In this document: positions 1 through 64,000 of the stretch, one piece after another
How the letters are laid out: each line of letters begins with the position of its first letter
How positions within the stretch are numbered: the first letter of the stretch is position 1
Position numbers and translations under genes: made by a program
Notes under the pieces: generated by a model
Databases searched by the model: none
What the model saw: only the letters and a program-made list of their open reading frames with translations
What the model was told of the DNA's origin: nothing
Origin: Pelagibacteraceae bacterium AG-337-I02
Lineage (GTDB): Bacteria > Pseudomonadota > Alphaproteobacteria > HIMB59 > GCA-002718135
Assembly (NCBI GenBank): GCA_003282155.1
Contig: QBZY01000002.1
Location: forward strand, 62,001-126,000
Reading direction: 5' to 3'
DNA length: 64,000 bases

Positions 1-1
1 A

Positions 2-2392
2 GCTGCAATTGAGGCAGCGGAGAAAAAATTAGATGTTATTTTAGTAGAGCAAGACAGTCTTATTGGAGGAGATCAACTTTCAGATAATGAATTTGATAGC
101 TCACATATTGAAAATCAAATTAAAAACCTTGGTATAAAAGTAATGACTAGGACAACAGCATTTGGATTATACGATAATTGTGTTGTTGGTTTACTGGAAA
201 GAGTAACAGATCATTTATCGTTACCAGATAAAACATTACCACGTCAAAGATTTTGGACTATTAGAGCTAAACATATAATTGTTGGTGCGGGAGCAATAGA
301 AAGACATATTGCATTTAATAATAATGATATTCCTGGCGTAATGACGGTGAATGCTTCAAAGCATTATTTAAATAGATATGGAGTACTAACAGGTAAAAAA
401 ATTGTAATTACTACAAATAATGACTCTGTTTATGAAACTGCAGAACTATTATCTGAAGCTGGAGCAAATGTTACTGTTCTTGACTCACGAACCAATTTTG
501 AAATTGAAACGAACAATACTTTTGAAATTAGAAGAGGGTATGTGCCTTATAATATTAATGGTTCAAAAAAAATTGATAGTTTAGATATATCAAAAAGTGA
601 AAATATTAATAAATCTGAAACAATAAATTGTGATCAAGTCTTATTATCAGGTGGTTGGTCTCCTGCAGTACATTTGTTATCGCATAGAGGTGTAAAGCCT
701 AAATGGGATTATGAAAATGCATGTTTTTTACCAAGTGATACCAAAGAGAATATCACAATGATAGGTTCTTCGAGAGGATTATGGAATAAAAATGATTGTA
801 TTGCTTCTGGAGTTGCAGGCGCTACTGATGCATTAAATCGTTTAGGAATTTCCAAAACAAATTATTTTTTTCCAAAACCTGGTGGATGGAAAAATCCAAT
901 AAAACCACTTTACGAAGTTAAGTATAATAAATCTAGATCAAAAAGTTTTGTTGATTATCAACACGATGTAACTTCAGATGATGTAAGACTGGCACACCGT
1001 GAGGGTTTCATTTCAGTAGAGCATCTTAAAAGATATACAACTTTGGGTATGGCTAACGATCAGGGAAAGATGGGAAACATTATTGGATTATCCTTAATGG
1101 CTGATCTTTTAAATAAAGAAATTCCGGAAGTTGGAACGACAGTATTCAGACCTCCTTATACTCCAATTTCTATTGGAGCTTTAAGTGGAAGAAATGTTGG
1201 AAAACATTTTAGACCATTAAGAGTTACGCCAATGCATCAATGGAATATTGATCATGGTGCTAAAATGATTGAAGTAGGTTTGTACCAAAGACCTTGGTAT
1301 TATCCAAAAGAAAATGAAACTTTAAGTGACTCTTATATAAGAGAAGCAACAACAGTAAGAAGAACAGTTGGTGTTTGTGATGTAACCTCACTAGGTAAGA
1401 TTGCTATTCAAGGACCGGACTCTACCGAATTTTTAAATAGAATTTATTCGAATGGTTTTTCAAAACTACAAGTTGGAAAAGCTAGATACGGTATCATGTT
1501 GCGTGATGACGGTATTGTAATGGATGATGGCACATCTTGGAGATTAGCAGAAAATGAATATTTTATGACGACATCTACAGGTGAAGCTGCAAAAGTAATG
1601 TCATGGTTAGAAGAATTACTTCAAACTAGATGGACAGATCTTAATGTTAATGTGACTAGTATTTCTGAACAATGGGCAGGCGTATCAGTAGCAGGACCTA
1701 AATCGAGAGAAGTTCTTAATAATTGTGTCCAAGATTCTTTAGTTATAACTAATAATCACTTACCTTTTATGGGTGTTACCTCAACTTTTCTTAAAGGTAA
1801 AATGCCTTGTAGAATTGCAAGAATTAGTTTCTCTGGTGAATTAGCTTTTGAAGTTTATGTTAAATCAGATTTTGCTAATACAATGATGGACTTACTTTGG
1901 GAAAATACAAAAAAATATGATGGGTGTTTATATGGATTAGAGGCTTTAGGTGCACTTAGAGTAGAAAAAGGTCATGTGACAGCTGCAGAGCTTGATGGAA
2001 GAGTAACAATCGATGATGCAGGTTTAAGCAAAATGGCTTCTACAAAAAAATCATATATTGGAAGTGCAATGAGAAAACGAGGAGTATTAAAAAATAATGA
2101 TAGAGAAATTCTAGTAGGTTTCTTTCCTGCAAACTTAAGGGAAACTTTTAATGCTGGAACTATTGTGTGTGAACAAAATAATATTAAAGGACAGGGTATT
2201 GGAAGAATAACTTCAGTCACTTATTCTCCAGAACTTAGACATTGGATTGGAATAGGTTTTGTGAAAGGTGGGTTAGATAAATGGAAAGATACCATTTTAG
2301 TTGGAGCAGATCCTGTAAGAAATAAACAAATGAATTTAAAAGTTGTTTCACCACATATGATTGATCCTAAAGGAGAACGAATGTATGCATAG
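2..2392 (+). CDS. soxA: Sarcosine oxidase alpha subunit family protein (5' truncated by window edge)
   Basis: Frame is open from base 2 (AAIEAAEKKLDVILVEQDSLIGGDQLSDNEF...), upstream of the ORF-track ATG at 143. NAD/FAD-binding region followed by a C-terminal GcvT/aminomethyltransferase-like domain; followed by a SoxG-like gene. Confidence 0.88.
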   Translation, partial: AAIEAAEKKLDVILVEQDSLIGGDQLSDNEFDSSHIENQIKNLGIKVMTRTTAFGLYDNCVVGLLERVTDHLSLPDKTLPRQRFWTIRAKHIIVGAGAIERHIAFNNNDIPGVMTVNASKHYLNRYGVLTGKKIVITTNNDSVYETAELLSEAGANVTVLDSRTNFEIETNNTFEIRRGYVPYNINGSKKIDSLDISKSENINKSETINCDQVLLSGGWSPAVHLLSHRGVKPKWDYENACFLPSDTKENITMIGSSRGLWNKNDCIASGVAGATDALNRLGISKTNYFFPKPGGWKNPIKPLYEVKYNKSRSKSFVDYQHDVTSDDVRLAHREGFISVEHLKRYTTLGMANDQGKMGNIIGLSLMADLLNKEIPEVGTTVFRPPYTPISIGALSGRNVGKHFRPLRVTPMHQWNIDHGAKMIEVGLYQRPWYYPKENETLSDSYIREATTVRRTVGVCDVTSLGKIAIQGPDSTEFLNRIYSNGFSKLQVGKARYGIMLRDDGIVMDDGTSWRLAENEYFMTTSTGEAAKVMSWLEELLQTRWTDLNVNVTSISEQWAGVSVAGPKSREVLNNCVQDSLVITNNHLPFMGVTSTFLKGKMPCRIARISFSGELAFEVYVKSDFANTMMDLLWENTKKYDGCLYGLEALGALRVEKGHVTAAELDGRVTIDDAGLSKMASTKKSYIGSAMRKRGVLKNNDREILVGFFPANLRETFNAGTIVCEQNNIKGQGIGRITSVTYSPELRHWIGIGFVKGGLDKWKDTILVGADPVRNKQMNLKVVSPHMIDPKGERMYA

Positions 2393-2942
2393 ACATTCTG
2401 CACTAGAAGCACTTTATAAAATTGGAAAATTCTCAACAAGCGAGAAACAATCTTTAACATTTAAAGAATTAAAAAGTTTGGAAATTATGCAAATTGCTTG
2501 TTGGCCTGATAAAATTGAAGAAATAAATAATTTATTAATAAAAAAGTTAAAAATTAAACATATTCCCGGTTTCAATAAAGGAATTGTTTTTGAGAATAAA
2601 TCATTATGGAGAATGGAACCTTTGAAATGGTGGTTATTTAATAAAGAAATTGAAGTAAGTGAGCAAATAGCAAATACTTTAGATATTTCTCATGCTTTCA
2701 CAGGTATTGAAATTAAAGGAGATAATTCGTCATTATTTTTAAATAGACATCTTCCAATTGATTTAAGATCTAAGAATTTTCCAGACCTATCCTCCGCTAG
2801 TTCGGCTATTCATCATGTAAGTGTTAAGCTATTTAAAATATCCTCAAAAAACTACTGTCTATATATACCGAGAGGTTTTGCTTTATCAATTTGGGAGATC
2901 CTTCTTGAAACAGCAAATCAGTTTGGATATGAAGTATTATAG
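2385..2942 (+). CDS. soxG: Sarcosine oxidase gamma subunit
   Basis: Starts at ATG 2385 (MHRHSALEALYKIG), overlapping the soxA stop; small protein directly after soxA; C-terminal pattern (LPIDLRSKNFP...RGFALSIWEILLE) fits SoxG. Confidence 0.75.
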   Translation: MHRHSALEALYKIGKFSTSEKQSLTFKELKSLEIMQIACWPDKIEEINNLLIKKLKIKHIPGFNKGIVFENKSLWRMEPLKWWLFNKEIEVSEQIANTLDISHAFTGIEIKGDNSSLFLNRHLPIDLRSKNFPDLSSASSAIHHVSVKLFKISSKNYCLYIPRGFALSIWEILLETANQFGYEVL

Positions 2943-2967
2943 AGATAGAAAGATTACCTAAACAATT

Positions 2968-4143
2968 ATGATATTTTCACAAGAAGAATTTAATTCAAGA
3001 ATTGCAAAAGTAAAACAGTCTATGAATAAAATAGGTGTTGATATTCTATTTACTACTGATCCCTCTAATATGAATTATCTAACTGGTTATGATGGATGGT
3101 CATTTTATGTTCCACAAGGAGTAATAATTTCTATAGATGAAGATCAACCATTTTGGTTTGGAAGAAAGCAAGATTCGAATGGAGCAAGGATTACAACTTT
3201 TTTAAATGAAGAAAATATATTTGGTTATCCTGAGCGACTTATTCAATCACCACCATTACATCCATATGATTATGTAGTTAAATTATTTAAAGACAAAAAT
3301 TGGTCAAGTAAAAATATTGGTGTCGAAATGGATAGCTATTATTATACTGCAGAAAATCATAGGAGATTAAAAGATAATTTAACGAATGCTAAATTTATTA
3401 ATGCACATCTTCTAATTAATTGGGTCAGATATGTAAAATCTGAAAATGAAATAAAATTTATGAAAGATGCTGGCATACTTGTGAAAGCAGGAATGACAAC
3501 AGCATTTGATTCAATAAAAGAAGGTGTAAAACAAAGTACAGTTGCAGGAAAAATTCAAAATACTCTCATTGCTGGAAATGATTTAACACAAATGGGAGGA
3601 GAATATTCAGGTTTAGGTATAATACTTGCAAGTGGGAGATCAGCATCAGCGTCACACTTAACTCCTAGTGATAAAAAATTTGAAAATAATGAAGGAACAA
3701 TTATTGAATTAGGTGGTGTGAAACATCGTTATCACTGTGCTTTATCCAGAACTGTGTATATTGGTAAACCTGATCCAAAGATATCGGATACATTAAAAAT
3801 AACAAATGAAGGTATTGAGAAAGCTTTAGAACAAACAAATCCAGGTAATAGTTGTCATAATGTTGCTGTTGCTTTTTGGTCAGTATTAGAAAAATATGGA
3901 TTAGAAAAAGAGTCAAGAGCTGGTTACTCAATTGGTATTGGTTATCCTCCTGATTGGGGAGAACACACACTTAGTATTCGAAAAAATGAAAAGACACTTT
4001 TAGAGCCTAATGTTACCTATCATCTTATGTGTGGAATGTGGATGGATACATGGGGATTAGAACTAAGTGAATCAGTTAGGGTGACAGAGTCAGGTTACGA
4101 ATTACTTACTCAAGTCCCTAGAGATTTGCATATAATAAATTAA
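2968..4143 (+). CDS. M24 family (creatinase / ectoine hydrolase DoeA-like) protein
   Basis: Pita-bread-fold features; motifs IIELGGVKHRYHCALSRTVYIG and GYPPDWGEHTLSIR resemble DoeA-type proteins; canonical Asp metal ligands appear absent. Confidence 0.75.
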   Translation: MIFSQEEFNSRIAKVKQSMNKIGVDILFTTDPSNMNYLTGYDGWSFYVPQGVIISIDEDQPFWFGRKQDSNGARITTFLNEENIFGYPERLIQSPPLHPYDYVVKLFKDKNWSSKNIGVEMDSYYYTAENHRRLKDNLTNAKFINAHLLINWVRYVKSENEIKFMKDAGILVKAGMTTAFDSIKEGVKQSTVAGKIQNTLIAGNDLTQMGGEYSGLGIILASGRSASASHLTPSDKKFENNEGTIIELGGVKHRYHCALSRTVYIGKPDPKISDTLKITNEGIEKALEQTNPGNSCHNVAVAFWSVLEKYGLEKESRAGYSIGIGYPPDWGEHTLSIRKNEKTLLEPNVTYHLMCGMWMDTWGLELSESVRVTESGYELLTQVPRDLHIIN

Positions 4144-4856
4144 TCATTTGCATCACCACCTCCAGCACCTTTGGCTCTAGATTCCTCTGATTCAGGTACA
4201 AAAGTTCTAAAAGCTATCTTAGATATTTGATCCCAAGATTTTTTATCAGGATTTATGCCTTCAGACAGCAAATTATTTATATTTGATGATGGAATATTAA
4301 TATCTAACTTTTGTTCATTTAAAATATTTTTTGTAAGTAAAAGATCAAAATTTCTTTGATAATTTGTAGAGATAATATCTCTATTAATACTAATATTTTT
4401 ATTTGTTATTTGAGCATCAACTTTTTGATCTAACAAAAACTGTGAATTGATATTTTTTTTTGCATACTTATAAAGCAAAGGTATTAGGAATATGGGATCA
4501 TTGCAATTTTTTAAAGTTAATTTTAAATTTTCTTTTTTATCTACTTTTGATATTAAATAATCAATTAATCCTGGCCCTATCATTAATGAAGACTTATTAT
4601 TACAATCAAACTCATCATTTATATTTGATGGATCTATGCTGGCATTAAAAGTGTTATCTAATTCTTTAATTTTTAATGTTAATAATTTAATTCCGTCTAA
4701 ACCATGTATTTCAAGCCAAGTTGTAATAAATGCAGCATCTTCATCTGATCCATACGTGAACCCTAATCCTGAAAAAGCTCGCTGTGAATTAGTGTAGACT
4801 TCATAGTAAGAGTAACTCACAGATATTAATATGAATTCATTGTTGCAAAACCCCAT
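4140..4856 (-). CDS. DUF3726-like protein of unknown function
   Basis: 238 aa; N-terminal RAFSGLGFTYGSDEDAAFITTWLEIHG and C-terminal WDQISKIAFRTFVPESEESRAKGAGGGDAND match my recollection of the DUF3726 pattern. Overlaps upstream gene by 31 nt. Confidence 0.5.
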   Translation of the reverse strand: MGFCNNEFILISVSYSYYEVYTNSQRAFSGLGFTYGSDEDAAFITTWLEIHGLDGIKLLTLKIKELDNTFNASIDPSNINDEFDCNNKSSLMIGPGLIDYLISKVDKKENLKLTLKNCNDPIFLIPLLYKYAKKNINSQFLLDQKVDAQITNKNISINRDIISTNYQRNFDLLLTKNILNEQKLDINIPSSNINNLLSEGINPDKKSWDQISKIAFRTFVPESEESRAKGAGGGDAND

Positions 4857-6490
4857 TCATCAACATTTTTATTATTTAGATCTGATAAATAAGGAGCTCC
4901 AGAAAAAAAACTTACTCTTAACCATCTATCTGACTTAGGATCATATCGATTGGCACCAAAAAAAGATAATTTAAATCTTAACATATCAATCGGTATTGTT
5001 TTTTTATCGAGAATATTATCTTGAACTTCCGAATAAGGATAATTTTTTAAAGATTGTATTCTTTTAACAATTCCTCTGTATTGAGGATATGTTAATAAAA
5101 ATTCACAAATTAATTGATTTTCATCTATATTTTTAATTTGCTTAAATAAATCATTAACCATTTTTGCAATTCCTAAATTTTGCTCTAATTCACTTCCTTG
5201 TTCATTATATCTTTCACCTAATCTAGGTTCTAACTTTGCTGCTGAAACATACCAAAATAAATAATTGCTATTTTTGTTATTAAAATTAATATTTTTTATC
5301 CAAGAATATTTTTCAATGATTATTTTATTCAAATCTCCAATAGATTGATTTCCATTAATATCCATTATCTCCTCATCTGCCATATCTTCTGCTAGTTTCT
5401 CTGATACTTGAGGATACAATTCAATTAGTTGTACTCTCGCAATTTCTTGAGTATCATTATTAAAATTCGAATCACAATAATCTAAGATATCTAACCATTT
5501 AAATTTTTGAGAAAGATCTAGGTCATTAATATAAAAAATATATTTTTTTAAATCCTCAGTAGTTAATTTATTTTTATTAATTTGGAATTGATCACTTGTG
5601 CTTACTTCTTCAAGATAATTTAAAGCTTTATTCAAAAGTTTTTTATACTTTTCAAAAACTATATTATCTAAATTAATTTGAGCAATTTCCTGTAATGTCT
5701 TTGTGTATTGAATCATCCATTTATTAATCAACTTTGGATGTTTAATAATAAAAGGTGCCATGCCTAAACCTGTTGAATTACCAATACCAAAATGTTGTTT
5801 AATATTTCTATCTAATTTTACAGCCTTTTCTGGATTAATTTGCTTTGCAACATGTTCAACTAATTCTACACTAAATTCTCTGATTAAATATACCGACAAC
5901 ATTTCTGCCCTAAAAGGTTGATTGAAAACAGTTGTATTTTTTGTATTAGTAAAATCTGATAAACCAAATTTACCGCTACCATAAACAGCAGTAGTTCTTA
6001 ATAAATACCCAACTTTATTTATTTCATTTATATCTGGCTGATTACCTTTTGAAAGACAATCAACAACATACTGAAACAATCTAACACTTTTATTTGCTCT
6101 GCTAAGAATCAACTCGTCTGGAGAGTTTCGTCCCGATTCTTGAAGAGGAATAGTTTTTTTTAATCTGTTTAGGTCTTCGTTTGATAATTTACCTATATGT
6201 AAAGTATAGGCTGTATCCCATTTATCAGCAATAACTCTATCACTTCTTTCTTTATCATCTAGAAACGCAGAGAAGCATACAAGTGAATAAGTATCTTTAT
6301 TAATAATAATTTCATAAACAACTGTACCATAACCATCTTTATCTAAATCAAATTTTGATTTATGTATTTCCCAGTTGTCATTAATTAATCTTCTTAACAT
6401 GCTTCTAGAAAAGCTTAAGCGTGAGGGATAACGTGATCCCATTCTTGATAGTTTCATGAAGCTATCGTTATCTCTTACTTTTTGTAACAT
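4826..6490 (-). CDS. Conserved hypothetical protein, 554 aa, translationally coupled with DUF3726-like gene
   Basis: Long intact ORF; YSLVCFSAFLDDKERSDRVIADKWD, LLRTTAVYGSGKFG and GNSTGLGMAPFIIKHP look like conserved blocks; no named family recognised. Confidence 0.8.
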   Translation of the reverse strand: MLQKVRDNDSFMKLSRMGSRYPSRLSFSRSMLRRLINDNWEIHKSKFDLDKDGYGTVVYEIIINKDTYSLVCFSAFLDDKERSDRVIADKWDTAYTLHIGKLSNEDLNRLKKTIPLQESGRNSPDELILSRANKSVRLFQYVVDCLSKGNQPDINEINKVGYLLRTTAVYGSGKFGLSDFTNTKNTTVFNQPFRAEMLSVYLIREFSVELVEHVAKQINPEKAVKLDRNIKQHFGIGNSTGLGMAPFIIKHPKLINKWMIQYTKTLQEIAQINLDNIVFEKYKKLLNKALNYLEEVSTSDQFQINKNKLTTEDLKKYIFYINDLDLSQKFKWLDILDYCDSNFNNDTQEIARVQLIELYPQVSEKLAEDMADEEIMDINGNQSIGDLNKIIIEKYSWIKNINFNNKNSNYLFWYVSAAKLEPRLGERYNEQGSELEQNLGIAKMVNDLFKQIKNIDENQLICEFLLTYPQYRGIVKRIQSLKNYPYSEVQDNILDKKTIPIDMLRFKLSFFGANRYDPKSDRWLRVSFFSGAPYLSDLNNKNVDEWGFATMNSY

Positions 6491-6544
6491 TTATTAAATA
6501 TGTATAGTTAATTTTAGTTTTTTCATTAATAGAAGTATTAATCT

Positions 6545-7531
6545 ATGTCAAAAATAAGTGAAGATATACTTTTAATTGATGGTCTCGAGTATTGTAATTG
6601 GAATAGGGAATTATTTGAAAATGCCAACCAAGCTGGATTAACTGCAATCCATGTAACATTAGTTTATTGGGAAAATACCGAAGAGTCATTTGAAAAAATT
6701 AATTATTGGCACCGTCTTTTCAAAGAGCACCATGATATTATTGCTCACGCAAAATCTACAGATGATATTATAAATGCTAAACAAAATAATAAAGTAGCGA
6801 TTATTTTTGGTTTTCAAAATTCTGCCCCCATTGCTAATGATATATTTTTGATTGAAAAATTTTTTGAAGCAGGTGTAAGATTCATGCAACTAACTTATAA
6901 TAATCAAACTCCACTTGCTGGAGGATGTTTTGAGCCAAAAGATTCGGGTGTTTCACGATTTGGAAAAGCTGTTATTGAAGAAATGAATCGTCTTGGAATG
7001 ATTGTAGACTTAAGTCATGCAGGTAAGCAAACTTGTCTTGATGCAATTGAAACTTCAAAAAAACCAGTGGCAATTTCTCATGCTAATCCAAGCTTCTTTC
7101 ACAAATCGAAAAGAAACATTGATACAGATATTTTAAAAAAACTTGTTAAAAAAAATGGTTTTATTGGTTTAAGTTTATATCCTTACCATCTTAAAAATTT
7201 AGGTGATTGCACCATAGAAGATTTTTGTGAAATGATTAATGAGTTAGTAAACTTAATTGGTGAAGATAATATTGGAATAGGGTCTGATCTTTGTTTAAAT
7301 TGGTCTGACGATGTAGTTATGTGGATGAGAAATGGGAAGTGGACAAAAGATATTGATTACGGTGAATCTAAAGATAAAAACCCTAAATGGCCAAAGTTAC
7401 CCAGTTGGTATACACAACCAAGTGATTTAAATAATTTATTTAATTTAATGTGTAAAAATAATATTCCAGAAAAAGTTTCCACAAAAATCATTGGTCAGAA
7501 TTGGTTTAACTTTATGAAAAATCAATTTTAA
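6545..7531 (+). CDS. Membrane dipeptidase (peptidase family M19)
   Basis: GVRFMQLTYNNQTPLAGGC, GMIVDLSHAG, VAISHANPS and IGIGSDLCL motifs of renal-dipeptidase-like M19 enzymes. Confidence 0.85.
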   Translation: MSKISEDILLIDGLEYCNWNRELFENANQAGLTAIHVTLVYWENTEESFEKINYWHRLFKEHHDIIAHAKSTDDIINAKQNNKVAIIFGFQNSAPIANDIFLIEKFFEAGVRFMQLTYNNQTPLAGGCFEPKDSGVSRFGKAVIEEMNRLGMIVDLSHAGKQTCLDAIETSKKPVAISHANPSFFHKSKRNIDTDILKKLVKKNGFIGLSLYPYHLKNLGDCTIEDFCEMINELVNLIGEDNIGIGSDLCLNWSDDVVMWMRNGKWTKDIDYGESKDKNPKWPKLPSWYTQPSDLNNLFNLMCKNNIPEKVSTKIIGQNWFNFMKNQF

Positions 7532-8391
7532 TTTCTACTACTAATAAAAGAAGCAGATAATAAACTTAATATTACAATAGAAGCCCCAATTATTTGATAA
7601 GTTTCTAAATTTTCCTTTAATAAAAAAACAGCGCCAAGTACACCCACCACGGGCTCTAAGTATAAAAATAAAGCTGTATATGATTGACCAATTTTTGGAA
7701 TAGCAATTAATTGAGACAACAGTGCTAAACTATAACAAATTGAAGGAATTAAAATCAAAAGATAAATACCGATATCAAAATTAAAATTTAAAGAAAAAAA
7801 TATTTTTAATATTACAAAAAAGAAAATAGTATTAAAAATATTTATAAATATATTTATTGGTATGGGTGATATCCCCTTTAATGACATTTTTTGATTTGTT
7901 ACAATCATGCTTGTAGCTCCAAGAGAAGCAAGAAAAGCTAAAAAAATACCTACAAAATTTATTACTTTTAAAGATGGTCCTAAAACTAAAATAATTCCCA
8001 AAAATGTTAAAAAAAAAAGAATTTTTACAGTCAAATAAATTTTTTCCTTATCAATAATAATTGAATATAAAAGTACATATATTGGATAAAGACAAAATAT
8101 AAGGATAGTAAGACTTACCTCGATAAATATAACTGAAGTTAATAATCCTAGGGTTAAAAATATTGAACCAACTGAAATCAATAAAAAGTAATTTATATTT
8201 TTTTTAAAATTACTAAGAAGATTTTTTTGATAAGGTATAAAAGGTAATATTATAATTGAAGCAACTATATATCGTAAAAAAATAGCTAAACCTACTGATG
8301 CACCTGCATTATAAGCTATTTTAGTAGTAGGCCCAATTAGGCCAAATAAAATTCCAGCAACTAAAGCAAAAATAACTCCAAATATGAACAT
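7528..8391 (-). CDS. EamA/DMT family transporter
   Basis: 287 aa, about 10 hydrophobic helices, two-repeat EamA-like architecture (LGAVFLLKENLETYQIIGASIVILSLL). Confidence 0.8.
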   Translation of the reverse strand: MFIFGVIFALVAGILFGLIGPTTKIAYNAGASVGLAIFLRYIVASIIILPFIPYQKNLLSNFKKNINYFLLISVGSIFLTLGLLTSVIFIEVSLTILIFCLYPIYVLLYSIIIDKEKIYLTVKILFFLTFLGIILVLGPSLKVINFVGIFLAFLASLGATSMIVTNQKMSLKGISPIPINIFINIFNTIFFFVILKIFFSLNFNFDIGIYLLILIPSICYSLALLSQLIAIPKIGQSYTALFLYLEPVVGVLGAVFLLKENLETYQIIGASIVILSLLSASFISSRN

Positions 8392-8457
8392 TTTTTAAAT
8401 TAACTTTTGACTATTTGGTTTCGTCCAGTTATTCAAGCATCAATACAAATATTTAAT

Positions 8458-9546
8458 ATGAATAATCCATCTCAAAGTTTCGTAAAATTTGAAAAGATTG
8501 ATAAAAGTTATGATGGAGAAGTACTGGTAGTAAAAAACTTAAACTTGGATATTGCTAAAGGTGAATTTGTAACAATGTTGGGTCCATCAGGATCAGGTAA
8601 AACAACAACTTTGATGATGTTAGCTGGATTTGAAACACCTACAAATGGTGAAATATTCTTAGATTCTAAACCAATAAGTAAAATACCTCCTTATGAAAGA
8701 GAAATTGGAATGGTATTTCAAAATTATGCTTTATTTCCTCACATGACAGTTGAAGAAAATTTATCCTTTCCTTTAGAAGTTAGAAAAATACCAAAACCTG
8801 AGACAAAAGAAAAAGTACAGAAGGCACTTGATATGGTTGAGCTTGGTAATTTTGGTACAAGATTTCCAGCACAATTATCCGGAGGTCAACAGCAAAGAGT
8901 TGCTTTAGCTAGAGCACTTGTCTTTGAACCACGTTTGGTATTAATGGATGAACCTCTAGGCGCCCTTGATAAAAATTTACGTGAACAAATGCAATATGAA
9001 ATAAAACATATCCATGACAGAATAGGAATTACAGTAGTATATGTTACACATGATCAAAGTGAAGCGCTAACAATGTCAAATAGAATAGCTGTTTTTAATG
9101 ATGGAGTTGTACAACAATTATCGACACCAGATATTTTATATGAAAAACCTGAAAACTCATTTGTTGCCAAATTTATTGGAGAAAATAATACTCTTAACGG
9201 AGTGGTAACAGATGTTAATGGAGAATCATGTACAGTTGAACTTGATAATGGTTTTGGAAAAGTAAAAGCATTAAAAATAAATGTAAATGAAAAAGGTGAC
9301 AAAACTCAACTTTCAATAAGACCAGAAAGAGTTACTATTGACAGTACAAATCCAGAATCAAATAATTTTGAAGGTAAGATTCAAGAATTAATATATTTAG
9401 GCGATCATATAAGAGCAAGATTAAACGTTTGTGGAAATGATGAATTTATTGTGAAAGTTCCAAACGAAGGAAGTTTTAGTCATAAAGAGGGAGACTTACT
9501 AAATTTAAGCTGGAATCCTGATGATGTTAGGGCTCTCGACATTTAG
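8458..9546 (+). CDS. ABC transporter ATP-binding protein, spermidine/putrescine (PotA) type
   Basis: Walker A GPSGSGKTT, LSGGQQQRVALARAL, Walker B LVLMDEP, C-terminal TOBE-like region. Probable start ATG 8458 (MNNPSQSFVKFEKI) rather than 8407. Confidence 0.9.
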   Translation: MNNPSQSFVKFEKIDKSYDGEVLVVKNLNLDIAKGEFVTMLGPSGSGKTTTLMMLAGFETPTNGEIFLDSKPISKIPPYEREIGMVFQNYALFPHMTVEENLSFPLEVRKIPKPETKEKVQKALDMVELGNFGTRFPAQLSGGQQQRVALARALVFEPRLVLMDEPLGALDKNLREQMQYEIKHIHDRIGITVVYVTHDQSEALTMSNRIAVFNDGVVQQLSTPDILYEKPENSFVAKFIGENNTLNGVVTDVNGESCTVELDNGFGKVKALKINVNEKGDKTQLSIRPERVTIDSTNPESNNFEGKIQELIYLGDHIRARLNVCGNDEFIVKVPNEGSFSHKEGDLLNLSWNPDDVRALDI

Positions 9547-9566
9547 ATATAAAATATCCATAGATT

Positions 9567-9602
9567 TAGGCCTTTTTTTTTATTTTTAAGCCTTTTTTTT
9601 AA
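9567..9602 (+). terminator. Possible weak rho-independent terminator after the ATPase gene
   Basis: AGGCcTT ... AAGCCT followed by a T-tract; imperfect stem with a bulge. Confidence 0.3.
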
Positions 9603-9675
9603 TTTAGCTACATGTTATTACTTACCCATTACGGACATAATCTTAAGATTAATTAATAAAAATAGGAGGATATAT

Positions 9676-10779
9676 ATGTCTAAACTTACAAAAGCCTTCT
9701 TATTCGCATCTATTATTCTTGCGCCTTTTGCAGCTAATGCTGTAACAGTCGCTTCATGGGGTGGTGCTTATACAGAAAGTCAACAAAAAGCATATGCTGA
9801 TACGTATTCTGACCCAGGTTCAATCGTTTTTGAAAACTATAACGGTGGTTTGGGTGAAACAAGAGCGCAAGTTGAAAGTGGAAATGTAACTTGGGACCTA
9901 GTTGACGTATTACCAGCTGATGCCATTACTGGTTGTGATGAGGGATTATTTGAAGATATTTCAAGTGAAATCGCATCAATGGGTGTACCAGGACCTGACG
10001 GAGAATCAATTGCCGAAGATATGGAAGCTAATGGATTAAATTACCATTCTGGTTGGGACTGCTGTGTACCACAAATTTTTTGGACTTACGTAGTATTCTA
10101 TGACCCAGATGCTTTCCCAGGAGAAAAACCTGATAGTATGGCTGACTTCTTTGATGTGGAAAAATTTCCAGGTAAAAGAGGTATCCACACTTGGGCTGAT
10201 GGAATTATTCAGAAAGCTCTAGTTGCAGATGGAGTTGCTCCAAATGCAGTACCAACGGTTTTTGCAAATCAAACTGGTGCAATTGACAGAGCATTTGAAG
10301 TAATGGATAAAATTAAGGATCATGTAGTATTTTGGTCTGCAGGTTCACAACCACTTGAATTAGTAAAAAGTGGTGAAGTTATAATGTCTGTTGCTTATAA
10401 TGGTCGTGTTGGTGCAGCTAACCTTGCTGAAGGAGAAAACTTTGAATATATTTGGGAAGGACAAGTTCTAGACCAAGAATATTTATGTTTAACAACAGGT
10501 GCTCCTAATAGAGATGCTGCTCTTGATTTTATGATGCATGCATCAAGCCCTGCTTCACAAGCTGAGCAGGCAAAATATATTACTTACGGACCAATGAGAG
10601 CTTCTGGTATTCCTATCATTGAAGCGAATGAGCCTTGGGGTCCTGGAGGAGTAGATATTATGCCTCATATGCCTAACACTCCTGAGCGTTTAAAAGTTTC
10701 AATCGTAAATGACCCTGTATGGTGGTCAGATAATGGTGCAGAAATTAATGAACGTTACTCAGCGTGGATTGGTAACTAA
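9676..10779 (+). CDS. Extracellular solute-binding protein, PotD/PotF type
   Basis: Signal peptide MSKLTKAFLFASIILAPFAANA, VASWGGAYTESQQKAY; SD AGGAGG upstream; flanked by ATPase and permeases. Confidence 0.9.
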   Translation: MSKLTKAFLFASIILAPFAANAVTVASWGGAYTESQQKAYADTYSDPGSIVFENYNGGLGETRAQVESGNVTWDLVDVLPADAITGCDEGLFEDISSEIASMGVPGPDGESIAEDMEANGLNYHSGWDCCVPQIFWTYVVFYDPDAFPGEKPDSMADFFDVEKFPGKRGIHTWADGIIQKALVADGVAPNAVPTVFANQTGAIDRAFEVMDKIKDHVVFWSAGSQPLELVKSGEVIMSVAYNGRVGAANLAEGENFEYIWEGQVLDQEYLCLTTGAPNRDAALDFMMHASSPASQAEQAKYITYGPMRASGIPIIEANEPWGPGGVDIMPHMPNTPERLKVSIVNDPVWWSDNGAEINERYSAWIGN

Positions 10780-10813
10780 GGTTGATAATTTAAACTTACT
10801 AATTTAATATGAA

Positions 10814-10840
10814 GGCGAGATTAATCTCGCCTTTTTTTTT
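10814..10840 (+). terminator. Rho-independent terminator between binding protein and permease
   Basis: GGCGAGATTAATCTCGCC perfect inverted repeat followed by a run of T. Confidence 0.9.
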
Positions 10841-12117
10841 TGGAGGATTTTATTTCTACTGCAGAATTACTTACAACGGATGGAATTCCATTAAAGCAAA
10901 GTTTAAAAAAGGCTGAGCGAAAAAATAAAATAAGAGCTTTTTTATTAGTCTTTCCTCTATTACTTTTTATAATCGTTACATTTGTTATGCCAATTGGTGA
11001 CATGCTTTTTAGAAGTGTTGATGATAGTCAAATCAATACTGTATTTCCAAATACATTCAGCGAATACAAAAAATGGGACAGAGATAAAGACGAACTACCA
11101 CCAGAAGAAGTTTACAAGTCTCTTTTTGAAGAACTTGCATACGGGGAAAAAATCCAAATTGGAAGAGCTCTAACGCGAATGAACTACTCAAAGTCAGGTT
11201 GGAAAAGTTTAATTAAAAAAACATCTAGACAAATCAAAAAAGCTGTAAAAAAAGATGAACTTCCAGATAATTATAAAGAATTTTTGATTACTACTAATGA
11301 AAGATGGGCTGACCCAACTTTTTGGTATGCTATGGGTCAAATGTTAGACACTACCACACCAATTTATTATTGGAATGCTCTTGATAGGACTTATGATCAA
11401 GATCGAAATGTAGTGATGCAAGATGAAAATAGACGAATTTATATAAAAACTTGGATTAAGACTTTAAAAATAAGTGTTTATGTTACAATTTTTTGTTTAA
11501 TCCTTGGTTTCCCTGTAGCCCATCTCCTCGCAAATTTACCTTTAAGATATAGCAATCTTTTAATGATTTTTGTTTTACTTCCATTTTGGACTTCACTTTT
11601 AGTAAGAACTACAGCGTGGATTGTTATGCTTCAACAAAATGGTGTAATAAATGGAATTTTGGTATGGTTAGGTATTTTGAGTGACGATGGTCGATTACAG
11701 TTGGTTTATAATGAAACAGGAACTTTAATTGCTATGACCCAAATATTATTACCATTTATGATACTTCCTTTGTACAGTGTAATGAGAGTAATTCCTAAAA
11801 GTCATATGAGAGCAGCGCAAAATTTAGGTGCTAAGCCTGCCACTGCTTTTTGGAGAGTATATCTACCGCAAACTATTCCTGGAATTAGTGCGGGTGGATT
11901 ATTAGTTTTCGTTTTAGCAATTGGATATTTTATTACCCCTGAATTGGTAGGAGGTAAAGATGGAAAATTAATTGGTCACTGGATTGCTTATCATCTTAAA
12001 ACAACATTGAACTGGGGTTTATGCGCGGCCTTAGGTGCAATACTTCTTGGTGTAATGTTAGTATTTTATTGGCTTTATAATAAGATTGTAGGCATAGATA
12101 ATATTAAGTTAGGATAA
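10840..12117 (+). CDS. ABC transporter permease, PotB type
   Basis: FLLVFPLLLFIIVTFVMPIGDMLFRS; permease signature NLGAKPATAFWRVYLPQTIPGI. True start uncertain: ORF-track start is TTG inside the terminator T-run; the SD GGAGG (10842-10846) suggests initiation near 10852. Confidence 0.88.
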   Translation: MEDFISTAELLTTDGIPLKQSLKKAERKNKIRAFLLVFPLLLFIIVTFVMPIGDMLFRSVDDSQINTVFPNTFSEYKKWDRDKDELPPEEVYKSLFEELAYGEKIQIGRALTRMNYSKSGWKSLIKKTSRQIKKAVKKDELPDNYKEFLITTNERWADPTFWYAMGQMLDTTTPIYYWNALDRTYDQDRNVVMQDENRRIYIKTWIKTLKISVYVTIFCLILGFPVAHLLANLPLRYSNLLMIFVLLPFWTSLLVRTTAWIVMLQQNGVINGILVWLGILSDDGRLQLVYNETGTLIAMTQILLPFMILPLYSVMRVIPKSHMRAAQNLGAKPATAFWRVYLPQTIPGISAGGLLVFVLAIGYFITPELVGGKDGKLIGHWIAYHLKTTLNWGLCAALGAILLGVMLVFYWLYNKIVGIDNIKLG

Positions 12118-12120
12118 ATT

Positions 12121-13017
12121 ATGGCTCTCCCTAGTTATGCAACTCCAGTACAAAGAACTTATTATTACACCTATTTATTTTTTTGTGCAGTAGTCTTCTT
12201 TTTTTTAATTGCCCCTTTATTTGCTATTATTCCAATATCTTTCAGTGTTTCACCCTTTATGGTTTTTACTGAAGGAATGCTTGCATGGCCTCCTGATCCA
12301 GAAGCGTGGTCTTTAAGATGGTACAAAAACATGATTGGAGATTGCAGTGCAGATGTTGTTTCTTCTACTGTTCCTTGTTCAACAAAATGGATGAAAGGTA
12401 CAGTAAATAGTTTTTACATTGGTATCATAGCAACTGTTATTGCTACAGCGTTAGGTACATTAGCTGCTTTAGGTTTGAGTAGACCTCATATGCCATACAA
12501 AGGATTAATAATGGCAATCTTAATTTCACCAATGATAGTTCCATTAATTATTACAGCTGCAGGAATGTTTTTCTTTTATGCTAGAATAAACCTAGTTTAT
12601 ACATTTACAGGAGTAATATTGGCTCATGTAGCACTTGCAACACCTTTTGTTGTAATAACTGTAACTGCTACATTAGTTGGTTTTGATATGAACATGGTAA
12701 AAGCAGCACAAAGTCTTGGTGCAAAACCAATTAGAACATTTTTCAAAGTTATAATGCCATTAATTTTACCAGGTATTATATCTGGAGCTTTGTTTGCTTT
12801 TATAACTTCTTTTGATGAAGTAGTTATAGTTATGTTTATGGCAAGTATTGATCAATTAACAATTCCTAAACAAATGTGGGCTGGAATACGTCAAGAAATA
12901 AGTCCCGTTATATTATGCATGGCAACATGCTTAGTTTTACTCTCAATCTTTTTATTAACTACAGTTGAGCTACTTAGAAGAAGGTCTGAAAAACTCAGAG
13001 GTATTAAAGCTCGATAG
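12121..13017 (+). CDS. ABC transporter permease, PotC type
   Basis: AQSLGAKPIRTFFKVIMPLILPGIISG EAA-loop motif; hydrophobic; follows PotB-type gene. Confidence 0.9.
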   Translation: MALPSYATPVQRTYYYTYLFFCAVVFFFLIAPLFAIIPISFSVSPFMVFTEGMLAWPPDPEAWSLRWYKNMIGDCSADVVSSTVPCSTKWMKGTVNSFYIGIIATVIATALGTLAALGLSRPHMPYKGLIMAILISPMIVPLIITAAGMFFFYARINLVYTFTGVILAHVALATPFVVITVTATLVGFDMNMVKAAQSLGAKPIRTFFKVIMPLILPGIISGALFAFITSFDEVVIVMFMASIDQLTIPKQMWAGIRQEISPVILCMATCLVLLSIFLLTTVELLRRRSEKLRGIKAR

Positions 13018-13021
13018 AATA

Positions 13022-14251
13022 GTGAAGAATATTGCTGTTATTGGTGCTGGAATAGTAGGTATCTGTAGTGCTTATTTTCTAAAAAAATCTGGTTTTAATG
13101 TAACTCTTATAGATAGAGAAGATCCCGGTACAATGACCAGTTTTGGTCATGCATGTAGTTTTGCCGACTATGCAAATGTTCCTGTAAATTACCCTGGATT
13201 AATATGGGACATACCTAAAATGCTATTGAGAAAAGATGGTCCTTTAGCTGTTGATTTTTTTTATATTCTTAAAAATTTACCTTGGGCTTTAAGTTTTCTA
13301 AAAAATTGCAAAAAAGAAAAAGTTGATGAGATTGCTAGTTCACTTACAAATCTATTAAAGCATTCACAGCTATCTTATGATGAAATTTTCAAAGATATAG
13401 ATGTGCAAGAGTATATAAGTAATGAAGAAAATTTATATTTATTTGACACTAAAAAATCTTTTGAAGATTATGAATACGCAAATGTAATTAGAAAAAACAA
13501 TAGGGTTAAAGTTAGAAATTTAACTAAAAATGAGGTTAAAGAATTAGAACCAAACATTGCTGATGTTTATTATGCGGGTCAAGTTTTTACTGGTTCCAGA
13601 CACACAACAAATCCTTTAGCTATTAGCACAAAAATTTTTGAAAAATTTTTAGAAATAGGTGGAATTTATATAAAGCAAAATGTTAAAAATATATTTCACA
13701 ATGAAAACAGCATAGAGTTATTTTTAGAAGATAAAAAAATAAACTTTGATAAAGTAATTATAAGTGCTGGTGCTTGGTCGAATCAAATTGCAAATATGCT
13801 TGGTGACAAATTTCCACTCGATACCGAAAGAGGATATCATATTTTATTTGAAACAAATAAAAAATTGATTAATCGACCAGTTGCTTGGTCTGAATCTGGA
13901 TTTTATTTAATACAAATTCATAATGGTATCAGAGCCGCAGGAACTGTTGAAATTGCAGGATTAAATAAATCTCCTAATAAGAAACGTCTTAAAATGATAG
14001 AAAGACAATCAAGAAAAGTTTTACCTCAACTAGGAGATATTAAATCAACATGGATGGGTAGAAGACCAACTTTACCTGACTCACTTCCAATTATTGGAAA
14101 ATCTAAACAGAATAATAATCTTATTTATGCCTTTGGACATCAACATGTTGGCTGGACGTTAGGAGCTGTGACAGGAAAAATTATTGATAGTTTATCAAAG
14201 GATCAAGTGCCAAATATTGATATTACTGCTTATTCTCCATCAAGATTTTAG
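13022..14251 (+). CDS. FAD-dependent oxidoreductase, D-amino-acid dehydrogenase (DadA)-like
   Basis: Probable GTG start at 13022: VKNIAVIGAGIVGICSAYFLKKSG dinucleotide-binding motif; C-terminal WMGRRPTLPDSLPIIG typical of DadA-like enzymes. Confidence 0.85.
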   Translation: MKNIAVIGAGIVGICSAYFLKKSGFNVTLIDREDPGTMTSFGHACSFADYANVPVNYPGLIWDIPKMLLRKDGPLAVDFFYILKNLPWALSFLKNCKKEKVDEIASSLTNLLKHSQLSYDEIFKDIDVQEYISNEENLYLFDTKKSFEDYEYANVIRKNNRVKVRNLTKNEVKELEPNIADVYYAGQVFTGSRHTTNPLAISTKIFEKFLEIGGIYIKQNVKNIFHNENSIELFLEDKKINFDKVIISAGAWSNQIANMLGDKFPLDTERGYHILFETNKKLINRPVAWSESGFYLIQIHNGIRAAGTVEIAGLNKSPNKKRLKMIERQSRKVLPQLGDIKSTWMGRRPTLPDSLPIIGKSKQNNNLIYAFGHQHVGWTLGAVTGKIIDSLSKDQVPNIDITAYSPSRF

Positions 14252-14368
14252 TTTATTCTATTGCAACCATTGTAGTAATAGTGATATTATATCAATAACG
14301 ATACATAACTCAGCGTATAATCATTACGAAAGTGGGATCGGTCGTAACTTAATATAAATTTTATTAAA

Positions 14369-15535
14369 ATGAAATTTGGATATTTTTGTAATACGACTAA
14401 TTGGAAACACAAACCATTTAATCAATTATTAGAAGAAGCAAGAGAAATATCAGTTTTTTGTGATGAAAATAATTGGGATTCAATTTGGTTTACAGAGCAT
14501 CATTTCAATCATGAAGGCATGGAGTCTTGTACTAATCCTCTGATGATGGGAACAGATGTTGCCGCAAGAACAAAAAAAATAAAAATTGGACAAGCATGTA
14601 ATGTAATAACTTTTCATAATCCTATCCGTTTAGCTGAAGATATAGCTTTTTTAGATCAATTATCTGAAGGCAGAGTAGAGATTGGAATTGGAAGAGGTGT
14701 ATACGGAAGAGAAGCAATAAATATGAATAAAGAGGCTGATCTCAAAGATCAATCAAAAAACTTTAGACTATTTGAAGAGACATTAAGCATAATGAAAAAA
14801 GCTTGGACAGAAAAATTCTTTAATCACAAAGGAGAGTTTTACACTTATCCTGCACCAAACTTTAAATGGCAACATGATATGAGTCCACCAAGTGAAGAGT
14901 TCTTGGACATAGATACTAATGAAGTAAAAAAAATTAGCATTGTCCCAAAACCATTTCAAAAACCTCATCCAGCAATCTGGCAAGTTGTTGATAGCCCCTC
15001 ATCAATAGAGTGGGCAGCCGCAAATGGAATAAATACTATAATGTGGATACCTACTGTTAAAGCACTCAAGAAAAGATTTCTACTCTACAAGGAAGCAAAA
15101 TCAAAAGCTGAAAACCGAGAAGTTCCTCTTGGAGAAGGCATCTGTCTTGTTAGAGATATGTTTATAGCTGATACAATGGAGGAAGCTGAAAAACTTGCTG
15201 GAGAACATATAGTAAATTATATGCGTTGGGTTTGTCACTGGAGGGGTTTAGGTAATCATATGGACCCAGGTGAGATACTTCCAGAAACTGATCATAAATT
15301 AGATTTATTAAATTATGATTTTTTACATAAAAGAAATTTACTTTTTGGAACACCGGAATACGTGGTTAATAAAATTAATGAATTAAAATCAGAATTAAAT
15401 CTACAAAATTTACAAGTTTGGTCAAACTTTCCAGGAATTGATCATGAAGCATGTATGAGAAGTATAAGATTATTTACAAATGAAGTAATGCCGAAAATAA
15501 AACTTGATGAATCAAATATTCAAATTGCCAGTTAA
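14369..15535 (+). CDS. LLM-class flavin-dependent oxidoreductase (luciferase-like monooxygenase)
   Basis: WDSIWFTEHHFNHEG, RTKKIKIGQACNVITFHNPIRLAEDIAFLDQLSEGRVEIGIGRG. Confidence 0.9.
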   Translation: MKFGYFCNTTNWKHKPFNQLLEEAREISVFCDENNWDSIWFTEHHFNHEGMESCTNPLMMGTDVAARTKKIKIGQACNVITFHNPIRLAEDIAFLDQLSEGRVEIGIGRGVYGREAINMNKEADLKDQSKNFRLFEETLSIMKKAWTEKFFNHKGEFYTYPAPNFKWQHDMSPPSEEFLDIDTNEVKKISIVPKPFQKPHPAIWQVVDSPSSIEWAAANGINTIMWIPTVKALKKRFLLYKEAKSKAENREVPLGEGICLVRDMFIADTMEEAEKLAGEHIVNYMRWVCHWRGLGNHMDPGEILPETDHKLDLLNYDFLHKRNLLFGTPEYVVNKINELKSELNLQNLQVWSNFPGIDHEACMRSIRLFTNEVMPKIKLDESNIQIAS

Positions 15536-15537
15536 TA

Positions 15538-16125
15538 ATGGAATTGAAGTTACGTAAATTTAATAAATTTGTAGATAAAACTTTCATCGAAGGAGGAAAA
15601 GAGGCTAAGGATCCAGTGCTACTAGTTTCTGTAGCAGCAGTTTTTGAAAATCCATGGAAAGATAAGGAATTTGTTGAAGATTTAAAACCTATAATTTTAG
15701 ATCTTGCACCAAAATTAGGCTCTATTCTTGTCCCTGAACTTGTAAAAGAAATAGGTTCACCAGAAAAAATTTTAGCTTATGGGAAAGCAGGCATAGTAGG
15801 TTTAAAAGGCGAAATTGAGCATGCTTCAGCTTTTATACACACTCTACGGTTTGGTAACATTTTTAGAGATGCCGTAGGTGGAACTTCTTATTTAAGTTTT
15901 ACTAATACTAGAGGTCCTGCTGGATCAAAAATTTCAATTCCTATGATGCACAAAACAGATGCTGGTCTAAGACCTTATTATTTAACACATGAATTTACAA
16001 TTCACGATGCTCCATTTGATAATGAAATTGTAATCACTATTGGAGGAGCAACAACAGGTAGGGCTCATGCTAGGACTGGTGATAGATATCAAGATATGAA
16101 AGAAATGGGTATAGAGCCAAAATAA
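15538..16125 (+). CDS. Amino acid synthesis (AA_synth / former DUF1185) family protein
   Basis: PVLLVSVAAVFENPW, AYGKAGIVGLKGEIEHASAFIHTLRFGNIFRDAVGG, GGATTGRAHARTGDRYQDM characteristic of the family. Confidence 0.8.
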   Translation: MELKLRKFNKFVDKTFIEGGKEAKDPVLLVSVAAVFENPWKDKEFVEDLKPIILDLAPKLGSILVPELVKEIGSPEKILAYGKAGIVGLKGEIEHASAFIHTLRFGNIFRDAVGGTSYLSFTNTRGPAGSKISIPMMHKTDAGLRPYYLTHEFTIHDAPFDNEIVITIGGATTGRAHARTGDRYQDMKEMGIEPK

Positions 16126-16908
16126 ATGTTAATGAATTTTGATAAAAATCAAAATTATTATAAATTTTATAAAAGAAAAAATATTCCTATTGTTTTTATT
16201 CATGGTGTTGGTCTTGATCATGAAATGTGGTTTCCTCAAATTAGATCTTTTAAAAATAATTCAATTTTAGTCTACGATCTATTAGGCCATGGAAAAACAC
16301 CACTACATAAAAAAAGTGTCAATTTTGATGATTTTTCAAAACAATTAAATAATTTACTAAACAATTTAAATATAAAAAAAATAAATCTTGTAGGTTTTTC
16401 ATTTGGTTCTTTAGTTGCTCTAAATTTTGCTAAAAAATATCAAAAAAAAGTTAATAAATTAATTTTAATATCTACTGTTTTTAAAAGAGATAATTTAGAA
16501 AAATATAACGTTAGAGAAAGATATAAAAAAGCAAAGAAAAAAATACCAATATCTAATTTGGCACTAAAAAGATGGTTAAGTCGTAAATTTATTAATAATA
16601 ATCCAAAGATAAAAAAATATATTTTGACTACTCTTAATAAAAAAAATAAAGATTACTTAAATTTTTTAAAATCATACAAACTATTTTCTTATTTCAAAGA
16701 TAACACAAAAGAAATCAAAAAAATAAAAATACCTTCTCTTGTTATAACTGGTACAAAAGACCAAGGTTCCACCATAAAAATGTCACAAAACTTATCAAAG
16801 GAACTTATTAACTCACAATTTTTTAAAATTACCAATGCTAAGCACTTATGCAGTATTGAGTATTCCTCAAATGTAAATATGATAATAAAAAAATTTCTAA
16901 ATACTTGA
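16126..16908 (+). CDS. Alpha/beta hydrolase
   Basis: PIVFIHGVGLDHEMWFPQI, nucleophile-elbow-like GFSFGS, late histidine NAKHLCSIE. Confidence 0.85.
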   Translation: MLMNFDKNQNYYKFYKRKNIPIVFIHGVGLDHEMWFPQIRSFKNNSILVYDLLGHGKTPLHKKSVNFDDFSKQLNNLLNNLNIKKINLVGFSFGSLVALNFAKKYQKKVNKLILISTVFKRDNLEKYNVRERYKKAKKKIPISNLALKRWLSRKFINNNPKIKKYILTTLNKKNKDYLNFLKSYKLFSYFKDNTKEIKKIKIPSLVITGTKDQGSTIKMSQNLSKELINSQFFKITNAKHLCSIEYSSNVNMIIKKFLNT

Positions 16909-16909
16909 T

Positions 16910-18385
16910 ATGATACAAGAATATAAAATGTTTATTAACGGTGAATGGGTTAATTCATCAGCGAATAAAAAAATAGAAACACTTAATCCAGAAAATAATG
17001 AAGTTTGGGCTTCTGTACCAGAAGCAAATGATCAAGATGTTGATTTTGCGGTACAAAGTGCACAAAAAGCTTTTGATAGTTCTTGGTCAAAATTACACCC
17101 GCGTGAAAGAGCTAAGTATTTACGATTAATAGCAAATGAATTACGAGAGAATGCTGAACATCTTGGTAAAATTGAAACAATTGATACAGGGAAATTATTT
17201 CGTGAAACAAAGACACAAGCTAATTATATTGCAGAGTATTATGATTACTTTGCAGGACTTGCAGATAAAGTTGAGGGAACAGTTATACCTATTGATAAAG
17301 AAGATATGCAAGTTACAACTACTAGAGTGCCAATAGGAGTAGTGGCTGCAATTATTCCTTGGAATTCTCAAATGCTTCTTACAGCTGTAAAATTGGCTCC
17401 AGCTCTAGCTATGGGAAATACTGTTGTCATAAAAGCATCTGAATTAGCACCAGTAACACTATTAGAATTTGCAAAGCTTATTGAAAAAACGGGAATGCCG
17501 AAAGGAGTTGTTAATATTATAACTGGTTTAGGGGATCCTTGTGGCAAAGCATTAACACAACACCATTTAGTCGAAAGAATTGCTTTTACAGGTGGACCTG
17601 AAACAGCAAGGCATATTGTAAAAAATTCATCATATAATTTGTCTCAAGTAAGTCTAGAACTTGGAGGAAAAAGTCCAGTAGCAGTCTTTGATGATGCTGA
17701 TCAAGAAAATGCACTTAATGGAATAACTGCTGGTATATTTGGTGCTAGCGGTCAGAGTTGCATTGCAGGATCAAGATTATACATTCAATCATCTATCTAC
17801 GAAATATTTCTAAACAAACTTATAGATAAAGCTAAAAAAATAAAATTAGGATCACCTATGTCAGATGAAACACAAATGGGACCTTTGAATAGTCTTAAAC
17901 AGCTTGAAGTAATTGAAAAAAATATAAATGATACTGCTCAACAAGGCGGAGTAATAAAGTGTGGTGGAAAAAGATCCTCTTTATCTAATAAAGGATATTA
18001 TTTTCCAGCAACTATCATAGAATGTGAAAATCATAATTTACCTACAGCAGAAAATGAATTGTTTGGGCCAGTTTTATCTGTGATGAAATTTGAAAAAGAA
18101 GATGAATTAGTAAACCTTATGAATGATAATAAGTATGGATTATCATCTGGTGTTTATACAAAAGATTTGGGAAGAGGAATGAGAGTTTCAAAAGCAATTA
18201 GAGCTGGAATAGTTTTTGTAAACACCTACCGTTTAATTTCTCCAATGGCACCATTTGGAGGTATGAAAGATAGTGGATATGGCAAAGAGGCAGGTCAAGA
18301 ATCAATAAAAGAATATACCAGAGTAAAAACTACTTGGTTTAATGCTTCTCGAAAACCAATGAGTGATCCTTTTACTATGGGTTAA
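16910..18385 (+). CDS. Aldehyde dehydrogenase
   Basis: VAAIIPWNSQM, FTGGPETARHIV, LELGGKSPVAVFDDAD, GQSCIAGSRLYI active-site Cys region. Confidence 0.92.
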   Translation: MIQEYKMFINGEWVNSSANKKIETLNPENNEVWASVPEANDQDVDFAVQSAQKAFDSSWSKLHPRERAKYLRLIANELRENAEHLGKIETIDTGKLFRETKTQANYIAEYYDYFAGLADKVEGTVIPIDKEDMQVTTTRVPIGVVAAIIPWNSQMLLTAVKLAPALAMGNTVVIKASELAPVTLLEFAKLIEKTGMPKGVVNIITGLGDPCGKALTQHHLVERIAFTGGPETARHIVKNSSYNLSQVSLELGGKSPVAVFDDADQENALNGITAGIFGASGQSCIAGSRLYIQSSIYEIFLNKLIDKAKKIKLGSPMSDETQMGPLNSLKQLEVIEKNINDTAQQGGVIKCGGKRSSLSNKGYYFPATIIECENHNLPTAENELFGPVLSVMKFEKEDELVNLMNDNKYGLSSGVYTKDLGRGMRVSKAIRAGIVFVNTYRLISPMAPFGGMKDSGYGKEAGQESIKEYTRVKTTWFNASRKPMSDPFTMG

Positions 18386-18389
18386 TATT

Positions 18390-18405
18390 ATTAGCTTAAG
18401 CTAAT
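18390..18405. repeat. Perfect 16-bp palindrome between convergent ALDH genes (possible small bidirectional hairpin)
   Basis: ATTAGCTTAAGCTAAT spanning the minus-strand gene 3' end. Confidence 0.4.
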
Positions 18406-19824
18406 ACCTACATTCTTAACTTGAAGATAAGATTTAAGTCCATCTACTCCTTTTTCACGGCTATATCCTGATTGTTTATAACCTCCAAAAGGTGTTGCGT
18501 GATTTCCAGTGAACCATTTATTTACGTATACTTGACCAGCTTCTAATTTGCTTGCAGTCCAAGATGCTTTCTTAAGATCTTTAGTAAAAACTCCTGCGCC
18601 TAATCCGTACTCAGTATCATTTGCAATATTTATGGCTTCCTCTTGATCTTCATATTCAAGAACTGAGAGTACTGGACCAAATATTTCTTCTCTAGCTACA
18701 GTCATATTTTGTTTAACATTGTTTAGAACAGTTGGTTCCATAAAATATCCTTCACGCTCTAATCTTTTTCCACCATATGCTGCTTCTGCTCCTTCTTGAA
18801 TTCCTGATCTTGCATAACCTTCAACTTTTTGTAGTTGATTTTCTGATATTACAGGAGTTAGGTCTGTATCTTTTTCTATACCAGGTCCAATTTTTAGAGA
18901 TTTACTCATATCAACAAGCTTATCTACTAATTCATCTTTAATTGACTTATGAACTACCAATCTAGACATCGCTGTACAAATTTGTCCTGCAACACTAAAT
19001 ATTCCTGAACGAGCACTTTCTAGAACTTCATTTAGATCAGCGTCAGGGTAAACAATACCAGCTGACTTACCTCCTAATTCAACTACAGCAGGAATAGCTT
19101 TATCAGCACAAGCATGAAGTATTTTTTTTCCAGTAGCAACTGAGCCTGTAAATACTACATGATTTACATCTTCATGAGATACAAGATAAGATCCTGCTTC
19201 ATTGCCATATCCACAAATTATATTGATTAATCCTTCTGGTACATCAGCATTTTGTATTGCCTTTGCAAAAATTGTTGCTGACAAAGGAGTTAATTCTGCA
19301 GTTTTAATAATTGTTGAATTTCCTGTGGCAAACGAACAAGATAGTGATCTTCCAATCATTGATAATGGGAAATTCCAAGGCACAACATGTGCTGATACAC
19401 CAAAAGGTTCTAAAATTGTGTAATCAAAAACATTTTTTGCTACAGGTATTGTTTTACCTTCAAGTTTATCAGTTAAGCCAGCGTAATAATCAAACATATC
19501 AGCTACATCATTGAACTCTTTAATTGCTGAAGCAATATTTTTTCCATTTTCATAACAAAGAAGTTCTCCTCCTTCTTTAGAAACTTTTCTTGTTTCTTCA
19601 GCAATCTTTCGCATAAGTTTTGCTCTCGAGATTAAAGGCATATCTACCAGCACTCTACTGTTATACGAATTTTTAGCTGCTTCTACTGCAAGATCAACTT
19701 CATTTTTTTTTGCACATGAAATTTCACCAATGATTTTACCATTTGATGGATCATCAACCTTTATTGTTTCCTTGGACTCACTTTCAATCCATTTATTATT
19801 TATAAAATTCTTATATTTTTCCAT
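18391..19824 (-). CDS. Aldehyde dehydrogenase
   Basis: VVPWNFPLSM, VFTGSVATGKKIL, VELGGKSAGIVYPDADL, GQICTAMSRLVV. Confidence 0.92.
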   Translation of the reverse strand: MEKYKNFINNKWIESESKETIKVDDPSNGKIIGEISCAKKNEVDLAVEAAKNSYNSRVLVDMPLISRAKLMRKIAEETRKVSKEGGELLCYENGKNIASAIKEFNDVADMFDYYAGLTDKLEGKTIPVAKNVFDYTILEPFGVSAHVVPWNFPLSMIGRSLSCSFATGNSTIIKTAELTPLSATIFAKAIQNADVPEGLINIICGYGNEAGSYLVSHEDVNHVVFTGSVATGKKILHACADKAIPAVVELGGKSAGIVYPDADLNEVLESARSGIFSVAGQICTAMSRLVVHKSIKDELVDKLVDMSKSLKIGPGIEKDTDLTPVISENQLQKVEGYARSGIQEGAEAAYGGKRLEREGYFMEPTVLNNVKQNMTVAREEIFGPVLSVLEYEDQEEAINIANDTEYGLGAGVFTKDLKKASWTASKLEAGQVYVNKWFTGNHATPFGGYKQSGYSREKGVDGLKSYLQVKNVGISLS

Positions 19825-19908
19825 TATCTGCGTTTTTTAATTAATTATTTTTGTTTCATTCTTTATCATTTAGGATATGAAAATGATACAAATTTAATTT
19901 TAAGAAAC

Positions 19909-21267
19909 ATGAGTATCACATTCAATCAATTAAAAAAATTAATAACAAAAAAAGAAATAGATACTGTATTAGTTTGTGTATCAGATATGCAAGGTAGACT
20001 AAATGGTAAAAGGGTTACTGGAAAAGCCTTTATCGATTATGTTTATAAAGAAACACATATGTGTGACTATCTCTATACGGTTGATATGGACATGTTTACT
20101 GTACCTGGATACAAATCTTCTTCATGGGAAACTGGTTATGGAGATATGATTGTAATTCCAGATCTCAAAACGATAAAGATTGCCAATTGGTTAAATAAAA
20201 CTGCCATAGTGCTATGTGATTGTTTAGAGCACTCAGAAAAAAAACCACTTATTCATTCAACAAGACAAATATTAAAAGACGTTTTAGCTAAGGCTGACAA
20301 AATGGGATTTCAATCTATGATTGGCTCAGAATTAGAATTTTTTCTTTTCGATCAAACTTATGAAGAAATTCATAATAATAATTATACAAAACTTAAAGAG
20401 TCTTCTTGGTATATTGAAGATTACATGATTTTCCAAACTACTAAAGAAGAGGATGTGATGCAGGAATTAAGAAATTCTCTTCTAGATAGCGGAATTTATG
20501 TAGAATGTTCAAAGGGTGAAGCAGCTCCAGGACAAGAAGAAATTAATGTTGTTTTTTCAGATGCATTAAACATGGCTGACAATCATATTTTAATTAAAAA
20601 TGCGACAAAAGAAATTGCTTATAAACATAACAAGGCCGTAACCTTTATGGCTAAATATAACAAAGAAGTTTGTGGAAGTTCATGTCATATTCATAACTCT
20701 TTATTCGATAAGAAAACAAAGAAAAATATTTTTTATAACTCTAAGGATAAGTATGGAATGTCTGATATTTTTAAAAGTTATCTTGCGGGACAAATTAAAT
20801 TATTGCCAGATATATCAATTTTTTTAGCACCAAATATTAATTCTTATAAAAGATTTCAAGATGGATCATTTGCTCCTACAAAATCTGTTTGGGGAATTGA
20901 TAATCGTACTGCTGGGTTTAGATTAGCTGGTCATGGGTCATCTATAAGAATTGAATGTCGAGTCCCAGGAGCGGATGCTAATCCTTATCTTTCTTTTGCT
21001 GCTTTAGTTGGCGCTGGTTTATACGGTATTAAAAATAAACTTAAATTAGATAAACCTTATTCAGGGAATATTTATGAGAAAAAAGTAAATGAAGTTCCTA
21101 AAACACTTAACGAAGCAATTCAACTTGCTAAAAAATCTAAATTTTTAAAAGAGATATTTCCACAAGATGTACTAGATCATTATATCCATGCTGCTGAATG
21201 GGAGCAAAAAGATTATGATGGTTCAGTTAATGATTGGCAATTACGAAGATATTTCGAACGAGGCTAA
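19909..21267 (+). CDS. Glutamine synthetase family protein (PuuA / gamma-glutamylamine synthetase-like)
   Basis: GSELEFFLFDQTYEE, CSKGEAAPGQEEINVVFSDALNMADN, GSSCHIHNSLFD, NRTAGFRLAG, C-terminal VNDWQLRRYFERG. Confidence 0.88.
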   Translation: MSITFNQLKKLITKKEIDTVLVCVSDMQGRLNGKRVTGKAFIDYVYKETHMCDYLYTVDMDMFTVPGYKSSSWETGYGDMIVIPDLKTIKIANWLNKTAIVLCDCLEHSEKKPLIHSTRQILKDVLAKADKMGFQSMIGSELEFFLFDQTYEEIHNNNYTKLKESSWYIEDYMIFQTTKEEDVMQELRNSLLDSGIYVECSKGEAAPGQEEINVVFSDALNMADNHILIKNATKEIAYKHNKAVTFMAKYNKEVCGSSCHIHNSLFDKKTKKNIFYNSKDKYGMSDIFKSYLAGQIKLLPDISIFLAPNINSYKRFQDGSFAPTKSVWGIDNRTAGFRLAGHGSSIRIECRVPGADANPYLSFAALVGAGLYGIKNKLKLDKPYSGNIYEKKVNEVPKTLNEAIQLAKKSKFLKEIFPQDVLDHYIHAAEWEQKDYDGSVNDWQLRRYFERG

Positions 21268-21276
21268 TTTTACTAA

Positions 21277-22653
21277 ATGTTTGAGACTATTACTCCAATA
21301 GACAACTCCGTCTTACTTAAAAGAGAATATGCTACAGAAGAAGATATTGAAACAAGTCTCAGCAATTCCTATTCTGTAAGAGAGTATTGGAAAAATATAT
21401 CTCTAGAAGAAAGAAAAAAGTCAGTTTTAAATTTTGTTGAAATATTTTTAAAAAATAAGGATGTTTCTATTAATTTATGTAAGCAAATAGGGAGACCTAT
21501 AGCACAGTGTTCAGGAGAGATGCGAGGTTTTGAAGAGAGAGCTCGTTATATGATTGAAAATGCTGATAGAGCACTGTCAAGAGTTGTATCAATTAAAAAT
21601 GATGAATTTGATAATTATATAAAAAAAGAACCACTAGGCACTATATTCGTAATTGCGCCGTGGAATTACCCTTTCAACACTTCTGTTAATTCAATTGTAC
21701 CAAGTTTACTTGCAGGTAATGCAGTTATATTAAAACATTCTTCTCAAACCCCACTCTGTGCTGAAGAATTAAATGAGGCAGCTAAACAATCTTCATTACC
21801 AAAAAATATTTTTCAGTATTTACATTTAGATCATGATCAAACATCAAGAATTATTTCAGATTCAAGAATTAATCATGTTTTATTTACAGGTTCTGTAAGT
21901 GGAGGAAAACAAATAAAAAAATCTATAGGCACCAGATTTATTGGAGCTGGTTTAGAGTTAGGTGGAAAAGATCCTGCTTATGTTAGAACTGATTGTGACT
22001 TAGATCATGCTGTTGAAAATTTAGTAGATGGATCATATTTTAATTCTGGTCAATCTTGTTGTGGTATTGAGAGAATTTATGTTGATAAAAAAATATACAA
22101 TACATTTGTAGAAAAATTTAAAGATGTAACTGAGAAATATGTTTTAGGAAATCCACTAGAGATGGAGACAAATTTAGGCCCAGTAGTAAAGCAAGCTGCT
22201 GCAAATAATATTAGATCTGAAGTTAACAACGCAATTAGTCAAGGTGGAAAAAATATTATAGATAATAAAAAATTTAACTTAGATGATGGTAATAATTGTT
22301 ATGTAAGCCCAAGTGCACTCATCAATGTCGATCATTCGATGAAATATATGATGGAAGAAATATTTGGCCCTTCGGTTGGAATAATGAAAGTAGAAAATGA
22401 AAATGAAGCTTTATCTTTAATGAATGATAGTTCTTATGGATTAACAGCAAGTATTTGGACAAAAGATAAGTCTTTTGCAGAAAATTTTGGAAAAAATGTT
22501 GAGACAGGAACTTTTTTTATGAATAGATGTGATTACTTAGATCCTGGCTTAGCATGGACTGGTGTAAAAGATACGGGAATTGGCGTTACCTTATCTGTTT
22601 TAGGATTTGATCATTTAACAAGAGCTAAAAGTTATCATATAAGAAATATTTAA
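21277..22653 (+). CDS. Aldehyde dehydrogenase
   Basis: VIAPWNYPFNTSVNSIVPSLLAGNAVILKHSSQTP, LELGGKDPAYVRTDCDL, GQSCCGIERIYV. Confidence 0.9.
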   Translation: MFETITPIDNSVLLKREYATEEDIETSLSNSYSVREYWKNISLEERKKSVLNFVEIFLKNKDVSINLCKQIGRPIAQCSGEMRGFEERARYMIENADRALSRVVSIKNDEFDNYIKKEPLGTIFVIAPWNYPFNTSVNSIVPSLLAGNAVILKHSSQTPLCAEELNEAAKQSSLPKNIFQYLHLDHDQTSRIISDSRINHVLFTGSVSGGKQIKKSIGTRFIGAGLELGGKDPAYVRTDCDLDHAVENLVDGSYFNSGQSCCGIERIYVDKKIYNTFVEKFKDVTEKYVLGNPLEMETNLGPVVKQAAANNIRSEVNNAISQGGKNIIDNKKFNLDDGNNCYVSPSALINVDHSMKYMMEEIFGPSVGIMKVENENEALSLMNDSSYGLTASIWTKDKSFAENFGKNVETGTFFMNRCDYLDPGLAWTGVKDTGIGVTLSVLGFDHLTRAKSYHIRNI

Positions 22654-22657
22654 GCTT

Positions 22658-23806
22658 ATGGAAAATATAAATTGGAATTATCCTACTACAATCTGGTTTG
22701 GTGTTAATAGAATAATAGAAATACAAAAAGCCTGTGAAGAATTAAATATTCAAAAACCATTAATAGTAACTGATAATGGAATTTTAAAAACAAACATTAT
22801 TAATAAGTTAAATGATTGTTTACATAAAGATGCATCTGTTTTTAGTGATGTTAAATCAAATCCTACAGGTAAGAATGTTGAAAATGGTGTTAAGGTATTT
22901 AATGAAAATAAACATGATGGAGTAATAGCTGTTGGGGGAGGCTCGGGTATGGATACTGGAAAGGCAATTGCATTCATGGCTAAGCAAGAAAGACCAATCT
23001 GGGATTTTGAAGATGTTGGTGACTGGTGGACTAGAGCTAATGCTGATACAATTTTTCCTATAATTGCTTTACCTACTACAGCTGGAACCGGTTCTGAAAC
23101 TGGGAGAGCATCAGTTTTTACTAATGAAAAAACACAAGAAAAAAAAATTATTTTCCATCCAAAAATGCTTCCATCAATTGTTATCCTTGATCCAAATTTG
23201 ACAATTCCACTTCCTGCAAATCTAACTGCTTTTACAGGCATGGATGCGCTAGCTCATTGCTTAGAAGCATATTTGTCGAATATTTTTCATCCTTATTCTC
23301 AAGGTATTGCATTAGAGGGCATTAGATTAGTAAAAAATAATCTTGTTCTTGCTTTTAATGATGGATTAAATTTAGAAGCTAGATCGCATATGTTAGCTTC
23401 TTCATCTATGGGCTCAATAGCTTTCCAAAAGGGTTTAGGTGCTATTCATTCTTTAAGTCATCCTGTTGGTGCAATTTATAATACACATCATGGATTAACT
23501 AATGCAGTATTTATGCCATATGTTTTACAATATAATAAAAAAGGTATTGAAGAAAAAATTATTGATATTTCAAGATATATAAATTTAAAATCAGCTACAT
23601 TTAATAATTTTATGGATTGGATTTTAGAGCTTAGATCTAATTTAAATATTCCTCATACTCTAAGTGAAATAATTGATAATGATAAAAATTTAGAAAAAAT
23701 GAGTTCAATGGCTTTTAATGATCCCTCTACAAGTACAAATCCTATAACAGTTAATGCAGAAGATTTTTTAAAAATGTATATTAATGCCTTTAAAGGTGAT
23801 TTATAA
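22658..23806 (+). CDS. Iron-containing alcohol dehydrogenase
   Basis: GVIAVGGGSGMDTGKAIA, LPTTAGTGSETGRASVFT, AFTGMDALAHCLEAY, AIHSLSHPVGAIYNTHHGLTNAVFMPYVL. Confidence 0.92.
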   Translation: MENINWNYPTTIWFGVNRIIEIQKACEELNIQKPLIVTDNGILKTNIINKLNDCLHKDASVFSDVKSNPTGKNVENGVKVFNENKHDGVIAVGGGSGMDTGKAIAFMAKQERPIWDFEDVGDWWTRANADTIFPIIALPTTAGTGSETGRASVFTNEKTQEKKIIFHPKMLPSIVILDPNLTIPLPANLTAFTGMDALAHCLEAYLSNIFHPYSQGIALEGIRLVKNNLVLAFNDGLNLEARSHMLASSSMGSIAFQKGLGAIHSLSHPVGAIYNTHHGLTNAVFMPYVLQYNKKGIEEKIIDISRYINLKSATFNNFMDWILELRSNLNIPHTLSEIIDNDKNLEKMSSMAFNDPSTSTNPITVNAEDFLKMYINAFKGDL

Positions 23807-23808
23807 AT

Positions 23809-25311
23809 TTATAGTGTTGCTCCAATTATCCAAGGATTAAATTCATCATCCCCATAATCATTTATTTCACTCTTTGATTTTTCACCCGATGCAACCGAAA
23901 TTATCTTATCAAATATTTCTTTACCAACCTCATTAACACTTGCAATGTTATCCATAATAGTACCTGCATTGATGTCCATATCTTCACTAAGTTTATTATA
24001 CATATTCGTATTTGTTGCTATTTTAATACTTGGAGTGGGTTTAAATCCAAAGCATGAACCTCGACCAGTAGTAAAACAAATAACATTAGCGCCAGAAGCA
24101 ACTTGACCAGTCACAGATACAGGGTCGTAACCTGGAGAATTCATAAAGTTCAAACCTTTGGTTTTTACCTGTTCAGCGTAATCAAGGACATCAACCATAT
24201 TTCTATTACCAGCTTTGGATACTGCGCCCAATGATTTTTCAAGAATTGTAGTTAAGCCACCTTTTTTATTACCAGGACTTGGATTATTATCTAATGTGCT
24301 ATCGTTGCTAGCAACATATTCTTTCCACCATTCAATTTGTTTGTTTAGTTTTTCTATATTTTTTTCGTTTGATGATTTTTCAAATAATAAATGTTCTGCT
24401 CCATATATTTCTGGAGTTTCTGATAGTAATGTTGTTCCTCCATGATCAATAATCATATCTGAAGCAATGCCTAGTGCAGGATTTGCAGTTATCCCAGAAT
24501 ACGAATCTGAACCACCACATTGCAAAGCAACTGTTAGTTTTGAAACAGGAATATTTGTCCTAGAAATACTATTAATTTGATTAAGTTGATTAAGAATTTT
24601 TGAAGTTACTTTCGTTATAATTTCACTTGTTCCACCTTCATCTTGAATATTTAAATATTCAATATTTCTTTTTTCTTGATCATTATTATACAAACTTATT
24701 TGGGCACATTCGCATCCAAGTCCGATAACAAAAACTTTTCCAAAGTTTGGATGAATTTTAAAACCTTCAATAGTTCTGTTAAACACATTCATAGCGTATC
24801 CAGAAGTATTCATCCCACAACCTGATGAATGTTTTAAACAAACCGCTCCATCAATATTTTCAAAATTATTATCTTTTAAATAATTATTTATTTTATCTGA
24901 TATTTTTTTAACAACAGTTGCAGAACAATTAACTGTACTAATTAAACCTATATAATTTCTAGTACCTGATGATCCATTATTTCTTTTGAAACCTTTAAAG
25001 TATTCTAATTTTTCATTTTTGATAATATCATTTTTAAAATTTTTACGAGTATATTCTCTTTTGAAATCACTATATCCCATGTTATGTGAATGCACATGTT
25101 CACCAGGTTCTATATTTTGATTAGATATTCCAATTATTTGTCCATACTTAAAAATAAAATCACCATTTTTAATTTTTTTTAAAGACATTTTATGACCATA
25201 AGGAATATTGTTAATTGATCTAATTCCATAATTTATATTAATATTTTGAGGAATATCCATTGGAGCGATTCCAATATTATCTTTTTCATTTAATTTGATT
25301 ATGTTAAACAT
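23809..25311 (-). CDS. UxaA-family hydro-lyase (altronate/galactarate dehydratase-like, SAF plus catalytic domain)
   Basis: N-terminal SAF-like region (GEHVHSHNM), NGSSGTRNYIGLISTVNCSATV, LKHSSGCGM, LQCGGSDSYSGITANPALG. Confidence 0.88.
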   Translation of the reverse strand: MFNIIKLNEKDNIGIAPMDIPQNININYGIRSINNIPYGHKMSLKKIKNGDFIFKYGQIIGISNQNIEPGEHVHSHNMGYSDFKREYTRKNFKNDIIKNEKLEYFKGFKRNNGSSGTRNYIGLISTVNCSATVVKKISDKINNYLKDNNFENIDGAVCLKHSSGCGMNTSGYAMNVFNRTIEGFKIHPNFGKVFVIGLGCECAQISLYNNDQEKRNIEYLNIQDEGGTSEIITKVTSKILNQLNQINSISRTNIPVSKLTVALQCGGSDSYSGITANPALGIASDMIIDHGGTTLLSETPEIYGAEHLLFEKSSNEKNIEKLNKQIEWWKEYVASNDSTLDNNPSPGNKKGGLTTILEKSLGAVSKAGNRNMVDVLDYAEQVKTKGLNFMNSPGYDPVSVTGQVASGANVICFTTGRGSCFGFKPTPSIKIATNTNMYNKLSEDMDINAGTIMDNIASVNEVGKEIFDKIISVASGEKSKSEINDYGDDEFNPWIIGATL

Positions 25312-25341
25312 ATTATCGATAATTATATACCATAAATAATC

Positions 25342-26112
25342 ATGAACGAAATCGCAACTTATCCATCACTAAAAGATAGAGTAGTGCTTATTACAGGGGG
25401 TGCTTCAGGAATTGGGGAAAGTATTGTCGAACAGTTTGCTTCTCAAAAATCAAAAGTTGCATTTTTAGATATAAATGATGAGTTAGGTAATGAGTTATCA
25501 AAAAAAATTAAAAACAAATATGATATTGATAGTCTATTTGTAAAATGTGATTTAAAAAATATAGAACAACTTAAAAGTTCATTAGAAAAAGTAAAAAAAG
25601 AGATTGGTCCAATTTCAATTCTAGTAAATAATGCAGCAAATGATGAGAGACATGATCTAGATAGTGTCACCCCTGAATATTGGGATGACAGAATGAATAT
25701 TAATTTGAGACATTATTTTTTTGCAACTCAAACTGTCTATAAAGATATGAAAGATTTAGGTAAAGGTTCTGTTGTAAATATAGGAAGTTTTTCATGGATG
25801 ATTTCTCAAGGCGGTATGCCTGGATATACCACTGCAAAATCCGCTATTATGGGTTTAACAAGAACTTTAGCAAGAGATTTAGGTATCTATAACATCAGAG
25901 TTAATTGTATTGTTCCTGGCTGGATCATTACGGAGAGGCAAAAAAAATTATGGCTTACTCCAGAAATTAAAAAAACTCAACTTGAGAGACAATGTATTAA
26001 GAGAATGCTTATGCCTGAAGATATATCAAAGCCAGTTTTGTTTTTTGCATCTGATCAAAGTTCGGGTTGTACTGCACAAAATTATGTAATTGATGGCGGC
26101 ATAGTTAATTAA
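25342..26112 (+). CDS. Short-chain dehydrogenase/reductase
   Basis: VLITGGASGIGESI, LVNNAAN, YTTAKSAIMGLTRTLARDLG. Confidence 0.9.
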   Translation: MNEIATYPSLKDRVVLITGGASGIGESIVEQFASQKSKVAFLDINDELGNELSKKIKNKYDIDSLFVKCDLKNIEQLKSSLEKVKKEIGPISILVNNAANDERHDLDSVTPEYWDDRMNINLRHYFFATQTVYKDMKDLGKGSVVNIGSFSWMISQGGMPGYTTAKSAIMGLTRTLARDLGIYNIRVNCIVPGWIITERQKKLWLTPEIKKTQLERQCIKRMLMPEDISKPVLFFASDQSSGCTAQNYVIDGGIVN

Positions 26113-27299
26113 TGAAAAAAAAATCCAAAATTGCTTTTGGTAGATTAGATTCACTTAGAAATGATACTTTAAATAATAAAAACAAAATTCGAATTGGTTT
26201 TATTGGTGGAGGTCCTAATTCATTTATTGGATACACACATAGGTTATCAGCAAGATTTGATAATAAATTTGAGTTTGTTGCTGGAATATTTTCAAAAGAT
26301 AAAAAAAAATCTAAATCTTTTGGTTCTTCATTAGGTTTAGCTGATGATCGTTGTTACAGTGATTACAAGTCTATGGCATCCGCTGAGTCAAAAAGAAATG
26401 ATGGTATTCAAGCGCTTGGAATAATGACTCCATCGGGTGATCATTATAAAATAGCAAAAGCATTTATTGAAAAAGGTATACATATTATTTGTGACAAGCC
26501 TTTAACCGCAACAGTTGAGGATGCCGTTAAATTAAAAAAAGCCATTTTAAAAAATAAAATTGTATTTGCATTAACACACAATTACTCAAGTTATCCAATG
26601 CTAAGAGAGGCAAAAAATATTATTTCAAATCATAAATTAGGAAAAATCAATTTAATAAATGTTGAGTACCCCCAAGGTTATACAGTTGGAGTAAAAAAGA
26701 AAGATGAAAAAAGAACATTAAAATGGAGACTAGATAAAAAACAATCTGGGCCCTCAATGATATTATCTGAAATTGGAACTCACGCGTATCATTTGTTGAG
26801 ATATGTGACTGGATTAGAAGCAAATGAAATATCTGCAGAAGTAAATTCATTATCCTCAGAAATTTCAGTTGATGATAATGCTTTTGTATTATTAAGAATG
26901 CGAAATAAGGCAAGAGGTATAATCTGGGTATCGTCTGCTGCTACTGGTGGAGAAAATGGTCTAAAAATTAGAGTGTATGGAACAAAAGGTTCAATAGAGT
27001 GGTTACAGGATGATCCAAATAATCTAAAGTTTATAGAACTAGATAAACCAATGAAAGTTATAACAAGAGCAAGTAAATTAGTATCTAAATTTTCACTATC
27101 ATCTTCAAGAATTGCTGCTGGTCACCCTGAAGGTTTTTTTGAAGCTTTTGCAAATATTTATTCAGAATTTGCTGATCAGATCCATAATAAAAATAAAAAA
27201 TATTCATTTCCAACAATTGATGATGGTGTAGCTGGTATTAAATTTATTTATGCAGCAAAAAAATCTTCTAATTTAAATTCAAAGTGGATAAAAATCTAA
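26112..27299 (+). CDS. Gfo/Idh/MocA family oxidoreductase
   Basis: IGFIGGGPNSFIGYTHRLSA, GIHIICDKPLTATVEDAVKLK. Confidence 0.88.
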   Translation: MKKKSKIAFGRLDSLRNDTLNNKNKIRIGFIGGGPNSFIGYTHRLSARFDNKFEFVAGIFSKDKKKSKSFGSSLGLADDRCYSDYKSMASAESKRNDGIQALGIMTPSGDHYKIAKAFIEKGIHIICDKPLTATVEDAVKLKKAILKNKIVFALTHNYSSYPMLREAKNIISNHKLGKINLINVEYPQGYTVGVKKKDEKRTLKWRLDKKQSGPSMILSEIGTHAYHLLRYVTGLEANEISAEVNSLSSEISVDDNAFVLLRMRNKARGIIWVSSAATGGENGLKIRVYGTKGSIEWLQDDPNNLKFIELDKPMKVITRASKLVSKFSLSSSRIAAGHPEGFFEAFANIYSEFADQIHNKNKKYSFPTIDDGVAGIKFIYAAKKSSNLNSKWIKI

Positions 27300-27300
27300 A

Positions 27301-28302
27301 ATGATTAATTTTGCCTTATTGGGAACAGGAAGAATTGGCAAATTACATGCGTCAATCATTAGTGCTCATCCAGAATCGAGCCTTAAATACGTTTACGATA
27401 TTGATACAAGCTCTGCTAAAAAAATTGCAAAAAAATATAGTTGTGAAGTTGCAAAGACTGCAAAAGAAGCAATTTCTTCAGATCAAATAAATGCTATTTT
27501 AATTGCTTCTGCCACCCCGACTCATACAGATTATATTGCTCTAGGAGCAGAATGCAATAAATCTATATTATGTGAAAAGCCAATTGATTTAGATATAAAT
27601 AAAGTAAATAAATGTTGGCAAAAAATTAAAAAATATAAACCAACTGTTCAAATTGGTTTTAATCGTAGATTTGATCCTAATCATAATAAAGTTCAAAGTG
27701 AGGTTCTATCAGGAAAGATTGGGAAAATTGAAATGATTGTAATCACAAGTAGGGATCCTTCTCCACCTGGTATTGATTATTTAAAACAATCGGGTGGAAT
27801 TTTCAGAGATTGTTCAATTCATGATTTTGATTTAGCACGATTTATTCTTAATAATGATCCAATTGTAGAAGTTTTTGCACAAGGTTCTGTAAATGTCTCA
27901 AATGATTTTAAGGTCACGAATGATTATGATACAACGATGTGTTTTATGAAATCTAAAAAAGGGGTTTTAGTTCATATAAATAATTCTAGAAGAGCTGTAT
28001 ATGGTTATGATCAAAGACTCGAAGTATTTGGAAGTAATGGTATGTTAATTTCTGATAATGTACCTAATAATGATATTAATTACTATAATCAAAATTTATC
28101 CTTTGCAAAAAAACCAATTAAAAATTTTTTTATCGAAAGATACAAAGATGCTTATCAAATACAACTAGATCAATTTATTAAATCAATAAAAAATAAAAAA
28201 AATACTTCAGTCACTTTTGAAGATGGAAAGAATGCTTTAATTCTTGCTAATTCAGCTACTAAATCAGTAAAATCAAATAAAGTTGTAAAACCAAAATTTT
28301 AG
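27301..28302 (+). CDS. Gfo/Idh/MocA family oxidoreductase, inositol 2-dehydrogenase-like
   Basis: FALLGTGRIGKLHASII, ILCEKPIDLDINKV, VQIGFNRRFDPNH, GGIFRDCSIHDFDLARFI. Confidence 0.85.
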   Translation: MINFALLGTGRIGKLHASIISAHPESSLKYVYDIDTSSAKKIAKKYSCEVAKTAKEAISSDQINAILIASATPTHTDYIALGAECNKSILCEKPIDLDINKVNKCWQKIKKYKPTVQIGFNRRFDPNHNKVQSEVLSGKIGKIEMIVITSRDPSPPGIDYLKQSGGIFRDCSIHDFDLARFILNNDPIVEVFAQGSVNVSNDFKVTNDYDTTMCFMKSKKGVLVHINNSRRAVYGYDQRLEVFGSNGMLISDNVPNNDINYYNQNLSFAKKPIKNFFIERYKDAYQIQLDQFIKSIKNKKNTSVTFEDGKNALILANSATKSVKSNKVVKPKF

Positions 28303-28317
28303 CTATAGATAAATTTT

Positions 28318-29148
28318 ATGAATGAACAATTTAAAGATAAGGTCATTATAGTTACAGGAAGTACACAGGGTAGTGGTGCTGAAACAGCAAGATTATTAGC
28401 TATCAGAGGTGCAAAAGCAATTACAATTTGCGGTAGACAAGAAAATAAAGGTCTTGAAGTTAAAAATCAGATTGAAAAATTAGGCACTGAGTGTTTGTAT
28501 ATAAAAGCAGACCTTAAAAATGTTGATGATTGCAAAAAAATTGTTTCTGAGACTGATAAAAAATTTGGAACGATAAATTCTTTAATTAATGTTGCCGGAT
28601 ATACAGAAAGAGGAACAATTCTGAGTGCTACTCTAGAAAATTATGAAAATAATTATAATATTAATACCCGTGCACCTTTCATATTAATGCAAGAGACAAT
28701 TAAAATAATGATTAGAGATAAGAACAAAGGAACAATTGCAAATGTATTATCTATGGCAATGTATAGTGGTATGCCATTTATTGTTGCTTATAGTGGTTCA
28801 AAAGCTGCTTTAGCTACAATGACAAAAAATATTGCAAATTCTGTCGCAAGTTATCAAATAAGAGTAAATGCCTTAAATATTGGATGGACAGATACTCCTG
28901 CTGAACATGATATTCAAACAAGAGTTCACAAAAAAAATCCTAATTGGTTACAAGATGAAGAAAAAAAAGTGCCATTTAATAGATTGATTAAGCCTATCGA
29001 TGTAGCAAAAGGATTAGCTTTTATGTGTTCAGATGAATCTGGAATAATGACAGGAAGTGTAATTGATTTTGATCAAACGGTACATGGCTGGCATTCTTAT
29101 TCAGCATATGAAACTAGAGTTTTGGATAATTCTCTATTAGGAGAATAA
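28318..29148 (+). CDS. Short-chain dehydrogenase/reductase
   Basis: VIIVTGSTQGSGAETARLLA, LINVAGYTERG, YSGSKAALATMTKNIAN. Confidence 0.88.
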   Translation: MNEQFKDKVIIVTGSTQGSGAETARLLAIRGAKAITICGRQENKGLEVKNQIEKLGTECLYIKADLKNVDDCKKIVSETDKKFGTINSLINVAGYTERGTILSATLENYENNYNINTRAPFILMQETIKIMIRDKNKGTIANVLSMAMYSGMPFIVAYSGSKAALATMTKNIANSVASYQIRVNALNIGWTDTPAEHDIQTRVHKKNPNWLQDEEKKVPFNRLIKPIDVAKGLAFMCSDESGIMTGSVIDFDQTVHGWHSYSAYETRVLDNSLLGE

Positions 29149-29236
29149 TTAATCATTTATTTCTCAACTATTTTCTTATTTTTCATCAAACTTTATAATT
29201 TACACAAATTTAATTATTAATTAAAAAAAACTAGTA

Positions 29237-30313
29237 ATGGGAAAAAAGGTAATTAATATTAAAGAAGGAAAATTGTCAGAATTTAAACTACATAGTATTT
29301 GGTTACGTGAAAGAATAAACGGGAGTGAATTTCTAGATCAAAATAATCTGCAACGTTTATATGAACCAAGTCTTTTAGAAGATAATTTATTAATTAATGC
29401 TCATAGTATAAATAAAAATATATTAAATGTTGAATTCAGTGATGGAACAAAAGGATCATTCAATATTGATGATCTTTATAATGAAATCAAAAACATTGAT
29501 ATCTTACCTCAAAAAAAAATATGGGATATAAAAAAAGATAATCTAAAAATTTTTGATAATAATCAAATATTTGAGAATGATAGAGAACTTACAAGAATGC
29601 TTGAGGTATTTTATCAATATGGTTACGTCATAATTGAAAATACAAAACCAGAAGAAAACGAAGTTATTAATTTTGCAGAAAATTTAGGTCCAGTAAGATC
29701 AACAAATTTTGGTAAATTATTTAATGTAGTGTCAAAACCAAATCCAAATGATCTTGCTTATACTGCATTAGAATTAACATCACATTCAGACAATCCATAT
29801 CGAAGACCTGTACCTGGTATTCAATTACTTCATTGTATTTCAAATGAATGTATAGGAGGTGATTCAAGTTTAATAGATGGTTTTAGTGTCTCAAATTATC
29901 TAAAACAAAATGAAACAGAATTCTACAAAGTATTAACTGAAACGAATATTACTTTTAAATTCACCGATGTTGATACAATCTTAGTTGATAAAGCAAAATT
30001 AATTGAATTAGATCATAATAACAACTTTAGACAAATTCGTTTTAGTGGAAGACTTGATTATGCTCCATTGTTAGATGAAAAAAAACTTGATCTTTTTTAT
30101 AGTGCTAGAAAATATATGTTTAAACTTTGTAATTCTGATACTTTTAAAATCAAATTTAGATTATCAAAAGGGATGATTGCAATGTTTGATAACTTGAGAC
30201 TGTTACATGGAAGAACTAAATTTGATCCAAATACTGGTTTTAGACATTTACAAGGGTGTTATATTGATCATGATGTAACTGAGGGTAAGCTTAGAAGGTT
30301 ATTAAAGTCTTAA
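29237..30313 (+). CDS. TauD/TfdA-type 2-oxoglutarate/Fe(II) dioxygenase, gamma-butyrobetaine hydroxylase-like
   Basis: N-terminal HSIWLRERINGSEF...VEFSDGTKGSF domain, HSD metal motif (LTSHSDNPYRRPVPGIQLLHC), distal LLHGRTKF and DHDVTEGKLRRL. Confidence 0.85.
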   Translation: MGKKVINIKEGKLSEFKLHSIWLRERINGSEFLDQNNLQRLYEPSLLEDNLLINAHSINKNILNVEFSDGTKGSFNIDDLYNEIKNIDILPQKKIWDIKKDNLKIFDNNQIFENDRELTRMLEVFYQYGYVIIENTKPEENEVINFAENLGPVRSTNFGKLFNVVSKPNPNDLAYTALELTSHSDNPYRRPVPGIQLLHCISNECIGGDSSLIDGFSVSNYLKQNETEFYKVLTETNITFKFTDVDTILVDKAKLIELDHNNNFRQIRFSGRLDYAPLLDEKKLDLFYSARKYMFKLCNSDTFKIKFRLSKGMIAMFDNLRLLHGRTKFDPNTGFRHLQGCYIDHDVTEGKLRRLLKS

Positions 30314-31377
30314 TTGACTTCGAATATCTTTTCAGCTGGATAAAAATTTAATATTTTATTGTACCAATTCATAAAATTATTTCTTTCAATTAATGAAACT
30401 GTAAAACCACCAAACCCACCACCAGTCAATCTAGCACCTAGAGCACCACATTCAACAGATCTCTGAATAATTAAATCAACATCTAATGTAGATGCTTCAA
30501 AATCTTTAGAATATGATTCGTGACTCTCATTCATTAATTTTCCAAAATCATAAATGTTATTTTCTATTAAATTTTTTTTCGCATTAATCACTCTGTCATT
30601 TTCAAAAACTACATGCTTCGCTCTTTTTGCTATAGTATTACTGTCAAATTTATCCTTCTGAAAATTTTCTTTTTTAACACTACCCAAATATTCTATCCCA
30701 AGTTTTTTTTCAGCTTCTTGGAGTTCAGCAAATCTCTCATTATAAGAACTATCTCTTAAATTTCGCTGTACTTCAGAGTCAACCAAACAAAATTTCCAAT
30801 TTTCTGGGAAATCAATAAGTTCGTATTCTAAATTCTTACAATTCATAAAAAATGCTTTGCCATGAATGCCAATAGATGAAACCATTTGATCCATTATTCC
30901 ACCAGAAACACCTATATAATTAAATTCTACTTTTTTAGCTAATTTTGCAATTTCTGGATCTTTAATCTTTGTTTCAAATAAAGTATTAAGTGCTTTTAGT
31001 GTAGCAACACACAATGCTGAAGACGATGAAATACCTCTTTCTAAAGGTATATCAGATGAAATATAAATGTTTAAATATCTGGATGAAATTTTATTTTCTT
31101 CAAAAAAAATATGCAAACAACCTTTTATATAATCAACCCACTCATTATTGGTTGATTTTTTGAAATCATTGAATTCTTTTTTTTCTTTAAAATATTGAGA
31201 ATAAACTATGAATTCATTAGTGTTATTTTCAGTTATCTCAATTGTATTTTTAAAAGACAAAAGTGTAGGCATTACATATCCACCAGTATAATCGGTATGT
31301 TCACCAATTAAATTTACTCTAGCATGAGCACTTTCCTTTACTTCTGCATCTATATTAAATATATCTTTAAAATTCAT
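30310..31377 (-). CDS. galK: Galactokinase-family GHMP kinase
   Basis: ARVNLIGEHTDYTGGYVMP, ERGISSSSALCVATLKAL, GGIMDQMVSSIG, GARLTGGGFGGFTVSL. Confidence 0.9.
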   Translation of the reverse strand: MNFKDIFNIDAEVKESAHARVNLIGEHTDYTGGYVMPTLLSFKNTIEITENNTNEFIVYSQYFKEKKEFNDFKKSTNNEWVDYIKGCLHIFFEENKISSRYLNIYISSDIPLERGISSSSALCVATLKALNTLFETKIKDPEIAKLAKKVEFNYIGVSGGIMDQMVSSIGIHGKAFFMNCKNLEYELIDFPENWKFCLVDSEVQRNLRDSSYNERFAELQEAEKKLGIEYLGSVKKENFQKDKFDSNTIAKRAKHVVFENDRVINAKKNLIENNIYDFGKLMNESHESYSKDFEASTLDVDLIIQRSVECGALGARLTGGGFGGFTVSLIERNNFMNWYNKILNFYPAEKIFEVN

Positions 31378-31390
31378 ATAATTATTAGTT

Positions 31391-33253
31391 ATGACTTCTC
31401 AAGTTAATATATCTTTTACAAAAGAAAATAAATTAAAAATTATTCTTGATGATAAATTAATAGATTCAAATTTTAAATTATGTTTTTCATTAGTTTATTC
31501 AATAAAATCTATAACAGGAGCCCATATAAATAAACAAATTGGACGTTACTATGAGTTATCCTTAGAAAAAAATACAATTTTATTAGATTTACAAATTCCA
31601 AGAATTGGTAATTTCAACCTTTCGTCTGGACCTGAGGGTATTTTTATTATTGATCAACTAAACAATAGGAAATTAAATATAAATGTTTCAGATTTGATTT
31701 TTGAAAAACCAATTAAAAAGAAAATTTATGAAGATTTAGAAACAAAAAATTTTATACCTATTATTCCTGAGCCAGATAAAGTTCATTTGCAAAATGAATT
31801 TATAATAATTGAAAATAAAACATTTAATCTCAATGTTGAAACTGAAATTATTTCTAATTTGCAATATATTATTTCAAAATTGAATATTAATTTAACTGCT
31901 GAAAAAGGATTCCCAATTTTCTTTCAAAATGATGATCAGTTATTAGAAGATCAATATTCTATTCAAATAACAAAAGATTATATTGAGATTAAATACAATA
32001 ATTATGGTGGGAAGCTTTATGGTATTATATCTTTAATTCATTTAATTGATTTCTATCAAACAAAACTTCCAATTTGCACTATATACGATAATCCAAAATA
32101 TCAATGGAGAGGAATGCATCTCGATTGTGCAAGACAATTTTATACTATTGATGAAATCAAACGTTTGTTTGATTATATGGTATTATTTAAGCTAAATAGA
32201 TTTCACTGGCATTTAACAGACAATGAAGCTTGGAGAATTGAGATTAAAAAATATCCAGATCTGGCATTAAATGGAGGTTACAGAGGTTATAATTTTAAAA
32301 TACCACCATTGTATGGCAGTGGTTATGATAAATACGGCGGATATTATTCTCAAGAAAATATCAAAGAATTAATTATTTATGCAAAAAAACTAAATATTGA
32401 AATTATGCCTGAAATTGATTTGCCAGCACATTCTTGGGCATTACTAGAAATTATGCCTGAGCTTAGAGAGCAATCTTCAAATATAGTTAGTGAGGACGTT
32501 GGATCATATAGGAACAATACAATTAATCCTTCCTTAGAAAAAACAATAACTTTTTTAATAGATATGTTGAGTGAAGTAAGTTCAGTTTTTTCATATAATG
32601 TAATTCATGTTGGTGTTGATGAAAGACCAAGTAATGCTTGGGAAGGCTCTCCAGCAATTATCGATTTTATGAAAAAAAATAATATTAAGTCACAAGAAGA
32701 ATATCAAGATTACTATATGAATTTTTTAATAGATTTTCTTAAATCACAAAATAAAAGAACTGCCGCTTGGAATGAGGCGGCAGTGTCACCTCATATTAAT
32801 CATGGCGTCGGAGGTAGTGCTGGAAAAATTGATAAATCATGTTTAATCTTTTCATGGGAGCACTCAGATGTTGCAAAAGAAACAACAAATAAGGGATTTG
32901 AAACAATACTTTGTCCTGGTCAAAAAACATATTTTGATATGGTTTATAATAATTCAACTGAAGAAAGAGGGATTTGTTGGGCTGCTACTATTGAAGTAAA
33001 AGATATTTATGAATGGGATCCAATAAAAGATATAAAAAAAACAGAATTGATAAAAGGTTTGCAAGGCCAACTGTGGTCAGAGACAATTACAGATAAAAAA
33101 TTTTTTGATCAAATGATTAATCCAAGATTAGCAACTTTATCAGAAGTTGTATGGAAAGGTAAAATTACAAGAAAATGGATAGAATTTCGTTCAGCACTTC
33201 TAAATTCTATGAATCTCTTAAAAAAATTAGGCTGGCGATATCACAATTTTTAA
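31391..33253 (+). CDS. Beta-N-acetylhexosaminidase, GH20
   Basis: RGMHLDCARQFYTIDEIKRLFDYMVLFKLNRFHWHLTDNEAWRIEIKKYP, EIMPEIDLPAHSWALL, VIHVGVDERPSNAW catalytic D-E-like region. Confidence 0.92.
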   Translation: MTSQVNISFTKENKLKIILDDKLIDSNFKLCFSLVYSIKSITGAHINKQIGRYYELSLEKNTILLDLQIPRIGNFNLSSGPEGIFIIDQLNNRKLNINVSDLIFEKPIKKKIYEDLETKNFIPIIPEPDKVHLQNEFIIIENKTFNLNVETEIISNLQYIISKLNINLTAEKGFPIFFQNDDQLLEDQYSIQITKDYIEIKYNNYGGKLYGIISLIHLIDFYQTKLPICTIYDNPKYQWRGMHLDCARQFYTIDEIKRLFDYMVLFKLNRFHWHLTDNEAWRIEIKKYPDLALNGGYRGYNFKIPPLYGSGYDKYGGYYSQENIKELIIYAKKLNIEIMPEIDLPAHSWALLEIMPELREQSSNIVSEDVGSYRNNTINPSLEKTITFLIDMLSEVSSVFSYNVIHVGVDERPSNAWEGSPAIIDFMKKNNIKSQEEYQDYYMNFLIDFLKSQNKRTAAWNEAAVSPHINHGVGGSAGKIDKSCLIFSWEHSDVAKETTNKGFETILCPGQKTYFDMVYNNSTEERGICWAATIEVKDIYEWDPIKDIKKTELIKGLQGQLWSETITDKKFFDQMINPRLATLSEVVWKGKITRKWIEFRSALLNSMNLLKKLGWRYHNF

Positions 33254-33271
33254 TGTTAAAGTAAAATAAAT

Positions 33272-34417
33272 ATGAAAATAGGCGCAGTAGGTTTTGGAAG
33301 TAGAACAGCGGGTGTTTATAATGAATTTTCAAAAGTTAATCCAAATTTTGAAATGGTTGCATATGTAGATCCTCAGCCAATAGGTAAAGATTTTGCTGAG
33401 AAAAATAATTTTTTTCCAAATAAATCATATTCAAGTTTAAACGAAATGTTGGATCGAGAGAAACTAGATATGTTAATGATTGGGTCTCCTAATCATCTAC
33501 ATTTAGATCATATCAAGCTTGGATTAAAAGCTGGATTACAAATTTTTGCTGAAAAACCAATAGTAATAAATGAACAAGAAACTTTTGAGTTAGCAAAATT
33601 AATAAAAGAATATGGCAAAGAAAGAATTATAGTTGGCTTAGTTCTAAGATATTCTCAGCAAGCAAGATCTGTAAGAAAATTATTAGACCAAAATGCTATA
33701 GGAAATATAATATCTATTGAAGCTTCAGAACATATTGTACCTTCGCACGGTGCTTTTTTTATGAGAAATTGGAGAAGAAAACAAAAATATTCAGGAGGCT
33801 TTATGCTGGAAAAATGTTGCCATGATATTGACTTCTATTCAATGATTACGAAGAGTAGACCTATTAAAGTTGCTAGTTTTGGCTCGAGAAGATCTTTTAT
33901 ACCAGATAATCTTCCAGAGGGTTCTCATGAACAATATACAAAAGATAGACTAAAAGGTTGGGAGTCAAAATCAAATGTTTTTGATAGTGATGCTGATATT
34001 GTTGATCATCAAGTAGCAATAATAGAATATGAAAATAAAGCAGTATTATCTTTTCACACTAATATGAAAGTTCCAGACGAATTTAGAAGATTTGCTGTTA
34101 TTGGATCTGCAGGAATGATTGAAGGGGATTTTGTTAGAGGATTTATAAAAGCTCATGATGAAAATAATAATGTACTTATTGACGAAGATTATGGAGCAGC
34201 CTTTGGAAAAGAAATAAAAGGTCATTATGGTGCAGACAGTTTAATGGCTAAAGACATTAATAATTATTTGTTAAAAAATAATAAAGAATTACCAGTTGGT
34301 GTAATAGAGTGTATGGAAGCAGGAATTGTAGCAATGAAAATTGATGAGTCTAGAAATACAGGTAAAGTAATTGACTTAAAAAGCACTTGGGATAAATTTG
34401 ACTCTTTATTAAACTAG
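33272..34417 (+). CDS. Gfo/Idh/MocA family oxidoreductase
   Basis: IGAVGFGSRTAGVYNEFSK, LQIFAEKPIVINEQETFEL, GGFMLEKCCHDIDFYSMI. Confidence 0.88.
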   Translation: MKIGAVGFGSRTAGVYNEFSKVNPNFEMVAYVDPQPIGKDFAEKNNFFPNKSYSSLNEMLDREKLDMLMIGSPNHLHLDHIKLGLKAGLQIFAEKPIVINEQETFELAKLIKEYGKERIIVGLVLRYSQQARSVRKLLDQNAIGNIISIEASEHIVPSHGAFFMRNWRRKQKYSGGFMLEKCCHDIDFYSMITKSRPIKVASFGSRRSFIPDNLPEGSHEQYTKDRLKGWESKSNVFDSDADIVDHQVAIIEYENKAVLSFHTNMKVPDEFRRFAVIGSAGMIEGDFVRGFIKAHDENNNVLIDEDYGAAFGKEIKGHYGADSLMAKDINNYLLKNNKELPVGVIECMEAGIVAMKIDESRNTGKVIDLKSTWDKFDSLLN

Positions 34418-34420
34418 CAT

Positions 34421-35320
34421 ATGAAACAAAAATTAAAATCATATAATTCCCAGACGTATTTAGCATATGCTTTAATTGCTCCAGCTGCACTTTACATAGT
34501 TCTTATTGTTGCATGGCCATTATTGGAAACAATCAGACTTTCATTCACAAATTCAAGTTTAGCTGGAGAAGATTATGTTGGATTTGAAAATTATCAAAAA
34601 ATGCTTTCAAGTAAAAAATTTAATGGGATTGTAACTAGAACTTTTGTTTGGATGTTTTTTTCAGTGTCTTTAAAACTCATTATTGGATTAATTGGTGCTG
34701 TTTTACTAAATGCTAATCTAAAAGGAAGATCAATATTTAGAGTACTAGTTATGCCTCCTTGGGTAGTGCCTATTGCAATTGGAATGTTGGGTTGGTTATG
34801 GTTATACAATGGATATTTTGGAATAATTGCTGGTGTTGGTATGAGAACTGGTATTTTAGATGGTCCATTTGGTTTTCTTGCATACAAGCAAAGTGCTTTT
34901 ATTTCGACAATAATAGCGGATGTTTGGGTTGGAACGCCAATGGTAACAGTTTTTTTTCTCGCCGCAATGCAAGGTGTTCCAAGAGATTTATACGAGGCAG
35001 CTTATTGCGATGGTGCTTCAAGATGGGATAGATTTTTTAAAATTACCCTTCCTCAAATAACTCCAGTAATAATTACAATGTCATTACTGTCTGCGATTTG
35101 GACTTTCAATTCATTTGAAATAATTTGGATATTAACCGAGGGTGGGCCAAGAGGCGCAACAACAACATTAATAATAGATACATACAAACAAGCTTTAGGA
35201 AATTATAAATTTGGAAGAGGAGCAGCAAGAGCTGTAGTTGTCATGATTTTATTAACTTTATTTGCTGGTTTCTACCTAGCTCTTCTTGCAAGAATAAATA
35301 AGAAAATTTCTCATGAATAA
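34421..35320 (+). CDS. ABC sugar transporter permease (MalF type)
   Basis: LAYALIAPAALYIVLIVAWPLLETIRLSFTN; EAAYCDGASRWDRFFKITLPQITP loop motif. Confidence 0.9.
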   Translation: MKQKLKSYNSQTYLAYALIAPAALYIVLIVAWPLLETIRLSFTNSSLAGEDYVGFENYQKMLSSKKFNGIVTRTFVWMFFSVSLKLIIGLIGAVLLNANLKGRSIFRVLVMPPWVVPIAIGMLGWLWLYNGYFGIIAGVGMRTGILDGPFGFLAYKQSAFISTIIADVWVGTPMVTVFFLAAMQGVPRDLYEAAYCDGASRWDRFFKITLPQITPVIITMSLLSAIWTFNSFEIIWILTEGGPRGATTTLIIDTYKQALGNYKFGRGAARAVVVMILLTLFAGFYLALLARINKKISHE

Positions 35321-36152
35321 ATATAATACGTTAGAAAAAATACTTATCTATTCAGGTATTTTAGTCTTTATGACTTTTATACTTTTGCCTTTTGTAGAAA
35401 TGTTCTATGCATCTCTCCGTCCTTTAGATCATTTATTTCGATCACCATATCAATTTTATTCTGATGATTTATCTTTTTGGGCATATAGAGAAATGTGGAA
35501 TACAGTTCCAATGCTTGGAAGATATATATTTAATAGTTTTTTTTTAGCGACTTCAGTTGCAGTAATAACACTTATTTTTGTAATCCCAGCAGCATATTCT
35601 TATGCTCGTTTCAAATTTCCAGCAAAGAATACAAGTCTATATGTATTGCTTGCAATAAATATGTTCTCAGGTGCTGTACTTTTAATTCCTTTATATAAAG
35701 TTTTAAGAACTTTTGGTTTGTTGAATAGTTATCAAGCAATGATTGTACCAGGTGTCGCCTTTTTAATACCTACAGCAATATGGTTATTAAAATCATACTT
35801 TGAAAAAATACCAATTGATTTAGAAGAAGCTGCTTTTGTAGATGGGGCTTCAAGAGTACAGATCCTACGTCATATAATAGCTCCACTTAGTACTCCTGGA
35901 TTGGTTGTAGTTGGAATATATGCATTTATTGGCGCATATGCACAACAGTTCTTATTTGCAATAACGTTTAATCAAAAAAAAGAATACATGCCTATACCAT
36001 CAGGGCTCTATGAATTTATAGGATATCAAAGTGTTAAATGGAATGAAATGATGGCAGCTTCTCTTGTTGGGATAGCACCTGTTTTATTAGTTTTTATTTT
36101 TTTACAAAAATATATTGTTGAAGGACTTACTGCAGGAGCAGTAAAAAACTAA
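35313..36152 (+). CDS. ABC sugar transporter permease (MalG type), copy 1
   Basis: EEAAFVDGASRVQILRHIIAPLSTPGLVVVGIYAFIGAYAQQFLFAITF. Confidence 0.92.
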   Translation: MNKYNTLEKILIYSGILVFMTFILLPFVEMFYASLRPLDHLFRSPYQFYSDDLSFWAYREMWNTVPMLGRYIFNSFFLATSVAVITLIFVIPAAYSYARFKFPAKNTSLYVLLAINMFSGAVLLIPLYKVLRTFGLLNSYQAMIVPGVAFLIPTAIWLLKSYFEKIPIDLEEAAFVDGASRVQILRHIIAPLSTPGLVVVGIYAFIGAYAQQFLFAITFNQKKEYMPIPSGLYEFIGYQSVKWNEMMAASLVGIAPVLLVFIFLQKYIVEGLTAGAVKN

Positions 36153-36153
36153 A

Positions 36154-36993
36154 TTGGATAAATATAATTTACACGAAAAGATAATCTTATATTTAGGTAT
36201 ACTAGTTTTCATGACTTTTATACTTCTACCGTTTGTAGAAATGTTCTATGCATCTCTCCGTCCTTTAGATCATTTATTTCGATCACCATATCAATTTTAT
36301 TCTGATGATTTATCTTTTTGGGCATATAGAGAAATGTGGAAAACTGTTCCAATGTTGCCGCGATATATTTTTAATAGTTTTTTTCTTGCTAGTGTTACAT
36401 CTTTAATTACTTTGTTATTTGTTATTCCTGCCGCTTATTCTTATGCTCGTTTCAGATTTCCTTTTAAGAATTCATCTTTATATATTCTATTAGCAATAAA
36501 TATGTTTTCAGGTGCTGTACTTTTAATTCCATTATATAAAGTTTTAAGAACTTTTGGTCTTCTTAATACATACCAAGCAATGATTGTACCAGGTGTCGCC
36601 TTTTTAATACCTACAGCAATATGGTTATTAAAATCATACTTTGAAAAAATACCAATTGATTTAGAAGAAGCTGCTTTCGTTGATGGAGCTTCAAGGGTTC
36701 AAATTTTAAGACACATTATAGCTCCACTTAGTACCCCGGGATTAGTTGTTGTGGGCATATATGCATTTATAGGATCGTACGCTCAACAATTTTTATTTGC
36801 AATTACCTTTAATCAAAAAAAAGAATACATGCCTATACCATCAGGGCTCTATGAATTTATTGGTTATACAACTGTAAAGTGGAATGAAATGATGGCAGCA
36901 TCTTTAGTGGGAATAGCCCCTGTATTAATTATATTTCTTTTCTTACAGAAATATATTGTTGCAGGATTGACATCTGGTGCTGTTAAAAATTAG
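36154..36993 (+). CDS. ABC sugar transporter permease (MalG type), tandem duplicate copy 2, TTG start
   Basis: Same length (279 aa) and nearly the same protein as 35313-36152; begins TTG GAT AAA TAT AAT where copy 1 begins ATG AAT AAA TAT AAT. Confidence 0.9.
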   Translation: MDKYNLHEKIILYLGILVFMTFILLPFVEMFYASLRPLDHLFRSPYQFYSDDLSFWAYREMWKTVPMLPRYIFNSFFLASVTSLITLLFVIPAAYSYARFRFPFKNSSLYILLAINMFSGAVLLIPLYKVLRTFGLLNTYQAMIVPGVAFLIPTAIWLLKSYFEKIPIDLEEAAFVDGASRVQILRHIIAPLSTPGLVVVGIYAFIGSYAQQFLFAITFNQKKEYMPIPSGLYEFIGYTTVKWNEMMAASLVGIAPVLIIFLFLQKYIVAGLTSGAVKN

Positions 36994-37069
36994 AGAAATA
37001 CACAAAATCTAACTTGCTTCATAGAGCCAGTTAATGTTATCTCTTCCCTATAATTTAAATGGAGGAAAT

Positions 37070-38281
37070 ATGAATTTCAAAAAACTATCTTCATTTCTTA
37101 CAATTGCTATACTTTCACTAGTTGGTTTTAAAGCGTATGCAGCTGACGTACACGGAGTATTCTGTGGTAGTGAACTTCGACCTAATTATGTTGAAATAGC
37201 TGATAAGTATATGGAAGACAATCCTGGAGTTAACGTAACTTTAGAAGCTGTTCCTTGGGGAACATGTCAGGACAAAGTAATTAATCTTGCTATTGCAGGT
37301 GATCCTGTTGCTTTTTCATATGTTGGATCTAGAACACTAAAAGGTCTTGCAGAAAACGGACATATTTTAGAAACAAATATTCCTGCTTCACAAAAATCAA
37401 TGTACCAGCCTGGTATCTTAAATACAGTAACACACATGGGTAAAACTTGGGGTTTTCCTCACGCATTTTCAACTAAAGCACTTTTTATGAATTGTGGTCT
37501 TTTAGAAAAAGCAGGTGTTGCATGTGAGGGTCCTAATACTTGGGATGATTTATATTCAATGGCTGAAGCAGTAACAAATAATGTTGATGGAGTGTCAGGA
37601 ATTGGACTAGCTGGTAAAGATTTTGATAACACCATGCATCAATTCCTAAACTACTTATATAGTAATGGGGGACAAGTTATTGATCCAATGTCAAATGAAA
37701 TAACTTTGGATTCATCTAATACTGTTGAGACATTAGAATTTTATGGAAAGCTTGCGAACGTTTCTCAAGAAGGTCCTTTAGCTTGGGAAAGATCTCAGTT
37801 AACAGAACTATTTAATGATGAAAAAATTGCTATGTATATTAATGGACCTTGGGGTAGAGGTCAGCATAAGGAAGGTCTAGATGTTAAAACAGTAAGAATT
37901 CCGGCTGGACCACAAGGAAGTCAAGGTACTCTTTTAATCACTGATAGTGTTGCAGTTTTCTCAAACACAGGTGTTGAAAAAGAAGCAATGGAATTAGCTA
38001 GTATAATCACATCAGGTGACTCTCAATACAGTCTTGATACTGATTGGGGCCTAACACCAATTATGCAATATCCTCAAATTGGAAGTGAAGCTCCATACAA
38101 TGAAGATTATTGGATGATGTTTATTGATGCTATTGGCGATGGTGGACCAGAGCCACTATTTGTAGACTATAAAGCTTTTCAAACTGTTATGAACTCTATG
38201 ATCCAGGGTGCAATTCTTGGTGAAGGAGATGCTGCTGATTTAGTAGCTGAAGCAGCTGAAGAGTTAGAAGAATACAAATAA
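37070..38281 (+). CDS. ABC sugar transporter solute-binding protein
   Basis: SD GGAGG before ATG 37070; signal peptide MNFKKLSSFLTIAILSLVGFKAYA; AWERSQLTELFNDEKIAMYINGPWG typical of family 1 sugar SBPs. Confidence 0.9.
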   Translation: MNFKKLSSFLTIAILSLVGFKAYAADVHGVFCGSELRPNYVEIADKYMEDNPGVNVTLEAVPWGTCQDKVINLAIAGDPVAFSYVGSRTLKGLAENGHILETNIPASQKSMYQPGILNTVTHMGKTWGFPHAFSTKALFMNCGLLEKAGVACEGPNTWDDLYSMAEAVTNNVDGVSGIGLAGKDFDNTMHQFLNYLYSNGGQVIDPMSNEITLDSSNTVETLEFYGKLANVSQEGPLAWERSQLTELFNDEKIAMYINGPWGRGQHKEGLDVKTVRIPAGPQGSQGTLLITDSVAVFSNTGVEKEAMELASIITSGDSQYSLDTDWGLTPIMQYPQIGSEAPYNEDYWMMFIDAIGDGGPEPLFVDYKAFQTVMNSMIQGAILGEGDAADLVAEAAEELEEYK

Positions 38282-38293
38282 TCACATTATTTT

Positions 38294-38316
38294 GCTAGGG
38301 CAATATTTGCCCTAGC
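38294..38316 (+). repeat. Strong intergenic hairpin after solute-binding protein gene (no T-tract)
   Basis: GCTAGGGCAA-tat-TTGCCCTAGC, 10-bp perfect stem. Confidence 0.85.
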
Positions 38317-38334
38317 ATCTAATATAAAATCCAA

Positions 38335-39063
38335 ATGAGTAAATTAACAAGATCTTATTCTTCAAAAATTACTTCAATTTTAAAGAAAATTTTAAAAGAA
38401 GAAGAAAAAAAATTCTTAAAGTGTGCCAAGTTAATTAGCAAATCATATAAAAAAGGTGGGCAGTTATATATCTTTGGAACTGGACATTCTAGATTGCTAG
38501 GAGAAGAGTCATTTCACAGAGCAGGAGGTTTTGCCGCTGCTTGTCCAATAAGAGATGATGATCTCAGTTTTAAAAAAGGAGCAAGAAAAGCTACTGCTTT
38601 AGAAAGAACTCCAAACATTGCAAAAAAAGCTCTAGCTAAATATGAAATTACCAGCAAAGATATTTTAATGATTGTATCTAATTCAGGTGTCAATCACGCA
38701 CCAGTTGAAGCAGCTTTGATTGCTAAGAAAAAGAAAATAAAAACTATTTCACTAACATCTGTTGAATACTCAAAACAAGCTCCTCTATCTAAATTGAATA
38801 AAAGATTATTTGAAATAACGGATATATTCATTGATAATAAGATACAGCCAGGTGATGCAATTATAAATATTAAAGATAAAATGGTTGGGCCAGCTTCAAC
38901 AATTACAGGATCTTTTATTTTAAATTCAATTTTAATTGAAGTTGCAAATATCTTAAAAAATGAAAAATTGTTTCCATTCTACATCAGCGTAAATATGCCA
39001 AATGCTAAAAAAAATAATGATAAATTAGAGAAAAAATTTAGTAAAATTAATCCCCATTTATAA
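38335..39063 (+). CDS. SIS-domain phosphosugar-binding protein (UPF0309-like)
   Basis: GGQLYIFGTGHSRLLGEESFHRAGG, DILMIVSNSGVNHAPVEAALIAKKK. Confidence 0.82.
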   Translation: MSKLTRSYSSKITSILKKILKEEEKKFLKCAKLISKSYKKGGQLYIFGTGHSRLLGEESFHRAGGFAAACPIRDDDLSFKKGARKATALERTPNIAKKALAKYEITSKDILMIVSNSGVNHAPVEAALIAKKKKIKTISLTSVEYSKQAPLSKLNKRLFEITDIFIDNKIQPGDAIINIKDKMVGPASTITGSFILNSILIEVANILKNEKLFPFYISVNMPNAKKNNDKLEKKFSKINPHL

Positions 39064-39117
39064 GATTTTTAATTTTTTTAAAAATTAACAAATTACTATA
39101 TAAGATATTAAATTTAG

Positions 39118-40209
39118 ATGACTGATCAAAATAAAGTTAGTGGGAAAATTATCAATTACAATTCTTCCTATATTGGTGATGTATATTTCAGTGAAAAAAT
39201 TAGTGAGTTAAAAATCAAGGACTCTGATGATTATAATAATATTATAATTCCTGGTTTTATTGATCTCCATTGTCATGGTGGTAATGGTTTTGATGTAATG
39301 GAGGGCTCACTATCAATCATAGAAATGTCAAAGTATCATTTACGACATGGAACAACTTCAATTATGCCTACTACTTGGACTAATACCCTTGAAAATACTA
39401 TTTCAGCACTAAAAGGATTTAATGAAATAAAGAATGATAATCAAAATATTCTTGGTATCCATTTGGAAGGACCTTTTATTAATCCTAATAAACTTGGTGC
39501 CCAACCAAATTTAACTGAGAAACCATCTTTAGATTTTATAAAAAAAATTCGTGAAATCTCCGATGTAAAAATCATCACTTTAGCTCCAGAAATTGTTGGA
39601 ATGCAAGAATTTATACATCATTTAGTGGAGCTAAATATTAAGGTTCAATTTGGTCACACTTTGGCAGATTTCGATTGCTGTGAAAAAATTATGAAAGATC
39701 ATGAAATTGGTTTTACACATTTGTATAATGCTATGTCTGGTAATGATCATAGATTCCCAGGAGTTTTATCAGCTGCTCTTTCAAAAGGAAAATATGCTGA
39801 AATAATTTGTGATAAAATACATGTTAGTAAAGAAGCAATCAAAATTGCAAAAAAATGTATTACTGGGCTATATGCAATAACAGATTCTATTAACGCTAGT
39901 GGACTGAACGATGGTGAATATTTTTTTGCAAAAAATAATATAAAAAAAGAAAATCATTCAGTAAAAATTAAGTCCGATGGTACTTTAGCAGGAAGTATTG
40001 TTACTATGGATCAAACTTTTAAAAATTTAATATCAATGGACTTTTCATTAGAAGAAGCAGTTGCTTTAACTAGTTATAACGCTTCTAAATATTTGAATCT
40101 AGATAATGTTGGTATAATTCAAAAAAATTTTTTAAGTAATTTTCTTATTTTAGATAAAGAATTTAATCTTAAAGAAGTTTATTTAAGAGGAAAAAAAATT
40201 AATGTCTAG
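39118..40209 (+). CDS. nagA: N-acetylglucosamine-6-phosphate deacetylase
   Basis: IIPGFIDLHCHGGNGFDVME, GIHLEGPFINPNKLGAQ, FGHTLADFD, FTHLYNAMSG, AGSIVTMDQTFKNLI. Confidence 0.92.
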   Translation: MTDQNKVSGKIINYNSSYIGDVYFSEKISELKIKDSDDYNNIIIPGFIDLHCHGGNGFDVMEGSLSIIEMSKYHLRHGTTSIMPTTWTNTLENTISALKGFNEIKNDNQNILGIHLEGPFINPNKLGAQPNLTEKPSLDFIKKIREISDVKIITLAPEIVGMQEFIHHLVELNIKVQFGHTLADFDCCEKIMKDHEIGFTHLYNAMSGNDHRFPGVLSAALSKGKYAEIICDKIHVSKEAIKIAKKCITGLYAITDSINASGLNDGEYFFAKNNIKKENHSVKIKSDGTLAGSIVTMDQTFKNLISMDFSLEEAVALTSYNASKYLNLDNVGIIQKNFLSNFLILDKEFNLKEVYLRGKKINV

Positions 40210-41224
40210 TTCTCAAGTTTTATTCGAAGCACTTTCAATTCCAAATAAAATCAATCATTTTAGCTTGAATGATAAAAATAATTACCAGGAAATATCAAAT
40301 TTAATATCAGAAAAAAAAATTGATTATGTTGTTACTGTGGCAAGAGGTACTTCAGATTGTGCAGCTCTTTATTTGTCTTATATGTTTGCAAAATATCTTG
40401 GTTTGCCAACATACAGCATGCCTCCATCTATAATAACTTTAGAAAAATCAAAATTTGATTTTTCTAGAGCATTAGTTTTTATTATTTCTCAATCTGGAAA
40501 AAGTGAAGATTTAGTTGAATGTCATAACATGGTACAAAAAATGGGAGCAAAGACAATATTAATAAGTAATAATTTAAGTAGCCCCATAATAAAAACATCC
40601 AATTATTTTTTTGATATAAATGCAGGAGAAGAAAAAAGTGTTGCAGCAACAAAAACTTTTGTTTTATCTTTATTGATAATCTTAAAGCTCGTTTTTAACA
40701 CTCTTAATAAAAAAGATATTAATAAACATATTGAAATGTTAAGTGATCATTTAATTTTAGATAATCAAAATCAATGGGATCCAAATATATTAGATAAAAC
40801 CATAAGTAATGGATATATAATTAGTAGGGGCGTTGGATACGCAATTTCTAATGAAATATCTTTAAAGTTTAAAGAGTTATGTCAAGAAATGATAGAGCCT
40901 TTCAGTAGTGCTGAGGTAATGCATGGACCAAAAAGCTTGATAGAAAACTCATTTAAGTTATTTACTATATCACTTAGAGATAAGAGTGGGATGATAGTAG
41001 CAAAAGATTCTAGTCAAATTATTTCACTAACTAATCTTCACTATGAAATTACCTATGATGAAAACTCAAATACAAAATTAAGATATGACACTAGTGAAAT
41101 AATAGAGTTAGATCCAATTATAGTACTATCAAAATTTTATCCATGGATAGTCAATTACTCTTTTGAAAAGGGATTAGATCCAGACAATCCTAGATATTTA
41201 ACTAAAGTAACAAAAACATTCTAA
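40202..41224 (+). CDS. SIS-domain protein, glucosamine-6-phosphate deaminase (NagB-II)-like
   Basis: Two-SIS architecture, VTVARGTSDCAALYLSYMFAKYLGLPT, FIISQSGKSEDLVE; start overlaps the nagA stop. Confidence 0.8.
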   Translation: MSSSQVLFEALSIPNKINHFSLNDKNNYQEISNLISEKKIDYVVTVARGTSDCAALYLSYMFAKYLGLPTYSMPPSIITLEKSKFDFSRALVFIISQSGKSEDLVECHNMVQKMGAKTILISNNLSSPIIKTSNYFFDINAGEEKSVAATKTFVLSLLIILKLVFNTLNKKDINKHIEMLSDHLILDNQNQWDPNILDKTISNGYIISRGVGYAISNEISLKFKELCQEMIEPFSSAEVMHGPKSLIENSFKLFTISLRDKSGMIVAKDSSQIISLTNLHYEITYDENSNTKLRYDTSEIIELDPIIVLSKFYPWIVNYSFEKGLDPDNPRYLTKVTKTF

Positions 41225-41225
41225 T

Positions 41226-42839
41226 TTGAATAATATTGATATAGCAATTATTGGTGCAGGTTCTGCGGGAAGTATAATAGCAAATAAACTTCTGAGAGAA
41301 ACCAATTTCAATATAGCGCTAATTGAGGCTGGGCCTAATGATAACAATCCAATTATTGATGTTCCTCTTGGTTATGGAATGACATTTTATAATAAAAAAA
41401 TTAATTGGAACTTCTATTCAGAAAAACAAGATAATTTATTTAATAGGCAAATATATTATCCAAGAGGTAAAGTTTTAGGTGGTTCTGGTTCGATAAATGC
41501 AATGGTCTATGCAAGAGGATTAGAAACAGACTATGAGAATTGGGGGAGCAAGAAGGAATGGAGTTTTGAAAATATAAAAAAAATATATAGTTCTATGGAG
41601 CAACAAATAAATGATGATAAAGAATTTCTCACAAAAGAGAAGATCCCAGTAAATAATGTAAGTAAGCATCATCATCCAATTTTAGAATATTTTTTTAATG
41701 CTAGTCATGAAATTGGTATTAAAAAAAATACAAATTTAACTACATCAATTGAAAATCAAGTAGGTCATTATAATATTAATACTTACAACGGTACTAGACA
41801 TTCATCATCAAAAGTATTTTTAAAGCCTGTGTTAAAAAACTCTAGACTAACTATATTAGACAATACTCAAGTTAAAAATCTGATAATTAAAGATAAAAAA
41901 ATTACTGGTATTAAAATTCAAAATAAATCAATAGAACAAATAATACACCTATCTCATGGAGCAATTTTATGTTCTGGCTCTATAATGACGCCTTACTTAT
42001 TAATGCATTCTGGTATTGGTGACAAAGAACATTTAAAACAATTTGATAAAGAAATAATAATTGATAATTCTAATGTTGGAAGAAATCTTCAGGATCATCT
42101 TGGGTTAGATTATTTATTTAAAACTAATCATCATTCACTAAATAAATCGTTAGGAACTTGGTCAGGCAGAATTACTTCTGTATTAAGATATATTTATAAT
42201 AGGAAAGGACCATTATCTCTAAGTATTAATCAGTCTGGGGGATATGTAAATTGGAATTCAAAACATAATTATCCCAACTTACAGATATATTTTAATCCGT
42301 TAACTTATTCAATTACTCATAAAAATAAGAGACCTCTTCTAAAAACTGACAAATTTAATGGCTTTATTATTGGTTATAATTCTTGTCGACCGAAAAGTTT
42401 GGGTAGAGTTACATTGAACTCACCTAATTTTGATGAAGCCCCACTGATTGATCCAAATTTTCTATCACATGAAGAAGATATATATGATGTTAAATGTGCA
42501 ATTAATTTTTCTAAAGTTTTGGCGAATACAAATAGTATAAAAAAAATAAGAAATGAAAGTGTTACGCATAATCTTTTAAATGCTACTGAAGAAGAAATGA
42601 TTGGTCACTTTAAATCTAATGCAGTTTCTATCTACCACCCTTGTGGTACTTGTAAAATGCATGAAGATCCTAAAAAGGGAGTTGTCTCTGAAAGATTAAA
42701 AGTTCATGGTATGGAGAATCTTTGGATTGCTGATGCATCGGTATTTCCAAATATTACTTCTGGTAATATTAATGCCCCCGTAATGATGCTTGCTAATCTT
42801 GGAAGTAAATTTATTATTGAAGATTTAAAAAAGATTTAA
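41226..42839 (+). CDS. GMC-family oxidoreductase (choline dehydrogenase-like)
   Basis: TTG start; DIAIIGAGSAGSIIANKLL, GGSGSINAMVYARGLETDYENW, C-terminal HPCGTCKMHEDPKKGVV...LWIADASVFPNITSGNINAPVMMLA. Confidence 0.92.
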   Translation: MNNIDIAIIGAGSAGSIIANKLLRETNFNIALIEAGPNDNNPIIDVPLGYGMTFYNKKINWNFYSEKQDNLFNRQIYYPRGKVLGGSGSINAMVYARGLETDYENWGSKKEWSFENIKKIYSSMEQQINDDKEFLTKEKIPVNNVSKHHHPILEYFFNASHEIGIKKNTNLTTSIENQVGHYNINTYNGTRHSSSKVFLKPVLKNSRLTILDNTQVKNLIIKDKKITGIKIQNKSIEQIIHLSHGAILCSGSIMTPYLLMHSGIGDKEHLKQFDKEIIIDNSNVGRNLQDHLGLDYLFKTNHHSLNKSLGTWSGRITSVLRYIYNRKGPLSLSINQSGGYVNWNSKHNYPNLQIYFNPLTYSITHKNKRPLLKTDKFNGFIIGYNSCRPKSLGRVTLNSPNFDEAPLIDPNFLSHEEDIYDVKCAINFSKVLANTNSIKKIRNESVTHNLLNATEEEMIGHFKSNAVSIYHPCGTCKMHEDPKKGVVSERLKVHGMENLWIADASVFPNITSGNINAPVMMLANLGSKFIIEDLKKI

Positions 42840-42842
42840 TTT

Positions 42843-43943
42843 ATGAAAATAATAAAACTTGAAACATTCACAAAACCATATGTAAGTTTTGTTAAAATAA
42901 CAGTTGAGGATGGCTCAATTGGTTATGGTCAAATGTCAACTTATCATGCAGATATCACAGCTCAAATTTTTCATAAACAAGTAGCGCCTTGGGTTTTAGG
43001 AAAAGAATATTTTGATTTTGATGATTTAGAAGATTTTATTTTTGAAAGGGAACATAAATTTCCAGGATCATATCTTTTACGTGCAATTGCAGGTTTAGAT
43101 ACGGCATTGTGGGATTTGAAAGGTAAAATCGAAGGCAAGCCTGTAGTTTCATTGATAGGAGGATCTCCAGGAAATTTAAGAATTTATGGCTCATCAATGA
43201 AAAGAGATATTACACCAAATGATGAAGCAAATAGATTTAAAAAACTCTTTGATGAAAAGGGTGTCGATGCTTTTAAATTTAGAGTTGGTTCTGAATGTGG
43301 AAGGGGAGTTGATGAATGGCAAGGAAGAACGTCTAGTATAGTCAAAACAATAAATTCGACTTTAGATCAAAGTGTAATTAAAATGGTTGACGCAAACAGT
43401 TGTTATAGCTCTATTCAAGCAATAGAAATTGGGAAACTTTTAGAAGATAATGATGTTACTCATTTTGAAGAACCTTGTCCTTACTGGAAACCAGAAGAAA
43501 CCAAAAAAGTTACTGATAGTTTGAAGATAGACGTAACTGGTGGTGAGCAAGATTGTGATCTGAGAATTTGGAGAGATATGGTTAACAGAAAAATTGTAAA
43601 TATTTTTCAACCTGATGTTATGTATATGGGAGGATTAACAAAAGCTTTGAAGGTTGCTAAAATTATTGAAAAGGGTGGTTTTAAGTGTACTCCACATACA
43701 GCTAATTTATCTTTAGTAACAATTTGCACAATGCATTTTTTAAAAGCAATAAACAACTCAGGACCCTATCTTGAATTTTCTATTGAGGGTAAAGATTATT
43801 ATCCTTGGCAACAGAATTTATTTTTAGGTGATCCTTTTAAAATATCTAACGGAATGGTTAAAATTGAAGATACTCCTGGCTGGGGTATCGAGATTAATCC
43901 TGATTGGTTAGAGAAATCAGAATATAAAAAGACGGAAATATAA
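42843..43943 (+). CDS. Enolase-superfamily (mandelate racemase/muconate lactonizing) enzyme
   Basis: AIAGLDTALWDLKGKIEGKPVVSLIGG, VKMVDANSCYS, FEEPCPYWKPEET, TGGEQDCDL metal-ligand pattern. Confidence 0.88.
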   Translation: MKIIKLETFTKPYVSFVKITVEDGSIGYGQMSTYHADITAQIFHKQVAPWVLGKEYFDFDDLEDFIFEREHKFPGSYLLRAIAGLDTALWDLKGKIEGKPVVSLIGGSPGNLRIYGSSMKRDITPNDEANRFKKLFDEKGVDAFKFRVGSECGRGVDEWQGRTSSIVKTINSTLDQSVIKMVDANSCYSSIQAIEIGKLLEDNDVTHFEEPCPYWKPEETKKVTDSLKIDVTGGEQDCDLRIWRDMVNRKIVNIFQPDVMYMGGLTKALKVAKIIEKGGFKCTPHTANLSLVTICTMHFLKAINNSGPYLEFSIEGKDYYPWQQNLFLGDPFKISNGMVKIEDTPGWGIEINPDWLEKSEYKKTEI

Positions 43944-43947
43944 AATA

Positions 43948-44607
43948 ATGATTAAAAACATAATTTTTGATTTTGATGGAGTACTAGTTGATAGTGAAGT
44001 GTTAGCTTCTAAGGCATTTTCAAAATATTTTAGTAAATTTGATCAATCAATTAAAGAGGAGCAATTTTATAAATATGCTGGAAAAAAAACAGTTGAAGTA
44101 ATAGATTTATTATCTGCTAAATATAAGATTGAAAATAAAGAAAAATTTACAAACGAAATATTCGATATTGTTTCAGAAGTTTATTCTAAGGATTTAACAC
44201 TAGTTGATGGAGCAAAAGATTATATTAGTAAATCAGAAAGAAATCATTTCATTGGATCTAATAGTAACAAGGATAGAATTCTGGATGGTTTAAAGCTTGT
44301 TGATTTAGATGAATTTTTTTTAAGTGATCAGGTTTACTCATTTGATATGGTTAAAAGACCAAAACCTGATCCAGATATATATTTGAAGGTTGTAAATGAT
44401 AATTCACTTAATATTGAAGAAACAGTCATTATTGAAGATAGTGGAGTAGGAGTTAAAGCAGCTACTGCAGCAGGAGTCAGGGTATTAGGTCTTACTGCAG
44501 GAAAACATTGGCTTTCAAATAGAGATACAAATGAATTATTTGACAATGGTGCTTTGAATGTATTTAGTGATTATAAAAGTCTAGGTAAGGCAATAGAGGA
44601 GCTTTAA
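43948..44607 (+). CDS. HAD-family hydrolase (beta-phosphoglucomutase/phosphatase-like)
   Basis: IIFDFDGVLVDSEVLASKAF, VKRPKPDPDIYLKV, VIIEDSGVGVKAATAAGVRVLG. Confidence 0.9.
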   Translation: MIKNIIFDFDGVLVDSEVLASKAFSKYFSKFDQSIKEEQFYKYAGKKTVEVIDLLSAKYKIENKEKFTNEIFDIVSEVYSKDLTLVDGAKDYISKSERNHFIGSNSNKDRILDGLKLVDLDEFFLSDQVYSFDMVKRPKPDPDIYLKVVNDNSLNIEETVIIEDSGVGVKAATAAGVRVLGLTAGKHWLSNRDTNELFDNGALNVFSDYKSLGKAIEEL

Positions 44608-45066
44608 ATGGGGCCAGATGTAAAAGGAAATCCACTGTATATTTCAGTTTATCTTTTGATAGTTTCTTATGTGATAGGAGAATTTTTTTTTCCTAAATAT
44701 CCGCTTTTATATATTCTTAACCTTTTAGGAGTATTAATTATTATTTTAATGCCAATAGTATTTTTTTCGTCAAGAAATGCATTTAATGCACATGATGAGA
44801 AATTACCTCCTCAGACTGAAACGAATAAAATTATAAAAACTGGTATTTATGCTTATTCTAGAAATCCCATTTATCTATGCTTTGTTTTATTCCATTTTGG
44901 TATGTTTCTTACATTTGAAAACATAATGTATTTTCTTTGTGCCATAGGATTATTTTTTTGGTTAAATAATTTTGTAATTTATGAAGAAGAAAAATATTTA
45001 AAAGATAAATTTGGAGATGAATTTGATAGATATTGTGATTCAGTTAAAAGATGGATTTTCTTTTAA
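44608..45066 (+). CDS. Isoprenylcysteine carboxyl methyltransferase-family membrane protein
   Basis: Membrane protein; GIYAYSRNPIYLCFVLFHFGMFL, YEEEKYLKDKFGDEFDRYCDSVKRWI. Confidence 0.85.
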   Translation: MGPDVKGNPLYISVYLLIVSYVIGEFFFPKYPLLYILNLLGVLIIILMPIVFFSSRNAFNAHDEKLPPQTETNKIIKTGIYAYSRNPIYLCFVLFHFGMFLTFENIMYFLCAIGLFFWLNNFVIYEEEKYLKDKFGDEFDRYCDSVKRWIFF

Positions 45067-45920
45067 TTAAAATTTACTGAAGATATTTTATGATTTTTTT
45101 CAAATTTAATAACAATTTGAGCTTTTTTGTTTAGATCTTTTAGCATCCATTTAGTTAACTTCTCATAATGCTGAATAAAAATTTTAATTTCATCTGCAGA
45201 CATTCTTTTTGATTTTTTATTTTTTGATTGATTATATTTCTCTTGTTTTAACCGCCATTCAAAAACATTATCAAAAGAGGATGTTTTCAAAAAAATAAGT
45301 TCATCAAATAGTTTAAATAATTTTTTATATTCCATCTTTAATTGATTATTATAGAAATTCCTCCATTGATATTTTGGATCTTTAATTTTTTCTAAATTAT
45401 TTATATTTTTATAAAGAATTTTTTTAGGAATTTCAGAGCTTCCACAGCACCAACCCTCTAAGAAAAGAATATCAAACTTATTTTTCATTATTATTGATTT
45501 AGATTTATCATCAGTCAACTTATCAAATAAGGGAATTGTAATTGTGTGTTTTCCTTTACTGAATTGATTTATATTTTTTACTAATTTTTTTATATTATGT
45601 GTCCCTGGAACGCCTCTAGTTATTAATAATTTATGTTTTTTTTTTGATAAAAGTAACCGCTGTTTTTTTGATAAATAATAATTATCTAAACTAAGCATAA
45701 GTATTCTTTTATTATAAAATCTTTCAATAGTTTTAGAGATAATATTAATAAATGATGATTTTCCAATACCTTGAGAACCACCAAATAGGAATTTTTTTGA
45801 TTTACTAGAGCAAATATAATTTATGATAGGGACTAATTTATCTTTTATGTATTTTTTAGAATATTTTTTATTATATGTATTATGTATTTCTTTTTGAATA
45901 TAGTCTATTAGTGCACTCAT
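45063..45920 (-). CDS. D-glycerate 3-kinase-like P-loop kinase
   Basis: FLFGGSQGIGKSSFI Walker A, LMLSLDNYYLSKKQR, TRGVPGTHNIKKL, FLEGWCCG. Confidence 0.8.
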   Translation of the reverse strand: MSALIDYIQKEIHNTYNKKYSKKYIKDKLVPIINYICSSKSKKFLFGGSQGIGKSSFINIISKTIERFYNKRILMLSLDNYYLSKKQRLLLSKKKHKLLITRGVPGTHNIKKLVKNINQFSKGKHTITIPLFDKLTDDKSKSIIMKNKFDILFLEGWCCGSSEIPKKILYKNINNLEKIKDPKYQWRNFYNNQLKMEYKKLFKLFDELIFLKTSSFDNVFEWRLKQEKYNQSKNKKSKRMSADEIKIFIQHYEKLTKWMLKDLNKKAQIVIKFEKNHKISSVNFN

Positions 45921-45952
45921 TTAAAATATATTTATAAACAAAATATTTATAC

Positions 45953-46543
45953 ATGAAATTTCTTTTTGATTTAGGTGGAGTATTTTTTGATTGGGATCCT
46001 AATTTTTTTTACAAAGACATATTTTCTGATACAGAAGAAAGAGAAAACTTTCTAAATAATATTTGTAATGATGAATGGAATATTCAGCAAGATGCTGGAA
46101 GACTCATAAAAGATGCAGAAGCTGATATTATAAAGAAATTTCCAAAATATGAAAATAAAATAAAATTATATTATAAAAATCATCACAAAATGTTCAGAAA
46201 AATTTTTCAAAATTCAGTTGATGTCTTGCATGATTTAAAAAATAAAAAATATGAATGTTACGTACTATCAAATTGGTCTTGGGAAACATTCCAGGGTATG
46301 GAAGTAAAATATCCATTCCTAAATAGATTTGATGATTTAATAATATCAGGAAAAGAAAAATTAATTAAACCTGATACAAAAATATATAAGTTAGCAATGA
46401 ATCGTTTTAAACTAATTCCAGAAGAAACTGTGTTTATAGATGATAAAAAAGAAAATATTGAGGCTGCTAGTAAACTTGGTTTTTTAACTATACATTTAAC
46501 TAACCCTGAAATAATAACTCAAGAAATTAATACATTTATTTGA
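45953..46543 (+). CDS. HAD-IA family hydrolase
   Basis: KFLFDLGGVFFDWDP, YVLSNWSWETF, LIKPDTKIYKLA, ETVFIDDKKENIEAA. Confidence 0.88.
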   Translation: MKFLFDLGGVFFDWDPNFFYKDIFSDTEERENFLNNICNDEWNIQQDAGRLIKDAEADIIKKFPKYENKIKLYYKNHHKMFRKIFQNSVDVLHDLKNKKYECYVLSNWSWETFQGMEVKYPFLNRFDDLIISGKEKLIKPDTKIYKLAMNRFKLIPEETVFIDDKKENIEAASKLGFLTIHLTNPEIITQEINTFI

Positions 46544-47703
46544 ATTTAAACATGCATGATACATTTGATATTTTAGTGATTGGTGGTGGCATTAATGGTG
46601 CAGGAATTGTTAGAGATGCTTCTGGAAGAAATTTGAAAGTGTGCTTGGTAGAAAAAAACACTGTAGGTTCTGCAACTTCATCATGGTCAACAAAATTAAT
46701 ACATGGAGGATTAAGGTATCTTGAAAATTATGAATTTCGCCTTGTACGTGAATCTTTAAAGGAAAGAGAAGTAATCAAAACAATTGCAAGTGATATCACA
46801 ATACCATTGCCTTTTATTATACCTCATCAAAAATCCTTAAGACCTAAATGGTTAATTAAATTAGGATTATTTCTATATGACAATATTGGTGGTAAAATGA
46901 CTATTCCAAAATCTTCAACTATTAACATTAAGGAAGAAATTCCTAATATTCTAAAAGATCAATTTAAAGTTGGATTTCAATATTATGATTTACAGGTGGA
47001 TGACAAAAAGCTTGTTGAGCTAAATGTTGAAGATGCAAAGAAGAAAGGTGCTACAATTATTGAAAATAGAAAAGTTATAGACGCAAAAAGAAATAAAAAA
47101 TTTTGGGAAGTAATTCTAGATGATGATACGATACTTAAGTCTAAAATTCTTATTAATGCTGCCGGACCATGGATAAATGATGTTTTAAGTAACGTAATAA
47201 AATTAAGCTCAAACAAATCAATTCGACTTGTAAAAGGTAGTCATATAATCACTAAAAGTCTTTACAATCAAAAAAAAGCTTTCACTCTACAAAATGAAGA
47301 CAATAGAATAATCTTTGTCTTACCTTACAAAGATGAATATTCTCTTATTGGAACAACTGAAAAAGAGGTTTTTTCTCCTGAAAATCCTAAAATTGATCTA
47401 AATGAAATTGATTATTTATTAAATTCAGTAAATAAATATTTTATTAAACAAATATCAAGAGATGATGTGGTAAGTTCTTATTCTGGAATTAGACCTCTTA
47501 TCGAAGATTTTAAAGAAGCTTCAAAAGTTACTAGAGATTACATATTTGATTTAAATGAAGATGATTCGCTAGCTCCATTACTTAATATATATGGTGGAAA
47601 ACTAACAACATATAGAAAATTAGCTGAAAATGTTCTCCTAACTCTCAATAATTATATTCCTGCAAATAATAAAAATTCATGGACTGCTAATCACAAACTA
47701 TAA
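46540..47703 (+). CDS. glpD: FAD-dependent glycerol-3-phosphate dehydrogenase, short form
   Basis: TTG start 46540 or ATG 46552 (MHDTFDILVIGGGINGAGIVRDASGRNLKVCLVEK); SSWSTKLIHGGLRYLENYEFRLVRESLKERE; ends shortly after GGKLTTYRKLAE. Confidence 0.85.
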   Translation: MNLNMHDTFDILVIGGGINGAGIVRDASGRNLKVCLVEKNTVGSATSSWSTKLIHGGLRYLENYEFRLVRESLKEREVIKTIASDITIPLPFIIPHQKSLRPKWLIKLGLFLYDNIGGKMTIPKSSTINIKEEIPNILKDQFKVGFQYYDLQVDDKKLVELNVEDAKKKGATIIENRKVIDAKRNKKFWEVILDDDTILKSKILINAAGPWINDVLSNVIKLSSNKSIRLVKGSHIITKSLYNQKKAFTLQNEDNRIIFVLPYKDEYSLIGTTEKEVFSPENPKIDLNEIDYLLNSVNKYFIKQISRDDVVSSYSGIRPLIEDFKEASKVTRDYIFDLNEDDSLAPLLNIYGGKLTTYRKLAENVLLTLNNYIPANNKNSWTANHKL

Positions 47704-47710
47704 TTGGTAT

Positions 47711-47833
47711 CCCTCTTAAACAACTTTTCAAAAAGTTGGTGGGCAGAAAAGTTTTATAAGAGGAATACTTCTTATAGGAGGAAATAATATGAACCCTCTG
47801 CCCAAAACTATTTTAATTTATTTAAATTGTTAA
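47711..47833 (+). other. Candidate structured RNA / leader-like region with strong SD and 14-codon ORF
   Basis: Hairpin CAACTTTT-CA-AAAAGTTG, competing helices, AGGAGG before ATG 47789 (MNPLPKTILIYLNC*). No CDS on this strand downstream. Confidence 0.35.
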
Positions 47834-47846
47834 TAAGAAATTTTAT

Positions 47847-47883
47847 AAAAAAAGGATGAATTGCCCCTAAAAATAGAGGCAAT
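47847..47883 (-). terminator. Candidate terminator of the 47.9-52.6 kb minus-strand ABC operon
   Basis: Minus strand: ATTGCCTCTATTTTTAGGGGCAAT stem-loop then TCATCC-TTTTTTT. Confidence 0.55.
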
Positions 47884-47900
47884 ATTAAATACGATTCTAT

Positions 47901-48980
47901 TTATTTAAAAGCCTGATTTGAACTATCAAATAATTGGCATCTTCCAGCAGGGAAACCAACTTTTACAGTATCTCCAACTTTGATATCTGAATGTCCCTCA
48001 GCTTCAGCAACTAATGGCTCTCCATCTTTTTCAAGGTATAGATAAGTGACGTCACCAAGTTTTTCGACAACGAACACTTTACTTTCCCAAGAACCATCTG
48101 AATCACCATTTACCACTAAGTGCTCAGGTCTAATGCCTAAAGTTACTGCATCACCCTCAGAAGATGAAGCTGACAATTTAGGGACTGATATTTTTGACAT
48201 TCCCATAATATCAACTTCAGTAGAGTCAGCACTTTTGCTTAATATTTTTGAAGGCATAAAGTTCATTTTAGGTGATCCTATAAATCCACCAACAAACATA
48301 TTATTTGGCTTATCATATAATTCTAAAGGAGAACCTTTTTGAGAAACAATACCTGTATCAAGAACAACAATATCGTCAGCAAGAGTCATTGCTTCAGTTT
48401 GATCGTGTGTTACGTATATCATTGTTGCATCTAATTCATTATGAAGTTTAGCTAACTCAACTCTCATTTGAACTCTTAATGCAGCATCAAGGTTTGAAAG
48501 TGGTTCATCAAATAAGAAAACTTTCGGTTTTCTAGTAATTGCTCGACCAATTGCAACACGCTGTCTTTGACCACCAGATAATTGCTTTGGTTTTCTTAGT
48601 AAGTAGTCTTCAATTTGAAGAATTCTTGCTGCCTCATTAACTCTCTCATTAATTTCATCTTTAGATCTTTTTTCTAATTTCAATCCAAATGCCATATTAT
48701 CAAATACAGTCATATGCGGGTATAATGCATAAGACTGAAACACCATTGCAATATTTCTTTGTTTTGGTGGTAAATCATTTACTACTTGGCCATCAATTGA
48801 AATTGTACCTGAATTAATGTCTTCTAATCCAGCTATCATTCTCAGCATAGTTGATTTTCCACAACCACTAGGTCCAACTAAAACTGTAAATGATTGGCTC
48901 TTAATATCTAAAGAGATATCTTTAATTACGTGAACATCTCCAAAATATTTATTTACTGTATTAACATTTATATCTGCCAC
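47901..48980 (-). CDS. ABC sugar transporter ATP-binding protein (UgpC/MsmK/AglK type)
   Basis: GPSGCGKSTMLRMIAGLE, LSGGQRQRVAIGRAI, FLFDEPLSNLDAALR; probable GTG start at 48980 after AAAGGAGG (ORF track extends to 49031). Confidence 0.92.
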   Translation of the reverse strand: MADINVNTVNKYFGDVHVIKDISLDIKSQSFTVLVGPSGCGKSTMLRMIAGLEDINSGTISIDGQVVNDLPPKQRNIAMVFQSYALYPHMTVFDNMAFGLKLEKRSKDEINERVNEAARILQIEDYLLRKPKQLSGGQRQRVAIGRAITRKPKVFLFDEPLSNLDAALRVQMRVELAKLHNELDATMIYVTHDQTEAMTLADDIVVLDTGIVSQKGSPLELYDKPNNMFVGGFIGSPKMNFMPSKILSKSADSTEVDIMGMSKISVPKLSASSSEGDAVTLGIRPEHLVVNGDSDGSWESKVFVVEKLGDVTYLYLEKDGEPLVAEAEGHSDIKVGDTVKVGFPAGRCQLFDSSNQAFK

Positions 48981-49083
48981 TTCATCCTCCTTTGAGCGAT
49001 CTTTCAAGTGTATGAATACATCATCATACAAATATAATATTATTTAACGTCAAATTTACTTAAAAATCAATACTTTTTAATAT

Positions 49084-50223
49084 CTAACCTTTTACAGATC
49101 CTGCAACTAAGCCTCTTATGAAATACCTTTGTAGTGCAAAAAAGATAAATAAAGGTACTGTCATTGAAACAAAGGCTCCGGTTGTTAAGATTTCCCAATT
49201 TTCTCCTCTAGACCCAAGTAATTCTTTTAATTTAGCAGTTAAAATTATTTCACTCGGTACCTGGTCAAGAAAAACTAATCCAACTAGCAAATCGTTCCAA
49301 CACCATAAAAATTGTAATATAAAAATAGAAGCAAAAGCAGGTATTGATAAAGGAATGATTATACGTAAGAAAATATCATAATGTGAGGCACCATCCACTT
49401 TAGCAGCTTCCATCATTTCATTTGGTAAGGATTTTAAAAAATTTCTTAGTAAAAAAGTAGTTGAAGCTAATCCAAAACCAGTATGTGCCATCCAGACGCC
49501 AGGATATGATTTTGCCGCGACTCCAAATAATGCACCAAAGTCATTATAGATTGAAAGAATTGGTATTAGAGACATTTGAAGAGGTACTACTAATGATGCT
49601 ATGATTATAGCCAATAGAGTATCTCTTCCAAAAAATTTCATCCAAGTAAGAGAGTAAGCAAAAAAGGAACAGATTATTAGTGGAATTAAGGTTGAAGGCA
49701 AAGCAACAGCCATTGTGTTAACAAATGCTCTTCCAATTCCCTCTTTAAATAAAACTTCTCTATAATTTTCAAAAGTAAATGATGGTGGGCTTAATGATGT
49801 AGTAAATAATCTTTTCCCTTTTTTATTTTGAAATTCACTTTTTGATCTCCATTCATAATTTCCATCTTGATCTAATATGACTTCACTTTCATTTTTAAAA
49901 ATAGCAATATCACCAATCATGAATTCATTTATTTTTTTTGAATTTATTCCAAAGCTTTCAATTTTTTTTCCAGAATTTTCTTCAAATAATGTTCCTTTAA
50001 TTTTAAAATAACCATCTTCCTCAATTTGAGCTTCCATTCCTGACATTCTATATATTTCATTTATTTCGGTTGTAGTTAAAGCTGTCCACCAGCCACTTAT
50101 AGCTAGTAAATCTTTATCTCTTAAAGAGCTTATAAAAAGTCCAAAAGTCGGAATGAGCCATACAATTACAAAAAACAATAACAATAATTGTGATAAGATT
50201 GATGATAATGAAATTTTCTTCAT
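49084..50223 (-). CDS. ABC sugar transporter permease (AglG type)
   Basis: MEAAKVDGASHYDIFLRIIIPLSIPAF; 379 aa with a large hydrophilic insertion after TM1. Confidence 0.88.
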   Translation of the reverse strand: MKKISLSSILSQLLLLFFVIVWLIPTFGLFISSLRDKDLLAISGWWTALTTTEINEIYRMSGMEAQIEEDGYFKIKGTLFEENSGKKIESFGINSKKINEFMIGDIAIFKNESEVILDQDGNYEWRSKSEFQNKKGKRLFTTSLSPPSFTFENYREVLFKEGIGRAFVNTMAVALPSTLIPLIICSFFAYSLTWMKFFGRDTLLAIIIASLVVPLQMSLIPILSIYNDFGALFGVAAKSYPGVWMAHTGFGLASTTFLLRNFLKSLPNEMMEAAKVDGASHYDIFLRIIIPLSIPAFASIFILQFLWCWNDLLVGLVFLDQVPSEIILTAKLKELLGSRGENWEILTTGAFVSMTVPLFIFFALQRYFIRGLVAGSVKG

Positions 50224-51206
50224 TATATTTTTTGCTCCTGTCTATGTTTGTATAAATTCCAAGCTAGGATTGGTATTACCCCTATCATAATAACAATAGC
50301 TAAAACACTACCTCTTCCAGAATCTCCACCACCCCTAAACATCCAATCGTACATTAAGTTAGCCAAGACTCCCGTTTGCCATTCCCCATTGGTCATAGCA
50401 AAAATAATATCAAAAATTCTTAGAACAATAATTGTTATTAGAGTCCAAATGACAAGAATTGTTTGTTCTAAATAGGGTATGATAATTGAAAAAAAAATTT
50501 TTAATTCACTCGCTCCATCAATTCTTGCAGCTTCTAACATTTCTTTCGGTATACTTCTTAAAGCAGCACTAAATATTACAAGAGCTAGTCCAGTCTGTAT
50601 CCAAATCATTATTGCCATTAAAAAAAAATTATTCCATATTGGAATTGTTAACCATGCCTGAGGTTCATAACCAAGTGAAACTATTATTGAATTAAGTAAG
50701 CCAATTTGTGTATTATCTGGCCCTCTATACTCATAAATAAACTTCCAAATTACTCCTGCTCCAACAAATGAAATTGCCATAGGCATAAATATTATTGATT
50801 TTGCAATTGAGCCCCACCAAATTCTATCTGCAAGGTTAGCTATAACTAAACCAAAAAATGTACTTAACGTTGGGACAACAAGCAACCATACAAGATTATT
50901 TAAGATACTTCTTCTAAATTCAGGATCATTTACAGCCCATTTATAATTATATAGCCCAACAAATTCTCTGCCAAATTTATCATAGAAACTTAGTCTAATA
51001 GTTTCAAAAACTGGATATAAAATAAATACAAATAAAACAATAAATGCTGGAGCTATAAAAACGATTACTCTTATGGAGTTTTCAATATTATATCTTTTTA
51101 CGCTTTTACCTCCATAACTATCCAAAAGATAATTTGAGATATGAAAATAAGCGATAAAAAATAATATTCCTAAAAAAACGATGAATAATAAATTTAGGAT
51201 AGTCAT
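50223..51206 (-). CDS. ABC sugar transporter permease (AglF type)
   Basis: LEAARIDGASELKIFFSIIIPYLEQTI, VFIAPAFIVLFVFILYPVFETIRLSFYD. Confidence 0.88.
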   Translation of the reverse strand: MTILNLLFIVFLGILFFIAYFHISNYLLDSYGGKSVKRYNIENSIRVIVFIAPAFIVLFVFILYPVFETIRLSFYDKFGREFVGLYNYKWAVNDPEFRRSILNNLVWLLVVPTLSTFFGLVIANLADRIWWGSIAKSIIFMPMAISFVGAGVIWKFIYEYRGPDNTQIGLLNSIIVSLGYEPQAWLTIPIWNNFFLMAIMIWIQTGLALVIFSAALRSIPKEMLEAARIDGASELKIFFSIIIPYLEQTILVIWTLITIIVLRIFDIIFAMTNGEWQTGVLANLMYDWMFRGGGDSGRGSVLAIVIMIGVIPILAWNLYKHRQEQKI

Positions 51207-51222
51207 TAATGATTAAATATAT

Positions 51223-51259
51223 AAAAAAAACAGGCGAACAAGTTAATTGTCCGCCTGTT
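51223..51259 (-). terminator. Rho-independent terminator between binding protein and permease
   Basis: Minus strand AACAGGCGGACAA-TTAAC-TTGTTCGCCTGTT followed by a T-run. Confidence 0.85.
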
Positions 51260-51271
51260 CGAAGGAGGTAG

Positions 51272-52582
51272 TTATTTAATTGCGTCCCAACTGTCTTGGA
51301 TTGCATCAGCAACATCTTTTGCTGATTTTCCGTTGGTATAATCAACCATACCAGTCCAGAAAGTTCCAGCTCCAATAGCACCTGGCATTAAATCAGAAGC
51401 ATCAAATCTAAAAGTTGTTGCTCCAGTTAATATTTCTCCAAGTTTTCTAAAAGTATCACTAGCATATTTACTGCCATCAACACCTTTGTGAGGAGTTAAG
51501 AAACCTCCCTTAGCCATCCAATATTCGTGTGCCTCAGGATGCATTAAGAATTTCATGAACTCTATAGTTGCAGGATTGTCATTTGTAGCCGCTACCAATG
51601 TTCCTGCTCCTAAAACTGGAGTACCTAAATCTTTTCCAGCAAACGCAGGAAAATAGAAAAAGTCATAATCTACACCAGCTTCAACTCCTTCAGGAAAGAA
51701 CGCAGGAATAAAACTTGCCTGACGATGCATCATGCACTCAGCAGGAGAAGTAAATAGACCATTTGGAGCATCTCTGAAATCAGTTGTAGCAACTGCTTTT
51801 GATCCACCATTAACATAACTATCGTTTAGAGCTATTGAACCAAAGAAATCCATTGCTTCAAGAACTCTTGGGTCATTGAAAGGCATTTCGTTTGATACCC
51901 ACATGTCATAGACATCTGGAGAATGAGTTCTAAGCATTATGTCTTCCATCCAATCAGTTGCAGGCCAACCTGTAGCTGCTCCTGAACCTAGACCTATACA
52001 CCAAGGAGTATTTCCATCTGATGCCATTTGTTCCGTTAATGTCATAAGCTCTTCCATAGATGAAGGTACTTCATAACCATTATCTTCAAAGTTATCAGGT
52101 GAATACCAAACTAAACTTTTTACATTAGTTCTAAAGAATATAGCATTAAATTGCTCATTACCATTTTCATCAGCATAAGTTGAAAGATCAATCCATGATT
52201 GTCCGGCAGCATAGTTGTCTAAAACCATTTGCTTAATATCATCTCCAAGAGGAACCAATCCTCCCATAGCTGCAGCATTTGCAGCAAGACCTGGTTGTGG
52301 AAATACAACTAGATCCGCAGCACTTCCAGCTTTTAGATCGATCATAACTTGTTGTTCAAAACTATCTGAGCCTCCATATTCAAATGTTGCTCCTGTGGCT
52401 TTTTCAAATATAGCACCGACTTCTCTCATTGTTTCTTGTTCTGGAGATAACCAAGGACCAAACATAACTACCTTTTGTCCACTTAGATCCGGACCAGTAT
52501 ATGCGTGTCCTCCAGCAAATGCAGAGAAACTTAGAAATAATGAAGAAATAAATACTACTAGATTTTTAATTGAGTTTTTCAT
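51272..52582 (-). CDS. ABC alpha-glucoside/sugar solute-binding protein (AglE type)
   Basis: Signal peptide MKNSIKNLVVFISSLFLSFSAFA; AADLVVFPQPGLAANAA; GAVSAL-like sugar SBP layout with linked permeases and ATPase. Confidence 0.88.
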   Translation of the reverse strand: MKNSIKNLVVFISSLFLSFSAFAGGHAYTGPDLSGQKVVMFGPWLSPEQETMREVGAIFEKATGATFEYGGSDSFEQQVMIDLKAGSAADLVVFPQPGLAANAAAMGGLVPLGDDIKQMVLDNYAAGQSWIDLSTYADENGNEQFNAIFFRTNVKSLVWYSPDNFEDNGYEVPSSMEELMTLTEQMASDGNTPWCIGLGSGAATGWPATDWMEDIMLRTHSPDVYDMWVSNEMPFNDPRVLEAMDFFGSIALNDSYVNGGSKAVATTDFRDAPNGLFTSPAECMMHRQASFIPAFFPEGVEAGVDYDFFYFPAFAGKDLGTPVLGAGTLVAATNDNPATIEFMKFLMHPEAHEYWMAKGGFLTPHKGVDGSKYASDTFRKLGEILTGATTFRFDASDLMPGAIGAGTFWTGMVDYTNGKSAKDVADAIQDSWDAIK

Positions 52583-52623
52583 TAATCCTCCTAATTTATA
52601 AAAACAATTATCCCATCATTAAT

Positions 52624-52681
52624 TATTGTCAATTTATAATAACTTTCTAATTGTTGATATTTACTGTCAATTTGTAACAGT
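52624..52681. promoter_or_regulatory. Candidate operator: two near-identical 18-nt direct repeats with dyad character upstream of the AglE-type gene
   Basis: TATTGTCAATTTATAATA (52624) and TACTGTCAATTTGTAACA (52662), 15/18 identical, 38 bp apart. Confidence 0.35.
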
Positions 52682-52739
52682 TTTATATTTTGTTGATTTT
52701 GCTCAAGAAAAAATTCAAATATAAATCTTATATCTATTC

Positions 52740-53735
52740 TTATGATTGCACAATTTTTGAAATATAAAATGAATTATCCTTATTTTGTTTGATTATTGCT
52801 GGAATAATTTCCTTATATGCATCAAATAAACTAGTATTTGCTTTTGGTAATTGATTTTTAATTAAATTACTTAATTTAGGTAAATTGTAAGATGGCACAG
52901 ATGGAAACATGTGGTGTTCAACATGATATTCCATATGCCAATATAAAAAACTAAAAATTGGATTTAAGCGCACTGATCGAGTTGTAAATCTGTGATCTTT
53001 AATATCTTCAGGTAGACCAATATGTTGAGTTTGATTAAAAAGTTCAATAATATTTCCCCAATACCTAGGAAAGAAAATTAGTAGAGCTGGAAGTGGATTC
53101 ATTAAGTAAATGGAAATTATAAAAGATGCTATCCATATTGAAACATGAATTCTTGAAATAAGTCTACATTTCCAAATTTCATTTTGAGGTATACAATCTT
53201 TCATAACAGCAGTTGTAACCCCAAAAGCATGTTTAATTGTTTCAAATTTCCATGAGTCTTTGAATTTTATTAACTCTACGAATGGTACAAAGCTAAAAAG
53301 AAAATTTTGTAGAGTTGGATATTGATGGAATAATGCAGCTTCGTAATCATGAGGGTCTTGCACTGAAGCAGTGTTGCTATGATGTCTAAAATGACTCCAC
53401 GTCCACCTTGTGGGTTCAAAATCTGTCATAAAAGAACCTATTTGATAAAAGATTTCATTTAAATATTTTGATTTGAATGCTGTTCTATGACCACATTCAT
53501 GCCAAATAGGATTACTTGCATAGAATAGAACACCGTACAACCATAACCATAATACTGTCCACCATGTTCCCCAAGTTGCTACTGACATGTAACCAAAGAA
53601 AAAAAGTAATATGAAATATAAGACAACATGTTGTAAACCCTTAAAGTCACTTTTTTTAGATAAAAGTTTTAAATCTTTTTTGCTTATTTCAGCTCTAAAC
53701 CATTTTGTATCTACGTTATCTAATTTTTCGGACAT
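52740..53735 (-). CDS. Fatty acid desaturase family protein (paralogue A)
   Basis: Histidine boxes HECGH, HFRHH, HVEHH; multiple TM segments. Confidence 0.88.
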   Translation of the reverse strand: MSEKLDNVDTKWFRAEISKKDLKLLSKKSDFKGLQHVVLYFILLFFFGYMSVATWGTWWTVLWLWLYGVLFYASNPIWHECGHRTAFKSKYLNEIFYQIGSFMTDFEPTRWTWSHFRHHSNTASVQDPHDYEAALFHQYPTLQNFLFSFVPFVELIKFKDSWKFETIKHAFGVTTAVMKDCIPQNEIWKCRLISRIHVSIWIASFIISIYLMNPLPALLIFFPRYWGNIIELFNQTQHIGLPEDIKDHRFTTRSVRLNPIFSFLYWHMEYHVEHHMFPSVPSYNLPKLSNLIKNQLPKANTSLFDAYKEIIPAIIKQNKDNSFYISKIVQS

Positions 53736-53795
53736 ATGGAGTATATAAAAAAAATTAATTAAAATATAAAGATAAAAATCTACTATTTTGACACA

Positions 53796-54863
53796 CTATA
53801 CTTCTACCCAACATCCATTTTCACTACTTTCATAGCAACTATCAAGGACTTTTTGGATTTCTGCTCCTCGTTTGAAATCAGGCTCGTGATTATTATTATT
53901 AATTATAGATTCAATAAATCTCTCAAAATTAGTTAAGGAAGGAGGGCATTTAATTTCCTCCCATATTATTTTATCATCTTTACTATTAAATTCTCTTTCA
54001 ATATCTTTTGTATACATAAATTTGTTACCTTCTGAAATTGGATCATCAAATTCAATTTTAACAGCACCTTTGTCACCAAAAATTCTTAATTCTAATCTAT
54101 TTGAATAACCAGTTGCAAATCTAGTAGCATTAACCGTGCCAATTGCTCCATTATCAAATTCTACCATTGATAAGAAAGTGTCATTTGCATCTAATACATA
54201 ATCTTTAATTTTTTCACCCTTTAAGTGAAAAGTTTTTAGATATGAATTGAGTCTTTTGATTTTTCCAATAGGCCTAGAAGCAAAATCAAATATATGCACA
54301 CCAATATCACCTAAAGTACCCTTACTGCCATGTTTTGTAGATAATCTCCACAGCCATTTATCTTGCTCCTTCCAATTTCCCCAGTAATTTGAAGTTAACC
54401 AAGACTGATTATAATTGGCATCCATGTGAATCACATTTCCAATTTTACCTTCTTGAACCATTTTGCAGAGTTCTTGATAGCCAGATGAATTACGGTAACT
54501 AAAATTTACCATGTTAATTAGGTTTTTTCCCTTAAGTGCTTCACACATTAATTGTGCGTCTTCATGATTTTCAGCAAGCGGTTTTTCGCAAAAAATATGC
54601 TTATTTTTTTCTATTGCTTTAATTGATATTTCTTTATGAAAAGCATCTGGTGTTGTATTTGAGATTGCATCAACATTTGATTCATCTAAAAGCTCATCAA
54701 CACTATTATATCTATTTTCAATATTAAATTTATTACAAAATTCATTAAGTCTATCTTTATTTACATCACATGCTGCAACAACTTTTGAATATTTATTTTC
54801 TTTAAATGAAGATACATGCCATTCTGCTATTCCACCAGTACCAACAATGCCTATTTTAATCAT
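53796..54863 (-). CDS. Gfo/Idh/MocA family oxidoreductase
   Basis: IGIVGTGGIAEWHVSSFKEN, HIFCEKPLAENHEDAQLM. Confidence 0.9.
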   Translation of the reverse strand: MIKIGIVGTGGIAEWHVSSFKENKYSKVVAACDVNKDRLNEFCNKFNIENRYNSVDELLDESNVDAISNTTPDAFHKEISIKAIEKNKHIFCEKPLAENHEDAQLMCEALKGKNLINMVNFSYRNSSGYQELCKMVQEGKIGNVIHMDANYNQSWLTSNYWGNWKEQDKWLWRLSTKHGSKGTLGDIGVHIFDFASRPIGKIKRLNSYLKTFHLKGEKIKDYVLDANDTFLSMVEFDNGAIGTVNATRFATGYSNRLELRIFGDKGAVKIEFDDPISEGNKFMYTKDIEREFNSKDDKIIWEEIKCPPSLTNFERFIESIINNNNHEPDFKRGAEIQKVLDSCYESSENGCWVEV

Positions 54864-55645
54864 TTTTTATAATTATGATCTACTTGATATCCTTTTACTT
54901 CTATAGGCTGAACAGGTTCTTTTCTTTCCATATTATCTATACCCTTAGCTATTCTATCAATCCAAATGCCAGAAGTTTTTTCAGGGCAAACCCAATGAAT
55001 AGAGTTTCTAATAACTCTTTGAACATCTTTATTATAATAAACAGGATAAGATTCGTGTCCTGGTCTAAAATAAAAGATTTTTCCATTCCCTCTTTTGTAA
55101 CATAAACCTGATCTAAACACTTCTCCACCTTCAAACCAACTTACAAAGACTGTTTCATCAGGTGCTGGAACTTGAAATGGCTCACCGTACATTTCAGTCA
55201 TATCAATTTCAAAATATTCTCCCAAACCTTCAGCAATGGGATGACCTGGGTTACATACCCATACTCTTTCCTTCTCTCCTCTTTCGGCCCATCTAATATT
55301 TGCAGTAGTACCCATCATTCTTTTGAATATTTTAGAGTGATGTCCAGAATGTAAAACTAAAAGACCCATACCTTCTAAAACTCTTTGTTGAATTCTATCA
55401 ACAATTTTATCTTCGACTAATTTATGTGCCTTATGACCCCACCAAACAAGCACATCTGTTTTTTCTAATAATTCCTCACTCAAACCATGATCTTTTTCTT
55501 CTAGAGTAGCAGTTTTAATTTCTAAACTTTTATCATCAGATAAAAATTCTTTTATACAGCCATGTATTCCTTTGGGGTAAATTGATTTAACATGATCATC
55601 TTCCTGTTCATGAACGTATTCATTCCAAATAACTAAGTTAACCAT
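54860..55645 (-). CDS. ThuA domain-containing protein
   Basis: VLVWWGHKAHKLVEDKIVDRIQQRVLEGMGLLVLHSGHHSKIFKRMMGT, FYFRPGHESYPVYYN; coupled to a Gfo/Idh gene. Confidence 0.85.
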   Translation of the reverse strand: MVNLVIWNEYVHEQEDDHVKSIYPKGIHGCIKEFLSDDKSLEIKTATLEEKDHGLSEELLEKTDVLVWWGHKAHKLVEDKIVDRIQQRVLEGMGLLVLHSGHHSKIFKRMMGTTANIRWAERGEKERVWVCNPGHPIAEGLGEYFEIDMTEMYGEPFQVPAPDETVFVSWFEGGEVFRSGLCYKRGNGKIFYFRPGHESYPVYYNKDVQRVIRNSIHWVCPEKTSGIWIDRIAKGIDNMERKEPVQPIEVKGYQVDHNYKK

Positions 55646-56619
55646 TATCGCACCCTGTTTCCATGGAACCTATGCCCTAACAATGCAAGAATAATAATTA
55701 GACCATTAAAAAATTGTCTCCAAAGACCACTCCATCCCATAGCAACAATTCCTGTTTCCATATATGCAATTACACCAGAACCAAATACAGCTCCAAATAT
55801 TGTTCCCACACCTCCCCAAGTTGGTGTCCCTCCAACAAAGACAGCTGCTAGTCCTAATAACAGATATCCAAAGCCCTGAGTTGGCCACCACGTAAAATTG
55901 ATTAGAGTAGAAAATATACCTGCAAATCCAGCACCTATCCCACAAAACATAAAACAATAAATTCTTGTTAAATCAACATTAACACCCATTTGTGCAGCAC
56001 TATCAGGATTATCACCAACATGGTGAACATGTACACCAAACACATGTCTATGATATAAATAGTATGCTATTATTATAAAAATTGCTGCCCAAAAACATTG
56101 CATAGGAAAACCATAAAACTTACCTACAAAAGCAGCATGCATCCAGTGATCGCGTACTTCTATTACTGTAATGGATTTACTATCACTTACTACAAATAAA
56201 AAGCCGCGAATTAAAAATAATGCCCCTAGAGATGCAACTAGAGATGAAATCCTTCCGTAAACGACTAAGCAACCCATTAAAATACCAATTACTGCACCAC
56301 CAATTATTCCTATAATAAAACCAAGAAAGGGATCAAAGCTAAAATACTTTACTAAACTTGCAAAAACCCATGCCGCAAATCCAAAAGTTGATGCAAAAGA
56401 GAGATCAATCTCACCCATTGTTACAATAAAAACAAGGGGTATGACTAAAAATATAATAATAGGAATTACGGTTAGAACAGCTTGATGAAATTTAGGAGCA
56501 AAAAAAACTTGAGGTGCAGAGGCAAAAAAGATTGTCATTATTAAAGCAAAATAAAATAAACTGCTTACTGGTCTGCTGTTATCAGCTAGATAAGACCACA
56601 ATGTAACTTTTTTCTCCAT
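55645..56619 (-). CDS. ABC transporter permease, ribose (RbsC) type
   Basis: IVTMGEIDLSFASTFGFAAW, GRISSLVASLGALFLIRG, FVGGTPTWGGVGTIFGAVFG. Confidence 0.9.
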   Translation of the reverse strand: MEKKVTLWSYLADNSRPVSSLFYFALIMTIFFASAPQVFFAPKFHQAVLTVIPIIIFLVIPLVFIVTMGEIDLSFASTFGFAAWVFASLVKYFSFDPFLGFIIGIIGGAVIGILMGCLVVYGRISSLVASLGALFLIRGFLFVVSDSKSITVIEVRDHWMHAAFVGKFYGFPMQCFWAAIFIIIAYYLYHRHVFGVHVHHVGDNPDSAAQMGVNVDLTRIYCFMFCGIGAGFAGIFSTLINFTWWPTQGFGYLLLGLAAVFVGGTPTWGGVGTIFGAVFGSGVIAYMETGIVAMGWSGLWRQFFNGLIIILALLGHRFHGNRVR

Positions 56620-56620
56620 A

Positions 56621-57373
56621 TTATTCTTTTTTACCTGTTACAGTTTCTTTCATAATTTTAATTAATTTTTCAGGGCTTCCAACATCTACTTTATTTAGTT
56701 TGTGTGTTACTTTTCCTCTATCTAAAATTATAAATCTATCAGAAATATCATATACGTGAAAAATATTATGACCAATAAATAAAACTGATCTTCCTTTTGC
56801 TTTAACATTATTAACAAAATCAAATACTTTTTGTGTCTCTATTAATGATAATGCTGTTGTTGGTTCATCTAAAATTATTAATTCAGCATCATTGTAAATT
56901 GCTCTCGCTATTGCAACTCCCTGCCTTTCACCACCAGATAGATTACCTACAGGAGAGTTTGCATCAATTAATTTAGAAGTAAAACCAATTTCTCTAATTA
57001 TTCTGTTTGCTTCTTCTACTTGTTCTTTTACCCTAATAAATCCAAAGGAGTGTCTTAACTCCTTACCCATAAAAATATTCCAAACTATTGATTGTTGAGG
57101 AGTTAGAGCCCTATCTTGAAAAACAGTTTCAATTTTTGCTTGCCTAGCCTTTTTTGTATTCCAATTTTGTACTTTTTCACCTCTTATAATAATATCACCG
57201 CTATCGGGTGGATGCACTCCAACTAAAGTTTTGATTAAAGTTGATTTTCCAGCTCCATTATCACCTATTAATCCAACAACTTCACCTTCATCTACATGTA
57301 AAGATGCTGAGTCAAGAGCGGTAATTCCACCAAATCTCTTACTAACATTTTTTAATTCGATTATAGGTTCCAT
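56621..57373 (-). CDS. ABC transporter ATP-binding protein, single NBD, sugar (CUT2) type
   Basis: GDNGAGKSTLIKTLVGVHPPDSG, LSGGERQGVAIARAIYNDAELIILDEPTTALS. Confidence 0.9.
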   Translation of the reverse strand: MEPIIELKNVSKRFGGITALDSASLHVDEGEVVGLIGDNGAGKSTLIKTLVGVHPPDSGDIIIRGEKVQNWNTKKARQAKIETVFQDRALTPQQSIVWNIFMGKELRHSFGFIRVKEQVEEANRIIREIGFTSKLIDANSPVGNLSGGERQGVAIARAIYNDAELIILDEPTTALSLIETQKVFDFVNNVKAKGRSVLFIGHNIFHVYDISDRFIILDRGKVTHKLNKVDVGSPEKLIKIMKETVTGKKE

Positions 57374-57391
57374 ACTAATAACAATATCAGA

Positions 57392-57409
57392 GGCCCTATT
57401 TCTAGGGCC
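57392..57409 (-). repeat. GAAA-tetraloop-like hairpin between binding protein and ATPase genes
   Basis: Minus strand GGCCCTA-GAAA-TAGGGCC, 7-bp perfect stem, no T-tract. Confidence 0.8.
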
Positions 57410-57424
57410 ACTGAAATAAAATAT

Positions 57425-58414
57425 TTATCTTAACCCAGCATTAGCAAGATCCATAACAGACTCATAATTATCTGTAGTTACAAATCCTGCACCAGTATCT
57501 TGATTAATAGCACCAGTTCCTAGAACCTTCATTTGACATAATGAAAGTATTGGAAGATATCCTTGAAGGAATGGTTGTTGATCAGATGTTAAATGTGCAT
57601 ATCCATTCACAAATGCTGACATAACTTGAGGACTAGTATCAAAACCTATTTGAAGTAATTCATCTGGTCCGTAACCAGCTGCCACCGCAAAAGTTTCTGC
57701 ATTTCCTAACATTTGACCACCTGTATGAACCAAGATTTTAGCTTCAGGATTTGCAGCTAAAGCAGCAGAAATTACCGGAATAGCAGAGTTTGGATCTGTT
57801 GCCATTTCTGGAGTTCCATCCAAAACTACAACTTTCATCCCATGTTCTTCAAAAGCAATTCTAGTGTTATCTTCACGTTGTGCTCTAGAGTAATCACCAG
57901 TAGGAACCATAACAATTGCAGTGTCACCTGCTTCAAAACCAAATAATCTTATTGCTTCTTGTCCCAGAGCATAACCTTGTGTTGCTAGATTAGCACCAAC
58001 ATATCCACCACCATATTTTGCTCTAACAGTTGGAACATCGACATTCTGATACATCATTAATATTCCGGCTTTATTTGCTTCTTCAGCCAATGGCATAATT
58101 GCTTCATCACCTGGATGACCCATCATTGCAATACCATCAACACCTGCACCAATTGCTTGGCGAAGTTGTTGTATCATTATTTCAGACTGCCATTCTGAAT
58201 ATAAAATTTCAGCATCAGCACCTGTATCTCTGATTGCATTTTCTGCACCAGTTTGAACAATACCTGCAAATCCATCACCCTCAGCACCACCGGCAAAGAA
58301 ATGAATTCTTACATCTTTACACCATCCATCACCTAGATCTCTTTCAATTGAAAAAGATGGTGAAGAAAATGATATTAAAATTAATGAAGAAATTATTATT
58401 TTTAAATATTTCAT
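57425..58414 (-). CDS. Ribose-type ABC sugar-binding protein
   Basis: Signal peptide; GVDGIAMMGHPGDEAIMPLAEEANKAGILMMYQNVDV periplasmic binding protein pattern. Confidence 0.88.
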   Translation of the reverse strand: MKYLKIIISSLILISFSSPSFSIERDLGDGWCKDVRIHFFAGGAEGDGFAGIVQTGAENAIRDTGADAEILYSEWQSEIMIQQLRQAIGAGVDGIAMMGHPGDEAIMPLAEEANKAGILMMYQNVDVPTVRAKYGGGYVGANLATQGYALGQEAIRLFGFEAGDTAIVMVPTGDYSRAQREDNTRIAFEEHGMKVVVLDGTPEMATDPNSAIPVISAALAANPEAKILVHTGGQMLGNAETFAVAAGYGPDELLQIGFDTSPQVMSAFVNGYAHLTSDQQPFLQGYLPILSLCQMKVLGTGAINQDTGAGFVTTDNYESVMDLANAGLR

Positions 58415-58482
58415 TTTTCCTCCCAGAAAATTGTTTTTTAAAATTATGAAGATTATTAACTTAGAATTTAGAGAAATGTCAA

Positions 58483-59919
58483 CTAATAGAGTCTTTTACT
58501 GATCCTTTTAGTTTGTCCATGACTATAAACCCCATCAACACCCCCATCTCTTCCATAGCCTGATCTTTTATAACCACCACCAGGAAGATTAGTTCCATCA
58601 ACAGACCAGTCATTGTGCCAAATAATTCCTGCTTGTATTCGATCAGCTGTCCATCTCGCTTTTTGATCGTCTGAAGTGAATACTCCAGAGGCTAATCCAT
58701 ACTTAGTTGAATTTGCTATACTTATTGCCTCTTCTTCGTCTTCAAAATCAAATATTGATGTAACTGGACCAAATATCTCTTCCTGAGCAATTGTTGCATC
58801 AATTTTGACATTATCAAAAATAGTTGGTTGATAAAAATTACCGTCTTCTCTTTCAGCTTTTTCACCACCTATAGCTATAGTAGCTCCTGATTGAATTCCA
58901 GATTTTACATAATTAGAAACTCTTTGCATTTGATCCTTTGAAATAAGTGGTGTTACTTGAGTATCATTTTCATCACCAGCGCCAACTTTTAATTTTTGAG
59001 TTTTTGCGACAAGTTTTGTCATATACTCATCTTTAATTTTTGGATGTAACAATACTCTAGACATCGCCACACAGATTTGGCCAGCATTAGGTTTGAAAAC
59101 TCCTCTAATTGTACTGTCTACAGCTTTATCAATATCAGCATCATCATATATAATTGCTGCAGATTTTCCACCTAATTCAAAATGTGTAGGTATTATTCTA
59201 TCTGCTGTTTCTTTTAAAATTTCTGATGCTACTTCAGGTGATCCTGTAAAAACAATGTAGTCACTTCCAGGGTGCTGAACTAGTTTACGTCCTGTTGTTT
59301 CGCCATAGCCATGTAAGATATTTATGATTCCTTCTGGTACACCAACTTCTTCAAAAATTTGACCATAGAAATTAGAAGATATAGGACATAATTCTGGAGG
59401 TTTTATTACGATCGTATTTCCAACGATCCAGTTTTGGGCAACCATACCTGAGAAAATGGAAACAGGATAGTTCCAAGGAACGATTTGAAGAGCTACACCA
59501 AAAGGCTCAAGAACAACATAATTTAAAGTATCATGTCCAGAAGGTATAAGCTTATTTTCAATTTTATCAGTTAACCCAGCATAAAAATCAAAAGTATCTG
59601 CTGCTCCTTTGAATTCATCCATGCATTGTTTAATTGTTTTACCATTTTCTTGGCTAAGAAGTTTTCCCCCTTCTTCTTTTCGCTCTCTTAATTTTTGAGC
59701 AATTGCTCTCATCATATTTGATTTATCTTTTGCATCCATATCTACTAAAATTCGTTTATCGAATGCTTTTTTTGCAGCTTTAAAAGCTAAATCTATTTCT
59801 TCATCTAAAGCCTCATCAATATTACCTACAATTTTTTGGTTTGCAGGATTTAAAACAGGAATGTTTTTCTTAGAGAGTGAATCAATGAATTTTCCGTTAA
59901 TAAAATTTCTTAATTCCAT
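58483..59919 (-). CDS. Aldehyde dehydrogenase
   Basis: QIVPWNYPVSIF, FTGSPEVASEIL, FELGGKSAAIIYDDADI, GQICVAMSRVLL. Confidence 0.92.
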   Translation of the reverse strand: MELRNFINGKFIDSLSKKNIPVLNPANQKIVGNIDEALDEEIDLAFKAAKKAFDKRILVDMDAKDKSNMMRAIAQKLRERKEEGGKLLSQENGKTIKQCMDEFKGAADTFDFYAGLTDKIENKLIPSGHDTLNYVVLEPFGVALQIVPWNYPVSIFSGMVAQNWIVGNTIVIKPPELCPISSNFYGQIFEEVGVPEGIINILHGYGETTGRKLVQHPGSDYIVFTGSPEVASEILKETADRIIPTHFELGGKSAAIIYDDADIDKAVDSTIRGVFKPNAGQICVAMSRVLLHPKIKDEYMTKLVAKTQKLKVGAGDENDTQVTPLISKDQMQRVSNYVKSGIQSGATIAIGGEKAEREDGNFYQPTIFDNVKIDATIAQEEIFGPVTSIFDFEDEEEAISIANSTKYGLASGVFTSDDQKARWTADRIQAGIIWHNDWSVDGTNLPGGGYKRSGYGRDGGVDGVYSHGQTKRISKRLY

Positions 59920-59965
59920 ATAAAAACACAGATAAAACTAAAGGTAAAGATGTGTCAAGTATAGT

Positions 59966-60976
59966 TTAATTATTTGGCACTTGAACAGGAATAAAATAGT
60001 CAGGATTTTTAGATTTTTTTATAACTGCAGGTATAATTTCTTTATATGCAGAATACAATGTTTTTGGTTCTGGCATTTGATCTTTTATTACTTCGTATAA
60101 TTTTGGAAGGTTGTAGGAAGGCACCATAGGAAACATATGATGTTCGATATGATATTCCATTTTCCAGTATATAAAACTAAAGATTGGGTTTAATCTTACT
60201 GATCTAGTAGATAGACGGTGATCCTTTGCATTTTCTTTTAGACCCATATGTTGTGTCACACCCCAGACACCATTAATGCCAAAAAACTTTGGAATTAAAA
60301 ATAAAAATATTGGAAGAAGTGTAACAAAGTAAATTGAAACAGCTATTATTGTAAACCATAGTAAAACAAAAATTAAAGAACTATTAATACAATCTTTTAT
60401 TTTGTCTTCTGGAATACAATCTTCCATCACGTCAGTCCTAATGCCTAAAGCATGTTTAATAATTTCTACATAAAGAGATTTATGAATTGTAAAAAAACCA
60501 ATTCCAGGAATAAAATTTAAAATAAAACTTAAAAATGTATGTTTAGCAAAAATACTACCATCAACTTCGTAGTCATGAGGATCAACTGAAGCAGTATAGC
60601 TATGATGAAGAGAGTGACTCCACTTCCATCTAACAGGTTCAAAATTATTCATAAAGCTAGCAATGTTATAGAAGAATTTATTTAATCTTCTATTTTTGAA
60701 AGCAGTTCCATGACCACACTCATGCCATATAGCATCAGCTCCACCCCACATAGTACAATAAGCAAGGTATACAGGTAAAAACCATAGACTATGCCATGTA
60801 TATATCGATAATAAACCTAGAGCTCCTAATAATAGTGAATAAATAATTATATGTTTCCAGCCCTCAAAATCTGATCTTTTAGAAAGTTTTTTTAGAGTTT
60901 TTCTATCTATATTAGCCCTAAACCATTCGTCTGATATATTGTTGATTCCTGTTTTAATTTTTTTAGTTTCAGACAT
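59966..60976 (-). CDS. Fatty acid desaturase family protein (paralogue B)
   Basis: Histidine boxes HECGH, HSLHH, HIEHH; co-linear with 52740-53735. Confidence 0.88.
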   Translation of the reverse strand: MSETKKIKTGINNISDEWFRANIDRKTLKKLSKRSDFEGWKHIIIYSLLLGALGLLSIYTWHSLWFLPVYLAYCTMWGGADAIWHECGHGTAFKNRRLNKFFYNIASFMNNFEPVRWKWSHSLHHSYTASVDPHDYEVDGSIFAKHTFLSFILNFIPGIGFFTIHKSLYVEIIKHALGIRTDVMEDCIPEDKIKDCINSSLIFVLLWFTIIAVSIYFVTLLPIFLFLIPKFFGINGVWGVTQHMGLKENAKDHRLSTRSVRLNPIFSFIYWKMEYHIEHHMFPMVPSYNLPKLYEVIKDQMPEPKTLYSAYKEIIPAVIKKSKNPDYFIPVQVPNN

Positions 60977-61093
60977 AATTAGGCTATAAATAATAAAAAT
61001 TTGATTTTTTTCCAGTAAAAATCTCTTATTTATTTTATAACAAATTATAAATATTTAGGTTATTGAGACAGAAATTTTAATAAATTCTGCAAT

Positions 61094-62392
61094 ATGATGA
61101 ATCTTACAATCGTTGGTACCGGTTACGTTGGTTTGGTAACAGGAGCATGTTTTGCTGAATTTGGTTACTCTGTAACATGTATCGATAAAGATAATGAGCG
61201 TCTCGAAATGCTTAAATCTGGTAAGTGCCCATTTTTTGAACCTGGAATGGATGAACTTTTAAATAAGCACATTAATAAAACAAAATTATTATCCTTTGCT
61301 TCTAGTGTAAAAAGTAATTTAGGTAATACAGATATAATATTTATAACTGTTGGAACACCCACAAGAAGATTGGAGGATGAAGCTGATCTAAGTTTTGTAT
61401 GGCAAGTTGCAGAAGAAATTTCAGCAAACATAAAAAAATATTGTTTAGTTGTAACTAAATCAACAGTACCAGTTGGAACTACAAGAGAAGTAAAAAAAAT
61501 TATTTCAAATAAAGTTGATCAAAAACTTTTTGATGTAGTTTCTAATCCTGAATTTTTGCGTGAAGGTTCTGCAATTGATGATTTCATTAGGCCAGATAGA
61601 GTTGTGATAGGAACAGATAATCAAAAATCTGAAAATATAATGAAAGAACTTTATAGACCATTATTTCTCAAAGAAACTCCAATTGTGGCCACATCAATAG
61701 AAACTTCAGAAATAATTAAATATGCATCCAATAGTTTTTTAGCAACTAAAATAGCCTTTATCAATGAGGTTGCTGATTTATGTGAAGTAGTAGGAGCTGA
61801 CGTTCAGCAAGTTGCTCATGCAATGGGGATAGACAAACGTATTGGTTCTAAATTTTTAAATGCTGGACCTGGATTTGGAGGATCATGTTTTCCAAAAGAT
61901 GTAAAAGCATTCTATTCAACAGCTAAAAAGAAAAGTATTGATTTATCAATAATTAATGCGGTGAATAAATCTAATCAAGATCGTATAATTAAAATTTCCA
62001 ATAAAATTACTTCAAAAATAAAAAATAATTCTACAATTACTTTTCTTGGTTTAAGTTTTAAACCTAACACAGATGATGTAAGAGATTCCACATCAATGAA
62101 AATTGCATCAAATCTTTTTGATCAAGGGTTTAAAGTACAGTGTTATGATCCTGAAGCAATGAATAGTGCAAAAAAAGAAAATACTAATCTCATTTTTTTT
62201 AATTCTGCATACGAAGCTTGTGAAGGATCTTCTGCAATAATAATTGGAACAGAATGGAATGAATTCAGAGCTTTAAATTTTAAAAAAATATCAAATTTGT
62301 TACAAGAAAAAATAATTTTTGATTTAAGAAATATTTATATTCCAGAAGATTTAAAAGAAATGGGATTTGAATATTATGGAACAGGTAAATAA
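61094..62392 (+). CDS. ugd: UDP-glucose 6-dehydrogenase
   Basis: MNLTIVGTGYVGLVTGACFAEFGYSVTCIDKD, FVVGTPT-like region (FITVGTPTRRLEDEADLSFV), GPGFGGSCFPKDVKAF. Confidence 0.93.
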   Translation: MMNLTIVGTGYVGLVTGACFAEFGYSVTCIDKDNERLEMLKSGKCPFFEPGMDELLNKHINKTKLLSFASSVKSNLGNTDIIFITVGTPTRRLEDEADLSFVWQVAEEISANIKKYCLVVTKSTVPVGTTREVKKIISNKVDQKLFDVVSNPEFLREGSAIDDFIRPDRVVIGTDNQKSENIMKELYRPLFLKETPIVATSIETSEIIKYASNSFLATKIAFINEVADLCEVVGADVQQVAHAMGIDKRIGSKFLNAGPGFGGSCFPKDVKAFYSTAKKKSIDLSIINAVNKSNQDRIIKISNKITSKIKNNSTITFLGLSFKPNTDDVRDSTSMKIASNLFDQGFKVQCYDPEAMNSAKKENTNLIFFNSAYEACEGSSAIIIGTEWNEFRALNFKKISNLLQEKIIFDLRNIYIPEDLKEMGFEYYGTGK

Positions 62393-63782
62393 ATTGGAAA
62401 TTGAAAATTTTGATAAAGAGGTTTTGAGAGAATATGATATCCGAGGAGTGGTCGGTAACAATATTAATCAAAATACCGCCTATACTATTGGAAGAACATT
62501 TGCCTATACGGTTATTTATCGATTAAAATCTAATATAATTGCTACTGGTTTTGATGGAAGATTAACATCACCAGATTTACATAAAGCACTTTGTGAAGGT
62601 TTAAAAGACTCAGGTGCTAAAGTTATTAATATTGGTATGGGTCCTACACCAATGACTTACTTTGCCCATTTCCACCTTAAAGCTGACGCTGTTATAATGG
62701 TAACAGGGTCTCACAATCCCTCGGAATACAATGGCTTTAAAATGGTCTTAAATAAGCATTCATTTTATGCTGAAGACATTCAAAGCCTTCAAAAATTAAT
62801 TGATCAAAATAATTTAAAATTAATAGAAGGAGAGATCGTTAATCAAGATATTAAAAAGGAATATATCAATAGATTATTACAAAATATTAATCTCAATAAA
62901 AAAATAAAAATTGCTTGGGATATTGGAAATGGTGCAATGGGAGCAGTGATTAAGGAGATTACAAGTAACTTAAATAACTCTGATAATATTTTAATTAATG
63001 AAGAAGTTGATGGAAATTTTCCAAACCATCATCCAGACCCAACAGTGCCAAAGAATATGGAACAATTAGTAAAAGTAGTTAAAGATAAAAATTGTAACAT
63101 TGGACTAGCTTTTGATGGAGATGGAGATCGTTTAGGTGTTGTAGACAATTTAGGTAATTTAGTTTGGGCAGATCAGTATATGTTATTACTATGTTCTGAA
63201 ATTGCAAATTTATATGATAATCCAAAAATAATCATGGATGTTAAGTGTAGCAAAGTCTTTTTTGATGAAGCAAGAAAAATTAATTGCGATCCTATTATGT
63301 CAAAAACAGGTCACTCACCTATAAAAGAAAAAATGAAAAAATTGAACTCTCCTTTATCAGGTGAAATGAGTGGTCACGTTTGCTATGCTGATGATTTTTA
63401 TGGTTATGATGATGCTATGTATGTAGCATTACGACTACTTAGAATACTATGTAATCAAGAAAAATCCCTAAATGAATTAATAAATGTTTATCCAAAAACC
63501 TTTTCTACACCTGAAACAAGGTTTGACGTAGATGAGACAAAAAAATTTTTAATAATTGATGAAATAAAAGAACGAATAAAAAAATCAGAAGGTAAAATAA
63601 TTGATATTGATGGCATACGAGTTGAAAATGATGAGGGATGGTTTCTAATGCGAGCTAGTAACACTCAAAATCAATTAACTTGCCGTGCAGAATCAACCTC
63701 TCAAGAAGGACTTCAATCTTTAATTAGCACAATTGAGAGTCAGTTATCTCTTAGTGGTATAAATTACAAATTTACAATCTAA
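62376..63782 (+). CDS. Phosphomannomutase/phosphoglucomutase
   Basis: REYDIRGVVG, VTGSHNPSEYNGFKMVL phosphoserine loop, AFDGDGDRLGVVD metal loop, GEMSGHV sugar loop. Confidence 0.92.
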   Translation: MEQVNKLEIENFDKEVLREYDIRGVVGNNINQNTAYTIGRTFAYTVIYRLKSNIIATGFDGRLTSPDLHKALCEGLKDSGAKVINIGMGPTPMTYFAHFHLKADAVIMVTGSHNPSEYNGFKMVLNKHSFYAEDIQSLQKLIDQNNLKLIEGEIVNQDIKKEYINRLLQNINLNKKIKIAWDIGNGAMGAVIKEITSNLNNSDNILINEEVDGNFPNHHPDPTVPKNMEQLVKVVKDKNCNIGLAFDGDGDRLGVVDNLGNLVWADQYMLLLCSEIANLYDNPKIIMDVKCSKVFFDEARKINCDPIMSKTGHSPIKEKMKKLNSPLSGEMSGHVCYADDFYGYDDAMYVALRLLRILCNQEKSLNELINVYPKTFSTPETRFDVDETKKFLIIDEIKERIKKSEGKIIDIDGIRVENDEGWFLMRASNTQNQLTCRAESTSQEGLQSLISTIESQLSLSGINYKFTI

Positions 63783-64000
63783 CAAAACAATCACGGTTAT
63801 ATTTTTTTAATCTTTTACAAGCTGTATATGCTTCTTTTTTAGAAAAGTTTTCAAATCTCGATTCATAAAGTTGTTTACCGCTAACTTTTATTTGAACTAT
63901 GTTTGATACCTTGTCTTTTGTAGATACCGGATATTTATTTTTTATTAATTTTATCTGTTTTTCTGCATTGTTTCTATATTTAAATGTCCCAACAACTATT
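63772..64000 (-). CDS. SPOR-domain protein C-terminus (partial; 5' end outside window), possibly D-Ala-D-Ala carboxypeptidase type
   Basis: Reverse-strand reading ...IVVGTFKYRNNAEKQIKLIKNKYPVSTKDKVSNIVQIKVSGKQLYESRFENFSKKEAYTACKRLKKYNRDCFVRL*; 11-nt convergent overlap with the PMM/PGM gene. Not in ORF track. Confidence 0.6.
   Translation of the reverse strand, partial: IVVGTFKYRNNAEKQIKLIKNKYPVSTKDKVSNIVQIKVSGKQLYESRFENFSKKEAYTACKRLKKYNRDCFVRL

Follow-up and report, generated by a model that had tools for sequence, protein, structure and literature searches.

The window analysed here is a stretch of 64,000 nucleotides from Pelagibacteraceae bacterium AG-337-I02, the draft genome of which comprises 1.45 Mb in 40 contigs and is 79% complete. 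It contains an operon that encodes a GH20 hexosaminidase, a Gfo/Idh/MocA oxidoreductase, a MalF-type permease, two MalG-type permeases, a binding protein, a SIS-domain sugar isomerase, NagA, and a NagB-II-like deaminase. The joint presence of the GH20 hexosaminidase, NagA and NagB-II suggests an amino sugar as substrate, and the gene content as a whole suggests that the operon may serve in amino sugar uptake and breakdown.

The permease and binding protein genes, like all features of the locus given below, lie on the + strand. The MalF-type permease (34421-35320; Pfam BPD_transp_1) is present in a single copy, has SugA and MalF as its nearest solved relatives, and ends in a stop codon that overlaps the start of the first MalG-type gene. 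This gene, copy 1 (35313-36152), runs from an ATG start to a TAA stop, while copy 2 (36154-36993) begins with TTG one nucleotide past the stop of copy 1. Both copies are intact and comprise 279 codons plus stop each. An earlier note on this DNA had given the same coordinates, lengths, 1-nt spacer and ATG and TTG starts, and all of these are as described there. The best solved relatives of the MalG-type permease are SugB and MalG, its EAA loop motif LEEAAFVDGAS is found at codons 170-180, and PF00528 (Pfam) scores above cut-off in all three permeases. The MalF- and MalG-type proteins form a heterologous pair, encoded in the same operon as the sugar-binding protein (SBP_bac_1, 37070-38281), which is of a type present at every two-copy locus. 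Only MalG is doubled; MalF and the binding protein are single. No MalK/UgpC-type ATPase gene is found among the scanned operon genes. Elsewhere in the genome, four UgpC-type ATPases score above cut-off, including one at window positions 47913-48977. Within the window, MalK/UgpC-like ATPase genes occur in other clusters at 8482-9531 (+) and at 47913-48977 (-), and may be candidates for the power source of an importer that lacks its own ATPase.

At the nucleotide level, 138 of 840 positions distinguish copy 1 from copy 2 (83.6% identity). Counted by codons, there are 75 synonymous and 28 amino acid changes, and the residue is the same in 252 of 280 codon columns. The longest identical runs measure 110 nt (35391-35500, partner 36232-36341), 104 nt (35733-35836, partner 36574-36677) and 53 nt (35967-36019, partner 36808-36860). 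None of 20,000 shuffles of the per-codon differences yielded identical-codon runs as long as the top three observed (36, 34 and 17), which excludes chance clustering; the identical blocks of about 110, 104 and 53 nt amid diverged stretches that the earlier note had described are thus present and exceed what shuffling yields. Some near relatives carry the first tract, too. The third shows 1-8 differences in near relatives, and the second, although identical between the two copies of the window, differs at 10-15 positions between the copies of eight near relatives. As to the direction of conversion in this second tract, each window copy is about as far from the copy 1 genes of the relatives as from their copy 2 genes. 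The pair of sequences that had been put forward as an example of divergence, ttgttgaatagttat versus cttcttaatacatac, is a genuine diverged island of 15 nt (35718-35732, partner 36559-36573), which covers codons 136-140 with S139 in copy 1 and T139 in copy 2, and which has identical sequence on both sides, for about 50 and 104 nt.

The same tandem, with a period of 841 nt, is found in 60 loci that represent 43 distinct pairs, and the two-copy locus keeps its place (synteny) across these pairs. The related records come almost entirely from marine single cells entered as uncultured Alphaproteobacteria (AG- and AH- isolates), joined by MarineAlpha5_Bin5 and a small number of metagenome bins. Judging from these names, a low G+C content and the genes present, the group is presumably AEGEAN-169/HIMB59. 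The 43 pairs are mutually related, hence the counts are not independent. The junction is constant, consisting of a stop codon, a short spacer (one base except at one frameshifted locus) and TTG, and the start of copy 1 is always ATG. Median dS between orthologues is 1.17 for copy 1 and 1.00 for copy 2 (about 1.0-1.2), and pooled dN/dS amounts to 0.038 and 0.031, respectively, indicating strong purifying selection on both. Judging from an orthologue dS of about 1 combined with low dN/dS, the duplication is old and both copies are functional. The proposal of a tandem duplication with mosaic identity holds, whereas its description as recent does not, being ruled out by 43 distinct pairs of the same tandem and by these dS values. 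Two individual records deserve mention. At L076:4001-4838 (identical to the L025 sequence), copy 1 differs in length by one base close to the 3′ end, through either a real mutation or a sequencing error, and loses its frame past about codon 266; copy 2 is intact. Around position 4789 of L095, the MalG gene is joined to an operon copy in inverted orientation (NagB-II, NagA, SIS and SBP on the other strand).

Comparison among genomes indicates how the mosaic arose. Counting identical runs of at least 40 nt, the two copies of one genome share a mean of 183 nt. Random reassignment of copy 2 to other genomes lowers this to 29 +/- 8 nt (at most 69 nt in 20,000 shuffles), and a partner taken from the nearest relative gives 88 nt (Wilcoxon p = 5e-7 versus own copies). 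The positions of the tracts vary by genome, from no tract of at least 40 nt in L078 up to 706 nt in L036, L023 and L066. Own copies are closer to each other than orthologues are at approximately nt 60-180, 450-540 and 630-660 of the gene, and the islands strongly display the reverse. Likewise, the number of copy-label changes on segment trees is low at nt 685-840 (1), 0-60 (3) and 190-420 (3), and high at nt 78-190 (18) and 440-560 (24). Conversion sometimes crosses the island at TM2, as in copy 2 of L045 and L054 and in copy 1 of L079, and no tract of at least 40 nt extends into the first 20 or the last 80 nt of the gene. Given that the location of the tracts is not constant among genomes, we regard recurrent partial gene conversion between the adjacent copies as practically certain. 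The excess of sharing (183 versus 29 +/- 8 nt) and the shifting tract positions back the earlier idea of ongoing conversion with partial homogenisation. An embedded RNA element or another constraint at the nucleotide level, which had been named as a competing cause of the identical blocks, would fix the position of the blocks everywhere; the blocks are not fixed in position and are no better conserved between genomes than other parts of the gene, and this explanation is rejected.

Certain differences between the copies persist. Three positions never cross over in the 43 pairs, namely the start codon (ATG/TTG, M1/L1), Q239/T and S240/T, and the same is true for residue 274, which is A (once C) in copy 1 and S in copy 2. 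Codons 239-240, at 36027-36032 in copy 1 of the window (partner 36868-36873), read QS versus TT in 43 of 43 pairs each. S139/T, G69/P and I12/L are fixed with one or two exceptions in the 43 pairs. These copy-specific residues, and with them the weak TTG start of the second gene, are kept across lineages. Silent divergence follows a similar pattern: subtracting the value for orthologues from that for own copies gives +0.18 within 4 codons of fixed sites and -0.04 elsewhere, a contrast that was attained in only 1-5 of 277 rotated site patterns, or in only 1-5 of 230 if the comparison is confined to interior codons. In primate opsins, a peak of divergence around fixed sites under conversion is the reviewed signature (PMC3924837). 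Here, the peak is weakened as evidence by kinship among the genomes, and also because the fixed sites may mark regions that rarely convert for other reasons. Codons of approximately 194-203 are diverged without containing a fixed residue. On balance, selection probably maintains the differences between the copies.

The tandem is also linked to the type of binding protein. In all 45 of 45 two-copy loci the binding protein is 91-100% like that of the window, whereas the older single-copy group (21 loci) has another binding protein, 74-79% like that of the window. The two-MalG state is fully tied to one binding-protein type, except for three fused single-copy genes and for contigs cut or broken in the gene. 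The single-copy appearance of L061, L111, L113 and L114 is due to contig ends that cut the gene. The intact exceptions are L046, L065 and L094. In L094 and L046, the 5′ part is copy-1-like and the 3′ part copy-2-like, as expected from crossover between the copies, and L065 is similar, belonging to a lineage with nearly homogenised copies; by their sequence, all three seem to be products of a crossover that fused the two copies. To treat the single-copy relatives as one ancestral group is consequently only partly right, given that these three are fused genes of the two-copy lineage. When the window region 34421-38281 is compared with L098, L099, L104 and L106, which have a single MalG, the flanking genes are 86-95% identical to the window, as opposed to 70-75% for MalF, MalG and the binding protein. 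Judging from these identities, close relatives swap the whole MalF-MalG-SBP block in one piece. The tandem would then be part of one transporter allele, replaceable by a single-MalG allele. L053 displays the opposite, with 83-91% identity to the window from GfoMocA to the binding protein and 68% for GH20 and NagA.

Several other explanations were considered for these data. The diverged islands could be regions that rarely convert for mechanical reasons, either as ends of the repeat or as stretches too diverged to pair, with the fixed residues as mere passengers. Divergence does reduce the chance of pairing, fixed sites and silent divergence coincide wherever conversion is rare, notably near both gene ends, where the lack of long tracts fits as well, and the region at codons 194-203 is diverged in spite of having no fixed site. 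However, the 15-nt island sits in the interior of the gene between two identical tracts, the contrast in silent divergence persists with interior codons only, and the copy-specific residues are unchanged despite an orthologue dS of about 1 (with dN/dS near 0.03), which altogether makes this explanation unlikely. Even less likely, in our view, is a model of dosage only, in which two interchangeable MalG subunits are homogenised by conversion. The high proportion of shared residues speaks in its favour, and concerted evolution in prokaryotes is often tied to gene balance (PMC6053082); but interchangeable subunits are at odds with strict paralogue-specific residues in 43 of 43 pairs, with a weak TTG start that is always in copy 2, and with the doubling of MalG alone, not of MalF or the binding protein.

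The doubt that the second copy is a product of assembly, raised in the earlier note, is met by dozens of separately assembled genomes that retain two copies. An artefact of assembly or amplification, by which the assembly of single-cell reads creates the identical tracts or even the tandem, seems hardly credible to us. Most records are indeed single-cell assemblies, and the inverted junction within the gene of L095 is typical of amplification chimeras; yet 43 distinct pairs share the same geometry, one of them (L051) derives from a metagenome bin, and collapse by an assembler would presumably require that the sequence on either side be identical over a k-mer length, which exceeds the tracts of the window. 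Such doubt applies most to the 706-nt tract and to the fused genes. Concerning the origin of the tandem, unequal recombination may have joined two already divergent alleles, followed by conversion, which is compatible with an old pair under conversion and selection. Exchange of the transporter block as a unit between lineages would provide for such an event, and the tree of the 3′ segment places most copy 1 genes with the single-copy relatives. This origin is possible but doubtful, since tree support is weak and conversion blurs the trees, and since the period of 841 nt, the gene plus one base, is equally well explained by plain tandem duplication.

Placement of the fixed residues in the transporter may provide a clue to their role. 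By sequence alignment to MalG and SugB, on which the loop placement is based, codons 239-240 align with residues 256-257 of E. coli MalG, as counted from the alignment, between TM5 and TM6 in the predicted P3 scoop loop. In PotC, the periplasmic P3 loop is a scoop loop that enters the pocket of the binding protein, and such a loop is reported for MalG and SugB as well (PMC11414716). A predicted structure of low confidence (mean pLDDT 53.6), taken as a hint for loop positions only, puts residue 139 in the loop that follows TM3 and residue 69 at the beginning of TM2; residue 274 is in the C-terminal tail. The EAA loop, which forms the contact to the ATPase, is homogenised in many genomes. Fixed differences that include loops facing the binding protein, together with a homogenised ATPase-facing EAA loop, would point to a division of labour. 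The alternative pairings and different specificity that had been suggested for the three permeases become likelier with these differences; the functional difference itself we infer.

Based on this dataset, we consider it probable that conversion homogenises an old tandem pair of MalG-type genes, save for the sites at which selection prevents this. By recombination, patches of one copy are repeatedly overwritten by its neighbour, and in three genomes the locus apparently crossed over, leaving a single fused gene. Conversions that erase the fixed sites would be rejected by selection, as the two MalG subunits may work differently. Either MalG would combine with the shared MalF-type subunit and binding protein and with an ATPase from another locus, so that two versions of the transporter would result, which differ in the scoop loop and in further loops on the side of the binding protein. 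Translation of copy 2 is probably weaker and coupled, by reinitiation at TTG from the stop of copy 1. Streamlined marine bacteria are known for their low number of gene duplications, as stated for SAR11 (PMC10308909), and a duplicate that is retained for so long needs a reason. Two functional versions of the transporter may be the likeliest reason, to which we assign about even chances. More tentatively, with one binding protein and one MalF-type subunit serving two MalG scoop loops, substrate choice might also take place at the release step. If this were true, conversion would keep the remaining parts of MalG matched to their shared partners. In any case, the locus singles out transporter-loop residues that can be tested, and the natural fusions and swapped cassettes are ready-made experiments.

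Like the CUT1 importers, such as MalFGK2E of E. coli and mycobacterial LpqY-SugABC, the system combines MalF- and MalG-type permeases, an EAA loop and an extracellular binding protein; unlike these, it has two MalG-type permeases per one MalF-type permease and one binding protein, without an ATPase gene among the scanned operon genes. It resembles known cases of concerted evolution in prokaryotes (tuf, mtrA, and genes of ammonia oxidation; PMC6053082) in that paralogues are closer than orthologues and synteny is kept, but here the gene is only partly concerted. The words permease and transporter are absent from the text of that survey (PMC6053082), and no description of a bacterial permease pair of such kind was found in the literature searched. 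What is new here is how old the pair is, the strictness of the fixed differences and the peaks of silent divergence that accompany them, the link to one type of binding protein, the fused genes and the cassette exchange. A pattern of conversion versus selection is documented mainly for eukaryotes in the papers found, and the present locus would add a clean bacterial case in which conversion homogenises a pair while selection guards a handful of residues. The closest parallel is provided by the primate red and green opsin genes under the model of Teshima and Innan (PMC3924837), likewise an old tandem with conversion except at a few residues, and with a peak of silent divergence there. In contrast to the opsins, the pair described here is bacterial, its members lie 1 nt apart in one operon in dozens of cells, and the functional role of its residues is putative.
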